A DNA stretch of 52,015 nucleotides from an uncultured Eggerthellaceae bacterium (GTDB lineage Bacteria > Actinomycetota > Coriobacteriia > Coriobacteriales > Eggerthellaceae), in NCBI GenBank assembly GCA_903789415.1, contig CAIFEG010000005.1:35314-87328 (forward strand), given 5' to 3'. Numbering within the stretch: position 1 is the stretch's first letter; each line of letters begins with the position of its first letter. Of the stretch, positions 1 to 52,015 are shown piece by piece. Position numbers and translations under genes: made by a program. Under the pieces are notes generated by a model. That model worked only from the letters and a program-made list of their open reading frames with translations, did not search any database and was not told the DNA's origin.

Positions 1-298
1 CATAGGTGCGCAAAAACCGCACGCACATGCTATGAAACGTCGATACCCACATACCGCGCGCATATGGCCCGATGAGTCCACCTAAACGATCGCGCATTTC
101 ACGTGCCGCTTTATTGGTAAACGTGATGGCCATGATTTGCCACGGCTGCACGTGGTTGTCCAGAATCATATGAGCAATTCGATAGGTGAGAACGCGTGTT
201 TTTCCGCTCCCCGCTCCGGCTAAAACCAGAAGCGGACCTTCGGTGTGCAGAACTGCGTCTTTTTGCTCGTCGTTAAGACCGCTGAGGTCTAAGGACAT
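1..298 (-). CDS. pcrA: UvrD/PcrA-type superfamily 1 DNA helicase, N-terminal part (cut by window edge)
   Basis: ATP-dependent 3'-5' DNA helicase of repair and replication. Only the first 99 codons are present; the gene runs off the left edge. Reading leftwards from the ATG at 298, the protein shows a Q-motif (LNDEQ, residues 8-12), the Walker A loop AGAGSGKT (27-34), motif Ia ITFTNKAA and the STFHS block, in the order and spacing of UvrD/PcrA. A ribosome binding site GAGGAG lies 8 bases upstream of this ATG; an ATG four bases further upstream is out of frame. It follows the DAHP synthase gene in the same direction after about 60 bases and may be co-transcribed with it. PcrA versus UvrD cannot be decided from this part. 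Confidence 0.93.
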
Positions 299-361
299 AC
301 ATAACTCCTCTGAAGTTGAAAATCTACAGAATTAAAATCTCTTTGAATTCGCTGCACCATG

Positions 362-1225
362 CTACACGATGCGTTTACCAAGTGCATGCGCAATGGTACG
401 AAGCTGATCAAGCATGGCAACAAATTGATCAAGCGTGAGCTGCTGCGGGCCATCGGAAAGTGCCGCCGGTGGATTCGGATGGATTTCGACCATGATGGCA
501 TCTGCTCCTACCGCCACTGCGGCGCGTGCCAAGGCAGGCACCAAATCTCGTTGCCCCGCTGCGTGCGAAACATCCACACAAACGGGAAACAGTGATTGCT
601 TGTGCAGCACCGGAACCGAAGATATATCCAACGTAAAACGGGTAGCGGTTTCGAATGTCCGAATGCCCCGCTCACACAGCATCACATTTGTATTGCCTTC
701 AGCGGTGAGATAATCACTTGCAGCGAGCCATTCTTCAATCGAACCCGCAAATCCCCGCTTAAACATGACCAGCTTGTGAGAGGTTTTCGTTTGTCTTGCT
801 ACCGTGCGAAGAAGGCTAAAGTTCTGAAAATTCCGCGCGCCAATTTGAAAGCCATCGCAATAATGATCCACCATTCCGCAATGTTCAGAGTCCATGACCT
901 CGGTTAAGGTGTTTAAACCATAACGTTCGTGCACATTTGCGAGCATTTCAAGCCCACGTTCTCCAAGCCCTTGAAAGGAATGAGGGTTGGTTCGTGGCTT
1001 AAACGCTCCCCCGCGAATCCAGTGAAGTCCTTGATCTTTGATGCATGCGGCAACTTCATCAAGCTGTGCCTGTGACTCTACGGAGCATGGGCCTGCAAAA
1101 ATGGTGATTGTATCGCTTTTCTGCAACAGATCAGGGATAGGCGCTAAATGAGCGATATCTGCTGAATGCGCAGTGGAAAATGATTTTCCTTTCAATGGTT
1201 TTTCCTTGTTTCCAGAAGAAGTCAT
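362..1225 (-). CDS. aroF: 3-deoxy-7-phosphoheptulonate (DAHP) synthase, type I beta
   Basis: First step of the shikimate pathway: condenses phosphoenolpyruvate and erythrose 4-phosphate. The 287-residue protein has FAGPCSVE (43-50), RGGAFKPRT (71-79) and QIGARNFQNF (127-136), the PEP- and metal-binding blocks of the short AroF/AroA family, then the C-terminal VDVSHAAGQRDLVP block. It lacks the extended N-terminus of the E. coli AroG type. Its ATG overlaps the stop of the upstream chorismate mutase by 4 bases (ATGA), so the two are translationally coupled. In some bacteria these two activities are fused; here they are adjacent genes. Feedback control cannot be read from the sequence. Confidence 0.93.
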   Translation of the reverse strand: MTSSGNKEKPLKGKSFSTAHSADIAHLAPIPDLLQKSDTITIFAGPCSVESQAQLDEVAACIKDQGLHWIRGGAFKPRTNPHSFQGLGERGLEMLANVHERYGLNTLTEVMDSEHCGMVDHYCDGFQIGARNFQNFSLLRTVARQTKTSHKLVMFKRGFAGSIEEWLAASDYLTAEGNTNVMLCERGIRTFETATRFTLDISSVPVLHKQSLFPVCVDVSHAAGQRDLVPALARAAVAVGADAIMVEIHPNPPAALSDGPQQLTLDQFVAMLDQLRTIAHALGKRIV

Positions 1226-1596
1226 GCTGAAGGAGCTTCTTTCATGACGCGTAAAATCGTGTCATAAATCGCGCGCAGGTTATCATCGTAGAGGGGACCT
1301 TCATTGTTCTGTGCAATGCGCTCTCCAATTTGCTCTTCACGCGCCGAATCGTACAAGCTTAAGTGGGCTTTCTTTTTCAGATCCCGAATGATAAGCGCTT
1401 CCTTTGCTCGTTTATTAAGCAATGGAATGATTTGATCATCAATTTCATCAATAATTTGACGGTGCTGATTGATAACCTTTAGCTCCTCTTCGGGATCTTG
1501 CACCTCTTGAGATTGCTGAGTTTGGGATTTAGATTGCTCATTATTGTTTCGCGAATTTGAAAATGATTGAGAATTCATATCGTTATTCTGCGTCAT
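1222..1596 (-). CDS. Chorismate mutase, AroQ type
   Basis: Converts chorismate to prephenate in phenylalanine/tyrosine synthesis. The 124-residue protein starts with a polar, Gln/Asn/Ser-rich stretch of about 40 residues. An all-helical AroQ domain follows (QIIDEIDDQIIPLLNKRA, then a Lys-rich helix with RDLKKK), ending with the YDNLRAIYDTIL-type last helix. The catalytic Arg/Lys pattern of AroQ is present. The ATG at 1596 has an AGAGGAT ribosome binding site. It heads a minus-strand operon with the DAHP synthase (4-base overlap) and possibly the helicase. The extra N-terminal tail is low complexity and may be a linker. Confidence 0.88.
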   Translation of the reverse strand: MTQNNDMNSQSFSNSRNNNEQSKSQTQQSQEVQDPEEELKVINQHRQIIDEIDDQIIPLLNKRAKEALIIRDLKKKAHLSLYDSAREEQIGERIAQNNEGPLYDDNLRAIYDTILRVMKEAPSA

Positions 1597-1808
1597 GGGT
1601 ATCCTCTACTAACTTGACGTCTCACGGCATATTCGTTTGCGTACCGCTCATATTACTTGTACGCACAAAGAAAGTTTTACAGACACATTCAAAAACTCAA
1701 ATAAATCAGTTTCAAAGTTGCGCGGCGGGTCGCATGTACGAAGAACATGAAGCTGATACTTCTGTAGAACTGCTGTGCCTATCTTCACGCCTCCATTTCA
1801 ACTAATAT

Positions 1809-1820
1809 CTTGGTATACAT
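1809..1820 (+). promoter_or_regulatory. Candidate extended -10 promoter element of guaA
   Basis: In the 277-bp gap between the divergent chorismate mutase and guaA genes, the sequence TTGGTATACAT matches an extended -10 (TGnTATAnT), about 55 bases before the guaA start. No good -35 is seen at the usual distance. I looked for a purine riboswitch in this gap and did not find its conserved core. Confidence 0.3.
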
Positions 1821-1873
1821 TCATTTTCGTGTGTGATGTGCGCGAAGAGCAAACTTGCTTGAAAGGACTTAAC

Positions 1874-3466
1874 GTGAGTGATATCAACGCTCCTTCTCAA
1901 AAGGTATTTGTCTTAGATTTTGGTGCACAATACGGGCAACTGATCGCGCGTCGCGTTCGTGATCTAGGCGTGTATTCCGAAATTGTTCCGTGTGATATTA
2001 CCGCTGACGAATTGAAGGAGAAAAATCCTTCTGCGATTATCTTAAGCGGTGGTCCTGCAAGTGTATATGCTGAGGGAGCACCTGATATTGACCCTGAAAT
2101 CTTAAATCTTGGCGTGCCGGTGCTTGGATTTTGCTACGGCCAACAAATCATGGCCAAAACGCTTGGTGGCACGGTAAGCCACGTTGATGAGGGTGAATAT
2201 GGCCGCGCAACGCTCCACCGCAAAGGCCAGTCACGCATTTTGGATGGCACTCCCGAAACACAAACCGTGTGGATGAGCCATCGCGATGCTGTCACCGAAG
2301 CTCCTGAAGGATTCACGGTTACCGGGAGCACCGACATCTGCCCCGTCGCTTCGATGGAAGATGCCAGCAGAAACTTATACGCAACTCAGTTCCACCCTGA
2401 AGTCCATCACACCGAATATGGGGAAACTATTTTAAGGAATTTCTTATTCAAGATTTCGGGTCTCGAAGCGAATTGGTCGATGGAAGATTTCATCGATCGT
2501 ACCGTTGAAGACATCCGCAAAAAGGTTGGCAACGATCGTGTGATCCTGGCGCTTTCAGGTGGCGTTGATTCAAGTGTGGTTGCTGCCCTATTCTCACGTG
2601 CCATTGGCAAGCAAGTGACCTGTGTGTTTGTCAACCACGGCCTGCTCCGCAAAAACGAACCCGAAGAAGTAGAGCATGTGTTCACTAAAGTGTTTGACGT
2701 CGATTTCGTCCATGTACATGCAGAACAGCGCTATTTGGATTTGCTTCGCGGCGTCACCGAACCAGAGAAGAAACGTCAATTAATTGGCACTGAGTTTTGG
2801 AAGGTCTTCTTCGAAGAAGCACAGAAGCTTGACGGCGTAAAATATCTGGCACAAGGCACAATCTATCCTGACATTATTGAGTCGGGGGCGCGTAAGACGG
2901 GAAGCAAGTCTTCAAAGATCAAAAGCCATCACAATTTAATCCCCTTTCCTGAAGGGGTTCACTTTGATCTGATCGAGCCGTTGGACCATCTTTTCAAAGA
3001 TGAAGTTCGCGAACTCGGTACGAAGCTGGGTCTGCCTTCAAACATCGTATATCGCCAGCCTTTCCCAGGACCTGGTCTTGCGATTCGCATCATCGGTGAA
3101 GTAACGGCAGACAAGCTACGCATGTTGCGTGATGCGGATGCCATTGTGCGTGAAGAAATCGATGCCTATAACGAAAAGCTCTACAAAGAAACGGGCGTTC
3201 GCGATTCCGAACATTCTGTGTGGCAATATTTTGCAGTGCTTCCCAGTATTCGCAGCGTGGGTGTTATGGGTGATGAACGCACGTATGCGCACCCGATTAT
3301 TGTGCGCGCTGTTGAAAGCCGCGACGCCATGACCGCGGACTGGGCGAAACTCCCCTATGAGGTGCTTTCGAAGATTTCAAGCCGCATCGTAGACGAAGTT
3401 CCCGGCGTGAACCGCGTGGCCTACGACATCACGAGCAAACCACCTGCAACCATCGAGTGGGAGTAG
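1874..3466 (+). CDS. guaA: GMP synthase (glutamine-hydrolysing)
   Basis: Converts XMP to GMP using glutamine and ATP. The GTG at 1874 is chosen as start because GAAAGGA lies just upstream and the family begins near the following KVFVLDFGAQYGQ block; a longer open frame back to 1775 would add 33 unrelated residues. The 530-residue protein has a class I amidotransferase domain (GFCYGQQ, nucleophile Cys87; FHPEVHHTE with the His/Glu pair), the PP-loop ATP pyrophosphatase motif ALSGGVDSSV, and the C-terminal dimerisation domain ending in the conserved PPATIEWE. Its last 14 bases before the stop are copied further downstream (see the repeats), marking its 3' end as an integration site. Confidence 0.97.
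   Translation: MSDINAPSQKVFVLDFGAQYGQLIARRVRDLGVYSEIVPCDITADELKEKNPSAIILSGGPASVYAEGAPDIDPEILNLGVPVLGFCYGQQIMAKTLGGTVSHVDEGEYGRATLHRKGQSRILDGTPETQTVWMSHRDAVTEAPEGFTVTGSTDICPVASMEDASRNLYATQFHPEVHHTEYGETILRNFLFKISGLEANWSMEDFIDRTVEDIRKKVGNDRVILALSGGVDSSVVAALFSRAIGKQVTCVFVNHGLLRKNEPEEVEHVFTKVFDVDFVHVHAEQRYLDLLRGVTEPEKKRQLIGTEFWKVFFEEAQKLDGVKYLAQGTIYPDIIESGARKTGSKSSKIKSHHNLIPFPEGVHFDLIEPLDHLFKDEVRELGTKLGLPSNIVYRQPFPGPGLAIRIIGEVTADKLRMLRDADAIVREEIDAYNEKLYKETGVRDSEHSVWQYFAVLPSIRSVGVMGDERTYAHPIIVRAVESRDAMTADWAKLPYEVLSKISSRIVDEVPGVNRVAYDITSKPPATIEWE
3452..3465 (+). repeat. guaA 3'-end core sequence, copy 1 (probable attachment site)
   Basis: ATCGAGTGGGAGTA encodes the last residues of GuaA. The same 14 bases recur exactly at 7921-7934 and 14001-14014, and 10 of them at 24590-24599, always as direct repeats. 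This is the pattern left by site-specific recombination into the 3' end of a conserved gene. The guaA 3' end is a known insertion hotspot for genomic islands. No integrase gene is seen nearby. Confidence 0.7.
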
Positions 3467-3631
3467 CCCGAAAGGGTGTGCATCGCCTGCCCGGTTCCGT
3501 TCGAGCCGGCCTTTCTGCATCGCGAGCCTGTGCGGGCCTTCGGCGGCGGCTTCGGCGTCGCGCCCGCCGCCTGATCGTATGTCCTCGATTCTGCTCTCTC
3601 TTCTGGATATCCTCCTGACCTGCGGCAGCCT

Positions 3632-3840
3632 GGGATCGCTTCGGGCGTGCAGGATATCGCGATAGTGGCGACGTGCATGATGCTCGAGGCCACGGACCTG
3701 GGCATCGGCTATCTTATGGTCAACGGCTTTTCAAACACCGCTGCACACGATGCCTCTCATCTCCCGGAGAGCGAGAAGGTCGTGATGCTGATGCCGCTGT
3801 GGCCCGCTCAGCGCTGCCATTCCACGAAGCTTCCGTCTTG
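3632..3840 (+). pseudogene. Remnant of a nitroreductase family gene (C-terminal part)
   Basis: Immediately after guaA, one frame reads SGVQDIAIVATCMMLEATDL, then GIGYLMVNGF and LPESEKVVMLMPL. This matches the C-terminal half of small FMN nitroreductases (the ATxxMLLAAxxLGxG and LPxxxxVVxLMPLGYPA blocks). No start codon, N-terminal domain or ribosome binding site accompanies it. After MLMPL the expected GYPA is lost, and the frame runs into the 3' end of the opposite-strand DsbA-like gene. It is read as a truncated leftover of an earlier insertion. The 165 bases between guaA and this remnant hold only GC-rich sequence with one inverted repeat (3542-3571). Confidence 0.55.
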
Positions 3841-4683
3841 GATGAGCTTCGCTCGCACGCGGCTCCCGTGCCCTCCCTCAAGGAGGGGGCGGATGAGGTC
3901 GCGCGCCTCCTCGTCGCTTCCCAGGTCGAACGCCTCGCGGATCTCCACGACAGAGACAAGGGGATGACTCTCGAGGAACGTGCAGACAGCCCCCTTGCTT
4001 CTGTCGGGCGCCTGTGGCCTAAGCGTCCCCGAGCTTATTTGGTCGATTAGCCCCACGAAGGTCTGGTAGTCGAAGACACTGCTGCCGACCATGGCAAACC
4101 CCTTGTGTCTGACCACATAGGCAGGCAGCTCGTGAATCCCAAGGGAGTCCCCCACTTGGCGGTCGTAAGCGAAGGCCTTCTCTGCGGTTCCGTCATGCAA
4201 GTATTGCAGCAAGGAATCCCTGTCGATGCCGACCTGGTCGGCCACCCGAAGGATTTCCTCTTCGTGGGTCGTCGGACGGGTCTCGACGATCGTGGCATAG
4301 CGAAGTCTGTAGAGGAAACGGTCCGCGAGCTCAGGCGTAGCTTTCTGTGCGGCCTTGTAAGCCAGATCAAGCGGCCATGAGGAGCGATGAGACGGATCGA
4401 ACAGCCGGAAGTCCTTCATGTGCATGGGAATCCCACCGATATCCTCCTCGTCGAGATAGATCCCAGCGAGACGTTTGTTGTAACGGCTGATGCCCTCCGC
4501 CGCCTCAAGCGCCCTTTCCTTTTTTGTCATGAACTGGGAAACGTCCGGCACCAATCCCATCATCCGATAGCGGAGATCAATCTTCCCCGGATAATGGGTC
4601 TCGAGCTTCCTGAAGATTGGCTCCGATTCGAAGGAGAGCCCCATCATGGGATCTGTGAACGCGATGATGATCACCTTTGACAT
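3808..4683 (-). CDS. DsbA-like thioredoxin-fold protein lacking the CXXC motif
   Basis: The 291-residue protein opens with a beta strand and then TDPMMGLSFESEPIFRKLE, the place where DsbA/FrnE-type proteins carry a CXXC (typically DPxCxWC). Both cysteines are absent, so classical disulfide exchange is not expected. The helical insertion (residues ~60-170) and the return to the thioredoxin fold with the cis-Pro region HELPAYVV are present. The last ~60 residues resemble a small winged-helix segment. It is the last gene of a four-gene minus-strand run (OYE, hydrolase, MIF-like, this gene), only 6 bases after the MIF-like stop. Substrate unknown; a glutathione-transferase or isomerase-like role is possible. 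Confidence 0.8.
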   Translation of the reverse strand: MSKVIIIAFTDPMMGLSFESEPIFRKLETHYPGKIDLRYRMMGLVPDVSQFMTKKERALEAAEGISRYNKRLAGIYLDEEDIGGIPMHMKDFRLFDPSHRSSWPLDLAYKAAQKATPELADRFLYRLRYATIVETRPTTHEEEILRVADQVGIDRDSLLQYLHDGTAEKAFAYDRQVGDSLGIHELPAYVVRHKGFAMVGSSVFDYQTFVGLIDQISSGTLRPQAPDRSKGAVCTFLESHPLVSVVEIREAFDLGSDEEARDLIRPLLEGGHGSRVRAKLIQDGSFVEWQR

Positions 4684-4689
4684 GTCTGG

Positions 4690-5052
4690 TCACCCGAGTG
4701 CCCTTCTGTCGATGTACATTCCCGACACGGCCCAAGCCGTGATGTCCTCGAACTTGAGGTAGACGTGGTCTGGCTCGATCCCGAGAATGTCCGAGACGGC
4801 CTTGGTCACGACAGCTGTAAAGCGGTCGTATCCCGCATGCGATTCGTTGCCGAAGATCGCCACTTCGATGTAGGCGATCGGCTCGGAATTGTCCCCCTTA
4901 AGCCAGAGATGCGCCTTGTCCTCAAATTTGAGGAATAAGTATTCCTCGCTCTTCCCCGGGACGAGCTCGATTGCCTTGCCGAGCATCGACTTGAGCTCAC
5001 TTTCCTGTTTGTCTGATATCTTGACGTTCGTCTGCGTCTTGATGAAAGGCAT
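4690..5052 (-). CDS. MIF-type tautomerase (macrophage migration inhibitory factor homologue)
   Basis: The 120-residue protein starts Met-Pro-Phe, leaving the N-terminal Pro that is the catalytic base of the MIF/4-oxalocrotonate tautomerase superfamily. It carries the family pattern (TNVKISD, AIELVPGKSEEYLFLKFED, DHVYLKFEDITAWAVSGM) over the expected length of about 115 residues. MIF-type enzymes tautomerise phenylpyruvate and related enols; the natural substrate here is unknown. A GGAGGT-type ribosome binding site precedes the ATG. It sits between the alpha/beta hydrolase (42-base gap) and the DsbA-like gene (6-base gap) and is probably co-transcribed with both. Confidence 0.88.
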   Translation of the reverse strand: MPFIKTQTNVKISDKQESELKSMLGKAIELVPGKSEEYLFLKFEDKAHLWLKGDNSEPIAYIEVAIFGNESHAGYDRFTAVVTKAVSDILGIEPDHVYLKFEDITAWAVSGMYIDRRALG

Positions 5053-5094
5053 GGATGACCTCCTTCATGGATCGGCATTGTCTCAACGGCTGCT

Positions 5095-5994
5095 TCAGAG
5101 TTCGCTCTTCGCGCTCGAGACCTTGTCTTCCCTTCTCCATTTCTTCAGCTGCTTTAGGATATCGTCGGCCACTTCCTGGTTTTTGCCCTGGTAAGTGTGG
5201 CCGGTCTTCTCGATAAAGATGAGGTCGTTCTTTTTGGCGGCCGGCATATGGCTATTCAGGTTGCGCAGGAACTCCGAAGGGTCCCCGTCGGTGAAGTTGT
5301 CATAGGTCCCCACCAGCAAGGCTCCGGTATGGGTGACCTTCTCTGCCTGCGAGAAATCTGCATCCTTTGCGGTGTGGACATTGTTCAGGATCCCCGAGAA
5401 CTCCCAATCGTAGGCGGTGTTGGCGATGCAGTCGACCCAGCCCATGAAGGGAAAGGGGAGCATCCTGTCTCCGTCGCCCCTGGCCACCTGTTCCTTGATG
5501 ACGGCCTTCTCCTTATCGGTCACTCCCGACATCATGTAGTCCAGATTGGCGGGAGAGAGCAGAAAGAAGTGCTCCACCCGCTTGTCGTGGTGTCCTGACA
5601 GGTAATGGATCACCTTGTTGGACCCCCGAGAAAGCCATCCCAAAATGATGTGCTTATAGCCTTGCCGCTCGGCGAAATCCAGGTAGGCCTCAATGTCGTC
5701 GTCGGTGTAGGCGAAGCGCTCGTTATACGAACCGATGACCTCCTCCTTGCCAGTCTTCGCGTTGACTGTCTGGATCTGAGGAAAGGCGTCGTTCGTCTGG
5801 GCATAGGCAAAGTCTATGTTGGCCTTGCTCAGGGTCTCCCCGATATTGAAGTAGAAGGGGTTCGAGTAAAAGTTCCCATGAATCCCCGTGATTGCGATGA
5901 AGAGCGTATCGGACGTCTTCTGCTCCTTCTGGCGGAACAAGACCCCATTCAAGATGGGCCCCCGCTTTGTGGGGACGTCGAGCTTGAACATCAT
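5095..5994 (-). CDS. Alpha/beta hydrolase with altered nucleophile elbow
   Basis: The start is set at the ATG at 5994: a TTAGGAG ribosome binding site at 6004-6010 directly abuts the earlier ATG at 6003, so that one cannot be used, whereas the later ATG lies 9 bases away. The roughly 299-residue protein has the fold's first strand with an oxyanion block (ITGIHGNFYSN), an elbow reading ILGWLSRGSNK, a central FLLSPANLD segment, and a late Asp/His region (VGTYDNFTDGDP, EKTGHTY). Relatives usually show GHSLGSNK at the elbow. The Ser and last Gly survive but Gly-His before the Ser are replaced by Trp-Leu, so activity is uncertain. It is the second gene of the minus-strand run behind the old yellow enzyme. 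Confidence 0.82.
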   Translation of the reverse strand: MMFKLDVPTKRGPILNGVLFRQKEQKTSDTLFIAITGIHGNFYSNPFYFNIGETLSKANIDFAYAQTNDAFPQIQTVNAKTGKEEVIGSYNERFAYTDDDIEAYLDFAERQGYKHIILGWLSRGSNKVIHYLSGHHDKRVEHFFLLSPANLDYMMSGVTDKEKAVIKEQVARGDGDRMLPFPFMGWVDCIANTAYDWEFSGILNNVHTAKDADFSQAEKVTHTGALLVGTYDNFTDGDPSEFLRNLNSHMPAAKKNDLIFIEKTGHTYQGKNQEVADDILKQLKKWRREDKVSSAKSEL

Positions 5995-6024
5995 GCCAAT
6001 CATCTCCTAAAGAACTCTTGTGTC

Positions 6025-7041
6025 TCATTTCCGGAAGATGCACCTGTGCAGGTTTGAGGAATAGCAACCGTTGCAGGAGATGCACGCCGATACCACGTTG
6101 GGATCAGCCTTCATCTTGTTCGGCAGGTCAGGCTCGCGCAGGAGCGGACGTGACATTGAGATCAGCTCGACTTTCGAATGGTTGAGCACGTACTCCATCG
6201 TGTCGAGCGCTCGGAAGCCGCCCACGACGATGACGGGGACGCTGACCTCTTCCGCAAGCCGTGCCGCGAACGGGGCGAAATACCCTTCGTCCCTGTGCGC
6301 CCTGACACCTTGGACCGAGGTGCCGTTGCCGCTCACCTCGATAGAGTCGATGCCGGCACGCTCCAGCATCTTTCCTATCCTCAGGCTCTCCTCCTCGTCG
6401 ATGCCTCCGGGGACGAAGTCGCTGCTGTTGACCTTCGCGGTGACGTGTAGGTTCGGTGCCTCCTTCTTGATGCCTTCCAGGATCTCCCGGGCGATCCTGA
6501 AACGGTTCTCCGTCGAGCCCCCGTACTCGTCTGTCCTGTGATTGACCGCAGGGGAAAGGAAGCGGCTCAGGAAGAAGAAGTGCGCCAGGTGGATCTGCAC
6601 TCCGTCGAAACCTGCTTTCTGGGCGCGAGCTGCCGCATCGATGAACTGGCGAACCACCTCGTGGATCTCGTCTTTTTCCATTTCGTCAGGTTCCACTTGC
6701 CTCAGGCTTTCCGACTTGCGGTAATAGGCGCCCAAGGCGAGCTGGGATATCACCGGAGTCCCCTTGGAGTGGATCAGGTCCACCAGCTTCCTGTACTGCG
6801 GGATCAGCGAATCGTCGGAGAGTCGCATCATCCCTTCCATGTACCGGTCATCTGCCGATACGCTCGTGAAGCCGGTGATTATGAGGCCGACGCCGCCGTC
6901 CGCAAGCTCCTCGTAGATTTTGAACACAGGGTCGCCGATGCTTCCGTTAGGCGCAGCGGCTGCCTCCCAGGTTGCGGAACGCACCAGGCGGTTCTTCAGC
7001 TTCATGTTCCTCATCTCGAACGGTTCGAATAGCTTCTTCAT
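6025..7041 (-). CDS. NADH:flavin oxidoreductase, old yellow enzyme family
   Basis: FMN-dependent ene-reductase type TIM barrel, 338 residues. The ATG at 7041 (MKKLFEPFEM) has GAGAGGAAG upstream; the open frame extends 8 codons further without a better site. Visible family blocks: LKNRLVRSAT near the N-terminus, GGVGLIITGF, the substrate-binding GFDGVQIHLAHFFFLSRFLSP (family HxxHGYLxxxFLSP, here with an unusual Ala and Phe run), RTDEYGGSTENRFR, and the FMN-phosphate site VIVVGGF. It ends CISCNGCYSS with clustered cysteines but lacks the long FAD/Fe-S extension of 2,4-dienoyl-CoA reductases. It is the first gene of its operon, divergent from the HxlR regulator, which probably controls it. Confidence 0.9.
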   Translation of the reverse strand: MKKLFEPFEMRNMKLKNRLVRSATWEAAAAPNGSIGDPVFKIYEELADGGVGLIITGFTSVSADDRYMEGMMRLSDDSLIPQYRKLVDLIHSKGTPVISQLALGAYYRKSESLRQVEPDEMEKDEIHEVVRQFIDAAARAQKAGFDGVQIHLAHFFFLSRFLSPAVNHRTDEYGGSTENRFRIAREILEGIKKEAPNLHVTAKVNSSDFVPGGIDEEESLRIGKMLERAGIDSIEVSGNGTSVQGVRAHRDEGYFAPFAARLAEEVSVPVIVVGGFRALDTMEYVLNHSKVELISMSRPLLREPDLPNKMKADPNVVSACISCNGCYSSNLHRCIFRK

Positions 7042-7150
7042 GCTGGTCTTCCTCTCTCTCCACAAGCCCTTCTGAGGCTTGAAGATTTCTGCCTCAACAT
7101 GCTTGGCTTTTGCCTCTAGTTACAATATAATTTGTTGCAATAAATAATAA

Positions 7151-7189
7151 AGTATGAAGAATTTACTTCCTTAGTATAAAAAAGATACT
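7151..7189. promoter_or_regulatory. Two operator-like palindromes for the HxlR regulator
   Basis: Two sites of the form AGTA-N9-TACT lie at 7151-7167 and 7173-7189 in the AT-rich gap between the divergent old yellow enzyme and HxlR genes. Their centres are 22 bp apart, about two helical turns. The second has longer perfect arms (TAGTAT / ATACTA). HxlR dimers bind palindromes of this size in front of the genes they control, so these are good candidates. They have not been tested. Confidence 0.55.
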
Positions 7190-7237
7190 ATTAGGGAGCA
7201 GGAGATGTGACAGGATGATTGACAGGTGAGAGATGTC

Positions 7238-7603
7238 ATGAAGACGAAGCCATTGCCCACAACGGAGAACATCTACGACACCAATTGCCCGATTCTTTAC
7301 GCGATGAGGCTGATTGGTCAGAAGTGGAAACTGCCGATCCTGTGGTACCTCGCAGATGCCGAGAACCAGACCCTGCGCTATGGAGAGCTGCAGAAGCGCG
7401 TCGTGGGAATCACCGCAACGATGCTGACCAAGTGCCTGCGCGAGCTTGAGCGGGACAAGTTCATAACGAGGAAGCAGCACGACACGATACCGCCGACGGT
7501 CGAATATAAGCTCGCGAAGCGTGGGAAGACGCTTATTCCGGCGCTCGACTCCATCTATGACTGGGCGGATCAGCAGATACAGGAGGAGAACTCAGGCAAT
7601 TGA
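7238..7603 (+). CDS. HxlR family winged-helix transcriptional regulator
   Basis: The roughly 121-residue protein carries the HxlR signature: CPILYAMRLIGQKWKLPILW near the N-terminus, then LRYGELQKRVVGITATMLTK for the recognition helix and TVEYKLAKRGKTLIP for the wing. Cys17 occupies the position of the redox-sensing N-terminal cysteine of YodB/HypR-type members, which control nitroreductases and quinone or flavin oxidoreductases. This fits the divergent old yellow enzyme and the nitroreductase remnant nearby. The start could be the GTG at 7226 instead of the ATG at 7238; both have only modest ribosome binding sites. Confidence 0.9.
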   Translation: MKTKPLPTTENIYDTNCPILYAMRLIGQKWKLPILWYLADAENQTLRYGELQKRVVGITATMLTKCLRELERDKFITRKQHDTIPPTVEYKLAKRGKTLIPALDSIYDWADQQIQEENSGN

Positions 7604-7705
7604 CGTTGTTTGCTTGTACATGAGCATGAAATCATGCAGCCGTGTCTTCCGGCCTCGTTCCGTGCCCTTGCGGCGTTCGGAGAGGATTCATGAAAGTGAG
7701 CGGTT

Positions 7706-7833
7706 GCAGTACCGGCGACTATTCTTCTCGGACGTTTCCGCAGGTGAAAGTGGTCGTTGGGCAGTACCGGCAACTACTGCGGGCGCGAGGTGGTACTGCT
7801 GCAGTACCACCCCCGATACCGCGGTGGTACTGC
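7706..7833. repeat. Cluster of five GGTACTGC/GCAGTACC words
   Basis: The octamer GGTACTGC occurs on either strand at 7706, 7761, 7792, 7801 and 7826, five times in 128 bases. The copies at 7792 and 7801 form a near-perfect palindrome with a 1-base centre. The copies at 7706 and 7761 belong to a longer direct repeat (GCAGTACCGGC-A/G-ACTA). The cluster ends where the 145-bp repeat begins. It could be a set of arm-type binding sites for a recombinase or a regulator. No gene is recognised between 7604 and 8024. Confidence 0.5.
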
Positions 7834-7972
7834 GATTTCGGGCCCTTTCCGGGGATGGAGAATAAAAGAAAACCCAGGTCAATGCCTGGGTTGGTACGGC
7901 GGAATGAGTCCATTTTCATTATCGAGTGGGAGTAAATTGAGTGTCCACCTGTGCTTTTATTCTCAAGCCGTT
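7828..7972. repeat. 145-bp repeat, copy 1, containing the guaA-end core
   Basis: Aligns without gaps to 13908-14052; I count 124 of 145 positions identical. Both copies contain 93 bases of left arm, the 14-base core identical to the guaA 3' end (7921-7934 here), and 38 bases of right arm ending CTCAAGCCGTT. The open frame into the core ends I-I-E-W-E-stop, like GuaA itself. This looks like a junction between two successive insertions at guaA. Confidence 0.75.
7862..7892 (-). terminator. Rho-independent terminator on the minus strand, inside repeat copy 1
   Basis: Read on the minus strand, AACCCAGG-cattga-CCTGGGTT is a perfect 8-bp stem with a 6-base loop, followed by TTCTTTTATT. It would stop transcription running towards guaA. 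The second repeat copy keeps the same structure with one wobble pair. Confidence 0.7.
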
Positions 7973-8024
7973 GTGGACGGGGCGATTCCGAGACTTTCTT
8001 AGACTCGAGAAAGAGGAGAACGCG

Positions 8025-8821
8025 ATGCAGTTTTCAGAGTTGGGGGCGCCGGACAAGCAGGCTATCGTGATGCTCCCGCCCATGATGTGCAGCAATGCGG
8101 TGCACCTTCCGGTGGCGCAGCTGCTGGCCCAGGACTTCCGCGTGGTCCTGCCGACCTACGACGGCCACTGCCTTGACGGTTCACGCTATACGTCCAAGCT
8201 CGACCAATGCGCAAAGATCCGCAGCTACCTTGACGATCAGGGCATTGAGGACGTCGCGCTGGTCCAAGGTAGCTCAATGGGCGCCGAGATTGCGCTCGAG
8301 CTTCTCCACGAGCGCCCGCAGATCCGCAACGGGTTCTTCGACGGCGGGCCTTTCTTCCACTTTCCCGGTTTTGTCAGACACAGATTTGACAAAGTTTTCA
8401 TGAAGATCGTCGACACGGCCCGCGGTTTTCAAGCGAGGAGGCTGCCATCAGGGGGTTTGCCGCCTCGGATAAGCTCCGCTCGAAGCTCCCAACCCAGGAC
8501 CAGGCGGCCGAAGGTGTCGACGTCAACGAAATCGTCCGGGCGTTCCTCGAAGATTTCGTCCCCATCGCGCGGAGCATGGACTGGGATACCGTCGAGCGCC
8601 TTGGTGAAACCTGCTACGCGGGCGACCTGCCCGCGATGGGTGGAGGCATTCAGCGGCGGATGACCTTCTACTACGGCAAGGAGACCGCGGCCAAGTCACG
8701 CAAGCGCGTGCGCAAGGCCTATCCGCATGCACGCTATCTGGAGGGCACGATGGGACACTGCACGTTCGAGCTCACGCACCCGCAGGAATACGCGCAGATG
8801 CTCATCGAGGCCTGCCGGTAG
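8025..8821 (+). pseudogene. Alpha/beta hydrolase, broken by a frameshift
   Basis: The ATG at 8025 has AAGAGGAGAA upstream. The first ~135 codons read as a small hydrolase (MLPPMMCSNAVHL; elbow VQGSSMGAEIALEL with G-S-S-M-G). The frame then moves at 8426-8429, where TTTT would need one more T to continue as FSSEEAAIRGFAASDKL and on to MDWDTVERLGETCY, YGKETAAKS and the C-terminal EGTMGHCTFELTHP with the catalytic-His region. With the missing T the product would be about 265 residues. Either it is a recent pseudogene or the base was lost in sequencing. It is the first gene after repeat copy 1. Confidence 0.75.
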
Positions 8822-9035
8822 CGGCGGGCTCGACCGGACGGCCAGACCCCTCCTAGCTGGATTGGGGCCTCTCAGCGGGCGCACCGTTTCTGATCGGACT
8901 GCAGAATGCGGTGGCGCCAGATACGAGAGGAAAGATTGAAATTCAGCCTTCGGACGTTCTGCCTCCAATGAAATTCAACCATGTGCTTTCACGCCGATAA
9001 GCACAGTCGAGGCAGATTGCAAATTCGCGATGCGC
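8822..9035. other. Gap without a recognised gene
   Basis: This 214-bp stretch lies between the convergent ends of the broken hydrolase and the minus-strand two-part protein. I see no coding frame with family similarity and no convincing terminator. Confidence 0.5.
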
Positions 9036-10502
9036 TTACCTAGTTTTGTTGAAACGCTTCTCGTAGAAACTCCTCGTTTCCCTCACCAGTTCTCTGAAGT
9101 CCGGGCAGCGTTCTTCCAGATGCTCATCGAGAAAGAGCTTCGGCTCGATAGAGATGTATACGCGGAGCATGTCTTCTCGCCGATCGCCGCTACCCCATTC
9201 ACGATCATTGATCTTACGGGCAAGCGTCATCTTCCCAACACCAGGGAGCTTGGCGCAATCGCCGCACAGACGAGGCGAGATCACTGCGAAGTCCCCTATC
9301 TCGCTTGGATAGACCCAGCCCTCCTCCCGCGCCTCGCGCCCGGTGATGTATTCCTGCTTGCCGCAAATCTCACAGAAGTGCAGGAACTTCGTCCGGTGCC
9401 ACTTCTCGTCATTCAGGATAGACCTGTCGAGAGGTCCCTCTTTCCGCTGGTAGCGCCACGATTCGGCAATCATGACCGCAGAATTCTCGCTGTAAAATGA
9501 ATCGTCCCACCCCATATAGGCAGGATTGCCCAGGCCATAGTAGAAATCGCTTAGGGCGTTGCTGGCTAGGGCCGACAAGACCGGCTTGCACGACGCTTTT
9601 TCGACGTGGACGCCTTCTATCTTGTCACCTGGGAGGTACATGGTGACATAGCGGTTCAGCCCCTTTGGGATGCCCGCCACAACAGGCTTCTCCCACCCGT
9701 TGCCGCCGACGTCCCCCAACAGGTACACCTTCGCGCCCGGAGTGAAGTAGCGGGTCCCGTGAACGATCCGCTTCTGAGTTCCATACTCGTTCTCGTCGAC
9801 GATGCTTCCGACTATGCACCACGCCCATTCGGGCAGGTTCTGGCCTTTATCTATTGACTCCCTGAGCTTTGCGTAGAAGCCAGCGGCGTTAACGGTTGGA
9901 GGAAGCGTTTCGGTCCGCGCGTTGTGCAACGGCTTAGAAAGCTCCCAGGTGCCGTCGGACAACTTGATGTATTCCGCGACGACAAAATCTCCTGAGAGGC
10001 TCTCCCTGTCCTCGTCAATGTCGCTCTGGGTCACGACGCTGCCGTCACCAGGAGTCCCAATCGGATATGCATGAAGGAGCCGGCCGTCGAAGCAGATGGC
10101 GCGACATTGGGTCTCGGTTCTAGAGGCATCACTTTCGGACGAAAACGGGCAAACGACTTTGTAGGGCTCGTACTGGTCGGGCCACTCGGAAAAGATTGCC
10201 CGATACCCAAAATGTTTGAGCTCATGCCCCCTGTCTTCTCCGGTGCGCCACGAACGATTTATGCTCTTATTTGGGGCATACCCCATGAGAATGCACCATT
10301 CGCTCTTTATCGGCGCAGGTGAGCTTACAAAAAAGCGCGACCGAAGGAGATTGTAGGGACCTTCTTCAAATTCCGAATAATCGTACAGTGCGACATCGAA
10401 TGCTCCGCTCGCCAGGCATCCCTCGTAATCGCGTTTCCATGAAGGGTCAACTGCCCTCAGGTCATGGTCGGCGCAAGGAAAGAGAATCGCTATGCGCTTC
10501 AT
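9036..10502 (-). CDS. Two-part protein: ATP-grasp-like N-terminus and a zinc-ribbon-bearing C-terminus
   Basis: The ATG at 10502 follows GGAGGGG by a few bases; the frame extends 10 codons upstream with no support. The first ~220 residues (MKRIAILFPCADHDLRAVD, then an FDVALYDYSEF strand, GDFVVAEYIKLSDGTWEL, AAGFYAKLRE) resemble the R2K/DUF4343-type ATP-grasp proteins, but the usual RGW block is weak. A separate middle domain (WCIVGSIVDENEYG, RIVHGTRYFTPGAKVYLL, YVTMYLPGDKIEG) recurs in uncharacterised proteins. The C-terminus has two CXXC knuckles (CEIC and CGDC, ~35 residues apart), probably binding zinc. At 488 residues it is longer than either part alone, so it may be a fusion. Function unknown; the ATP-grasp reading is tentative. 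It stands alone on the minus strand between plus-strand genes. Confidence 0.72.
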   Translation of the reverse strand: MKRIAILFPCADHDLRAVDPSWKRDYEGCLASGAFDVALYDYSEFEEGPYNLLRSRFFVSSPAPIKSEWCILMGYAPNKSINRSWRTGEDRGHELKHFGYRAIFSEWPDQYEPYKVVCPFSSESDASRTETQCRAICFDGRLLHAYPIGTPGDGSVVTQSDIDEDRESLSGDFVVAEYIKLSDGTWELSKPLHNARTETLPPTVNAAGFYAKLRESIDKGQNLPEWAWCIVGSIVDENEYGTQKRIVHGTRYFTPGAKVYLLGDVGGNGWEKPVVAGIPKGLNRYVTMYLPGDKIEGVHVEKASCKPVLSALASNALSDFYYGLGNPAYMGWDDSFYSENSAVMIAESWRYQRKEGPLDRSILNDEKWHRTKFLHFCEICGKQEYITGREAREEGWVYPSEIGDFAVISPRLCGDCAKLPGVGKMTLARKINDREWGSGDRREDMLRVYISIEPKLFLDEHLEERCPDFRELVRETRSFYEKRFNKTR

Positions 10503-10789
10503 CGTCCCCTCCCCATACCAAACGGGCCGCACCCGTCCTGGGCGCGGCCCTTAAACTCGACCCTATCGGGTCCCGCAATCGCGGCTGTTTCAATGTGCCT
10601 CGCTTCCTTGAGGCAAGTATGCTCAATATACCATCCATCTGTTTTCCGAGCAAACCCACATAGCTCATTTCCCGTTTAACCTACTAACGGTGTCAATCGG
10701 AATCAGTCGGAGTTGGGCGGTATGCCTTCTAGCAGTTCATGGTAGGATTCTAAATGGTTGGTAGTTACGCTCGGGTCTCAGACCGTCGT
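10503..10789. other. 5' leader region with two hairpins, no gene
   Basis: Upstream of the two-part gene, GGGCCGC and GCGGCCC (10524-10550) form a 7-bp stem, and TGCCTC/GAGGCA form a smaller one near 10602-10621. On the minus strand both would lie in the leader of that gene. Neither has a T tract, so they are not convincing terminators. I see no coding frame of known family. Confidence 0.35.
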
Positions 10790-11235
10790 TGGAACTACCT
10801 TTTTCTGTATATCGTTGTCTCAGTCCCATCTTTCTTAGGAATCGCTTTTTCGGGCAGGCCAAACCTGCTCGTCACGCATGTGAGGACGATTTCGGACATC
10901 TTGCGGATTGCCTTCGCGCAGAAAGTACAAGGCAGACTGGATCGAGATGACGATGCGGATGTTTTCCTGGTTGATCGCGGAATAATTCTGCCCTATTCGA
11001 CGGCCTTACGAAACTTCGCCTGGATTCCGCGAAAGTTTGCAACGAACTACGATCCGGCTGGCGTGATACTGGTCTTCCTCCCACTTCTGTCGAAAATTTG
11101 GAAGCCGATTTCCTACTCAAACGCGCTGATCTGATAGGTCAACTTGGTCTGTGAGATAAAGAGGTTCTCTTCCACCCGATTGAAGTTCAGCGTTGCTGTG
11201 AGTTCCAGGATGTAGTCAATCTGCTTGGTATTCAA
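10790..11235 (-). pseudogene. LysR family regulator, decayed
   Basis: From a TTG at 11235 the minus strand reads NTKQIDYILELTATLNFNRV, a LysR-type helix-turn-helix of the group usually paired with flavodoxin genes, then ISAFE followed by a stop. Beyond it the same frame continues with EIGFQIFDRSGRKTSITPAG, a second stop, KFRKAVE, a third stop, and further LysR-like sequence (CAKAIRKMSEIVLTCVTSRF). At least three in-frame stops and the loss of most of the effector domain show that it is dead. It is divergent from the flavodoxin gene at 11393, whose control it presumably once held. Confidence 0.75.
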
Positions 11236-11392
11236 CTCAGACAACTTCTCCCTCCTGCCCCGAAGCATTAATCCAATTCTTCTATTAGTAATCAGATTTT
11301 TCAATCAAATATTACAATAGATTTGGCTTATTATTGAGGCGCGAAAAAGAGAACGCAAAATCGTTCCCAAATAGATTTAGGAGGACAAAGTT

Positions 11393-11878
11393 ATGCCGAA
11401 GAGCCTGATTGTCTACTTCAGCCGTGCGGACGAGAACTACTCCGTGGGCTACATCGAAAAGGGGAATACCGAGGTCGTCGCTGAGTACGTGCACGAGCTG
11501 ACCGGTGCCGACATGTTTAAGGTTGAGCCGACCGTTCCGTACGCCGCGGACTACCGCACCTGCATACAGGAGGCCAAGCAGCGTGTGGGGAACGCGCCCA
11601 TCAAGGCCAAGCCTGACATCTCCGGATACGACGCCATCTACGTCATGACGCCAATCTACTGGGGCACTCTCGCTCCGGAGATGGAGACGGCCCTTACAGG
11701 GCTCGACTTCACCGGCAAGACAGTCCGCGTCGTCACCACGCACGAGGGCTCAGGCCTGGGGAACGTCGTCGCTGACGTCAGCCGCATCTGCAAGGGTGCA
11801 GAGGTGGACAGAAACGGCCTCGCGATCCGCGGCTCCCAGGCGAAGAGCTCGAAGAGGAAAGTCGAGAAGTGGCTGTAA
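11393..11878 (+). CDS. Flavodoxin family protein
   Basis: Probable FMN-binding redox protein of 161 residues. It starts KSLIVYFSRADENYSVG, the first strand and phosphate-binding loop region of flavodoxins. It then has VMTPIYWGTLAPEMETAL (the W/Y-bearing loop that sandwiches the flavin ring) and VVTTHEGSGLGNVVADV (third flavin loop). This type is related to B. subtilis YwqN/flavodoxin_4 proteins and may act as a quinone or nitro-compound reductase rather than an electron carrier. A strong TTAGGAGGA ribosome binding site precedes the ATG. The next flavodoxin gene follows after about 30 bases, so both are likely co-transcribed. Confidence 0.9.
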   Translation: MPKSLIVYFSRADENYSVGYIEKGNTEVVAEYVHELTGADMFKVEPTVPYAADYRTCIQEAKQRVGNAPIKAKPDISGYDAIYVMTPIYWGTLAPEMETALTGLDFTGKTVRVVTTHEGSGLGNVVADVSRICKGAEVDRNGLAIRGSQAKSSKRKVEKWL

Positions 11879-11908
11879 CCGTCTCTGGATAGAGAGGGAT
11901 GATTGATA

Positions 11909-12427
11909 ATGGCAAAGATATTGATTGCCTATTTCTCAATGACGGGACAGACTTGGGCCGGTGGAGACATAGTCGATCTGGAAAAGGGCTTTACAAATAT
12001 TGCAGCCGAGTATATTCAGCAAGCGGTTGGCGGGGACCTGTTTCATATCGAGCAGGTACGGCAGTATGCAAAAGACCACTTCGCGATGATCGACGAGGCA
12101 AAGAAGGAACTCCAGGAAAACGCACGTCCGGCGTTGAAGAAGTTTTGCGATGATCTGGATGACTACGACACGGTCTTTCTCGGATATCCGAACTGGTGGG
12201 GATCGCTTCCGATGCCGGTGCTGACCTTCGTCGAACACTACGACTGGACTGGGAAGAGAATCATTCCCTTTGTGACAAGCGGCGGAAGCGGCTTCGGGAG
12301 GTCCCTACAGGTCCTGGAAAAATCCGCCAAAGGAGCGGACATTGACAAAAGCGGCCTTGCTGTCCTCGGCGTGCAGGTTGAAAAGAACAAAGCCGAAATT
12401 CAGAGATGGGCGAAGGAGAAAATCTAG
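11909..12427 (+). CDS. Flavodoxin family protein, second copy
   Basis: The roughly 172-residue protein has the flavodoxin layout: AKILIAYFSMTGQT (strand 1 and the phosphate loop), FLGYPNWWGSLPMPVLTF (flavin-stacking loop, stronger match than the first copy) and IPFVTSGGSGFGRSLQ. It is a clear paralogue of the gene before it but well diverged. The ATG at 11909 is preferred to a TTG two codons earlier; GAGAGG lies upstream. It is the second gene of a four-gene plus-strand run (flavodoxin, flavodoxin, NTF2-like, reductase). Confidence 0.9.
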   Translation: MAKILIAYFSMTGQTWAGGDIVDLEKGFTNIAAEYIQQAVGGDLFHIEQVRQYAKDHFAMIDEAKKELQENARPALKKFCDDLDDYDTVFLGYPNWWGSLPMPVLTFVEHYDWTGKRIIPFVTSGGSGFGRSLQVLEKSAKGADIDKSGLAVLGVQVEKNKAEIQRWAKEKI

Positions 12428-12450
12428 ATTCTTGAAAGAGGGTTCTACGA

Positions 12451-12819
12451 ATGAGCGATGAGGAAGAGATCGCAAAGTTGTACCACGACATGTACGCGGC
12501 AATGATCGCGAAAGACGAGGCGGAGCTCAACCGCATACATGACGATGCATTCGTCCTCGTGCACATGACGGGCATGCACCAGGAGAAGAAGGCGTACATC
12601 CGCGCGATTATGGATGGGACGCTGAACTACTTCAGCGAGAAGACGGAGAGCCTGAACGTTGATGTCCATGGGGATGAAGCTGAGATGACTGGGCACAGCC
12701 GCGTGGTCGCGGCAGTGTTCGGCGGAGGAAGGAACACGTGGCCTCTGGCGCTTTCCTTCCAGGTGACAAGAACTCCCGACGGATGGAAACTGGCGGGGGC
12801 GAAAGCGTCGACATACTGA
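12451..12819 (+). CDS. NTF2-like (SnoaL/DUF4440-type) protein
   Basis: A 122-residue alpha+beta barrel protein: an N-terminal helix pair (EEIAKLYHDMYAAMIAKDEAEL), HDDAFVLVHMTGMHQ, and strands ending SFQVTRTPDGWKLAG. The pattern fits the SnoaL/DUF4440 group, small proteins that often serve as lyases, isomerases or binding proteins next to oxidoreductases. No catalytic residue can be assigned. It begins 23 bases after the second flavodoxin with GAGGG-type ribosome binding sequence, so it is probably in that operon. Confidence 0.85.
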   Translation: MSDEEEIAKLYHDMYAAMIAKDEAELNRIHDDAFVLVHMTGMHQEKKAYIRAIMDGTLNYFSEKTESLNVDVHGDEAEMTGHSRVVAAVFGGGRNTWPLALSFQVTRTPDGWKLAGAKASTY

Positions 12820-13159
12820 GAGTGCTGAGTTAATCCTTTGAACTCAGTTATGAATGTATGACGAACTCATGCTTTCGGGCGTGCTGCGCTGACTTGATCA
12901 GAGGTACTCAGGTCGCTTGCCGTTGGATCGTGTCTACAACGTTGGCGTAGGCACCTATATGGAGACGACATTCCTCCAGTTCTAGCAATTGCTGCATAAG
13001 TATTTGCGCTGGTTCGCATAAGATGGCAAGATGGACCTGCGCGGATTCTGCCCTCTAACAGAACTTGTGCGAGGTGACAGTTCGTCACGATCAGCAGGAA
13101 CGTAACCGCGGTTTTACTATCAGCAGCATAAACGATCTATGCCAAAGGAGAATGCGCAT
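12820..13159. other. Gap with degraded coding sequence
   Basis: A frame at about 12900-13020 reads DRVYNVGVGTYMETTFLQF, a stop, then QLLHKYLRWFA, which looks like an old reading frame, but I cannot name the family. Otherwise the gap between the NTF2-like gene and the next reductase holds nothing I can support. Confidence 0.3.
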
Positions 13160-13771
13160 ATGAGGAACGTACTGATTATCGGGGCGACAGGCAATCTGGG
13201 CAGTGCGGCGCGACGTGCTATTCTGGATGGGACCGACGACAGGCTTACCCTGTTCGCCCGCTCTGCGAGTCGAATCAAAATCAGCGACGCTAACCGCGAG
13301 ACGGCTATTAGCGGCGACGTGATGAGCGACGCCGACTTGGACCGAGCGTTGGCTGGTCAGGATGCTGTTTTCGCCGCGTTGAGCGGCGACTTGGGCACGT
13401 ATGCCGAAAAGATTATCGCAGCGATGGACCGTAATCACGTTACCCGCTTGGTGTTCATCACGTCGATGGGAATCTATAATGAGATTCCTGCGTCTCTGGG
13501 TTCCGAAGGCAACCTCAAGTCGAACCCCGTGCTGGGCACATACCGTCAGGCAGCTGATGAGATAGAGGCATCCGACCTGGACTACACGATCGTGCGCCCG
13601 GGCTGGTTCACCTCCGGCCCGGTCGACTACGAGGTGACACGCAAGGGCGAGCCGTTTGGTGGCCACAACGTGTCGGTTAGCTCAATCGCCAACATCGTCA
13701 TGAAACTTGTCGATGATGACGCCTTATACGCAAGGGACAGCATCGGTGTCAACACACCCCAAAAGTGGTAA
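13160..13771 (+). CDS. NAD(P)-binding atypical short-chain reductase (NmrA/YwnB-like)
   Basis: The roughly 203-residue protein starts MRNVLIIGATGNLGSAARRA, with the GxxGxxG dinucleotide-binding loop of atypical SDR/NmrA-like proteins. It then has VFAALSGDLG, TRLVFITSMGIYNEIP and LDYTIVRPGWFTSGP. The usual YxxxK catalytic pair is not evident, as in many NAD(P)H-binding members. The ATG at 13160 is chosen because AAAGGAGA lies 8 bases upstream; an earlier ATG at 13139 precedes that site. It is the last gene before repeat copy 2. Confidence 0.88.
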   Translation: MRNVLIIGATGNLGSAARRAILDGTDDRLTLFARSASRIKISDANRETAISGDVMSDADLDRALAGQDAVFAALSGDLGTYAEKIIAAMDRNHVTRLVFITSMGIYNEIPASLGSEGNLKSNPVLGTYRQAADEIEASDLDYTIVRPGWFTSGPVDYEVTRKGEPFGGHNVSVSSIANIVMKLVDDDALYARDSIGVNTPQKW

Positions 13772-13907
13772 ATCTTTTTTGATTGAAAAGGCCCCAGGTA
13801 AAAAAGGCATATTGCCAAAGACATGGATAAGATAGGCGTCGATTCCTATGCCCATCAATATGTCGACACCTGCGCCTGAGCCAGTTTCCAACGAAGGCAC
13901 GGGGCGA

Positions 13908-14052
13908 TACTGCGATTCCGGGCTCATTCCAGGGATGGAGAATAGAAGAAAACCCAGGTCAATGCCTTGGTTGGTACTGAAAATGACGTTTTTTTTGATT
14001 ATCGAGTGGGAGTAAATTGGGCGTCCACCTGCGCTTTTATTCTCAAGCCGTT
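13908..14052. repeat. 145-bp repeat, copy 2, containing the guaA-end core
   Basis: Gapless partner of 7828-7972. The core ATCGAGTGGGAGTA is at 14001-14014, again preceded by codons giving L-I-I-E-W-E-stop. The 38-base right arm differs from copy 1 at only three positions. The GGTACTGC cluster seen beside copy 1 is not repeated here. The rest of the 13772-14156 gap holds no gene. Confidence 0.75.
13942..13972 (-). terminator. Rho-independent terminator on the minus strand, inside repeat copy 2
   Basis: On the minus strand AACCAAGG-cattga-CCTGGGTT (one G-T wobble) is followed by TTCTTCTATT. It lies downstream of the minus-strand aldo/keto reductase at 14157 and would end its transcript. Confidence 0.6.
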
Positions 14053-14156
14053 CCACAGCGGCGACGAGATGCAGGGCATCACACTTCCGCCCGTCACGAT
14101 CACACATAGGCAAAACAAACAATTGGTCAACGGTGGCTAAGTGAATCTATGTAACC

Positions 14157-15026
14157 TTATAAATTCGCCTTGGCATATGGTGCGTAGTAGTTCTGTTCGC
14201 CGTAGTTGTCGAGCGGCGGCACGGCATCAAGCACTGCCATGTCCTCTGCAGATATTTCAAAGTCTATGTCTGCATTGGCCCTAATATGCTCCATACTCGA
14301 GGCTTTCGGAATCGGGACAACCCCTAACTGCACGAGGTAGCAAATGCAGAGCTGGGGTACGCTCACACCATACTTCTGAGCGATCGTGTTTACGTCTTGA
14401 AGGTTTTTCGCCTGTCCATGGGCGATGGGCGAATAGCCTTCCACCTGAATTGTGCTCTCCCGGCAGTAGTCCAGGACGCTCTTCTGGACATGCCCTATAT
14501 GGCAGAGTATCTGATTCACCATAGGCTGGATTGTACAGCTATCCTGAATGTTTTTTAGATCGTCTATCTCGAAATTGGAGACCCCTATGACACGAATCTT
14601 TCCTGCCCTGCAAGCATCTTCGAGTGCGCGCCATGCCTCGCGGTTGCCTTCGTAGTAGTGGTTTTCGGGATTGCGGAAATCATTCCATGGTTCAGGCGAA
14701 TGAATAATCATCTGGTCAAGGTAGTCAAGCCCCATCTTCTTCAAGCTTCCGTCGATGGATTTCGCTACACCGCCGTAGGTCTTAAGGCTTGCGTCCACTT
14801 TGCTGCCGATGAACATCTCATCGCGCGAGATCCCGGATTTGCGTACGCCTTCAGCGACTTCAGTCTCATTTCCGTATGACTGAGCCGTATCGATAAAGCG
14901 ATACCCAACTTCGATAGCATCTTGTACGGCCTGGATGACATTATCGCCAGTGATCTGCCACGTGCCAAAGGCCACCTTAGGGATCTTCACACCGTTTGCC
15001 AATGTATAGGTTTCTTCCAAAATCAT
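14157..15026 (-). CDS. Aldo/keto reductase (diketogulonate-reductase-like)
   Basis: NADPH-dependent carbonyl reductase, 289 residues. The catalytic tetrad is visible: Asp46 and Tyr51 (FIDTAQSYGNE), Lys76 (IGSKVDAS) and His109 (QMIIHSPEPW). The cofactor region shows GVVPIPKASSMEHIRAN. The N-terminus MILEETYTLANGVKIPKVAF matches the family start, and AAGGAGAATG provides a ribosome binding site. It is the first of four aldo/keto reductases in the 14-24 kb segment. Substrate cannot be predicted. Confidence 0.92.
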   Translation of the reverse strand: MILEETYTLANGVKIPKVAFGTWQITGDNVIQAVQDAIEVGYRFIDTAQSYGNETEVAEGVRKSGISRDEMFIGSKVDASLKTYGGVAKSIDGSLKKMGLDYLDQMIIHSPEPWNDFRNPENHYYEGNREAWRALEDACRAGKIRVIGVSNFEIDDLKNIQDSCTIQPMVNQILCHIGHVQKSVLDYCRESTIQVEGYSPIAHGQAKNLQDVNTIAQKYGVSVPQLCICYLVQLGVVPIPKASSMEHIRANADIDFEISAEDMAVLDAVPPLDNYGEQNYYAPYAKANL

Positions 15027-15165
15027 AAGGTCATTCTCCTTGGATCAGCAGGCTCTTCGGTCATCAACTCGTCACTACAAAGAAAGCGAAGCTCAAGTGC
15101 GGGAGAAGACCTCGGCTAATTCCGGAGCTTTCATCCCCTTTGTTATTGCTCGTTTGCCTTGGGGA

Positions 15166-16050
15166 TTACTCTTCTCTCCAGAGGTTCTGCAGGAGCGTAA
15201 AGGTGTACTCGTGGGCATGATCGAGGTCGTGCACGCCATCCTCCGAAAGTTCGTAGTGAATGTTCGTAGGCTCGGCGTGGTAATATTCCCTTTCCTTCGT
15301 CTGGAAATCCTTTACCTCTTCGTCAAATCCCTTGTACGCAAAGTCCTTCTTACCGCTAGCCGCGTATACCTCAAAGAAATCCATGGTATAGCCGTTGCTT
15401 TGAATCTCCTGTAAGATGGCGTCTGCCGTATTAGTACGCCCGCTGCTCATCGGCATGAAGTATTTCACGACATCGATGCAGTGTGCCATGATCTGCCATG
15501 TGGTGACCCCTCCCAAGGAGAAGCCGCCGAACCCTCTGTGCTCCCGGGACTTCTCGAGACCATCGCGGGAAGTGTTCTCGGCATAGGTGTGATACTTTGA
15601 CTCGACGGCGGGCGCGATATCGTTCACGAACTCCCGATGGAAGTTTGCCGCTAGCTTGGGGACAAGCTCCAGGTCACCGCTATCCGTGTTATGCAGGTTG
15701 TTGATTGTCGGACAGACGATGATCATCGGTCGTATGATGCCTTCGTCCATGGCGTGGTCAAGCACATTCTTGAAGTACTTTGGCGGCTGTTCGTGTACCC
15801 ACGGCGGCAGTGCGGGTCCGGGCACCCCGCGCAGGAGCGTCTCCTCTGTTCGCCAGGCCCCATGCATAAGATAGAAGATTTCGTATGCCTTCGATTCCTC
15901 ATATGCGTATGGCAAGTAGACGAGCGCGCGCTTGTGCAGCTTCGTCTCCTTCTTGTCATAGTTTAAGCTGTCCCAGGTGTCATACCAGACCTCTTCGATA
16001 CGACCCTGATTGACGGCTTCTTTCTTGTACGATTCTGGGATTCGCTTCAT
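15166..16050 (-). CDS. Esterase of the feruloyl-esterase/esterase-D type
   Basis: Alpha/beta hydrolase of 294 residues: IFYLMHGAWRTEETLLRG (oxyanion region), PPWVHEQPPKYFKNVLDHAM, MIIVCP, elbow GFGGFSLGGVTTWQ with nucleophile Ser in G-F-S-L-G, and a C-terminal DGVHDLDHAHEYT with the likely catalytic His. The family includes xylanase-linked feruloyl esterases and secreted esterases, but no signal peptide is seen here. The ATG at 16050 is chosen from a GGGGAG site 9 bases upstream and agreement with the homologue at 19316; the frame extends 31 codons upstream. The two homologues are closely similar and in opposite orientation. Confidence 0.9.
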   Translation of the reverse strand: MKRIPESYKKEAVNQGRIEEVWYDTWDSLNYDKKETKLHKRALVYLPYAYEESKAYEIFYLMHGAWRTEETLLRGVPGPALPPWVHEQPPKYFKNVLDHAMDEGIIRPMIIVCPTINNLHNTDSGDLELVPKLAANFHREFVNDIAPAVESKYHTYAENTSRDGLEKSREHRGFGGFSLGGVTTWQIMAHCIDVVKYFMPMSSGRTNTADAILQEIQSNGYTMDFFEVYAASGKKDFAYKGFDEEVKDFQTKEREYYHAEPTNIHYELSEDGVHDLDHAHEYTFTLLQNLWREE

Positions 16051-16191
16051 TTCGGGCATCTCCCCTTTCACACTTCGTTGGAGAACGGCAGTAGCTGATT
16101 TGTAGAAAACAATTTCGTCATACATCAATGGAAGGGCAATCATGCCTTTTACGATTGTCCTTCCAGGTAACGAATATGTAAGGCAAACTTA

Positions 16192-17103
16192 TTAAAGATT
16201 TGCGTTATAGAATTCACTCAGCTTCGCTGCAACCTTAGGAAAATACTCAGGCTTGTCATAAAGGTCCACATGGCTTGCACCGTCGACGACGTACTCCTCC
16301 TTATTGTTGCTCGCAGCATGTTCGATCACATAATCGCTCATAAATTTAGTGTCGGCTTTGCTGCCAGCAATCATAAGAACCGGCTGCGTGAGAAGGGTCG
16401 ATACATGGGCGAACGCATCAAAAGAGAGGATCTTCGCATTGCTTATCAGCGGCATCTTATTGTCGGCGCGCGGATGCTGAGCACGAGGAGTGCAGTAGTA
16501 GTCGTAGGCTTCACGAACCATAGCAGGAGTATTCTCATCAAAGGTATCCTTTGAAGGGAGAATGTTTATCATCTTGACAGGTGCCCCGGTCGCCTCTTTC
16601 GTACGCTCTTCCGCGACGCTGGCAAGCGTGTTCAATACAGGTTGCGGCGGGAAGTCTTCTCCAAATCCTCCCCTGTTCAGGACTCCGGCATCCGCACCGC
16701 TTACCGTTGCTGCAGCCTTGATCCTCTTATCGTACGTTGCTGCACAAATGGTATATCCGCCGCCCGCGCAAATGCCGAGCGCTCCGACCCTGTTCTCATC
16801 CACATAGGAAAGAGACTGCAGGCAGTCGATAGCCGCACTGATGTCCTCTACGCGAGCATAGGGATCCTCCAGCCCGCGCGGCTCGCCTTCGCTCTCGCCT
16901 TGGTAGGAAGCATCAAATGCTAAGGCGATCAAGCCTGATTTTGCTACAGCTTCAGCATATTTTCCTGCTGTCTGCTCCTTTACTCCTCCACCGGGATGGC
17001 ATACGGCAATAGCCGGGTACCTTTTGCTCTTATCGAAATCATTCGGGAAAAAGAGATTTCCCGCCATCTTAAGGCCTCTGTTCATGAATGTAATTTTTTC
17101 CAT
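16192..17103 (-). CDS. Dienelactone-hydrolase-like alpha/beta hydrolase with a cysteine nucleophile
   Basis: The 303-residue protein has an oxyanion block VCHPGGGVKEQT, AFDASYQGESEG, an elbow ALGICAGGGYTICAA and a late Asp/His pair (AGSKADTKF, DGASHVDLYD). The elbow places Cys where serine hydrolases have Ser (G-I-C-A-G), as in dienelactone hydrolases and some YcjY-type proteins. AAAGGA precedes the ATG at 17103. It lies between the esterase at 15166 and the aldo/keto reductase at 17126 in a minus-strand run; the short gap to the latter suggests co-transcription. Substrate unknown. Confidence 0.9.
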   Translation of the reverse strand: MEKITFMNRGLKMAGNLFFPNDFDKSKRYPAIAVCHPGGGVKEQTAGKYAEAVAKSGLIALAFDASYQGESEGEPRGLEDPYARVEDISAAIDCLQSLSYVDENRVGALGICAGGGYTICAATYDKRIKAAATVSGADAGVLNRGGFGEDFPPQPVLNTLASVAEERTKEATGAPVKMINILPSKDTFDENTPAMVREAYDYYCTPRAQHPRADNKMPLISNAKILSFDAFAHVSTLLTQPVLMIAGSKADTKFMSDYVIEHAASNNKEEYVVDGASHVDLYDKPEYFPKVAAKLSEFYNANL

Positions 17104-17125
17104 TTTATTTTTCCTTTCTTATCCC

Positions 17126-17977
17126 TCAAACGTGGATCTTTGCCTTATTGAGAACTTTTACGGTATTGGCATCATGATGATCAATAATGTCGCTCTTTCC
17201 GGTATCCAGAGCAGCTATGGCATTCATGTCTTCCTCATCCAGACTGAAATCCCAAATCCCGAAATTCTCCTCGATACGGTTTTTGTGCACGGACTTTGGA
17301 ATTGCCACAACTCCGCGCTGCATATGCCATCGAAGGATAACCTGGCCAACAGATCTGTGATGTTTCTCGGCGATATGGTTTAATACGTCATTTGTGAAAA
17401 TCCCATATTTTCCTTCCGCGAAAGGAGCCCATGCTTCAAGTTGAACGTCATACTCCTTAGCGTTTTCCATCAGTACTTTTTCCTGAAAGAATGGATGAAT
17501 TTCCACCTGGTCAACGGCTGGAACGATCTCATTGTTTATGATCAGATCGACAAGTCTGTCGGCAGCAAAGTTGCAGACACCAATAGCCCGTACAGCGCCT
17601 TCTTTGTACAGATCTTCCATGGCTCTCCATGCGCTGTATACGTCACCGAATGGCTGATGAATCAGATAGAGATCGATGTAGTCAAGCCCAAGTTCATCGA
17701 GTGATTTTTGATAAGCCTTTTTAGCAGCGTCGTAGCTTGCATCCTGAATCCAGAGTTTTGTAGTAACAAAAATATCATCTCTCGCAAGTCCGCTCTTCCT
17801 GATCGCATTTCCGACAGATTTTTCATTGGCATAAGCGGAAGCAGTATCGATAAGACGATATCCTGTTTGAAGCGCATTCAGTACGCACTGTTCGCACTCC
17901 CGTGAATCCGAAACCTGGTAGACTCCGAAACCGAGCTGCGGCATTTTGATCCCGTTATTTAATGTGACATAGTTAAT
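17126..17977 (-). CDS. Aldo/keto reductase, apparently starting at an ATT codon
   Basis: Soluble NADPH-dependent reductase. Tetrad: Asp and Tyr in [12 protein letters not shown], Lys in TTKLWIQ, His in LYLIHQPFG; cofactor region [17 protein letters not shown]. The first in-frame ATG (17944) would remove the conserved N-terminal hairpin. In-frame codons upstream read [16 protein letters not shown], exactly the family's usual start. A perfect AAGGAGG (17986-17992) lies 8 bases before an ATT at 17977 and 5 before another ATT at 17980. No ATG, GTG or TTG is available there. Either ATT is the start, or a former ATG has mutated. It is the gene nearest to the divergent-side LysR at 18145, read in the same direction. 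Confidence 0.85.
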
Positions 17978-18144
17978 AATATCGACCTCCTTCGAGATTC
18001 ATGCATTCATAATTTCTCGGATAAGATTTGACTTTATCTTTTTCCGATATACATAAGGTAATGGAGGTCGCCCGTAAGCAGAAGTCTAAGTAAGTTCAGT
18101 AGTGTGAAGTTTAGGGTTTAGAGTGGATGCTGTGACAGACCGTT

Positions 18145-19044
18145 TCACTTTTCTTCGGTCATGGTTTTCTTAATCGCGGCAATGCATCTTGAAACCGCAT
18201 CAGAAGGATTTTGAGAATAGAGTAGACCAAGTGTCAGAGAATAATTCCACGCAACAGGGATGAACCGAAGCATTGGATGCACATTTTCCCATCCAGGAAT
18301 CGTCAGAAGAAGTGCATCTTCATTTTCACATATATTGAAGATCTCTGTGCTGTATATTGAAAAATCAATAATCTCTGACTCAGGTGCTTTCTTTGAAACT
18401 TCCTCTCGGATCGCGTCAGCCTGCGACAGAACACCGGACGCCGGAAGCATCAGTTTCTGGCCGTTTAGATCGTCTATAGAAAGTTTTTCTTTGGAAGAAA
18501 GCGGATTCTGGAGCGATACAGCAAGAAGAATCGGTTCGTCCTTCAATCTGAGCGCACGGCAGTGATACTGATCAAGCATTGATTCATCATAAATCCCGGC
18601 GACAAGGTCGATATAATCTCCGAGATTGCTTAAAATATTTCGGACATTTTCCGTGGAATTTTCAAAAGGCACCATCTTAAAACGGATATCCGGTTCGTAC
18701 CTGATGACTTTTGGCCAAAGTTCCTGAATTTCCTGCGACGGAGTCATCGGAGATGTACCGACACGGATGAGAAGTTCTTCCTGCCGAGCTGTCTCCTGTA
18801 TCTTACGGACAGAGGCATCCGCGTACTGAACCAGATATTTTGTATCTTGAAAAAATATCTCCCCCGCTTTTGTCAGTCGGATACCGCGATGAGTTCTGTC
18901 AAAAAGTTTTACGCCAATCCGGCCTTCCAGAAGATTGATCTGCTTGATTACGGCGGTTACAGAAATATAAAGCCGGTCTGCAGCCTTGGTAAAGCTGCCT
19001 GCCTCCGCGACTGCCAGAAATGTATCCAGCTGAGGATTGTACAT
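18145..19044 (-). CDS. LysR family transcriptional regulator
   Basis: Roughly 299 residues with an N-terminal winged helix (YNPQLDTFLAVAEAGSFTKA, then DRLYISVTAVIKQINLLE, LFDRTHRGIRLTKAG) and a full-length effector-binding domain. The ATG at 19044 has GAAGGA upstream; the frame begins 7 codons earlier at a GTG with no site. It precedes, in the same direction, the aldo/keto reductase and hydrolases at 14-18 kb, and is divergent from the esterase at 19316, so it could control either side. The inducer is unknown. Confidence 0.9.
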   Translation of the reverse strand: MYNPQLDTFLAVAEAGSFTKAADRLYISVTAVIKQINLLEGRIGVKLFDRTHRGIRLTKAGEIFFQDTKYLVQYADASVRKIQETARQEELLIRVGTSPMTPSQEIQELWPKVIRYEPDIRFKMVPFENSTENVRNILSNLGDYIDLVAGIYDESMLDQYHCRALRLKDEPILLAVSLQNPLSSKEKLSIDDLNGQKLMLPASGVLSQADAIREEVSKKAPESEIIDFSIYSTEIFNICENEDALLLTIPGWENVHPMLRFIPVAWNYSLTLGLLYSQNPSDAVSRCIAAIKKTMTEEK

Positions 19045-19085
19045 GGCCTTTCCTTCATTATTCACGGTTTCTACCTGCTTTCCTT

Positions 19086-19128
19086 GTTATATTTCTTTCT
19101 TTTATAACAGACTGTAACCTCTAAGGTT
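19086..19128. promoter_or_regulatory. LysR-type operator candidates in the divergent gap
   Basis: GTTATA-N11-TATAAC at 19086-19108 has perfect 6-bp arms and the T-N11-A shape bound by LysR proteins. A second palindrome AACCT-cta-AGGTT follows at 19116-19128. Both lie just upstream of the LysR gene. No other feature is seen in the rest of the gap up to 19315. Confidence 0.45.
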
Positions 19129-19315
19129 TGTACTGCTGAACATTTTCAGACTTCTTGTTCCGACAGATTCAGGCTAATCTTGAGATGCCGCAGTCGGTGG
19201 TGATACATAGAAAAGCTGATTGGGAAAACGATCTACAGAATATGCATGCTGCTCGTCATAGTGGATATTGTGATGATTCCCTGATGCCACGCGCAATAAG
19301 AAGAAGGAAGCTCCA

Positions 19316-20194
19316 ATGAAAAAGATACCGGAATCCTACAAGGAAAAAGGTTTTCGTCAGGGCCAGATTGTGGACGTCCGTTATGATACGTGGGATAAGC
19401 TGCATTACGAAAGAAAAGAAACAAAGATACATAACAAAGCACTTGTGTATGTACCGTATGGGTATGATGACACAAAAGCATACAATATTTTCTACCTCAT
19501 GCATGGTGGCTGGAGGACAGAAGAGACGCTCCTGCGCGGAGAACCGGGCCCTTCCCTTCCGCCATGGGTGCACGAGCAGCCTCCGAAGTATTTCAAGAAC
19601 GTGCTGGATCACGCCATGGAGGAAGGTGTTATCCGGCCGATGATCATCGTCTGCCCGACATTCAATAACCTTCATGATACGGACAGCGGCGATTACGATC
19701 TGGCTGTTAAGTTGACAGCGGGTTTTTACCGAGAGTTTTTGAATGATCTGGTCCCTTCTGTAGAGACCAGATACCACACTTTTGCAGAAGAGACGACTAT
19801 AAAAGGATTAAGAAAGTCGCGTGAACACAGAGGATTTGGTGGGTATTCTATGGGTGGTGTCTGCACATGGCAGATCATGGCGCACTGCATCGATATCGTG
19901 AAGTACTTCATGCCAATGAGCAGCGGCAGCACAGGCACAGCCAATGCGATCCTTCAGGAGATCAAAGATGGCGGATGGAACATGAATTCGTTTGAAGTTT
20001 ATGCGGCAACCGGAAAGAAAGATTTTGCATATGAGGGATTTGACCAGGAGGTAAAGGATTTCCAGGCGAAGGAAAGAGCGTATTACCACGCCGAGCCGAC
20101 AAATATTCACTATGAGTTGTCCGAAGATGGGGTTCACGATTTAGACCATGCGCATGAATACACATACAATCTTCTTCAGGAAATCTGGAAGTGA
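19316..20194 (+). CDS. Esterase of the feruloyl-esterase type, second copy
   Basis: The 292-residue paralogue of the esterase at 15166 starts MKKIPESYKEKGFRQGQ and matches along its whole length, including PPWVHEQPPKYFKNVLDHAM, the elbow GFGGYSMGGVCTWQ and the C-terminal DGVHDLDHAHEYT. An AAGGAAG ribosome binding site precedes the ATG. It is divergent from the LysR gene and inverted relative to its paralogue. Duplication within the locus or two independent gains are both possible; third-codon differences are frequent, so the split is not recent. Confidence 0.9.
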   Translation: MKKIPESYKEKGFRQGQIVDVRYDTWDKLHYERKETKIHNKALVYVPYGYDDTKAYNIFYLMHGGWRTEETLLRGEPGPSLPPWVHEQPPKYFKNVLDHAMEEGVIRPMIIVCPTFNNLHDTDSGDYDLAVKLTAGFYREFLNDLVPSVETRYHTFAEETTIKGLRKSREHRGFGGYSMGGVCTWQIMAHCIDIVKYFMPMSSGSTGTANAILQEIKDGGWNMNSFEVYAATGKKDFAYEGFDQEVKDFQAKERAYYHAEPTNIHYELSEDGVHDLDHAHEYTYNLLQEIWK

Positions 20195-20226
20195 TTCCTT
20201 TTGTTCTCCGAGCCCCCGATTGGGCT

Positions 20227-20985
20227 TTAGCCTCCTGTTACGATGCCGATTATCTCGTCCTCCATCTGTTGTCCATAGCCTTCGAGTATGTGCCCCGCGC
20301 CTTGGCAGATGCGAAGGGAGGCGTGCGGAAAGCACCTTGCCGCCCTCTCGGAATACGATATCGGCGCCATTCCGTCATCCGTCCCGTGATAGATGATCAC
20401 CGGCTTTTCGAACCTCTTCATCTCCTCGTAGATCGGAACGCGCCCTGCGTCCTCCGCGTACTTGGCAGAGAGGGCCATGTTCCCGAATCGGTACCTCGCG
20501 GGCACGTCGCCTGTCGGAAAGTAGATGTCCTTGAAGTCGCTGATGATGAAGGCGGGACACATGAGGAACAGCCCCTGCACGTCGCTCTGCCTCCGGATTC
20601 CGACCAGGGTGGACACGAATCCACCCTGGCTGTTCCCCTCGAGATAGATGCGGCTCTCGTCTATGCGGGCATCCGCCCTGAGATGGTCCAGGACCGCAGC
20701 CAAGTCGTCCGCCTCGGTGAGCACGGACATGTCTGTGGACTTGCCATCGCTCCTCGACCAAGGCGAGCCGCCGCAGAAGTCAAAGCAGCATGCGGCAATG
20801 CCTGTCTCCGCAAGGCGTCGCAGGGAGATGAGCTGGATGTTGTAGCCATATCCATGCGAGCAAATGGCGAGCGGGGAGGGCGAGCTGCCTTCCGGCATAT
20901 ACAGCTTGCCCCGAATCGTGTTTTCGCTGCGCTTGCAGCGAAAGGTCTCCTCGCGGACACGGCGGCTGCCTTCTTGAATGGTCAT
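20227..20985 (-). CDS. Alpha/beta hydrolase (serine aminopeptidase/BAAT-like)
   Basis: About 252 residues. Visible: oxyanion region ICSHGYGYNIQ, ACCFDFCGGSPWSRSDG (the family's DFRGHGxS loop, changed), elbow LEGNSQGGFVSTLVG with G-N-S-Q-G, and late acid/base residues (IIYHGTDDGMAPI, CQGAGHILEG). This combination is typical of acyl-hydrolases of gut Firmicutes and Actinobacteria with unknown substrates. The ATG at 20985 is used; a TTG 4 codons earlier is an alternative. It converges on the esterase at 19316 and follows the aldo/keto reductase at 21025 in direction. Confidence 0.88.
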   Translation of the reverse strand: MTIQEGSRRVREETFRCKRSENTIRGKLYMPEGSSPSPLAICSHGYGYNIQLISLRRLAETGIAACCFDFCGGSPWSRSDGKSTDMSVLTEADDLAAVLDHLRADARIDESRIYLEGNSQGGFVSTLVGIRRQSDVQGLFLMCPAFIISDFKDIYFPTGDVPARYRFGNMALSAKYAEDAGRVPIYEEMKRFEKPVIIYHGTDDGMAPISYSERAARCFPHASLRICQGAGHILEGYGQQMEDEIIGIVTGG

Positions 20986-21024
20986 CTCAAGCCCCAACCA
21001 TCATCTTGCTCGTGGAACGTCCTG

Positions 21025-22161
21025 CTAGTCCATGTAGGACTGGAAGCTGTTCTTCGTCTGGTACTCGATAGCTTCTCTCAGAGCTGCAGTGACATCGAAC
21101 GCCCCGCCGATCTTCTCTGTCTGTGCCGAGTAGTCGCCAGTCTCGTATGCTCGGTCGTACGCGGAGCGGAAGCTCTTGTAGTAGTTCAGCTCGGCGCCGA
21201 AGGTTGGGTTGGGCTGGATCAATAGGCTGTCGTAGGCGCGTATGATGCCTGAGATGGGGACGTTGTAGGCGTTCTCGTCCAATGCCTGCCAGTCGTCGCA
21301 GCGGAACTTCCACGTGTTCTGGTACTCAGCCTTCACCTTTGCCAGCGCCTCCGTCTCCGATTCGGAGAGCGGCTTGAAGTCCTGCATGTAGGAGGTGTTG
21401 TCATCCAGCTGCGCCGGGGTGGACATGCCGGACAGGACCACCATCACGCCATCCAGGGAGGCCGCAAAGCGCACGGCGTAGCTCGCAGGGGTCGCATCGG
21501 CATCCAGGCCCTGCAAGATGCGCTCCGCCGCAGCAGGCACCTGGGCCAACGTGCCGCCCTTGACCGGCTCCATGACAATGACCCTCTTGCCATGCTTGCG
21601 GATGACCTCGTAGCACCTCTTTGCCTGGATGAACGGTTCTTCCCAGTCGTAGTAGTTCAGGGCGATCTGCACGGCCTCCACCTCGGGGTGCTCGCTCAGG
21701 ATCTGGTCGAGATGCTCCGCGTCGTCATGGTAGGAGAAGCCGATGTGCCTGATCTTGCCCTGCTCCTTCCACCTCTTCATGTGATCGAACAGGTGCGTGT
21801 CCTTCACGACGGTCGCGTAGACATAGCGGTTCAGGTTGTGGAGCAGGTAGTAGTCGAAATAGTCCACGCCGCACTTGTCGAGCTGCTCTTGGAAGATCTG
21901 GTCGACCTTGTCCTCGCTCACCATCATGAACGTGGGGAACTTCGTGGCGAGCGTAAAGCTGTCGCGGTCGTGGCGCTTCACCAGCGCCTCGCGGACGGCG
22001 CGCTCGGAGGCCCCGTTGTGGTAGACATAGGAAGTGTCGAAGTAGGTGAATCCGCGCGCGAGAAATTGGTCGACCATCTGCTTGAACGCGTCCAGGTCGA
22101 TGGCGGTGGGGTCATCGCTTCGTACTGGCAGTCGCATGCATCCGAAACCGAGCTTCTTCAT
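21025..22161 (-). CDS. Aldo/keto reductase with long C-terminal extension
   Basis: The 378-residue protein has tetrad residues Asp42 and Tyr47 (YFDTSYVYHNG), Lys74 (LATKFPTF) and His108 (YYLLHNLNRY). It belongs to the subgroup that usually carries a C-terminal Fe-S cluster domain (CxxCxxC). Here the extension (DDWQALDENAYNVPISGIIR, then an ELNYYKSFRSAYDRAYETGD tail) has only one Cys near it, so no cluster is expected. The start MKKLGFGCMRLPV and an AGGAAA site agree. The gene follows a 45-codon aldo/keto fragment in the same direction. Confidence 0.9.
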   Translation of the reverse strand: MKKLGFGCMRLPVRSDDPTAIDLDAFKQMVDQFLARGFTYFDTSYVYHNGASERAVREALVKRHDRDSFTLATKFPTFMMVSEDKVDQIFQEQLDKCGVDYFDYYLLHNLNRYVYATVVKDTHLFDHMKRWKEQGKIRHIGFSYHDDAEHLDQILSEHPEVEAVQIALNYYDWEEPFIQAKRCYEVIRKHGKRVIVMEPVKGGTLAQVPAAAERILQGLDADATPASYAVRFAASLDGVMVVLSGMSTPAQLDDNTSYMQDFKPLSESETEALAKVKAEYQNTWKFRCDDWQALDENAYNVPISGIIRAYDSLLIQPNPTFGAELNYYKSFRSAYDRAYETGDYSAQTEKIGGAFDVTAALREAIEYQTKNSFQSYMD

Positions 22162-22185
22162 CTTTTTTCCTTTCTGAATGGGGGG

Positions 22186-22323
22186 CTAGTCGTTCGCGTG
22201 GACGTCGAAGGCGCCGAGCAGCGCCTCCTCGACGCCTGGGGCATCGGGGTCGAGCGTGCCATGGCCCTTGTCGAGGGAGCGCATCGTCTCCATCTCGTCT
22301 TCGGTCAATCTGAAGCCGAAGTC
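22186..22323 (-). pseudogene. C-terminal fragment of another aldo/keto reductase
   Basis: The minus-strand frame reads DFGFRLTEDEMETMRSLDKG, then HGTLDPDAPGVEEALL and FDVHAND-stop, the typical C-terminus of diketogulonate-reductase-like enzymes. A stop lies just upstream in frame, and the rest of the gene is missing. It fills the gap between the two intact aldo/keto reductases at 21025 and 22348. Confidence 0.7.
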
Positions 22324-22347
22324 ACGTTAGGCCGGACAATGCCTGAC

Positions 22348-23358
22348 CTAGCGCAGCGGCTTCTTGTCCAAGAAGCTCCTCCCTTCCGCTTCGACGATTC
22401 CCCGGTGCCCATAGATCTTGCACGCATCGAGTTCCTTTTCGAACGAATCGAATTCTTCGTCAGTAAATGAAATGTTTACCGCACCAAGATTTTCACGAAT
22501 ATGCTCCTTTTTCTTGGAGCCCGGAATAGGCACGACATTCGGATATTTCCGCAGCATCCAAGCAAGCGATATCTGCGCAGGGGTGGCATCCTTCTTCGCT
22601 GCAAGTCTTTCGATGATGTCAATGATTGGCTGGTTTCCGCGAATGTTTTCGGGAGTCAGCTGCGGAACCCAATTGCGCACGTCGTCAGTCTTTTCAAACT
22701 CAGCGTCCGACTTTATCTTGCCGGACAGCAGCCCGCTTGCAACAGGCGAGAAGGCAACGAACCCGATGTTGTGCTGCAGGCAATACGGAATCACGTCCTT
22801 TTCGCTATCCCGTTCTACGATGTTGTAGATGCTCTGCACTGCCGTAACAGGCGTGACTTCATGGGCACGCCTTAAGGTATCAACATCTACTTGGGACAGT
22901 CCCCACCCGCGAATCAACCCTTCCTTGATGAGCCTTCCCATCACCTCTGCCACATCTTCTATCGGAACATGGTCATCAGTTCTGTGGAGATAATACAGAT
23001 CCGCATAATCGCTGCGCAGCCTCTTTAAAGACCTCGTCAGGTGTCCCTTGACCTGCTCGTAAAGATCTGCCCCTTGTGCATAGTCGGCGGGCTTCAGGTG
23101 GAACTTGGTGGCGATCCGGACTTGCGCCCGCTTGCCTTCAAGCGCTTCGCCTACGATTTCCTCATTGTGGCCTTCGTAGTAGAGCTGCGAGCCATATGCT
23201 TCTGCTGTATCGAAAAAGGTGCATCCCTGGTCAAAGGCTTGCTGGATCGCTTCGATGCTGTATGAGCGCTCCGGGATTTTCCCGTATCCGTGCGAGAATC
23301 CCATGCATCCCATGCCGATTTCTGAAACTTCTAATTCGCCGAGTCTTCTCGTCTTCAT
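22348..23358 (-). CDS. Aldo/keto reductase (AKR11/13-like)
   Basis: The 336-residue protein has Asp50 and Tyr55 (FFDTAEAYGSQ), Lys85 (IATKFHLKP) and His125 (LYYLHRTDD), with the cofactor region VVPIPGSKKKEHIRENLG. The start MKTRRLGELEVSEIGMGCMG is the usual one. The gene is divergent from a LysR regulator at 23555 with an operator-like palindrome between, so regulation by that protein is likely. A 36-codon piece of a close relative survives at 33997-34107. Confidence 0.92.
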   Translation of the reverse strand: MKTRRLGELEVSEIGMGCMGFSHGYGKIPERSYSIEAIQQAFDQGCTFFDTAEAYGSQLYYEGHNEEIVGEALEGKRAQVRIATKFHLKPADYAQGADLYEQVKGHLTRSLKRLRSDYADLYYLHRTDDHVPIEDVAEVMGRLIKEGLIRGWGLSQVDVDTLRRAHEVTPVTAVQSIYNIVERDSEKDVIPYCLQHNIGFVAFSPVASGLLSGKIKSDAEFEKTDDVRNWVPQLTPENIRGNQPIIDIIERLAAKKDATPAQISLAWMLRKYPNVVPIPGSKKKEHIRENLGAVNISFTDEEFDSFEKELDACKIYGHRGIVEAEGRSFLDKKPLR

Positions 23359-23489
23359 GTTTGGCCCTCCGTCCGCAATGACGCTCCTTATCGTCCTAGT
23401 CTTATGCTTTCTACGTATTTATCCTTTTCTTACAAGAACAAATATATCTGGATATCTCTCCGTTGTGAAATGCCGATTATCAATATATT

Positions 23490-23510
23490 TATACGTGATA
23501 CGTATATAAT
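23490..23510. promoter_or_regulatory. LysR box (ATAC-N7-GTAT) overlapping a -10 element
   Basis: TATACGT-gat-ACGTATA (23490-23506) is a perfect palindrome with 7-bp arms and contains ATAC-N7-GTAT, the classical LysR-type recognition box. It overlaps TATAAT (23505-23510), a likely -10 element for the LysR gene at 23555. This is the layout expected for autoregulation and activation of the divergent aldo/keto reductase. Confidence 0.65.
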
Positions 23511-23554
23511 CGATTGAGGGATGACAATTAGGGAATCTGTTGGGAGGAGCAAAG

Positions 23555-24418
23555 ATGATCGAGACATATCTGCTTGAGCAGCTGGCTGCCTTTGCCGATA
23601 CGGGAACGCTGCTCGGGGCTGCAGAGAAGCTCCATCTGACGCAGCCTACCCTCACCAGGTCCATGAAGAAGCTAGAGGCTCTGACTGGCGTCTCCCTCTT
23701 CGCCAGGTCCAAAGGGAAGATCGCGCTGAACGACAACGGCCTTCTTGCTGCAGACTATGCGAGGCGCATCCTGCGGGAGGAAGACGACATGCTCTACCAG
23801 CTCCGGCTCAAAAGCAGGAGGGCGTCCGAGATCTCCATCGGATCCGTGGCGCCGGGACCGCTGATCAAGCTGGTTCCCCTGCTGACGAACCTCTATGCGG
23901 GGAAGACAATAACAAGCGAGATAAATGACGAGAAAGACCTGACGGAAGGCTTGTTGAACGGCACTTATCAGCTGGCCGTCCTGTCCCACATGCCCGAGCG
24001 TACAGATATCTATGCTGCTCCCTGCTGCACAGAGCGGCTTTATTACTGCTTTGACAATATGGACTACCCAACGTCCACCGACGGCGTCCACTTCGCAGAC
24101 CTGGGCGGGAGAAGCATCCTCGTTCCGGAGGAGATAGGCGTCTGGGGGGACGTGATCCGCCGCGAGATACCCGATCCCCATTTCCTGAGGCTAGACAACG
24201 ACACCGATGTGAACGAGGTCGTTTCACGGTCCTCGCTCCCGGTGTTCTCGAGCGACATCGCCCTCTCCTACGGGTTGGACCGCCCGGGGCGGGTGCCGGT
24301 TCCCATTTTGGACGACTCTGCGGAGATGCAGCTCTACTGCTGTTGCCTGAAAGCCGAGAAGAAGCAGTTTAGCAGGCTCTTCCAGCGGCTTTCTGGACAG
24401 CTCGGCAATTCACGGTGA
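23555..24418 (+). CDS. LysR family transcriptional regulator
   Basis: About 287 residues: winged-helix domain (LLEQLAAFADTGTLLGAAEK, LHLTQPTLTRSMKKLEALTG, LFARSKGKIALNDNG) and an effector domain beginning ISIGSVAPGPL. The ATG at 23555 follows GGGAGGAG by a few bases; a TTG 5 codons earlier overlaps that site. Divergent from the aldo/keto reductase at 22348. It is the last intact gene before the right-hand guaA-like core at 24590. Confidence 0.92.
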   Translation: MIETYLLEQLAAFADTGTLLGAAEKLHLTQPTLTRSMKKLEALTGVSLFARSKGKIALNDNGLLAADYARRILREEDDMLYQLRLKSRRASEISIGSVAPGPLIKLVPLLTNLYAGKTITSEINDEKDLTEGLLNGTYQLAVLSHMPERTDIYAAPCCTERLYYCFDNMDYPTSTDGVHFADLGGRSILVPEEIGVWGDVIRREIPDPHFLRLDNDTDVNEVVSRSSLPVFSSDIALSYGLDRPGRVPVPILDDSAEMQLYCCCLKAEKKQFSRLFQRLSGQLGNSR

Positions 24419-24973
24419 TGCTCGGATGGTCTCTTCGCATGGGAGCATACGTCACTGCGGAATTACGACGTCACCACCGCGTCTTTCCGGCGTCATCCGC
24501 CGGTGACGCCACGAATAATCATAAGCAGAGCATGGCATCGTAGTTATTGCGTGCAGTTTACAAGCAACAGCATGAGACGCTCTCCCTTTGAGTGGGAGTG
24601 AGCTTAGGGCAACTCTCCCCCTGCACTTGCACACACCCAGTTCACTCAAAAAAACAGTCGGAATATGGTGTGTCGGGACGCTCTTTCACGTGTTTTCGAG
24701 TAAGGGAGAAAAAGCCGTGGGTGTAAAAAAGCGCCCAGGGACCTCTTGAAATTCAAATGTGCTTCAGGTCAGCCTCCTGAAGGAGTCCTTCCATGCCGTC
24801 GTACTCGCCCTGCGAGACTACTCCGGCGTCGAGTCTGCCAACAATGTCGTTCACAGGTTTGATGCGGAAACTCACTCACGTGCATTGCTCATCCTGTGGC
24901 TGTGGCAGCAGAGCTTCGGTATATACTTGTGGGTATCACGAATCAGACGCCCTCATCCCAAGGGAGGATCCAC
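24419..24973. other. 555-bp gap with inverted repeats and a short guaA-end core
   Basis: Contains CGTCACC/GGTGACG inverted repeats around 24470-24510 (possible transcript end of the LysR gene, no T tract) and the 10-bp core at 24590. Read on the minus strand, 24760-24860 gives NDIVGRLDAGVVSQGEYDGM and LLQEADLKHI-stop, which looks like a scrap of an old coding region of unknown family. No intact gene is supported. Confidence 0.4.
24590..24599 (+). repeat. Short guaA-end core, right-hand copy (tentative)
   Basis: GAGTGGGAGT matches the inner 10 bases of the guaA-end core, in the same orientation, and the frame into it ends P-F-E-W-E-stop. The downstream bases (AGGGCAACTCTCCCCCTGCA) loosely resemble the right arm of the two 145-bp repeats. 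A 10-base match could be chance, so this boundary is less certain than the other two. Confidence 0.4.
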
Positions 24974-25630
24974 ATGAACACCATCTGCGACTTCTGTAAA
25001 GTCCGCGCCTGCATTAAGCCCGGAGCAACCAACTTCCCCAAAGACTGCCCGAGCCTCCAGGATTACCAACCCAAAGCACGCGCTTCGTATGAGCCAGACG
25101 GCTCTGAGCATGATCTCGCACGGGCCGCCTCCGTTACCATTAAATACGGATATGGGAAGCTCACTCGAGTCGAGGAGATCATGGTCTTTGCACGCGAAAT
25201 GGGTTTTCAGAAAATCGGCGTTGCCTTTTGCATCACGCTCGCACGTGAGGCCCGCACTTTCTGCGACATACTGCGTGACAATGGTTTCACGCCCATCACG
25301 GTCATGTGCAAGAACGGAGCCATTCCCATCAGCGTGCTTGAGGAGCCCTACCTAGACGAGCTCCCCGAGGGTATGTGCTCGACAATTTGCAATCCCGTTG
25401 GCCAAGCATTCACGCTCAATGAGGAGAAGACGGAGCTCAACGTCGTGCTCGGTCTGTGCGTGGGCCATGATTCACTTTTCATCAAGCACTCCGATGCCCC
25501 GATCACCTACCTAGGGGTCAAGGATCGTGTCACGGGACATCATCCACTTACCCCGCTCTACCTGCACGAGGGCCTGTTCAAGCGCGTCCATCACGTCAAG
25601 TTTCGGGACGAAAAAAACGAAGACGAATAG
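24974..25630 (+). CDS. DUF1847 cysteine-rich protein
   Basis: About 218 residues starting MNTICDFCKVRACIKPG, after GGGAGGAT. The N-terminal Cys cluster (CDFC, CIKPG, CPSLQDY), the central GYGKLTRVEEIMVFAREMGF and IGVAFCITLAREAR, and ICNPVGQAFTLNEEKTELNV, GLCVGHDSLFIKHSDAPIT fit DUF1847, a widespread anaerobe family that probably binds a metal or Fe-S centre. No activity is established. The gene stands alone. The upstream open frame to 24896 is discarded. Confidence 0.88.
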   Translation: MNTICDFCKVRACIKPGATNFPKDCPSLQDYQPKARASYEPDGSEHDLARAASVTIKYGYGKLTRVEEIMVFAREMGFQKIGVAFCITLAREARTFCDILRDNGFTPITVMCKNGAIPISVLEEPYLDELPEGMCSTICNPVGQAFTLNEEKTELNVVLGLCVGHDSLFIKHSDAPITYLGVKDRVTGHHPLTPLYLHEGLFKRVHHVKFRDEKNEDE

Positions 25631-25929
25631 ACCTTGGTAACGCTTCATCCGAAACCCGCGAGGTAGGTGACAAGCAGATAGAGCACCGCCCTTTTGCCTC
25701 ATTCGCGCGAAACCATGCAACCTTATGGTTGCGTTCGTTGTCGCCGGTCTTATTTAGCGAATCATGAATCTTTACGATGTACCGATCAGAATTGAGGGTA
25801 ATGTCTTGATTTAGTGGCAAACAGTTCGGATATCGTCTTGCACTTATTTCATAATTGTTTTGCATGCACTTAGTTTGATAGGAGCACGGTTCAAGGCAAC
25901 ATGTATCTATTAGATGTCATAAGCAGATG
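25631..25929. other. Gap without a recognised gene
   Basis: About 300 bp between convergent genes. A small hairpin GCAACC-ttat-GGTTGC lies near 25718 without a T tract. I see no coding frame of known family. Confidence 0.4.
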
Positions 25930-26538
25930 TTATAGGCATAATGCTTTCACAAGCTCCCTACACATGCTCAATGGATGCCCCGGAAAGTGGTCGTCATAAA
26001 CTCTGTCTTCTGAATGGTTCATCAAATTACCGCGCGTATAAGACGAATCATATGGATCGTGTCGCCAATCAATCATTCGTTGTTCAAAATCGACATTTGG
26101 CTCGAATGTCCCATACACCAGTGTATCCCGTAGACCTGTTGTACCAACCTCATCAAAGTAACCTTGGACATGAATAGTTTCTTCATTGCATTGTTTTTCG
26201 AATGTCAATGTATATTGAACACCTGGTTGGTCTTCTCTAAGAGACTTCACGATGCTATAGATATAAGCGTTGCCGTTGGCCTCACCGCTTTCTACTTCAA
26301 TAAGACCTTGCAGATCATCCATAGCCTTATGAATGCCATCAATAACCTCCTTTGGAGCCCCAAAAGGCATAGCTTCGTTTTCTGCTATAGGGAACGCTAT
26401 GGCGAAGCACATAGCATTATCTGTTTTAACCATCAGAGGAACGGAGTTTTCAGGATCCTCAGGCATCGAATCTACTTTCTGATAATAGTCGGGTACTTTA
26501 ATTTCAGTTTTTCCTATCTGTATTTCCTTTGTATCCAT
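25930..26538 (-). CDS. Uncharacterised protein beside a SUKH-type immunity gene
   Basis: About 202 residues, not recognised. Visible features: MDTKEIQIGKTEIKVPDYYQ at the start, a repeated-strand region (CFAIAFPIAENEAMPFG, YIYSIVKSLRED), and a strongly patterned end with DTLVYGTFEPN, DWRHDPYD, YTRGNLMNHSE and FPGHPLSMCRELVKAL. No signal peptide or membrane segment. A TTG at 26553 is an alternative start; neither has a clear ribosome binding site. It follows the SUKH gene in the same direction, separated by two tiny frames, and may belong to the same toxin-immunity remnant. Confidence 0.7.
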   Translation of the reverse strand: MDTKEIQIGKTEIKVPDYYQKVDSMPEDPENSVPLMVKTDNAMCFAIAFPIAENEAMPFGAPKEVIDGIHKAMDDLQGLIEVESGEANGNAYIYSIVKSLREDQPGVQYTLTFEKQCNEETIHVQGYFDEVGTTGLRDTLVYGTFEPNVDFEQRMIDWRHDPYDSSYTRGNLMNHSEDRVYDDHFPGHPLSMCRELVKALCL

Positions 26539-26577
26539 GTTTGCGTTATCCAATCTGGGGGCAAATTGTCCCCAACG

Positions 26578-26729
26578 TTATTCTGAAGGTAACAGTAAGT
26601 CCGATTGACCTGCGATCATAGCCGCTTTGTCTTTAAACAGATCTGTCATCGTTTGAGCGCTTCCGCATACCCGGGGATGCTAGTCTGCGTTTCCCAGCGC
26701 TGAAACGCCGAGTCAATGACTTGCTGCAC
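26578..26729 (-). pseudogene. Two overlapping tiny frames, possible remnant of a toxin-like gene
   Basis: A GTG-started frame (26729-26646) encodes QQVIDSAFQRWETQTSIPGY and AEALKR-stop. It overlaps by ATGA with a 23-codon frame (26649-26578) reading TDLFKDKAAMIAGQSDLLLP, then SE-stop. Together they look like one C-terminal end split by a frameshift, lying between the SUKH gene and the unknown gene. They could also be genuine small proteins. No family is recognised. Confidence 0.3.
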
Positions 26730-26733
26730 GGTG

Positions 26734-27150
26734 TTACCTGTTGTCTATGGCGTTGTTAATCTTGTCTAAAAGAAAATCGTCAAAGGTCGGGGCTGTCGGC
26801 AAGATATCCCCGTCCATACTCCAAGAGACCACCGCACCTGTGTCGCAGTCGAGGCATTCCAGCCATTCGTCGCAATCTTCGATTACGACGAGGTTCTTCG
26901 GGAGTCCGTACTTACGATAGTCCAGTGTCGCCTGGAGAAAGATATTACTCCCGTCAAGGCCGATGCCGAAAATCTCAAAGCCATCGAGACCTCCATCACC
27001 GTAACGGTCAAGAAATGCAACATACTCTTCGGGCAGGGTGACTCCCAATTCTTGCTGTGCATGTGCTTTCTCTTTCTCCGTAAAGGGAGCGTGATTAAAG
27101 CTGTTCGGTCTCTGGTATGTCTCGATGAGCTCGGTGATCTTGTCGTTCAT
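26734..27150 (-). CDS. SMI1/KNR4 (SUKH) family protein, immunity-like
   Basis: The 138-residue protein has the SUKH pattern: FTEKEKAHAQQELGVTLPEEY, FLDRYGDGGLDGFEIFGIG, LVVIEDCDEWLECLDCDTGA, DILPTAPTFDDFLLDKI. Bacterial SUKH proteins commonly act as immunity proteins against polymorphic toxins. No toxin gene is present within the window, so this may be an orphan immunity gene. AGAGGT precedes the ATG. The unknown gene at 25930 follows in the same direction. Confidence 0.9.
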   Translation of the reverse strand: MNDKITELIETYQRPNSFNHAPFTEKEKAHAQQELGVTLPEEYVAFLDRYGDGGLDGFEIFGIGLDGSNIFLQATLDYRKYGLPKNLVVIEDCDEWLECLDCDTGAVVSWSMDGDILPTAPTFDDFLLDKINNAIDNR

Positions 27151-27316
27151 CGCTACCTCTTTTCAATCACCCATTGCGCGTGCCATTTCCAGAAAAATTC
27201 TGCTCTATATTTGCATCTGCCCGTTCATAAACGTGCTCAATGCTCGAGGGTAGCATGACATGAACTTATCGATCGTGCTTCCCATATCCAGGAGAAGCAT
27301 CGTGAGTTCCTGTTCT

Positions 27317-29035
27317 TTAAATCTCGATTCCGCAAGGGCCGGTACCTGTTCGATGCAGCTCGGTATCTTGTTTAGTCATCGAATAAAAACCATAGCCGCC
27401 GGCTACATTAACACAGTCAAATCCTTTCTGCGAAAGAATGCGACAAGCGATGTAGCTGCGCAGTCCCGACTGGCAGTGAACGATAAGACGCTTGTCATGA
27501 GGTAGCTCAGACAGATGATCGCGCAGTTCATCCACGGGAATATTAAGCGCTCCTTCCAGATGTCCGCGCCGGAACTCCTCGGCGGTACGTACGTCCACCA
27601 CCATGTCGTCGTCGCTCGCCGCCAACGCCTCATCCCAATGGATCTGTTTAACACGCCCCGATACTATGTTGCCAATGACGTAGCCGATCATGTTCACAGG
27701 ATCCTTGGCCGAAGAATATGGCGGTGCATACGCCAGATCGAGGTTGGCCAGGTCGTCAGCTGTCATCCGGGCACCAATAGCCGTACCCAACACGTCAATG
27801 CGTTTGTCGACACCCGCATAGCCGGCGATCTGGGCTCCGATAATGCGGCCACTGCCCTTCTCAAAGAGAACCTTAAGCGTCATATTCTCTGAACCAGGAT
27901 AATAGGTTGCGTGATTCGCCGAGGTGATGACCGTGTAATCGTAATCGATGCCTGCAGCTGCGGCACTTGTTTCGTTCAAGCCAGTCGACGCCACGGTAAG
28001 ATCAAACATCTTCATAATTTCAGAACCTTGTGAACCCTGATAAGTGCTATGGATTCCGCAGATATTATCCGCAGCGATTCTCCCCTGCTTGTTAGCTGGA
28101 CCGGCAAGAGCAATAAGATCAGGCTGACCAGTTACTCTATTATTTACCTGCACAGCATCGCCCACCGCATAGATATTCGGGTCATTCGTTTGCATGTGAG
28201 CATCGGTAACAATTGAGTCTTTGAGCCCCAGTTCAAGCCCTGCGTCAGCAGCGAGATGTGAATTAGGTGTCACGCCGATTGCGATAATGACGAGATCAGC
28301 GGAAATCGGGGCTTGTGACTTCTTAGTATCAGCATTTCGGTACGCAACCGAAAGATTAGCTCCGTCACCGTGTCGGACTATCCTTGTGAGGTCGGCCCGG
28401 CAACGCAGATTAATTCCGCCGTCACGCATAGCCTTTTGCACATAACAAGCCATATCGCCGTCAAGCGTCTTCAGTACATGGGAGGGTCGCTGCAGTACCG
28501 TAACAGAAATTCCCCGGTGAGTAAGGTTTTCAGCCGCCTCCAAGCCAATGAATCCGCCCCCTACGACCACAGCAGACTTCACGTGATTGCTGCTGAGATA
28601 ATCCGTAATGGCGAACGCATCCTCTACCGTGCGCAGCGTAAACACACCTGGAAGGTCGGTTCCTGGAACAGGAGGAAGCATCGGCCTGGCACCAGGCGCG
28701 AGTATGAGCTTATCGTAGCTTTCGGTGTATGTGAAGCCATCATCGAGACGACGTACCTCGACGGTTTTTGCCCGACGATTGATGGAGAGCGCCTCCTGCC
28801 GCACACGAACATCGATGTTGAAACGACTTTTGAAGCTTTGCGGCGTTTGCAGCGTGAGTTCACTTCGATCTGTGATAACACCACCAACGTAGTAAGGCAG
28901 CCCACAATTTGCGTACGAGACGTAACCCGTGCGCTCAATGATAGTGATCTGTGCGTTCTCATCGAGTCTACGAAGACGAGCTGCAGCAGTTGCGCCGCCG
29001 GCCACACCTCCGATAATCAACACGTTTGTAGTCAT
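27317..29035 (-). CDS. cdr: CoA-disulfide reductase/NADH oxidase with C-terminal rhodanese domain
   Basis: FAD flavoprotein of about 572 residues. The ATG at 29035 (MTTNVLIIGGVAGGATAA) follows GGGAGG; the frame runs 16 codons further without support. It has the FAD-binding GGVAGG (9-14), the single redox Cys44 in SYANCGLPYYVGG, the NAD(P)H-binding VVVGGGFIGLEAAENL, the FAD block NIYAVGDAVQV and the dimerisation domain with IGAQIAGYAGVDKRIDVL. A rhodanese domain (about 460-560) carries HCQSGLRSYIA with its catalytic Cys. Such fusions reduce CoA disulfide or persulfides and polysulfides, pointing to thiol or sulfur redox homeostasis in an anaerobe. Confidence 0.94.
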   Translation of the reverse strand: MTTNVLIIGGVAGGATAAARLRRLDENAQITIIERTGYVSYANCGLPYYVGGVITDRSELTLQTPQSFKSRFNIDVRVRQEALSINRRAKTVEVRRLDDGFTYTESYDKLILAPGARPMLPPVPGTDLPGVFTLRTVEDAFAITDYLSSNHVKSAVVVGGGFIGLEAAENLTHRGISVTVLQRPSHVLKTLDGDMACYVQKAMRDGGINLRCRADLTRIVRHGDGANLSVAYRNADTKKSQAPISADLVIIAIGVTPNSHLAADAGLELGLKDSIVTDAHMQTNDPNIYAVGDAVQVNNRVTGQPDLIALAGPANKQGRIAADNICGIHSTYQGSQGSEIMKMFDLTVASTGLNETSAAAAGIDYDYTVITSANHATYYPGSENMTLKVLFEKGSGRIIGAQIAGYAGVDKRIDVLGTAIGARMTADDLANLDLAYAPPYSSAKDPVNMIGYVIGNIVSGRVKQIHWDEALAASDDDMVVDVRTAEEFRRGHLEGALNIPVDELRDHLSELPHDKRLIVHCQSGLRSYIACRILSQKGFDCVNVAGGYGFYSMTKQDTELHRTGTGPCGIEI

Positions 29036-29120
29036 GCCTGTGTGGCCTCCCTTTTCTGCCAGAAAACTTGTTGCTCTACACAACCGCAGTTGGCACGTTG
29101 ATGGCTTTTGTGATGGCCTT

Positions 29121-29160
29121 ATCTCACATTTTTTGTGAACTTAGCCGAAAATATTCGGTC
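29121..29160. promoter_or_regulatory. Two palindromes in the CoA-disulfide reductase/nitrilase divergent gap
   Basis: TCACA-ttttt-TGTGA near 29124-29138 and CCGAA-aata-TTCGG at 29145-29158 lie between the two divergent genes. Either could be an operator. No regulator gene is adjacent, so the owner is unknown. The remainder of the gap to 29348 shows nothing else. Confidence 0.3.
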
Positions 29161-29348
29161 CATTGACCATTATGAGAAAGTTTAGGTTAATTGGCATCTT
29201 TGGTGAATACCTGGTCTATTTCACCTGATTTTTAGTGGAGTAGGAAAAGCCGTAAAATGATTGGTAAAGTCTCGACATTGTCGTCGCTTGGCGAAATAGC
29301 ACATTCCGCATGGATCACCCGCGGCAACCCGAACGAAAGGAACCCAAA

Positions 29349-30281
29349 ATGAAGGATCTCAAGGATAGCTGTAAGGTAGCCGTGGTGCAGTCGCGACCGC
29401 GTCCCTTTGATCGCGACGCATGTCTGGAAGGCGCGCTTGCTTCGATTCGCCGGGTAGCCAAAGAACGCCCAAGTGATCTTGTTGTTCTCCCGGAGCTATT
29501 GATACCGGGCTATCCGCATGGGCTAACCTTCGGGTTTGTTGTCGGCGCCCGTGAGCCAGGCAGCAAGGAACTGTGGAAACGTTACTATGACGGTTCGGTG
29601 GTCGTTGGCGGTAAAGAAACGGAAGCACTCGCCGACGCCGCGCGCGAGACCAATTCCTGGGTAAGCGTAGGTGTTTCGGAGCGCGATGCCACATCCGGCA
29701 CCCTCTACAACACCAACCTGGTGTTTGCTCCTGATGGCAAACTTGATGCCTGGCATCGCAAACTCAAGCCTACCGGTGCTGAACGGCTGGTGTGGGGAGA
29801 TGCTCAAGACCATTATTTCCCCATTTCCGAAACCCCGTGGGGTCCCATGGGAACGCTTATTTGCTGGGAGAACTACATGCCGCTCGCTCGCGTAGCCTTG
29901 TATCAAAAAGGAGTGTCAGTCTATCTAGCTCCTAATACCAATGGAAATCCCGAATGGCAGTCAACGGTGCAACACATCGCTATCGAGGGTCGCTGCTATG
30001 TGATCAACTGTGCGCCGTATTTAACGCGAGCCGACTACCCGGAGGATCTGCAGAAAAATCCCGAAGTGGCAAAGTTGCCGAAAGTCATCTATCGCGGTGG
30101 CTCAAGTATCGTCGATCCGTTCGGACATCCCGTACCGGGGGCCGAACCTTTATGGGACACCGATGGCATTCTGTATGCAACGCTCGATATGCAGCAAGTG
30201 CCGGCGTCCAAGTGGGAGTTTGACCCCATCGGGCACTATGCGCGTCCGGATGTCCTGAAGCTCGAAGTCAACGATATTTAG
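29349..30281 (+). CDS. Nitrilase (carbon-nitrogen hydrolase)
   Basis: Hydrolyses nitriles, or acts as an amidase-type relative. The catalytic triad is visible: Glu49 in LVVLPELLIPGYP, Lys138 in HRKLKPTGAERLVWG and Cys172 in GTLICWENYMPLAR, the last being the true nitrilase signature. The 310-residue length fits. The ATG at 29349 has GAAAGGA upstream; the frame opens 13 codons earlier. The substrate (arylacetonitrile, cyanide-like or other) cannot be told. It stands alone, divergent from the CoA-disulfide reductase. Confidence 0.93.
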   Translation: MKDLKDSCKVAVVQSRPRPFDRDACLEGALASIRRVAKERPSDLVVLPELLIPGYPHGLTFGFVVGAREPGSKELWKRYYDGSVVVGGKETEALADAARETNSWVSVGVSERDATSGTLYNTNLVFAPDGKLDAWHRKLKPTGAERLVWGDAQDHYFPISETPWGPMGTLICWENYMPLARVALYQKGVSVYLAPNTNGNPEWQSTVQHIAIEGRCYVINCAPYLTRADYPEDLQKNPEVAKLPKVIYRGGSSIVDPFGHPVPGAEPLWDTDGILYATLDMQQVPASKWEFDPIGHYARPDVLKLEVNDI

Positions 30282-30609
30282 TTGCACTTTCTGTCAGACG
30301 TGTGGTTGCGACATCTAGATTGGATTTAATGCTCTCACAAACCTGAAGCGCAACGATTCATTACACGACCTTACAAGAAAAATGCATCGCTCAATGATGT
30401 AACCATGACTTCTGGTCATTTTCCCTGCTCTCATCCTTGTTTTGTGTGATGCCTCATACGCTTTTAATAGCAAAACAAGATAATGTTTAAACGTGCATAG
30501 AGCGTTTATCGGTAAATCATTTCAAGTATTGAAAAAAGCTTCAAAATTCCTGACATATAATATAAAATCACGTTATCGTGATACAATATTTTTCCAGGAG
30601 AGGGAGCAA
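30282..30609. other. Gap upstream of the DUF4160/DUF2442 pair
   Basis: AT-rich 328-bp stretch. Apart from the operator-like palindrome at 30567 and possible -10 elements (TATAAT at 30556, TACAAT at 30582), nothing is recognised. Confidence 0.4.
30567..30587 (+). promoter_or_regulatory. Palindromic operator with adjacent -10 element
   Basis: ATCACG-ttat-CGTGAT (30567-30582) is a perfect 6-bp-arm palindrome whose end runs into TACAAT (30582-30587), a plausible -10. It lies about 25 bases before the DUF4160 start. Operators sitting on the promoter of the module they precede are typical of autoregulated toxin-antitoxin-like pairs. Confidence 0.5.
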
Positions 30610-30942
30610 ATGCCGGTACGAGCAAGGTTCTACGGGATAGTGATTCGTATGTATTTCCTCAGCTCCGAACATAACCCTCCTCACATACATGCCATTTACG
30701 GTGAGAATTCTGCTGCTGTCGACATTCAGACAGGTCACATAATCGATTGAAAACTTCCTACTCGTACTGCAAATATGGTTCGCAAGTGGGTTGCTCTTCA
30801 TCAATCTGAACTTCTGAAAATGTGGGAAACGCAAAAATTCACGAAGTTGGATCCTCTCGACTTAGGAGCTCGAAATGATGTTTCACATAGTGAAAGAGAT
30901 TTCTGCGCTATCCAATATGAGGCTTGCGGTTCAATTTACTAA
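30610..30942 (+). pseudogene. DUF4160 protein interrupted by an in-frame stop
   Basis: Starts MPVRARFYGIVIRMYFLSSE after AGGAGAGGGAG, and continues HNPPHIHAIYGENSAAVDIQ, the DUF4160 core with its HNPPHxH signature. A TGA at 30748-30750 falls where relatives have Gly in EGKLP; the same frame then continues KLPTRTANMVRKWVALHQSE and KMWETQKFTKLDPL, i.e. the normal rest of the domain. One point mutation (GGA to TGA) would explain it. The open frame runs on to 30942, overlapping the next gene; the domain itself ends near 30866. DUF4160 genes are usually paired with DUF2442, as here. Confidence 0.8.
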
Positions 30943-31311
30943 TGGAACAACGAAGCTGTATGACGTTAAACCCCTCGAAAAAAATTTCCAATCTTTAAAC
31001 AACTCGAAGATAAATCCCTATTCGACAGCGTGAGAGTTGATCAAGGTGGTTACGGTATTGTCTGGAATGACGACCTGGACCTTTCCTGTGATGAACTATG
31101 GGAAAAGGGCACAAAAGTTACAACTCCATTTGATGGACTCATGTCTTTTTCTGATGCAAGCAAGTTGTGGGGCTTGAGCGAATCAACGCTTCGAAAAGCC
31201 ATCTCGTATGGAAAAATCGTACCTGGAGTAGATGCCCGAAAATATGGAAAGCAATGGGTAATTAACCGAGATGCTATGACCCGAGAGTATGGCAAACCTA
31301 TTGGAATGTAG
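30875..31311 (+). pseudogene. DUF2442 protein with C-terminal helix-turn-helix, frameshifted
   Basis: From the ATG at 30875 (TAGGAG upstream) it reads MMFHIVKEISALSNMRLAVQ, FTNGTTKLYDVKPLEK, the DUF2442 N-terminus. At the A7 run 30978-30984 one A appears missing; the next frame continues PIFKQLEDKSLFDSVRVDQG, GYGIVWNDDLDLSCDELWEK, completing the domain. An added DNA-binding-like tail follows (DASKLWGLSESTLRKAISYG, KYGKQWVINRDAM). Together with the stop in the upstream DUF4160 gene this suggests decay of a toxin-antitoxin-like pair. A slippery A7 could also allow programmed frameshifting. Confidence 0.78.
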
Positions 31312-31555
31312 GCTTAACGTTTTTGAGCTTTGCCCATCTTTCTCCCTCTTCCTTTTACGTTCAAATTGTTTGTAATTCATGGAAACAAAACGAATATTCA
31401 AGATGACGCCTTGGTAACAAAAGTGGCTGGCTAGACTTAGGTGTTGGAATCAAAGACGAAGCACGTATAGGGATGCTTTGTAAAAAACCAGCAAACGTTT
31501 CAAAAATGCTGGCAAACAATATGTTTAAGCTCAAGGATGGGAATAGGAAAGCTAT
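31312..31555. other. Gap with an open, unassigned coding scrap
   Basis: One plus frame is open from about 31410 to 31590 and reads GWLDLGVGIKDEARIGMLCK, then KPANVSKMLANNMFKLKDGN, but it has no start and runs into the uracil permease gene out of frame. It may be the tail of a lost gene. A CCAGCA/TGCTGG stem lies at 31488-31512 within it. No PyrR-type attenuator is seen before the permease. Confidence 0.3.
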
Positions 31556-33067
31556 ATGGCGTCATCAAAAAATGCGCACGTAACGACCATCACCATGGGA
31601 GCCACCGATGCTCCCGACGCAGTATATGATGCGCGAGCTCTTGGTAAACCAAAAATGCTGCTTTTCGGTTTGCAGCATATGTTCGCGATGTTCGGCGCAA
31701 CCATTCTGGTGCCCGTCGTCACGGGTCTTTCAATTTCAGCAACGCTGCTTTTTGCAGGACTCGGAACGCTGCTCTTTCATTTCATCTCACAACGCAAGGT
31801 ACCCGCATTCTTGGGCTCTTCGTTTGCTTTTATTGCAGGTTATGCAGCTATCGCACCCAATGGTGAGCCAGAGCTTTTGCCCTATGCCTGTTTAGGCGTG
31901 GCGTGCGCAGGGCTTCTGTATCTTGTGCTTTCAGCGCTCTTTAAGGCGTTTGGTGCACAGCGCGTTATGCAATTCTTTCCTCCAGTTGTAACAGGTCCTA
32001 TCGTCATTGCAATTGGCCTTACGCTTGCAAGTTCGGCTATCACAAACTGCTCAACAAACTGGATTGTCGCCATCGTCGCGATTGCCACCATTGTTATATG
32101 CAACATTTGGGGCAAGGGCATGATTAAAATTATCCCGATTTTAATGGGCGTGGTTGTCGCATACGCATTCGCTGCAGCTGTTGGAGAAGTTGACTGGTCA
32201 GGCGTGCAAAGCGCGGCATGGATTGGCTTGCCAGTGCTCTGGGATAACACCGTGTTTTCTATTTTTGGAAGCAATTTTAATGGCGCCCTTGCAACCACTG
32301 CAATTATCACCATTGTGCCGATTGCATTCGCCACGATGATTGAACACATTGGTGATATTTCAGCGATTTCATCTACCTGCAACCGTAACTACATTGCAGA
32401 CCCTGGCCTTCATCGAACCTTGCTTGGCGATGGACTTGCGACGATTCTTGCATCTCTTTTTGGTGCGCCTGCAAACACAACCTACGGCGAAAATACGGGC
32501 GTGCTTGCACTCACCCATGTGTTTGACCCGCGCGTGGTGCGTATCGCCGCATGCTTTGCAATCTTGTTTTCGTTTTGCCCCAAGTTTTCGGCCATCATCG
32601 GAGCCATGCCTGCCTGCGTCATCGGCGGTGTTTCACTGGTGCTCTACGGCATGATTTCTGCCGTTGGTATCCGCAACTTAGTCGAAAACCACGTAGACCT
32701 TTCGAAAAGCCGCAACATCATTGTGACGGCACTTATTCTGGTACTTTCTATTGGTATCGCTTACAGCGATGCAGGCGCAATCATCATCAACGTTGGACCG
32801 ACGGTAATTTCGCTCTCTGGCCTGGCTGTAGGGTCGCTTGTGGGCATCATTATGAATGCCATCATGCCCGGTAAAATTGGCTATAAGAACTTAGCAGACA
32901 CGGGAATTCCTGAGCTTGCGCAGACCCCCGAAGAAATCGAAGCTGAGAAAGAGAATAATCCGAAAACCCCTGCATGGGCAGGCGTGGGAGAAAGCGCGAG
33001 CGCAACACGTACACCTACCGACTCTGAGATAAGCAAAACTTCCGGATCAGGAACAGACCAACACTAA
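31556..33067 (+). CDS. uraA: Uracil permease (NCS2 family)
   Basis: Proton-coupled uracil importer in the cytoplasmic membrane. The 503-residue protein has the NCS2 fold with about 14 hydrophobic segments: LLFGLQHMFAMFGATILVPV at the first helix, FLGSSFAFI (broken helix 3), ATTAIITIVPIAFATMIEHI and the substrate-site block NTTYGENTGVLALT, which separates uracil permeases from xanthine/urate ones. The ATG at 31556 has AGGAAAG upstream. The last ~60 residues are a polar tail. It stands alone, convergent with the MBL-fold gene. A link to pyrimidine salvage follows from the family. Confidence 0.93.
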   Translation: MASSKNAHVTTITMGATDAPDAVYDARALGKPKMLLFGLQHMFAMFGATILVPVVTGLSISATLLFAGLGTLLFHFISQRKVPAFLGSSFAFIAGYAAIAPNGEPELLPYACLGVACAGLLYLVLSALFKAFGAQRVMQFFPPVVTGPIVIAIGLTLASSAITNCSTNWIVAIVAIATIVICNIWGKGMIKIIPILMGVVVAYAFAAAVGEVDWSGVQSAAWIGLPVLWDNTVFSIFGSNFNGALATTAIITIVPIAFATMIEHIGDISAISSTCNRNYIADPGLHRTLLGDGLATILASLFGAPANTTYGENTGVLALTHVFDPRVVRIAACFAILFSFCPKFSAIIGAMPACVIGGVSLVLYGMISAVGIRNLVENHVDLSKSRNIIVTALILVLSIGIAYSDAGAIIINVGPTVISLSGLAVGSLVGIIMNAIMPGKIGYKNLADTGIPELAQTPEEIEAEKENNPKTPAWAGVGESASATRTPTDSEISKTSGSGTDQH

Positions 33068-33162
33068 GTAGACAAAACAACGACGTTTATGAACGCTTTT
33101 ACGGTCCCACGAATTCGTTGTAGGCGGTGTTCCGGCGAAACCCCTGAGCTGACTTGAACACA

Positions 33163-33996
33163 TCATGCACGAGCATCTTGAGCACTCAAATTAATTGGTT
33201 CTTTAAATCTTGGAATGATGAGCTTAACCTGCGGGAATTCTGATACCATAAGCCTCTTCAGTTCTGAGAGGCCTACCCTTTGAGATATGGGCGGAAATGA
33301 ATTGTCAAAATGCGAGGCAATCACACACTTTGGCTCTAATTGCCGTATGACCTCGCGTGCAAAATCAACCAGGTGCGAACTACCTTGGTACGGTAAGACC
33401 AAGTAGTCAGCTCCTGTAGGATAGCTTTCGGTGGCATCAAGCGAGAGACTTCCTAAAAACACCATCCGTATTGGCGTGCAATCTGCCTCACTTTTACCTG
33501 TGAGCTCATACACAAGTGTTTCATGCTTTTCGCGATAAGCCTGAGACAAGCGTATTATCTGCGGCAAGTTTTTCGCATTCGAAGCAAGATGTGAAGGTGC
33601 GAGTGTCTCTCGAACCAACTTGCTATCGAAATGAATATGACGTCCCTGATAAACCTTTACCTGTATGTCATCAATCGCAAATTCATCACCGGGCGATATG
33701 ACGATGACATTTTCTGTAGAACAACCTGCCGCCTTTAATGCAGGAATCCCACATTCAGTGCAATAAACCACGGCAGGATGCTCAGCAAGAATAGCCGGAA
33801 CTGAAGACAAATGATCGAAGTGGCAATGCGTAATAAGAATATCGCGCACCGCGTGACGGGTTCCTGCCTGCGTAAAATCGTGAACATGTAAGGGATGTTC
33901 GGCGCCCGGCATTCCCAAGAATGGATCAACCAGCAAAGAAGTGCCTGGTGTTTCAAGTAAAAATGAATTTGTTCCGAACCACGTAAGTGTTGTCAT
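33163..33996 (-). CDS. MBL-fold metallo-hydrolase (UlaG-like)
   Basis: About 277 residues. The start is the ATG at 33996 (MTTLTWFGTNSFLLETPGTS), with AAAGGTG upstream; the frame also runs through a foreign upstream scrap (next entry). Metal ligands are visible: THCHFDHLSS (HxHxDH), ECGIPALKAAG, and the downstream Asp/His positions LGSLSLDATES and SHFDN. The first strand WFGTNSFLLE and LLVDPFLG fit the UlaG/beta-lactamase-like hydrolases. The natural substrate is unknown. It follows the PPOX-like gene in the same direction. Confidence 0.9.
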   Translation of the reverse strand: MTTLTWFGTNSFLLETPGTSLLVDPFLGMPGAEHPLHVHDFTQAGTRHAVRDILITHCHFDHLSSVPAILAEHPAVVYCTECGIPALKAAGCSTENVIVISPGDEFAIDDIQVKVYQGRHIHFDSKLVRETLAPSHLASNAKNLPQIIRLSQAYREKHETLVYELTGKSEADCTPIRMVFLGSLSLDATESYPTGADYLVLPYQGSSHLVDFAREVIRQLEPKCVIASHFDNSFPPISQRVGLSELKRLMVSEFPQVKLIIPRFKEPINLSAQDARA

Positions 33997-34119
33997 TGTT
34001 TTCACCTTTGCGCACTTCCCATGAAGCGCCTCATCTGCAATTTCTTCATTGTGGTCTTCATAGTAAAGCTGCGAACCGTATGATTCTGCAGCATCAAAAA
34101 GGCACACCCATACGTATTC
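33997..34119 (-). pseudogene. Scrap of an aldo/keto reductase fused in frame to the MBL-fold gene
   Basis: Read on the minus strand this piece gives LFDAAESYGSQLYYEDHNEE, IADEALHGKCAKVK, clearly the residues 49-80 region of the aldo/keto reductase at 22348. It has no start or remainder. A T5 run just before LFDAAES would need a sixth T to restore the family's FFD, so it is frameshifted as well. It joins the MBL gene without a stop, giving an apparent 314-residue fusion that is probably not translated. Confidence 0.75.
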
Positions 34120-34623
34120 CTATTCCAGTTTCAATTGCTGCCGTGAGCTAAAGCCTTTCTTTTTTAGATCCGATTTCAAGAAGTCATACACCTGGGGTGT
34201 GATCTTGATGAGATTGATTGGTTGCGGCATTTTCTTAAGCGCACCCTCGGGGATATGTTTATGCTCTACCAGCTTGAGATATTCATCTGACCAGGGTTCG
34301 ACGATCTCTGCCGTACCAGTCACTTGCAATCCAGAGAGGTCACTAAAATTCGTGCTTTCATGATAAATTGCTAAGCACACATGCTTGTTTGTCTCAAGCG
34401 CCTTGAATTTAAGTCCCCCTTCAGAAAAGAGATAAAAGCTTCCATTGACGTAGTTATATTCAATCGGTGTACAGCGAACGAAATCACCAGAAGCTGTTGC
34501 GAGCGCACAAATTTTGTGCTTGTCCAGAAACGCCTCGATTTCTTTCAAAAGGTCTTCCCTATTCATCTTTTTGGAATCCTTGTCTTTCGAAATCCAAAAA
34601 TTTGCCGCTGCTTTGTAATCCAT
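34120..34623 (-). CDS. Pyridoxamine 5'-phosphate oxidase family (flavin/nucleotide-binding) protein
   Basis: The 167-residue split-barrel protein has LLKEIEAFLDKHKICALATA, SGDFVRCTPIEYNYVNGSFY, LFSEGGLKFKALETNKHVCL and LSGLQVTGTAEIVE, the usual PPOX-like arrangement that binds FMN, F420 or heme. The ligand cannot be told. No C-terminal PdxH block is present, so it is not a vitamin B6 enzyme. GGAGGC precedes the ATG. It is first in a minus-strand pair with the MBL-fold gene. Confidence 0.9.
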   Translation of the reverse strand: MDYKAAANFWISKDKDSKKMNREDLLKEIEAFLDKHKICALATASGDFVRCTPIEYNYVNGSFYLFSEGGLKFKALETNKHVCLAIYHESTNFSDLSGLQVTGTAEIVEPWSDEYLKLVEHKHIPEGALKKMPQPINLIKITPQVYDFLKSDLKKKGFSSRQQLKLE

Positions 34624-34821
34624 GGAATGCCTCCAATTGGTACGTTTCGATTTTATGTATTTCTGTTCTCTTCTGAATATAGTTCAAAAAATTTTGCCCG
34701 AAATGAAACTTCGTTAATGTTTCAGTTGTGGGCTATTCCCCAACATTTGAAAAATAACTAAAGCAAACCAAATGTAAGAGGATTCAGGAATTTTTCTCCA
34801 TCTTCGAACATTCTCTAGACA

Positions 34822-34845
34822 AAAAGTTAGCCAAGGCTTACTTTT
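34822..34845. promoter_or_regulatory. DtxR/IdeR-like iron box upstream of feoAB
   Basis: Arms AAAAGTTAGCC and GGCTTACTTTT, separated by AA, form a palindrome with 10 of 11 positions matching. The core GTTAGCC-AA-GGCTTAC resembles the DtxR/IdeR consensus (TTAGGTTAGSCTAACCTAA). It lies 40 bases before the feoAB start, so repression by an iron-loaded DtxR-type protein is likely. That regulator is not in the window. Confidence 0.6.
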
Positions 34846-34884
34846 ACATCGATAAAAACTTTTGAAAAGATTCGATGTATACAC

Positions 34885-37299
34885 GTGGTAACAGAAACAA
34901 TAGAAACAAAATCAGAGCTTTCTCTTTCAGATCTTAAACAAGGCTCTACCTGCCGCGTCCGTTCTGTAGCAGGTAAAGGCGCACTTCGCCAGCACCTTTT
35001 AGACATGGGCGTAACTCCTCACACACCGATGCGGCTGCTTGAATCGGCACCTTCTGGCGATCCTCTACGGTTTGCGCTTCGAGGATACGATCTCACTCTA
35101 CGGCGCAGTGAAGCGGCACTTGTTTCGGTGGATTCGATCGATCAAGATTCACCAAAAACAATCAGATCTGCTGCGACAAACAGCACGACATACAGTAATA
35201 ACCTTTTTCAGCACACCGATCACCCGGGGTTAGGGGAAGACGGAATTTACCATGTGCGCGAAGGGAACAAACAACCTGCCGTGCCTGAAGGTGCCACCCT
35301 CAAATTTGCACTTGTCGGCAACCAAAATTGCGGAAAGACGACTCTATTTAACCAGCTCACGGGTTCAAATCAGCATGTGGGAAATTTTCCAGGTGTCACC
35401 GTCACAGGAACTTCAGGTGCAATTCGAGGAGAAAAATATACCGAGATCACCGACCTGCCGGGTATCTATTCGCTTTCTCCGTACAGCTCAGAGGAAATTG
35501 TAAGTCGCGAGTTTGTTCTACACACTCATCCCCATGCGATCATCAACGTGGTAGACGCAACAAACCTCAGTCGAAACCTCTACCTCACCACCCAGCTACT
35601 GGAACTGGGAATTCCCATGGTTATCGCACTCAACATGATGGATGAGGTGACGCAAAACGGCGGCTATGTGCATGTGAACCGGATGGAGCGTCTGCTGGGT
35701 GTGCCCGTCGTCCCCATCAGCGCTGCAAATGGTCAAGGAATAGAGGAACTGAAAGATCACGCGATGCATGTCGCACGCTATCAAGAATTCTATGGAGTCT
35801 CAACTGCAGGTTCAAAAGACCGTCTGGTAAAGGAAGTTTCAGCTTGCACTGATGCAATCTCGCAAATCGTCAATATCAGTTCGAAAGCTGCCGGTGTTCC
35901 CGTTCGTTTCGCTGCTGCAAAACTTGTAGAAGGTGACAAACGGATCACTTCCGCCGTGATGATGGAGCCATCTCAACGACCGCTCGTGGATGCATGTATT
36001 TCCCGCCTGGAAAGCTCTGAAGACATGGATGCAGCCTGCGCTGTTGCTACTGCCCGCTATACCATTGCAGATAGCCTTGTGAAAAATTGCGTTGAATTGC
36101 CAAGTGCGAGCACAGAATATGCCCTGAGCACAAAGATAGACAAGGTGCTCACGGGTAAACATACGGCAATCCCGTGCTTTATCGGCGTTATGGCTGCGAT
36201 CTTCTATCTTACGTTTAGTCTCATCGGCCCCGCCTTACAGAATCTCATGGAGCTGGGCATTAATGCGCTTTCGGATGTGACCGCGCAAGCCTTAGAAGCG
36301 GCCGGCGTAAATCAAGTCGTACGATCTCTTATCGTCGACGGCATATTCCAAGGAATTGGCGCAGTGCTTCTATTCCTGCCCATTATCGTCACACTGTTTC
36401 TGTTTCTTTCTTTGCTCGAGGACACGGGCTACATGGCACGTGTGGCGTACGTCGCAGACGGAGCACTTCGCCATCTGGGACTTTCAGGCAGACCAGTTAT
36501 GCCCCTTCTTTTGGGTATGGGATGTACCGTTCCGGCGGTCATGTCTACGAGGACGCTCCCCTCCCAGCGCGATCGCAAACTCACCGTGATGCTTACGCCC
36601 TTTATGGGATGCTCGCCGAAACTTGCAATCTACGCATTTTTGGCTTCAGCTTTCTTCCCACAAAATGCAGCGATGGTAATGATGCTCGTGTATTTAGCGG
36701 GCATTGGCTGCGGAATTGGCGTTGCCCTGGTGGCGAAGCATACCGTATTTACCGGCGAAGCAGTGCCTTTTATGATGGAGCTTCCTCCCTACCGAGTGCC
36801 CAGCGCCCGAAGTGTGGGTCGATTAGTGTGGTTAAAATCAAAAGATTTTCTTCGGCGCGCCTTTACCGTTATTTTTGCTGCCACGGTTTTGACATGGTTT
36901 TTAGAAAGCTTTAGCCCTGGTCTAGAAATGGTCTCAGACCCCTCGCAGAGTATTCTTGCTGCAGGCGCAGGAGTCATTGCTCCCCTATTTGCACCGATCG
37001 GGCTTGGAGATTGGAGACTTGTGGTCACGTTGTTTTCCGGCTTCATTGCCAAAGAAACGGTTGTATCCACACTCACCTTGCTCGTTGGCGGCGTTGCTTC
37101 AATCGCCGCTCTACCTGCGGCGACGGCAGCTGCACTCATGACGTTCATTTTGCTTTATACTCCCTGCGTTGCCGCAATTGATGCGGTCAGGCGCGAAATG
37201 GGCGGCAAATGGGCCCTCGGAATGGTGGGTTTTCAATGCACGCTGGCATGGGTCGCCGCCTTTGTGGTGCACGGAATTGTTATCCTTGCAGGCATATAA
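34885..37299 (+). CDS. feoB: Ferrous iron transporter, FeoA-FeoB fusion
   Basis: Imports Fe(II) across the cytoplasmic membrane. The 804-residue protein starts at GTG 34885. Residues ~13-88 form an SH3-like FeoA domain (LSDLKQGSTCRVRSVAGKG, LDMGVTPHTPMRLL). After a ~50-residue linker comes the FeoB G domain with LVGNQNCGKTTLFNQLTG (G1), NFPGVTVTGTSG (G2), DLPGIYSLSPYSSEE (G3) and ALNMMDE (G4). The membrane part follows, with GMGCTVPAVMSTRTL, TPFMGCSPKLAIYA and a C-terminal FIAKETVVSTLTLL helix. FeoA and FeoB are separate genes in most species, so the fusion is distinctive. The DtxR-like box upstream fits iron control. Confidence 0.95.
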   Translation: MVTETIETKSELSLSDLKQGSTCRVRSVAGKGALRQHLLDMGVTPHTPMRLLESAPSGDPLRFALRGYDLTLRRSEAALVSVDSIDQDSPKTIRSAATNSTTYSNNLFQHTDHPGLGEDGIYHVREGNKQPAVPEGATLKFALVGNQNCGKTTLFNQLTGSNQHVGNFPGVTVTGTSGAIRGEKYTEITDLPGIYSLSPYSSEEIVSREFVLHTHPHAIINVVDATNLSRNLYLTTQLLELGIPMVIALNMMDEVTQNGGYVHVNRMERLLGVPVVPISAANGQGIEELKDHAMHVARYQEFYGVSTAGSKDRLVKEVSACTDAISQIVNISSKAAGVPVRFAAAKLVEGDKRITSAVMMEPSQRPLVDACISRLESSEDMDAACAVATARYTIADSLVKNCVELPSASTEYALSTKIDKVLTGKHTAIPCFIGVMAAIFYLTFSLIGPALQNLMELGINALSDVTAQALEAAGVNQVVRSLIVDGIFQGIGAVLLFLPIIVTLFLFLSLLEDTGYMARVAYVADGALRHLGLSGRPVMPLLLGMGCTVPAVMSTRTLPSQRDRKLTVMLTPFMGCSPKLAIYAFLASAFFPQNAAMVMMLVYLAGIGCGIGVALVAKHTVFTGEAVPFMMELPPYRVPSARSVGRLVWLKSKDFLRRAFTVIFAATVLTWFLESFSPGLEMVSDPSQSILAAGAGVIAPLFAPIGLGDWRLVVTLFSGFIAKETVVSTLTLLVGGVASIAALPAATAAALMTFILLYTPCVAAIDAVRREMGGKWALGMVGFQCTLAWVAAFVVHGIVILAGI

Positions 37300-37608
37300 A
37301 AATTTGGATGTCATGCAAGAGATGAAACATCACCTAGCTCGTACCTTTGGCAGAAGATTAAAGGAATATCAGCAAAGAGATGCCCCAGATAACACTACTT
37401 TGGATACATCTCAGATTATTCACAGAAATAAACCGAATAAAGCAATTTTATTGTTCACCTGCAAGAATAAATCACCATGTATATTGCATGTATAATTGAA
37501 ACAGAGTTTAGGTTGCATAGATCTCTCATAGAGTTTCAGCGTAAATAACAAATGCCCAAGCAAATTTCTCACAGTGCTGTGGATTTTAGAAAGAAGGAAG
37601 GGATCAAT
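37300..37608. other. Gap between feoAB and the His-tailed MarR gene, with promoter signals
   Basis: TATAAT at 37491-37496 is a likely -10 for the downstream gene. The heptamer ATGTATA occurs at 37477 and 37488 as a direct repeat one helical turn apart, overlapping that -10. A possible 60-codon frame from the ATG at 37313 (QEMKHHLARTFGRRLKEYQQ) has no clear ribosome binding site and I do not call it. Confidence 0.35.
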
Positions 37609-38097
37609 TTGAACGATCAAGAACGCACGCTCGCGCAATTGAAGAAAGCGAGCAAACTTTCCCGCCTTGCGTTTCACAAGTACGGACCCAGAAGCTACAA
37701 GCGCGGTGTAGGAGCACTTCTAAGATATCTGGACGAACACAATGAAGCACCGCAATCTGACCTGACCGTCGCTTTAGGCTGCGACCGCAGCGCCCTGAAG
37801 GACGTCGTTCTCAAGGCAAAGCACAACGGCTACGTCACCATAAAGGACGGTGACAAGAAGCATTTATACATCGTATCTTTGACCGACGAAGGCAAAGATG
37901 TCGCAGAGAAGCGTGCCAAAGCTAACGCCGAAGCTGCTGAGAAGATTCTTGAAGGCCTTTCTGCCGACGACCAGGCCGAGCTCGACCGTCTCACCGAAAA
38001 GCTCATCGTATCCCTGAAAGATCAAGGTATTGATGGGAAGAAAAAAGGCCGTAAGGATCATCACGGTCATCATCACCACCATCATCATCGCCATTAA
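37609..38097 (+). CDS. MarR-like winged-helix regulator with poly-histidine tail
   Basis: About 162 residues. A TTG at 37609 with GGAAGG seven bases upstream is preferred; the frame extends 19 codons further to an ATG. The core is a winged helix (GVGALLRYLDEHNEAPQSDL, GCDRSALKDVVLKAKHNGYV, KKHLYIVSLTDEGKDVAEKR), then a long helix, and the tail KDHHGHHHHHHHRH. The tail should bind Ni, Zn, Co or Fe, so the protein is probably a metal-responsive regulator or a metal-buffering sensor. It lies directly after feoAB in the same direction and before the ABC exporter-type pair, both candidates for its regulon. Confidence 0.88.
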   Translation: MNDQERTLAQLKKASKLSRLAFHKYGPRSYKRGVGALLRYLDEHNEAPQSDLTVALGCDRSALKDVVLKAKHNGYVTIKDGDKKHLYIVSLTDEGKDVAEKRAKANAEAAEKILEGLSADDQAELDRLTEKLIVSLKDQGIDGKKKGRKDHHGHHHHHHHRH

Positions 38098-38229
38098 AAG
38101 CTTTTGCTTGCCACGTAGCTTTCTAGAGTGAAAGCTACGGAATATTCCCTGATGAGTAAGCTCATGTTTGAGCGACAATGTTTTCAGCAGAGCAATAAAA
38201 TAACGAGCGAAAATCATCCAACAAGCAAC

Positions 38230-38264
38230 AAGCCCCGGAACAAGACGGTTTCGGGGCTTTTCCT
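38230..38264 (+). terminator. Rho-independent terminator after the His-tailed MarR gene
   Basis: AAGCCCCG ... CGGGGCTT forms an 8-bp stem around a 14-base loop, followed by TTTTCC. It lies between the converging MarR-like gene and the minus-strand ABC transporter. On the minus strand the tail is weaker. Confidence 0.75.
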
Positions 38265-38285
38265 ATCCGCTTTAAGATTTCACTT

Positions 38286-40028
38286 TCAGCATTCGGTGCC
38301 AATTCCCCATTTCAGAGCATGACGTCGGTTATCAATGAAGTTTGCGTAGATACCCGGCTCGCGTGCGAGTTGCTCAGGCGTACCGCGCTGTACAATTCGT
38401 CCCCTGTCCAGTACAAGAATCTGGTCGGCGTTGCGTACCGTCTTCAGGCGATGGGCGATCATAACGACAGTCTTCTGCTGGGTCAGAGCCTCAATGGCAA
38501 TTTGAAGTTTATTTTCATTTTCGGGATCAACATTGGCCGTAGCCTCATCCAACAAGACGATCGGTGCATCCTTCAGAAGCGCTCGCGCAATCGAAATCCG
38601 CTGACGCTGTCCACCTGAAAGTTTCGCTCCTCCTTCGCCGATTATTGTCTGATACCCTTCGGGCAGCTCCTCGATGAAATCGTCGCAGCATGCCTTCTTT
38701 GCAGCCTCTACCACTTCGTCATATAAAGCATCCGAGTTACCGAACCGAATATTGTTTTCGATGGTGTCATTAAACAGGTACACGTCCTGAAACACGGCCG
38801 TCATCATATTCATAAGCGAGTCGATTCTATAGTTCCGTACATCTATGCCGCCGATAGACACCGATCCTCCGTCAACATCCCAGAAACGTGAAATCAGGTT
38901 ACACATCGTGGTCTTTCCCGAACCTGACGGTCCCACGATCGCCGTCATTGCGCGGTCAGGCATCTCTACCGTCACGTCATCAATTACACGTTGGCGTTCA
39001 TAGGAGAATTCCACATCCTTGAACGTGATGTCGAAAGTTTCAGGAACGTTGACCACGTTACCCTCTTTCAGAATCGGTGCATCATCCAGGCTGCGTACCT
39101 GCTTGAGCGATGCGTCGACGATGCGCAGACCAGCAAGTGAGCTGCCAGCGCTCTTGAGCTGCCCAAAAATCATGAACGACAGGATGATACACACCAAGCA
39201 GTTCGCCAACGGTAAACCCTGAAAACAGAACTGCCACAATGCGAGGATCATCATGGTTACGCTTATTAGATCGAGCACTATTTGTTGCAGCGCAATCAGC
39301 GGCGTGACGCCTACCTCAACCGCCATATTCTTCTTGTAGCTGTTTTCGATGGCTTCCTGCACTTTGGCTTCAGAGTCACGATGTAAATTAAATGCCTTTA
39401 CCACACCCATTCCCTGCACATACTCAAGTAAAGTTTCAACCAGATTCGCCTGAGCTTGTTGACGCGAAGGCACGGCAGCGTTCGCCTTTTTCTCCATCAG
39501 CGTGGTGACCAGAAGAAAAAGCAAGAATCCTACTACAGCGAGAAGACCAATCTGCCAGTTGAAGAACATCATCGCGATGACAAAGACGATAGTATCCAGA
39601 AAACCACCAAGCATGTTCACCAGCACGATGGGGACCATGTTTTCCACATCGTCGAGCGTCGTGGTCTCAAGTGCGGTAATGCGTCCGAGACTATTGTCGT
39701 TGAAATACCCCATGGGCATCTTCATAAGCCGCTCGCCAATCCTGATGCGTTCGTTAGCGATCATGAAGTAGCTCGCGTGGGTACGTTGCAATTGTGAAAA
39801 GTACTGTGTAACGATACGTCCGATGACGCTTATCAGCATGATTCCGAGAACCAGCAGCGCAACTGATGGGTTCATACGCCCTTCGACGAGCGCCGCGAAG
39901 ACCAGATAGAGTGCGACAATGACCAGTGCGTAAAACAGGGAGTAAATAAATCCGACGATGATGGACTTCTTGATGTTGCCCTGTTCTGTGCCTGCGAAGT
40001 CCCAAATTGTCTTAAATGAGCCTAGCAT
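38286..40028 (-). CDS. ABC transporter, fused membrane and ATPase domains, second subunit
   Basis: The 580-residue protein has about six membrane helices in the first 300 residues (FIYSLFYALVIVALYLVFAA, FLDTIVFVIAMMFF, IGLLAVVGFLLFLLVTT). The ATPase follows: GPSGSGKTT (Walker A), KLSGGQRQRISIARAL (signature), IVLLDEATANVD (Walker B) and MIAHRLKTV (H loop). It overlaps the start of the companion gene at 40022 by 7 bases, so they form a heterodimer. Architecture and AraC/ECF neighbours resemble IrtAB/YbtPQ-type transporters, exporter-folded proteins that import siderophores. Export of a peptide or drug is the main alternative. Confidence 0.9.
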   Translation of the reverse strand: MLGSFKTIWDFAGTEQGNIKKSIIVGFIYSLFYALVIVALYLVFAALVEGRMNPSVALLVLGIMLISVIGRIVTQYFSQLQRTHASYFMIANERIRIGERLMKMPMGYFNDNSLGRITALETTTLDDVENMVPIVLVNMLGGFLDTIVFVIAMMFFNWQIGLLAVVGFLLFLLVTTLMEKKANAAVPSRQQAQANLVETLLEYVQGMGVVKAFNLHRDSEAKVQEAIENSYKKNMAVEVGVTPLIALQQIVLDLISVTMMILALWQFCFQGLPLANCLVCIILSFMIFGQLKSAGSSLAGLRIVDASLKQVRSLDDAPILKEGNVVNVPETFDITFKDVEFSYERQRVIDDVTVEMPDRAMTAIVGPSGSGKTTMCNLISRFWDVDGGSVSIGGIDVRNYRIDSLMNMMTAVFQDVYLFNDTIENNIRFGNSDALYDEVVEAAKKACCDDFIEELPEGYQTIIGEGGAKLSGGQRQRISIARALLKDAPIVLLDEATANVDPENENKLQIAIEALTQQKTVVMIAHRLKTVRNADQILVLDRGRIVQRGTPEQLAREPGIYANFIDNRRHALKWGIGTEC

Positions 40029-41911
40029 TGTGTATCACTGTCCTTCGCCGCAACATGCGCCTCCCACATGGATTTATATAAGTTACTGTTCTCAAGCAGT
40101 TCCTCATGTGTACCCGAAGCCGACACCCGTCCTTGATCAATGACGACAATCTGGTCGGAATTGATAACGGTGGATAGACGATGAGCAATCATCACAAGTG
40201 TCTTTCCGCGGGTAAGTTCGGATATCGCCTGCTCGACAATATTTTCGTTATCGGGGTCGAGGTATGCCGTACTCTCATCCATCACCACAATCGGCGCATT
40301 ACGTAACATTGCGCGAGCAATGGCGATTCGTTGTCGCTCGCCACCGGATAGATGGCCACCTCCGCTACCGACAACGGTGTCGTAGCCGTTTTCTAAAGAA
40401 AGAATGAAGGGCTCACAGCCGGCTGTACGTGCTGCCCACTCAACCTCTTCATCGGAAGCGGTCATTCTTCCAACCCGAATGTTGTTACGGATGGTGTCGT
40501 CGAACAAGTAGCTGTCCTGAGCGACATACGCCACCAGGTTAGACAGCTTCGTCAACGAAATCTGGGATATAGGAGTTCCACCGATGCAAACGGTCCCCGA
40601 TGAGGCATCCCATAGCCCCGCAATAAGGCGCGCAATAGTGGACTTGCCACCACCTGATGGACCCACCAAGGCGCATGTTGATCCAGGAGGAATGTCAATG
40701 TTAATTCCGTGCAGTACCTCGGTACCGCCCTCGTAGGCAAACGTTACATCCTTAAGATTTATGCCAGCCGTGCCTTCCACCGGAATCTCATCGGACGGCT
40801 GTGCCTCGGGTCTAACCAGCTCGGGCGCATTGAGAATCTCTTGAATGGCCGCAACAGGCATACCCATGGATGCCACATTGCTCATGAACGTGGTTACCGA
40901 CATTAGCGGCTGCACTGCAGATAACGAAACGATAATCAGAGTACAGAACTCAGCTACACCCAAACTTCCATTCGCCAAGAATAAGCATCCCACCGGAAGC
41001 ACAGTCAAAAGCGTCGTGGGCATGATGACCATGTAACCTGCCATGCCGAGCTCTGTTGCTCGCATCCATTCATAATGGTACGAGGCATTATTCATCACAG
41101 CGTCGAAGTACTTGCGGTAGGACGTTGCGTCCTGGCAGAACATCTTGATTTCTTTGATGCCGTTAACGTACTCGACAATCACACTGTTCATGTGATTCTT
41201 GGTTTTTATTGCACCTGCCTGCATCGACGAGCCCTTAAACATCATCCCCATAAATGGTATGCCGAGTACAATCACCGCAAGTGCAGCCAAGGCCATACGC
41301 CAGTCCAGCACGAACATGTAAATGATCAGGATGATGGGAATTATCAGATTTGCGGTCATCTCGGGTATGAAATGAGCAAGCGTAGACTCCAGACTTTCGA
41401 CCTTGTCGGTGATGGTGGCAGTCAGTTGCCCCGATGGCGTTCTCATCAATTCACCTAGCGGCATGCGTGAAAGCTTGTCCACCAGCATCTCGCGGATGTG
41501 TTTCATCGTGCCATAGGCGGCGTGGTGCGCAACCGCCGTGGACACGTTGGCAAACACAACTTTTCCGACGTAACCCAGAGCGGCAATGCCACATAACCCC
41601 AAGCAGACTTCGAACGAAACGGCATTTCCCAAGAGATTGCTGAAAATAGCAGCTGCGGCAAAGAAAGGAACGACACCACAGAGAACGCCTAAGACTGCCA
41701 GCACAACGGAACCGAAGAAACCAGACCGGTACTCGCCCGCATACCCCATCAGAATGGCAATAGGATTTGGCATTGATGACGCACCGTTCTTAGACGCTTT
41801 AGGCTGGTCGTCAGCTGATGCTTGAACGGTCTTCCCCCTGCTAGGAGAAGCATTGCTATCCTCTAATACTTCTTGATGTATGGATGACTTCTTCGAACGT
41901 TGCGTCTTCAC
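40022..41911 (-). CDS. ABC transporter, fused membrane and ATPase domains, first subunit
   Basis: The 629-residue protein has a polar N-terminal stretch of ~45 residues. The membrane domain follows (FFGSVVLAVLGVLCGVVPFF, MTANLIIPIILIIYMFVL) with the coupling region SRMPLGELMRTPSGQLTATI, then the ATPase with GPSGGGKST, HLSGGERQRIAIARAML, IVVMDESTAYLD and MIAHRLSTV. The Walker B Glu is present (DES); both halves of the pair therefore look competent. The stop overlaps the next ATG by 7 bases. It is preceded by the AraC gene with a 19-base gap, and all three are read as one minus-strand operon. Confidence 0.9.
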   Translation of the reverse strand: MKTQRSKKSSIHQEVLEDSNASPSRGKTVQASADDQPKASKNGASSMPNPIAILMGYAGEYRSGFFGSVVLAVLGVLCGVVPFFAAAAIFSNLLGNAVSFEVCLGLCGIAALGYVGKVVFANVSTAVAHHAAYGTMKHIREMLVDKLSRMPLGELMRTPSGQLTATITDKVESLESTLAHFIPEMTANLIIPIILIIYMFVLDWRMALAALAVIVLGIPFMGMMFKGSSMQAGAIKTKNHMNSVIVEYVNGIKEIKMFCQDATSYRKYFDAVMNNASYHYEWMRATELGMAGYMVIMPTTLLTVLPVGCLFLANGSLGVAEFCTLIIVSLSAVQPLMSVTTFMSNVASMGMPVAAIQEILNAPELVRPEAQPSDEIPVEGTAGINLKDVTFAYEGGTEVLHGINIDIPPGSTCALVGPSGGGKSTIARLIAGLWDASSGTVCIGGTPISQISLTKLSNLVAYVAQDSYLFDDTIRNNIRVGRMTASDEEVEWAARTAGCEPFILSLENGYDTVVGSGGGHLSGGERQRIAIARAMLRNAPIVVMDESTAYLDPDNENIVEQAISELTRGKTLVMIAHRLSTVINSDQIVVIDQGRVSASGTHEELLENSNLYKSMWEAHVAAKDSDTQC

Positions 41912-41930
41912 TGTACCTCCTGGTGTTTAG

Positions 41931-43064
41931 TTACGTGGTCACGCTCTGCTGGTTTTCAGTAAGATGCATCTGAACATCCAGGCGCATCCGAGACTGCCGA
42001 CGATACTCAGAGGGCGAAATGTTATTAAAATCCTTGAAAACGCTGGCGAATTTGCTCTGATTCTCATAGCCAACCTGTAAGGCAATTGATCCGACCGACT
42101 CGTCGGTATTTTCAAGCAGCCGAGCAGCCCTTTCCATACGTAGGCGTTTGAGATATGACGAAATAGATTCCCCGTGCATGTTGTGGAAGTACGACCGCAG
42201 GGAGGATTCACTGATGCCATATTCGTTCGCCAATGACTCTATGGTTGTGCGCACGCTCAGGTCGGCCGTCAGCTGTGATTCGACGGACCTGACAATCATT
42301 GCCTGTGCAGGCGAGAGCATCGACCGCTTCACCGCACAGCATTCGTGTGGAATGTACTCAATGCCCTTCAGACATTGGGCAAGAATCAAACGATACTCAC
42401 AAGGTAGCTTTACATGGCGATAGAAGTTCTCCGAAAATGACAAGACACCTTTGGGCATCTGCCTCACTGTCCCGCGCGCTACGCGACAGAATCGCTCACG
42501 CAGCGCGAATGGCTGAATACTGAGATCCTCGAAAAACATAGGAAACTGCTCTTGCAGCATATCGAAATCAAGAAAGATCTCTATGCCCATATAATGTCCG
42601 ATTGACGATTGAAAACTGCCGACGGGATGGTCAACATCTATGCTTACCTGTCCTGGTTCCAAATCGACAACGCGACCATTTCCCAGCTCGACACGGCATC
42701 GACCTTCACAGCAGTAGTTGATAATTAAACCATCGCGTTTTGCAGAAGAGAGCACAGGAATACGATGAATATCGAAGGAGTTAACGCAAAACTTGACGCC
42801 TGGGTAAAGGGAGTAGACCGTCGTTACACCCGCCTGTTTGCCGATGACGAACGTGTAACGCGTCACACCCGCACAAACCTGTTCAACATGAATGGCGGTT
42901 CCTGTCTCAGTTGTAAATTCCTTCTGATGAAACGATATGTTTACATCAGGTACCGCATCCCATGCGCTTGTGCCGCAAGAAAGAGAAGCTAGACGCACAG
43001 ACGATGTCTCTTGGTCGCCCTTACGGTCAGGAGTTATACAGATATCTTTAGATGCGAGCTTCAT
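41931..43064 (-). CDS. AraC family transcriptional regulator
   Basis: 377 residues. The C-terminal AraC domain shows two helix-turn-helix units (IESLANEYGISESSLRSYFH, and GSIALQVGYENQSKFASVFK, then NISPSEYRRQ). The long N-terminal part is a sensory domain of the type found with siderophore or peptide uptake (YCCEGRCRVELGNGRVVDLE, QVSIDVDHPVGSFQSSIGH). It is first in the operon with the two ABC genes and divergent from the ECF transporter genes, so it probably controls both sides. YbtA-like regulators in this setting sense the ferric siderophore; the ligand here is unproven. Confidence 0.92.
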   Translation of the reverse strand: MKLASKDICITPDRKGDQETSSVRLASLSCGTSAWDAVPDVNISFHQKEFTTETGTAIHVEQVCAGVTRYTFVIGKQAGVTTVYSLYPGVKFCVNSFDIHRIPVLSSAKRDGLIINYCCEGRCRVELGNGRVVDLEPGQVSIDVDHPVGSFQSSIGHYMGIEIFLDFDMLQEQFPMFFEDLSIQPFALRERFCRVARGTVRQMPKGVLSFSENFYRHVKLPCEYRLILAQCLKGIEYIPHECCAVKRSMLSPAQAMIVRSVESQLTADLSVRTTIESLANEYGISESSLRSYFHNMHGESISSYLKRLRMERAARLLENTDESVGSIALQVGYENQSKFASVFKDFNNISPSEYRRQSRMRLDVQMHLTENQQSVTT

Positions 43065-43259
43065 CTTACTTTATCCTTTCATATCCGAGGATTTCATATG
43101 CAAGGAGTCTGTTCAACTCCATTTCATTTACTTTGATCCATCCCGTATTGAATTTTCCATGAATGAGATTGTTACTGCCGAGGAGAGCTTATTATAAATC
43201 AAAAGTTTACCTCAATTAACTCTACGCACGAATTCCCAGAATTCCTGAAAGGCAGAACC
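43065..43259. promoter_or_regulatory. Divergent promoter region between the AraC and ECF genes
   Basis: This 195-bp AT-rich gap must hold both promoters and probably the AraC site. GAATTCC occurs twice, two bases apart, near 43230-43247 as a direct repeat, but no clear AraC consensus can be set. GAAAGG gives the ribosome binding site of the ECF S gene. Confidence 0.35.
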
Positions 43260-43880
43260 ATGTCAGACCAAAAGAATGTGCAATCAACCAAGAAGACAGG
43301 CGGTAAGCTCAACGCGAAAGACCTTATCAATGTCGGTATCTTTACCGCTCTCTATCTGGTGGTCATGGTACTTTGCGCGATGCTCGGTTTCATACCCATC
43401 TTCATCCCACTTTTATCGGTTATCATCCCGCTGGTTGATGGCATCGTGTTCATGCTCTTCCTCACCCGTGTGAAAAAGTTCGGCATGGTTCTGATTATGG
43501 GTATTATTATAAGTTTGTTTTACCTGATGGGAGGAATGGGAAGCTTCATGCTCCCCATTGCCATCGTCGTGAGCCTGATTGCTGAGTTTCTGCTCAAGTC
43601 CGGTAACTACCAAAGCAAGAAGAAGTCGATCTTTGCAAACGGATTTTTCTCCATCTCGGTGTTCGGTAACTTCCTACCCATCTACACTTCGCGAGACGCT
43701 TACTATCAGATGCTCGCCAGCAGCAGTTATGGCGCCGATTACGCAAACACTCTGATGATGTGTATGCCTGATTGGAGCGCACCTATCCTTTTCATCTGCT
43801 GCTTCGTCTTTGGTCTGCTCGGCGGTGTGCTTGGCAGTTCCGTTCTGAAGAAACATTTCAAACGCGCAGGGATCGCCTAA
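43260..43880 (+). CDS. ECF transporter substrate-binding (S) component, MptD/Trep_Strep family
   Basis: The 206-residue membrane protein has about six hydrophobic segments (LINVGIFTALYLVVMVLCAM, PIFIPLLSVIIPLVDGIVFM, LIMGIIISLFYLMGGMG, FCCF-like last helix). The pattern matches the uncharacterised MptD/Trep_Strep ECF S-components, whose substrate is unknown and which are often beside iron or siderophore genes. It leads the S-T-A operon, with the T gene following after 1 base. A short polar, Lys-rich N-terminus precedes the first helix. Confidence 0.88.
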   Translation: MSDQKNVQSTKKTGGKLNAKDLINVGIFTALYLVVMVLCAMLGFIPIFIPLLSVIIPLVDGIVFMLFLTRVKKFGMVLIMGIIISLFYLMGGMGSFMLPIAIVVSLIAEFLLKSGNYQSKKKSIFANGFFSISVFGNFLPIYTSRDAYYQMLASSSYGADYANTLMMCMPDWSAPILFICCFVFGLLGGVLGSSVLKKHFKRAGIA

Positions 43881-43881
43881 T

Positions 43882-44625
43882 ATGCCCCAGCAGATACTGC
43901 GGGGCGCTGTCAATAACAAAGGCGGTATTACCCTTGATCCCAGAACGAAGATTTTTGTGGCATTTATCTTGGGCGTCGTCCTTTTAACCGGAGGTTACAA
44001 CGGAGGAATGGCGTGGGCACGGCCAACGCTAACCGCTATTCCCCTGGTGCTGCTGCTTTCGGTACGGAAATGGGGCGCTGCCGTGGGGTATTCACTCGCA
44101 TTTTTGGCATCGTACTTTGCTATGACCTATCTGATGCCCATCACCTCGGGACCGCTTAATTTCCTGGTCATGATCGTATTTGGCATCTTCTTGCAGTTTT
44201 TGCCATGCATCATGATGTTCTATTTCGTGTTCTCAACGACTACGGTAAGTGAATTCATGGCCGCCATGGAGCGTATGCATCTGACTGACAAGATCACCAT
44301 ACCGATGTCTGTTATGTTCCGTTTCTTCCCCACGGTCAACGAGGAATTTGGCGATATCAACGACGCAATGCGCATGCGTGGCATCTCCTTTGGTAAAGGT
44401 AACTTGGGAGCGATGATCGAATATCGCCTGGTACCAATGATGGTGTGCAGCGTTCGTATCGGCGAGGATCTCGCGGCTGCGGCTCTCACGCGCGGATTGG
44501 GCGCCCCTGTCAAACGAACTAACGTATGTTCGGTGGGATTTCATATCCAAGATCTCATTATCCTCGCCGTCTGCGCGGCTTGTCTGGTTGCGTTCGGAGA
44601 ATGGTACGTAAGTGTGCACTTCTGA
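43882..44625 (+). CDS. ecfT: ECF transporter transmembrane (T) component
   Basis: The 247-residue protein is an energy-coupling-factor T subunit: hydrophobic helices (IFVAFILGVVLLTGGYNGGM, LNFLVMIVFGIFLQFLP), then the cytoplasmic coupling helices with the two Ala/Met-Arg-Gly motifs that touch the ATPases (DAMRMRGISFGKG and AAALTRGLGAPVKR). It sits between the S gene and the double ATPase, overlapping the start of the latter by 14 bases. It acts with both to drive uptake. Confidence 0.9.
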   Translation: MPQQILRGAVNNKGGITLDPRTKIFVAFILGVVLLTGGYNGGMAWARPTLTAIPLVLLLSVRKWGAAVGYSLAFLASYFAMTYLMPITSGPLNFLVMIVFGIFLQFLPCIMMFYFVFSTTTVSEFMAAMERMHLTDKITIPMSVMFRFFPTVNEEFGDINDAMRMRGISFGKGNLGAMIEYRLVPMMVCSVRIGEDLAAAALTRGLGAPVKRTNVCSVGFHIQDLIILAVCAACLVAFGEWYVSVHF

Positions 44626-46222
44626 TCAACATAAAACGGTAGTCTCACTCAAGGACGTAACTTTCGCATATGCAGAAAGCGAGAACGGAGCGAGCATCAA
44701 AAACATCGATCTCGACATCGCAGAGGGCGAATGCGTTCTGCTTTGCGGTATGTCGGGCTGCGGCAAAACCACCGTCACTCGCTTGATCAACGGTTTGATC
44801 CCCCACTTTTACGAAGGGACACTGTCCGGAAGTGTGCACGTTGGTGATTTGGATATACCCCATATCGAGCTGTACGAGACAGCCGGCGTGGTGGGGTCAG
44901 TGTTTCAGAATCCTCGCAGTCAGTTCTTTACCGTTGACGTGACAAGTGAGATCGCCTTCGGTTGCGAGAACATCGGCCTGCCCAAAGAAACGGTGCTTGA
45001 TCGTGTTGACAAAGCTGCACGGGAACTCAACGTACAGAAACTTCTAGGTCGTGATCTTTTCGAGCTTTCCGGCGGCGAAAAGCAAAAGGTGGCCTGTGCG
45101 TCCGTGTCAGCCTTAGAGCCGAAGGTACTGGTGCTCGACGAACCCTCGTCGAATCTTGACATGACGGCTATCGCTGACCTTAGCGACCAGATAGCGCGTT
45201 GGAAGAGCCAAGGTAAAACAGTCGTGGTGGACGAGCATCGATTGTTCTACCTGAAAGGTCTGGTCGACCGAGTGATCTATCTACGCGACGGACGCATTGT
45301 CGATGAAATGACTTGGGAGGAACTGGAATCTTTCAGTGACAATGAGCGCGCGGCACTCGGCTTACGCGTTCCCGACCTCACCATGCTTTCCAGACAAATT
45401 GAGCAGAAGTATGCGCAGTCTGGCGATCGCATTCACCGTAACCGAAATCTCCGCTTGGACACTTCAATTTCCGCCAAAGGGCAGGTATCACTTCTGGGAT
45501 TATCGTTTTCCCGCGACGGAGGCGCTACGAAGATACTCGACTTGCAATCGCTTACGCTACCGCGGGGTAAAGCGACGGCGATCATCGGCCCGAACGGGGC
45601 CGGAAAGACAACCTTCGCCCGGTGTTTGTGTGGCATACAGCGAGGTGCGCGGGGTGTCATGTGGATCGACGGAACCAGCTACCGACGCCGTGCACGCCTG
45701 AAAAAGTGTTTCCAGGTGATGCAGGACGTCAATCATCAGCTGTTTACGGAGTCGGTTGAAGATGAGGTACTGCTGAGTATGGATGAGCCCGACGAGCAAC
45801 AGGCTGATGCCATACTGGACAGTTTGGGATTGTTGGAGCTTAAAGACCTCCATCCCCTATCCCTTTCGGGCGGTCAGAAGCAACGGTGTGCCATCGCATC
45901 GGCACTCGCTGCCAGACGAGAAGTAATCATCTTCGACGAACCAACCAGCGGTTTGGACCGCGCTCACATGCAACGCGTCGCCGAGAACATCCAGCAACTC
46001 GAAGAGCAGGGCAAGACGGTTCTGATCATCACTCACGATCCGGAGTTTATTCTGGCATGTTGCTCATATGTCGCTCATATCGAGGGCGGTTCGCTGGCAG
46101 AAAGTTACGCGCTCGACCACGAGGGGTACCGACGCATGCTGGCGTTTTTCATGGTGAAAGAAAAAAGGGCAGAGATTAATGCGATGGACCAAAAACATTC
46201 ACCATTATCACGCCCACTATAA
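44612..46222 (+). CDS. ECF transporter ATPase with two ABC domains
   Basis: The 536-residue protein starts at GTG 44612 inside the end of the T gene. Domain 1 (about 1-250) has CGMSGCGKTTVTRLINGL, ELSGGEKQKVACASV and VLVLDEPSSNLD; domain 2 (about 280-520) has IGPNGAGKTTFARCLCGI, SLSGGQKQRCAIASAL and IIFDEPTSGLD. ECF systems normally use two separate ATPases (A1 and A2); here they are fused, as in several MptD-type loci. The final codons overlap the SMR gene on the other strand. Confidence 0.92.
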   Translation: MCTSDQHKTVVSLKDVTFAYAESENGASIKNIDLDIAEGECVLLCGMSGCGKTTVTRLINGLIPHFYEGTLSGSVHVGDLDIPHIELYETAGVVGSVFQNPRSQFFTVDVTSEIAFGCENIGLPKETVLDRVDKAARELNVQKLLGRDLFELSGGEKQKVACASVSALEPKVLVLDEPSSNLDMTAIADLSDQIARWKSQGKTVVVDEHRLFYLKGLVDRVIYLRDGRIVDEMTWEELESFSDNERAALGLRVPDLTMLSRQIEQKYAQSGDRIHRNRNLRLDTSISAKGQVSLLGLSFSRDGGATKILDLQSLTLPRGKATAIIGPNGAGKTTFARCLCGIQRGARGVMWIDGTSYRRRARLKKCFQVMQDVNHQLFTESVEDEVLLSMDEPDEQQADAILDSLGLLELKDLHPLSLSGGQKQRCAIASALAARREVIIFDEPTSGLDRAHMQRVAENIQQLEEQGKTVLIITHDPEFILACCSYVAHIEGGSLAESYALDHEGYRRMLAFFMVKEKRAEINAMDQKHSPLSRPL

Positions 46223-46502
46223 TAAGTGCGATACCTGCAATAGCCTGCAATGAGAGCTTGTCACCAAAGAAAGCTACGGCGATTATAGAGGTAAGGACGA
46301 TCCCTACCGCGCACCAAATCGCATAGCCGACACTCAAAGGTATCGTTACAAGCGCCTTTCCCAAACAATAGAAGCAGAGAAGATACCCAACAACCATTCC
46401 AATTGATGGCCAAAGTACCGTGAAGCCGTTGGAAAGTTTCATCATAGTAGTCGCGAACACTTCACAAATTATTGCTCCGCCAAGCAGAAGATACCCGGTC
46501 AT
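46176..46502 (-). CDS. Small multidrug resistance (SMR/EmrE-type) transporter
   Basis: The 108-residue protein has four membrane helices and the key Glu in the first one (LLGGAIICEVFATTMMKLS). Helix 3 reads IPLSVGYAIWCAVGIVLTSI and helix 4 LQAIAGIALIIVGVIMVN, the EmrE/QacE pattern for proton-driven efflux of quaternary cations. It starts 2 bases after the MarR gene that precedes it, so the pair is an operon. Its last 47 bases overlap the end of the ECF ATPase gene on the plus strand. Confidence 0.92.
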   Translation of the reverse strand: MTGYLLLGGAIICEVFATTMMKLSNGFTVLWPSIGMVVGYLLCFYCLGKALVTIPLSVGYAIWCAVGIVLTSIIAVAFFGDKLSLQAIAGIALIIVGVIMVNVFGPSH

Positions 46503-46504
46503 AA

Positions 46505-46948
46505 TTAATTTCCTTTCTTAAGACTGTTTATCTGATCCTTGAATGCATCGAGATATCGTTTATTGAACTTGTTTGCTTGTGCAAGCCCTCCTCCTGCCTT
46601 CACCAAAGATGCATTTTCGACTGCTGAAAGCTTCGCTGTGAGTTTCTTTGCGCGGTTTTGACCAAGCGGAGTAAGCGCGCAGAGTTTTTCACGTCTGTCG
46701 CTTTTGGAAACTCGTACTTCGAGGAAACCATCTGTTACTGCTCTTTTAAGAATTCGGCTCATGGTTTGTTTAGGTACTCCCAAACTAGAACAGATATCGC
46801 GCTGACAAAGTCCATTAGGTGTTTCGCTCAATAGTCGCATGAGAAAGAGGTGCTGAAGATTTGTACCGCAAACTTTTGCAAACTTCTCATAGAGGCTGTT
46901 GGCTTGGAAAAACAAGCGATAATACTCATCTAATGAATTGTTTTCCAT
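46505..46948 (-). CDS. MarR family transcriptional regulator
   Basis: The 147-residue winged-helix protein has LFLMRLLSETPNGLCQRDIC, SSLGVPKQTMSRILKRAVTD, GFLEVRVSKSDRREKLCALT and PLGQNRAKKL. It heads an operon with the SMR efflux gene (2-base gap), the normal arrangement for a local repressor of a drug pump. AAAGGAGAAAG gives the ribosome binding site, and a palindrome lies just upstream. Confidence 0.92.
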   Translation of the reverse strand: MENNSLDEYYRLFFQANSLYEKFAKVCGTNLQHLFLMRLLSETPNGLCQRDICSSLGVPKQTMSRILKRAVTDGFLEVRVSKSDRREKLCALTPLGQNRAKKLTAKLSAVENASLVKAGGGLAQANKFNKRYLDAFKDQINSLKKGN

Positions 46949-46965
46949 CTTTCTCCTTTATTATT

Positions 46966-46983
46966 TAGTCTCAACTGGGACTA
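46966..46983. promoter_or_regulatory. MarR-type operator candidate
   Basis: TAGTC-tcaactgg-GACTA forms an 18-bp palindrome with 5-bp perfect arms, 18 bases upstream of the MarR start, overlapping a TAAATAAT -10-like stretch on the minus strand. This suits autoregulation of the MarR-SMR operon. Confidence 0.5.
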
Positions 46984-47209
46984 TTTTTAGCATATAAAGG
47001 ATGCGTGCCGATCCAACAACTTGTAAAATCTTCACAATTGGAACTGAGACCGAAAGCTACCGACGAAGCGAGAACTACTCTTGTATACTTTTGAAACAAT
47101 GTATGAGAAGGCCGAATGGATCTAAAAGCCAATTTAGGCGGTCATTTCAGAAGTCTGTCAAGCATTCGAACTACTTGCTCACTTTTCTATAACGTTACGC
47201 GGAGGGTTT

Positions 47210-49810
47210 TTGATTCCAAATTCTATACATGCTTTTCAAAACCCCGTCAGACGGCGACCGAGTGTACGACGTTCGATAGAGAACAACAGGGCAAAACTGC
47301 ACACTGACGATGCAAGTGCGGAAACGCACCCGCAAGCAGGTGGCGACCATACGGAAGCGAAACAGCAAGCAGACGACGGAAGCACAAGCCAATCGACAAG
47401 CAGCACTCATAAACGTTATGTAGATTCACTCGATGGACTCAGGTCAATCTGCGCCCTCGGCGTCGTTTTCTATCACATGAACCTCACGTGGTGCGAAGGC
47501 GGTCTGCTCGGAGTCACCGTTCTTTTTGTGCTTTCGGGCTACCTTGCTATGGGCGGGCTACTTAAAGAGTTCCAGCAGACCAGACGCATCTCTTGTGGCC
47601 ATTATTATCTAAAACGCATCAAGCGTCTTCTGCCAACGGCAATCGCCTACGTGGTGATCACTCTAGCTCTTTGCACGATTTTCAATCATCAACTACTGAC
47701 GAAGATGCGTCCCGACATCATCCCAGGCCTTCTGATGTTTATCAACCGGTCAAAAATCATTACGCAACAGTCCTATTTCGCCGCTGCGGGAGCTCCTTCG
47801 CCGATGACGCACTTCTGGTCGCTGGCGATTGAATTCCAGTTCTATCTCGCCTGGCCTCCGATTCTCTATCTGTGCCTGAGACATCGGGTCAAGAAAAAGA
47901 ACCTGATACGTGGGCTCGCAGTCGCGACGCTCGCCTCCGCCCTCATCATGGCACTGCTCTACGTTCCTGAAGCCGACCCGTCCCGTGCCTACTACGGAAC
48001 CGATGCCCGCGCACAGTCCTTGCTGCTCGGTTGCCTGCTTGCGCTCGTCTTCCCTTTCAATAGCTGGAGCAATACGCGCGCTCAGGATCTACCGATCAAA
48101 CGACGCATAGGTACGGAACTTTCTGCAAGCTTGGGCACCATCGCGCTCGTGGTTTTGATGGTTACAACGAACGGCTACTCTGCGTTCTCTTACTGGGGCG
48201 GCACGCTTCTCGTATCAGTGATTGCTGCGGTGGCGATCGCAGGGCTTATTCCCCAGGGCACAATCATGGCTCGCATTCTTTCGGTAAAGCCGCTCACATG
48301 GATTGGAAAACGTAGCTTCGGTATCTATATTTGGCACTATATCATCGTTGAGCTTCTGACGCCTCGAGCGAGCGTCAACCAGCCATGGTACTTGATTGTG
48401 TTCGAACTTGCCCTTACGTTCGCAGCCGCAGAGCTGAGCTATCGCCTGATTGAAGAGCCTTTCCGCAGAAATTCAATCGGTGCGGTCTTCAAGCGTGCAT
48501 TTGTGAAGGGTGGAAACGAGATCGAAAGAAGCTTCGAAAAAGCAAACACTCGTGGCTTCGAAAGAGTGCATTCAAGAAGCTTCGAAAAGAATGGGTCCTC
48601 CGAACAGAGCGAACGTATACGCTTACACGATTCTCAAACCAGTATGCCGCAACGCATCGCACTCGCCGCACGTCGCAGTTCGGTACGCTTCCCCACCACC
48701 ATCGTCACGAGCGTGGTTGTCCTCATCGCTATTATCGGACTTGTGGCGATTCCTCCCGAAGCACCGGTTGGAGAAGGCAGTGATAAGCAGCAGGTCGTGA
48801 GCGCCGCGGCCTTGAAAAAACCGCTGACCGATGGAGTCTACGATGTGATTGTCATCGGCGATTCGGTGGCCTTGGGCGCATCCGATCAACTCAACGCTGC
48901 ATTTCCTCACGGAATGGTCGACTGCGCCGTTGGTAGACAAGCAGGAGATGCCCTCGCGGTCTATCAGGGCTATGCGGATCAAGGAGCAGTTGGAAACACC
49001 GTGATCTTCTCTATCGGCACCAATGGTGCTCTTGATCAAGAGGGCCTCCAGCAAATCTATGATGCGGTGGGACCTGACAAGTCAATCTGGTTTATCAACG
49101 ATCGTGCACCCCGTTCATGGTGTGCCGCAAACAATCAGCTTTTGTCCGACTTTGCCGCGAACCACGAAAACGTTGGCGTTATCGACTGGTACGGAGATTC
49201 CGAAGGACACAATGACTGGTTCTGGGACGATGGAATCCATCTGCGCCCAGAGGCCACCCAGCAATTCGCCGATCTGGTAGTGAGCACCACAGGCTACGAA
49301 GTGCCAACCGAGGAAAACACCAATTATCAGGTAATTTTCTTGGGAGATAGCGTAAGTATTAATGCCGCTGATTCACTTTCTCAGGCATGGCCCTACGGCT
49401 TGATTGACTGTGCCGCCGGCAGAGACCCCGAAGCGGTCAGACAAGTCTGGCAGAATTACGTTGATGCGGGAACCACCGGCAGACGTGTGGTTATTGCGCT
49501 GCCGTCTGACGTTCCGCTTTCTCAAGATCGGGTGGATCTGCTGCTCGACACGATCGGCAGCGATGTTGAGGTTTGGCTCGTCAATGCCAATGAGAGCAGT
49601 AGCTTTACCGTTGCGAACAACCAGATGCTCTCTGATGCTGCAGCCGTGCGAAGCAACGTTCATGTCATCGACTGGAATGAAGCGTCGGCGGGACATCCTG
49701 AATATCTGACCGATGACGGAAAGAGCCTCACCGATGCAGGAGTCCAGGTTTACAGCAAGCTCATCGTCGATTCTGTAGGAAACATAGAATCAGATAACGC
49801 AAGCAGCTAG
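47210..49810 (+). CDS. OatA-like membrane acyltransferase with two SGNH domains
   Basis: The 866-residue protein starts at TTG 47210 behind GGAGGG. A polar region of ~65 residues comes first. Then an acyltransferase-3 domain (YVDSLDGLRSICALGVVFYH, FFVLSGY-like VLFVLSGYL, KRIKRLLP, FWSLAIEFQFYLAWPPILY, GKRSFGIYIWHY) of about ten helices. A linker contains three copies of an eight-residue unit (SFEKANTR, GFERVHSR, SFEKNG). One more membrane helix (IVTSVVVLIAIIGLVAIPP) follows, then a first SGNH domain (IVIGDSVALGA, IGTNG, DDGIHLRPEA) and a second (FLGDSVSINAAD) whose final motif reads DDGKSLTDAG, without the catalytic His. O-acetylation of peptidoglycan or a surface glycan is likely. Confidence 0.9.
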   Translation: MIPNSIHAFQNPVRRRPSVRRSIENNRAKLHTDDASAETHPQAGGDHTEAKQQADDGSTSQSTSSTHKRYVDSLDGLRSICALGVVFYHMNLTWCEGGLLGVTVLFVLSGYLAMGGLLKEFQQTRRISCGHYYLKRIKRLLPTAIAYVVITLALCTIFNHQLLTKMRPDIIPGLLMFINRSKIITQQSYFAAAGAPSPMTHFWSLAIEFQFYLAWPPILYLCLRHRVKKKNLIRGLAVATLASALIMALLYVPEADPSRAYYGTDARAQSLLLGCLLALVFPFNSWSNTRAQDLPIKRRIGTELSASLGTIALVVLMVTTNGYSAFSYWGGTLLVSVIAAVAIAGLIPQGTIMARILSVKPLTWIGKRSFGIYIWHYIIVELLTPRASVNQPWYLIVFELALTFAAAELSYRLIEEPFRRNSIGAVFKRAFVKGGNEIERSFEKANTRGFERVHSRSFEKNGSSEQSERIRLHDSQTSMPQRIALAARRSSVRFPTTIVTSVVVLIAIIGLVAIPPEAPVGEGSDKQQVVSAAALKKPLTDGVYDVIVIGDSVALGASDQLNAAFPHGMVDCAVGRQAGDALAVYQGYADQGAVGNTVIFSIGTNGALDQEGLQQIYDAVGPDKSIWFINDRAPRSWCAANNQLLSDFAANHENVGVIDWYGDSEGHNDWFWDDGIHLRPEATQQFADLVVSTTGYEVPTEENTNYQVIFLGDSVSINAADSLSQAWPYGLIDCAAGRDPEAVRQVWQNYVDAGTTGRRVVIALPSDVPLSQDRVDLLLDTIGSDVEVWLVNANESSSFTVANNQMLSDAAAVRSNVHVIDWNEASAGHPEYLTDDGKSLTDAGVQVYSKLIVDSVGNIESDNASS

Positions 49811-49845
49811 GATGTGCGGTTAGAATCTAGCCACTGCATTTTTCT
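49808..49845 (+). terminator. Weak terminator after the acyltransferase
   Basis: GGTTAG-aat-CTAGCC forms a 6-bp stem with a G-T pair, and TTTTT follows 7 bases later. It lies between the converging acyltransferase and MFS genes. The stem-to-T distance is long, so efficiency is doubtful. Confidence 0.4.
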
Positions 49846-49864
49846 GGCATCGTTTTTGGCTTTC

Positions 49865-51265
49865 TCAATTTGTGTGTTTGTGGCCAATGAATATACCCAA
49901 CATACAGATAAGTGCGATCACGGAGAGTCCTAGCAGTACTCCTAAAGCAGATTGCGTGCCAAAAAGCGTGCCCGCGACAAGGTCCGCATTTATCTCTTGT
50001 GCGCTATTCACCACGCTCGTAGCAACTGCCGTTCCCAATGCGCCACCAAGTTGCTGGAAAGTCTGAAATACGGCGTTGCCATCGGTTTTCGAGTCGTTCG
50101 GCAGATATGACAGTCCGTTCGTCATGCTGTTCGCCATTGAAAATCCCTGAGAGATAGGAATGAGCACATACACCAGCGCAATCAGCCATGCGCGGTCGCC
50201 GAAACCGAATACCCAGAAATACAGCATCGCTACAAGCTGGACGATGGCTCCAAATAGCAATGGTCGCTTTGAGCCCATCCGATCCAAAATGCGACCACCC
50301 AAAGGGGCCAAAATAGCGCCGACAATGCAGCCGGGAACCAACAGGCAGCCGGCATCGAACTCAGAAAGGTTGAGAACTACCTGGCCGTAATACGGTATTA
50401 GGTACCCGAGCGCGAGCACGATCATCTGCATCAGCACAACGTAGAAGCTGCTCAAGGTAAACTTCCGTGTGCGGAATATACCAATATGGATAAGCGGCTG
50501 CGATGATTTTTCGGACAGAAAGCAGAACGCAATCAAACAAACTATGCAGGCGGCAAGCAGACCGAGCACCTGAATACTGGCCCATCCCGCCGTACTTGCC
50601 GAAGACATTGCAAAAACTAAGCAGAAGAACGAAGCGGATAACAAAAGAAACTGAGGCACATCAAAATGTGTTCTTGTAATTGCTGATGATTGGCGAATCG
50701 CCCAGACGCCTAAGATGAATGCAAGAATCAGAAATGGCAGCAGCACGATGAAAATCATTCGCCATCCCCATATACCTATGACAAAACCGCCGAACGATGG
50801 ACCGACTGCAGGAGCTATGGCCGTGATCAGCGTCCCAAGTCCCATCATGAAGCCGATGCGTTTAAGGGGTGCCTGCTCAATAATGATATTGAACATCAAT
50901 GGCAGCGCCACACCGGTTCCAATGGCCTGCACCACCCGGCCCACAATAATGAAGCTAAATTCCGGTGCCGCTGCACAAATAACCGTGCCTGCGATAAAGA
51001 GGCAGATCGCAACGATGAACAGGGATTTCATGCGGAATCTTCGCTTAAGGAACGCGGAGATCGGAACGATACAAGTGAGTACCAGAAGGTATGCCGTAGT
51101 TACCCATTGAACCGTGGCGGTATCGATTGAAAACTCGCGCATCAGAGCAGGAAACGCCACATTCATGGCTGTCTCCACCACCACGCCGGCAAATGACATA
51201 ATTCCACAAGCCAAGATTGATGCTACGAGTTTCGTATCAAGAACGCGTTCGTTGTCGTCTAACAA
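49865..51265 (-). CDS. MFS transporter of the DHA2 (EmrB/QacA) family
   Basis: About 466 residues with 14 hydrophobic segments. A TTG at 51265 is preferred: AAAGGA lies five bases upstream and the next residues (LDDNERVLDTKLVASILACG) match the family start. A longer frame to 51424 adds 53 residues without a ribosome binding site. Motifs: WVTTAYLLVL, motif A-like FLKRRFRMKSLF, the antiporter motif LGTLITAIAPAVGPSFGGFV, and motif GGRILDRMGSKRPLL in the second half. DHA2 members expel drugs or other organic compounds by proton antiport. No regulator adjoins it, and the substrate is unknown. Confidence 0.9.
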   Translation of the reverse strand: MLDDNERVLDTKLVASILACGIMSFAGVVVETAMNVAFPALMREFSIDTATVQWVTTAYLLVLTCIVPISAFLKRRFRMKSLFIVAICLFIAGTVICAAAPEFSFIIVGRVVQAIGTGVALPLMFNIIIEQAPLKRIGFMMGLGTLITAIAPAVGPSFGGFVIGIWGWRMIFIVLLPFLILAFILGVWAIRQSSAITRTHFDVPQFLLLSASFFCLVFAMSSASTAGWASIQVLGLLAACIVCLIAFCFLSEKSSQPLIHIGIFRTRKFTLSSFYVVLMQMIVLALGYLIPYYGQVVLNLSEFDAGCLLVPGCIVGAILAPLGGRILDRMGSKRPLLFGAIVQLVAMLYFWVFGFGDRAWLIALVYVLIPISQGFSMANSMTNGLSYLPNDSKTDGNAVFQTFQQLGGALGTAVATSVVNSAQEINADLVAGTLFGTQSALGVLLGLSVIALICMLGIFIGHKHTN

Positions 51266-51433
51266 CAATTTCCTTTCTTTTGCTTTCAGAGTTTCCTTAT
51301 GAGTTTCCCTACGAAATAGATCTTGCCCATGCAGACCAAACCGCTTGCATGCAAGGTTAAGTAATTTTGGTATTACGTCAAAGACAAGTGTATATATCGG
51401 TTGCATAACCAATACGGTCTTCACAAGGAATAT

Positions 51434-51478
51434 AAAGGAGCAGAGCTTAAAGGAGCAGAGCTTAAAGGAGCAGAGCTT
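51434..51478. repeat. Three perfect tandem copies of a 15-bp unit
   Basis: aaaggagcagagctt is repeated exactly three times (51434-51448, 51449-51463, 51464-51478). The length is a multiple of three, and each unit includes AAAGGAG. It lies in the leader of the MFS gene and upstream of the plus-strand gene at 51661. Copy number may vary between strains. The rest of the 51266-51660 gap shows no gene. Confidence 0.8.
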
Positions 51479-51660
51479 TGCTGAATGAGATCGTAATTCG
51501 GGAATATCAAGGTAATCTCTTTACAATAGAAATGATCCATTACATCCTTTTCTGGAGTCGTACTGAGGAGGGTATCCGTGAAAAGGGTGTCCCCAAATCG
51601 GTAAAATTTGCCAAAAATGTTTATACAGGGGACGTGGCACATAAGCGTAAGGAGGATGAC

Positions 51661-52015
51661 ATGAACGTAGGGTTTATCGGCCTTGGCATTATGGGCAAAC
51701 CCATGGCGAAGAATATCATGAAGGCAGGTTATGACCTGGTAGTCAATACGCACAAGCAGGCAACGATTGACGAGTTCGTAAAGCTGGGTGCAGAAGGTGC
51801 CAAAAATGGTGCCGAGGTCGCTAGCAAGGCGAGCGTGATCATCACAATGCTTCCGAATTCACCCCAGGTGCGCGAAGTGTGCCTTGGAGAGGGCGGAGTC
51901 ATCGAGACGGGCACTGAACATACTGTCGTTATCGATATGTCTTCGATTGACCCCACGGAATCAAGAGCCATCGCTGCGGAGCTTGGGAAGAAAGACATCG
52001 AAATGCTTGACTGCC
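51661..52015 (+). CDS. 3-hydroxyisobutyrate dehydrogenase family oxidoreductase, N-terminal part (cut by window edge)
   Basis: The first 118 codons of an NAD(P)-dependent beta-hydroxyacid dehydrogenase: MNVGFIGLGIMGKPMAKNIM with the GxGxxG Rossmann loop and the family GxMGxxMxxN pattern, ITMLPNSPQVREVC, and VVIDMSSIDPTESRAIAAEL just before the edge. TAAGGAGGATG is a strong ribosome binding site. The group includes tartronate semialdehyde reductase (GarR), 3-hydroxyisobutyrate dehydrogenase and succinic semialdehyde reductases; the missing part decides the substrate. Confidence 0.92.
   Translation, partial: MNVGFIGLGIMGKPMAKNIMKAGYDLVVNTHKQATIDEFVKLGAEGAKNGAEVASKASVIITMLPNSPQVREVCLGEGGVIETGTEHTVVIDMSSIDPTESRAIAAELGKKDIEMLDC

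Follow-up and report, generated by a model that had tools for sequence, protein, structure and literature searches.

The peptidoglycan O-acetyltransferase OatA of Staphylococcus aureus and Streptococcus pneumoniae is an AT3-SGNH fusion with solved SGNH domains (6vjp/6wn9 and 5ufy/5ug1). An SGNH-like fold is also reused, without known hydrolase function, in the OSK domain of Oskar, an unrelated animal germ-plasm protein. AlgX is not known to carry an AT3 domain. Its catalytic SGNH-type domain is followed by a C-terminal carbohydrate-binding module (CBM), which the accessible text of PMC9487903 assigns to glycan binding. The O-antigen acetyltransferases OafA and OafB share the AT3-SGNH plan; according to the available part of PMC7448272, an extra structured part adjoining the SGNH domain (SGNHext) influences acceptor choice; this part is situated after TM11 and ahead of the SGNH domain. 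The protein described here resembles OatA in possessing an AT3 domain, an extra helix and an SGNH domain with GDSV, GxN and DxxH motifs, but its catalytic domain is followed by another SGNH-fold domain, from which Asn and His are missing. This second domain is a degenerate SGNH copy, unlike the CBM of AlgX and the OafA/OafB extra part, which is not a duplicated SGNH domain. The two SGNH-fold domains depart from the single-SGNH pattern of described AT3-SGNH members; since a single SGNH domain is usual for this class and not strictly defining, the protein is regarded as a variant of it. No description of a tandem SGNH protein with a degenerate second copy was found in the open-licence papers searched, in agreement with the preliminary description of this DNA, which did not recognise the arrangement from described OatA proteins.

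The window (the whole stretch of 52,015 nucleotides analysed, from an uncultured Eggerthellaceae bacterium of the order Coriobacteriales) contains the following features, where d1 and d2 are the first and second SGNH-fold domains.

47210..49810, + strand: whole gene, AT3-SGNH-pseudoSGNH protein of 866 aa in a single ORF
47423..48427, + strand: AT3 (Acyl_transf_3) membrane domain, residues 72-406 (Pfam PF01757, E 1.3e-28)
48695..48751, + strand: additional transmembrane helix, predicted at residues 496-514 (top hydropathy peak of the protein, mean 2.71)
48842..49285, + strand: SGNH domain 1 (d1), residues ~545-692, with S552, N605, D674 and H677 all present
49286..49327, + strand: d1-d2 linker of 14 residues, consensus GYExPxxxNTxY
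49328..49771, + strand: SGNH-fold domain 2 (d2), pseudo-SGNH, residues ~707-854, with S714 and D836 kept, Asn replaced by D767 and His by S839
49349..49351, + strand: codon of S714, the nucleophile counterpart
49508..49510, + strand: codon of D767, at the oxyanion Asn position
49724..49726, + strand: codon of S839, at the catalytic His position

The gene starts with TTG, preceded closely by GGAGGG; no further start codon occurs in frame before codon 90, already within the AT3 match. The N-terminal AT3 domain characteristic of AT3-SGNH proteins is present, scoring 100.4 bits against a Pfam cut-off of 31. Segment 496-514, between AT3 and d1, has the character of the extra (11th) helix in a simple hydropathy scan, which gives no total helix count; by analogy with AT3-SGNH proteins, as treated in the accessible part of PMC9558356, it would put the SGNH domains on the extracellular side. 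Neither SGNH domain exceeds the Pfam cut-off, with sub-cut-off matches in d1 only and none in d2, so plain Pfam annotation would overlook both; the NCBIfam search gave a SucT match alone, well under its cut-off. The family profile matches d1 at ~1e-61 and d2 at ~1e-50, so the presence of two domains is not a chance observation. The profile and the translation of 47210-49810 bear out the pair of domains that had been placed here. The d1 domain also aligns with S. aureus OatA 6vjp at 9e-24. The gene product is probably an OatA-type AT3-SGNH O-acyltransferase.

The conserved blocks of d1 read GDSV, CAVGRQ, GTNG and DDGIHL, with the Ser, Asn and Asp/His of AT3-SGNH proteins in place; those of d2 read GDSV, CAAGRD, PSDV and DDGKSL. 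Compared with a catalytic SGNH domain, d2 has the block I Ser (S714), while the block III Asn (D767) and the block V His (S839) are absent. The retained Ser block and the missing His, seen as DDGKSL in place of DDGIHL, had both been recognised beforehand, and the absence of the oxyanion Asn makes the loss a double one. The change in the GTNG block also stands, but not its register: LPSD, proposed as the replacement of GTNG, aligns with IGTN, and it is PSDV that stands for GTNG.

The search for tandem-SGNH relatives suggested in the preliminary description yielded at least 39 ORFs in at least 36 genomes of the window's order and 20 ORFs in one family of Bacilli, two loci of the latter being also among the 41 tandem ORFs tallied below. 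Loci were taken from the matches listed, where these lay in long frames or where a genome had two or more. In an even phylum-wide sample of 346 genomes, the window's own was the only same-ORF pair among the matches listed, in which G717, G626 and G683 had SGNH matches in adjacent but different frames. An assembly artefact or a recent tandem copy was rejected, d1 and d2 being just 37% identical and the arrangement recurring in so many genomes of the order.

The Ser, Asn, Asp and His of d1 are kept in 41/41 tandem ORFs, and d1 is complete in 20/20 Bacilli ORFs. The d2 domains retain Ser in 3/41, Asn in 1/41 and His in 18/41 cases (2/41 have no letters there). In the Bacilli ORFs, Asp and His persist in 20/20 d2, and Ser is missing from 19/20. 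No fully equipped second domain, combining Ser, Asn and His, was found among the 41 ORFs (0/41) or the 20 Bacilli ORFs. The Asn position is occupied by Glu or Asp in 28/41 d2. When the 20 Bacilli d2 are aligned to d1 in three MAFFT modes, their acidic residue coincides with the GxN Gly, and the position of Asn is taken by Ser in 11, by Asn in 4, by Thr in 3 and by Leu and Lys in 1 each. Acidic replacement of Asn is therefore not a general feature of d2. In L140_d2 and L164_d2, Ser, Asp and His are kept and only Asn is missing; residual esterase activity is therefore possible there, and the death of every d2 is not certain.

The residue tallies cover all 41 ORFs, and the conservation tables cover 33 of them (L061, L062, L098, L100, L101, L130, L139 and L146 being left out). 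Ranked over 148 positions by the drop in conservation from d1 to d2, Ser is first, His fourth and Asn eighth; on this comparison, the lost constraint in d2 is centred on these three residues. The block II Arg shows no such drop and is retained in 39/41 d2. Conservation specific to d2 is seen at A735, G737 and position 799, the latter aromatic in 33/33 d2 and most commonly Trp (22/33), and position 794 is Arg in 29/33. The window protein has N794 and F799, and hence its d2 cleft deviates from the d2 consensus.

The predicted structure of d2 (pLDDT 87.2, pTM 0.84) finds its best solved match in the S. aureus OatA catalytic domain 6vjp (TM 0.83), and d2 as modelled has the SGNH fold. In the AlphaFold model of the d1-d2 tandem, the placement of the domains relative to each other is not reliable at a pTM of 0.55.

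Phylogenetically, the d2 rows form one clade, with support of 99/99 in a first tree, for 34 d2 rows including one from Bacilli (L061), and 100/99 in the careful tree described below, for 24 d2 rows that come from the order alone. Not entered in the first tree were L098_d2, L130_d2, L100_d2 and L101_d2, whose matches were split or incomplete; L062, L139 and L146, being near-copies, were omitted with d1 as well as d2. The clade is common to three families of the order, and by these trees the d2 domains of the order share common descent. The AT3 comparison comprised 38/39 tandem ORFs of the order (L147 was lost, its AT3 part being too short in the fetched frame) and 6 Bacilli AT3 rows; in 5/38 tandem proteins, the d1-d2 pair stays joined but the AT3 domain comes from another lineage. 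The question of one or two origins was addressed with 24 tandem ORFs chosen from the order, together with 19 Bacilli ORFs and 12 rows of single-domain proteins. Free trees separate Bacilli d2 from those of the order, both in the quick tree and in all 200 bootstrap trees of the careful one. A tree constrained to unite all d2 lies 39 log-likelihood units above the quick free tree (p-AU 0.88) and, by arithmetic, about 21 above the careful one, with long branches making either topology unsafe.

Selection was estimated in 40 pairs with d1 identities of 0.70 to 0.998, many with saturated dS and with rows shared between pairs. The dN/dS of d2 could be computed for 37/40 pairs and was ≤0.46 in all of these; it spanned 0.08-0.45 across nine overlapping pairs whose d2 dS stayed <1; the single pair of the window d2 (with L131) gave 0.20 at saturated dS. 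These codon comparisons indicate that d2 in the order is under purifying selection. The linker is 14 residues long in 38/39 tandem ORFs of the order, with the first Tyr in 38/38, Pro in 34/38 and the second Tyr in 37/38. On account of the single clade, the near-invariant linker, purifying selection and the pair being kept across AT3 lineages, d2 is interpreted as a retained pseudo-SGNH module. The dN/dS values speak against decay, as does d2 being full-length in 39/41 ORFs. A non-catalytic second copy, as first put forward, is well supported, and the substrate-binding or regulatory role suggested along with it is conjectural. Both observations named as speaking against it were sought, and beside the lack of catalytically complete second domains, d2 was neither missing from all relatives, many of which carry it, nor decaying.

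According to the accessible text of PMC5697884, transferase activity was not detectable in the S438A and H571A mutants of pneumococcal OatA (SpOatA), and N491A had none while retaining 45% of its hydrolase activity. As the counterparts of both His and Asn are changed in the window d2, it is predicted, by analogy with these mutants, not to be a transferase.

The mechanism that we prefer, at slightly below an even chance, is that d1 catalyses and d2 binds the acceptor glycan beside it. By extension from work on OatA, the AT3 domain would bring the acyl group, which is probably acetyl, through the membrane, after which d1 would use its Ser552 to hand it on to a hydroxyl of a cell-wall or surface glycan; the acceptor could be peptidoglycan MurNAc, as for OatA, or another surface glycan. 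The d2 domain, which appears to retain the OatA-like fold and part of the cleft (the block II Arg, the Arg/aromatic motif and the block V Asp), may hold the acceptor in that cleft like a home-made carbohydrate-binding module. In the d2 of the order, Glu or Asp for the oxyanion Asn would abolish acyl-enzyme chemistry yet leave a group for hydrogen bonding to a sugar. The available part of PMC9487903 provides a precedent in AlgX, where an SGNH-like O-acetyltransferase carries a module that binds glycan. Several observations count against acceptor holding. The cleft of the window d2 is off consensus at N794 and F799, the Asn position of Bacilli d2 is not acidic, and the window gene has transporters and a regulator as neighbours, with no glycan genes. 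In addition, the evolution of d2 outpaces that of d1 in the majority of pairs, which is compatible with a looser structural role.

Such a role is the next explanation, somewhat unlikely by our estimate: d2 would pack on d1 or on a second copy of the protein in a dimer, or stabilise the outer part, with the old site unused. The near-constant, strongly conserved linker suggests a set domain geometry, and the Ser position of the 41 d2 shows ten residues (T, D, A, V, G, S, I, L, K and E), as expected for an unused site. However, an unused cleft would need neither the block II Arg nor the d2-specific A735, G737 and aromatic 799, even if a structural reason for keeping these is conceivable as well.

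A pseudoenzyme copy often acts as a regulator of the active domain that it accompanies. By the same token, d2 might cover or open the d1 cleft or sense a product, tuning acyl transfer. In OafB, part of the active site is covered by the SGNH extension, which also influences acceptor specificity, as stated in the available text of PMC7448272. The interdomain model, unreliable as it is, lends this no support, and we consider regulation decidedly improbable.

Persisting chemistry in d2 via unusual residues, as slow ester hydrolysis or an acyl relay with d1, is very unlikely. It could draw on GDSV and Asp in the window d2, on L140_d2 and L164_d2, on the Asp and His of all Bacilli d2 and on the hydrolase activity left in the Asn-less SpOatA variant; AlgJ and AlgX, proposed in the accessible text of PMC10302187 to work one after the other when alginate is acetylated, offer a parallel for a relay. 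Against this, Ser is gone in 38/41 d2 and nearly all Bacilli d2, and the window d2 lacks the His whose replacement left SpOatA transferase undetectable. That d2 is a remnant in the process of being lost is barely credible: its faster evolution and two incomplete copies (L098_d2 runs into unread letters and L130_d2 apparently shifts frame) are outweighed by the dN/dS values, the full-length copies and the one clade spanning three families.

For the family as a whole, it is conceivable, if unlikely, that O-acyltransferases made a duplicate of their own catalytic domain into a built-in acceptor holder, independently in the order and in the Bacilli family, and disarmed it through the disappearance of one or more of Ser, Asn and His, and that in the order the disarmed module moves, paired with the live domain, among different acyl-carrying membrane domains. 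Automatic annotation may miss or miscount SGNH domains in such proteins. The SpOatA cleft is characterised in the accessible portion of PMC5697884 as shallow and without aromatic residues. How AT3-SGNH proteins choose and hold their acceptor is a question to which a lineage with a disarmed copy beside the live domain gives a direct handle.

The open reading frame (ORF) and its neighbours are listed below; the two ABC ATPase modules of the upstream ORF were assigned by sequence reading.

43882-46222, upstream of the gene: CbiQ-like T component of an ECF transporter; ORF carrying two ABC ATPase modules
47210-49810, plus strand: AT3-SGNH-SGNH ORF, translated into 866 residues
46176-46948 and 49865-51424, minus strand, flanking the gene at 47210-49810: EmrE-like SMR transporter and MarR-like regulator gene, EmrB-family MFS transporter

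The membrane domain, AT3, was recognised by Pfam (Acyl_transf_3, residues 72-406, E = 1.3e-28), and beyond it Pfam gave only GDSL matches below threshold. A strongly hydrophobic stretch (residues 496-514) lies N-terminal to both SGNH-type domains, the inner d1 and the outer d2, which are 37% identical in alignment. A family profile made from relatives matches d1 at about 1e-61 and d2 at about 1e-50. Only 12 residues follow d2. The catalytic set of d1 is complete, with S552 in GDSV, N605 in GTNG, and D674 and H677 in DDGIHL. Domain d2 retains S714 in GDSV and D836 in DDGKSL, and has D767 at the Asn position and S839 at the His position. The preliminary description was thus correct in claiming that d2 is without its catalytic His; the loss is wider than it said, as the oxyanion Asn is also gone. 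The structure prediction it proposed for both domains gave an SGNH fold for each.

The d2 model, based on a seven-sequence alignment (window d2 and d1 and rows from loci L061 to L065), is confident (pLDDT 87.2, pTM 0.84). Among solved structures it is closest to the S. aureus OatA catalytic domain (6vjp and 6wn9; TM 0.81-0.83 by query length, identity 32-34%), followed by S. pneumoniae OatA. The d1 sequence matches 6vjp at 9e-24. In the d1-d2 tandem model both folds are predicted (pLDDT 81.8), and the relative domain position is not reliable (pTM 0.55).

An SGNH match is present in 263 of 395 genomes of the order Coriobacteriales. Candidates picked among the matches listed, together with related loci, include at least 39 distinct tandem ORFs (d1 and d2 in one frame) from at least 36 genomes of three families (f1, f2 and f4). 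With two Bacilli MAG loci, L061 and L062, the set comprises 41 ORFs. All four catalytic residues (Ser, Asn, Asp, His) are present in d1 in 41/41, and they are likewise complete in 67/67 single-SGNH domains of the set. In d2, Ser is present in 3/41 (the window, L133b and L140), Asn in one (L095), Asp in 35 and His in 18, with two gaps at each of the last two positions; 28/41 carry Glu or Asp in place of the Asn. The combination of Ser, Asn and His was found in none of the 41 d2 domains. The d2 of L140 has Ser, Asp and His, and since only Asn is missing, it may have some residual activity. The search for tandem-SGNH acyltransferases suggested in the preliminary description therefore returned many relatives, with no homologue fully catalytic in both domains among the 41. 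Nor is d2 absent from relatives and decaying, the outcome that the description had set against its own proposal: d2 is widespread and its dN/dS does not exceed 0.46 in any pair that gave a value.

Several frames depart from the usual layout. Tandem proteins of genus g102 (L137-L146) carry tails of 73 to 121 residues C-terminal to d2, rich in Ser, Asp and Glu in L138 and L141. The tandem frame of L147 (genome G206) is only 620 residues long with a short AT3 part, which may mean that the gene is truncated or shifted at that place. Two d2 domains are incomplete: L098 runs into unread letters and the L130 frame apparently shifts. In the single-SGNH loci L115, L116 and L117 the open frames are 951 to 1073 residues long, with a much longer part N-terminal to SGNH. 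In the phylum outside the order, genomes G717 (contigs C129, C201, C270), G626 (C21) and G683 (C2) have, among the matches listed, a long frame with an SGNH match and, within about 1 kb of it, a second SGNH match in a different frame; this may be the fused tandem in a two-gene form.

The dN/dS of d2 was 0.07-0.46 in 37 of 40 tandem protein pairs, where computable, and 0.08-0.45 when only the nine pairs whose d2 dS is below 1 are taken; d1 values were below those of d2 in most pairs. The window enters one pair only (with L131), where d2 dN/dS is 0.20 with dS saturated. The two domains were compared over 148 columns: both are conserved at 65, d1 alone at 35 and d2 alone at 6. Ranked by loss of conservation from d1 to d2, Ser comes first, His fourth and Asn eighth; at the Arg of block II there is no loss. 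Conservation is higher in d2 than in d1 at A735, G737 and position 799, the latter being Trp, Phe or Tyr in 33/33 d2. The d1-d2 linker measures 14 residues in all but one of the order's 39 tandem ORFs, with conserved Tyr (38/38), Pro (34/38) and Tyr (37/38).

A tree was built from 139 SGNH domains; its 34 d2 rows (L061 and 33 from the order) form one side of a branch (99/99) recovered in 200/200 bootstrap trees. When Bacilli rows were included, the careful tree united the 24 d2 domains from the order in a clade (100/99) beside d1 domains from that order; its exact point of attachment is weakly supported. The window d2 pairs with the d2 of L106, which comes from G225 in another family of the order (100/96), and the window AT3 also groups with the L106 protein (SH-aLRT 99); this shared pairing hints at transfer between families. 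The window d1 has no resolved partner. A quick AT3 tree, with SH-aLRT support only, gathered 33 of the order's 38 tandem proteins into one clade (99). The AT3 domains of the other five (G118, G119, G158, G163 and G164) lie inside a clade with single-SGNH proteins, although by d1 and d2 these five fall among the other tandem proteins. AT3 and the d1-d2 pair have thus recombined, with the pair staying intact.

In the family of the L061 genome, 21 of 145 genomes match, 19 of them with the tandem; in the other two, G495 and G447, the match ends at about residue 583. L061 and L062 come from differently titled MAGs and their tandem genes are 99% identical. Twenty Bacilli tandem ORFs were examined (the 19 plus L160, which belongs to the second MAG); loci L061 and L062 reappear here as L159 and L160 and are counted in both sets. 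GDS, GxN and DxxH are present in d1 in 20/20. In d2, the Ser position is taken by Asp in 15 and by Glu in 4, and only L164 has Ser there; the GxN Gly position is Asp or Glu in 20/20, the Asn position is Ser in 11, Asn in 4, Thr in 3, Leu in 1 and Lys in 1, and the block V Asp and His are present in 20/20. The four d2 with Asn are without Ser, and L164 d2, with Ser, Asp and His, is without Asn, so that none of the 20 combines Ser, Asn and His. Given these residues, the rule of a live inner and a disarmed outer copy recurs in a second phylum with different losses. The acids at the Ser and GxN-Gly positions of Bacilli d2 (L159-L178), with Asp and His, could form a small acidic or metal site. On a single origin of Bacilli and order d2 the trees disagree: the two are separate in free trees, but a tree constrained to join them had a higher likelihood (p-AU 0.88).

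No mention of two SGNH domains was found in the open-licence papers searched. An AT3 review (PMC9558356) describes proteins with AT3 alone, ranks AT3-SGNH first among the fusions by frequency and racemase fusions second, and does not mention two, second or tandem SGNH domains. Second or tandem SGNH domains are not mentioned in PMC7448272, PMC9833829 and PMC12423673, nor tandem or duplicated ones in an SGNH review (PMC9487903). "Tandem" in candidate OatA/SGNH papers refers to an expression tag, assay, gene paralogues or mass spectrometry. Titles and abstract openings of open-licence papers on inactive or pseudoenzyme SGNH, or on Coriobacteri SGNH O-acetyltransferases, did not contain the arrangement. 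Two separate SGNH proteins occur in AlgJ/AlgX and a bacterial cellulose operon, according to PMC10302187, and AlgX (PMC9487903) is the nearest functional precedent. The arrangement, within a known kind of enzyme, is not described in the papers searched.

In a study of S. pneumoniae OatA (PMC5697884), transferase activity was not detectable in S438A and H571A, minimal in Asp568 to Asn and lost in N491A, which kept 45% of hydrolase activity. The mechanism proposed there has the N-terminal domain carry acetyl across the membrane, to a Ser-acetyl intermediate and then the MurNAc C6-OH. By analogy with these mutants, transferase function is expected of the window d1 and not of d2, which is very probably a pseudoenzyme. 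It is proposed to bind the acceptor glycan adjacent to d1, a proposal made weaker for the window copy by N794, where 29 of 33 d2 have the usual Arg. A structural and a regulatory role of d2 are both real rivals. A relic fits less well than a ligand-holding role, because the fold, the linker and parts of the cleft are kept despite the lost catalysis. The arrangement is a real, conserved variant of AT3-SGNH acyltransferases, one that has kept a pseudo-SGNH domain.
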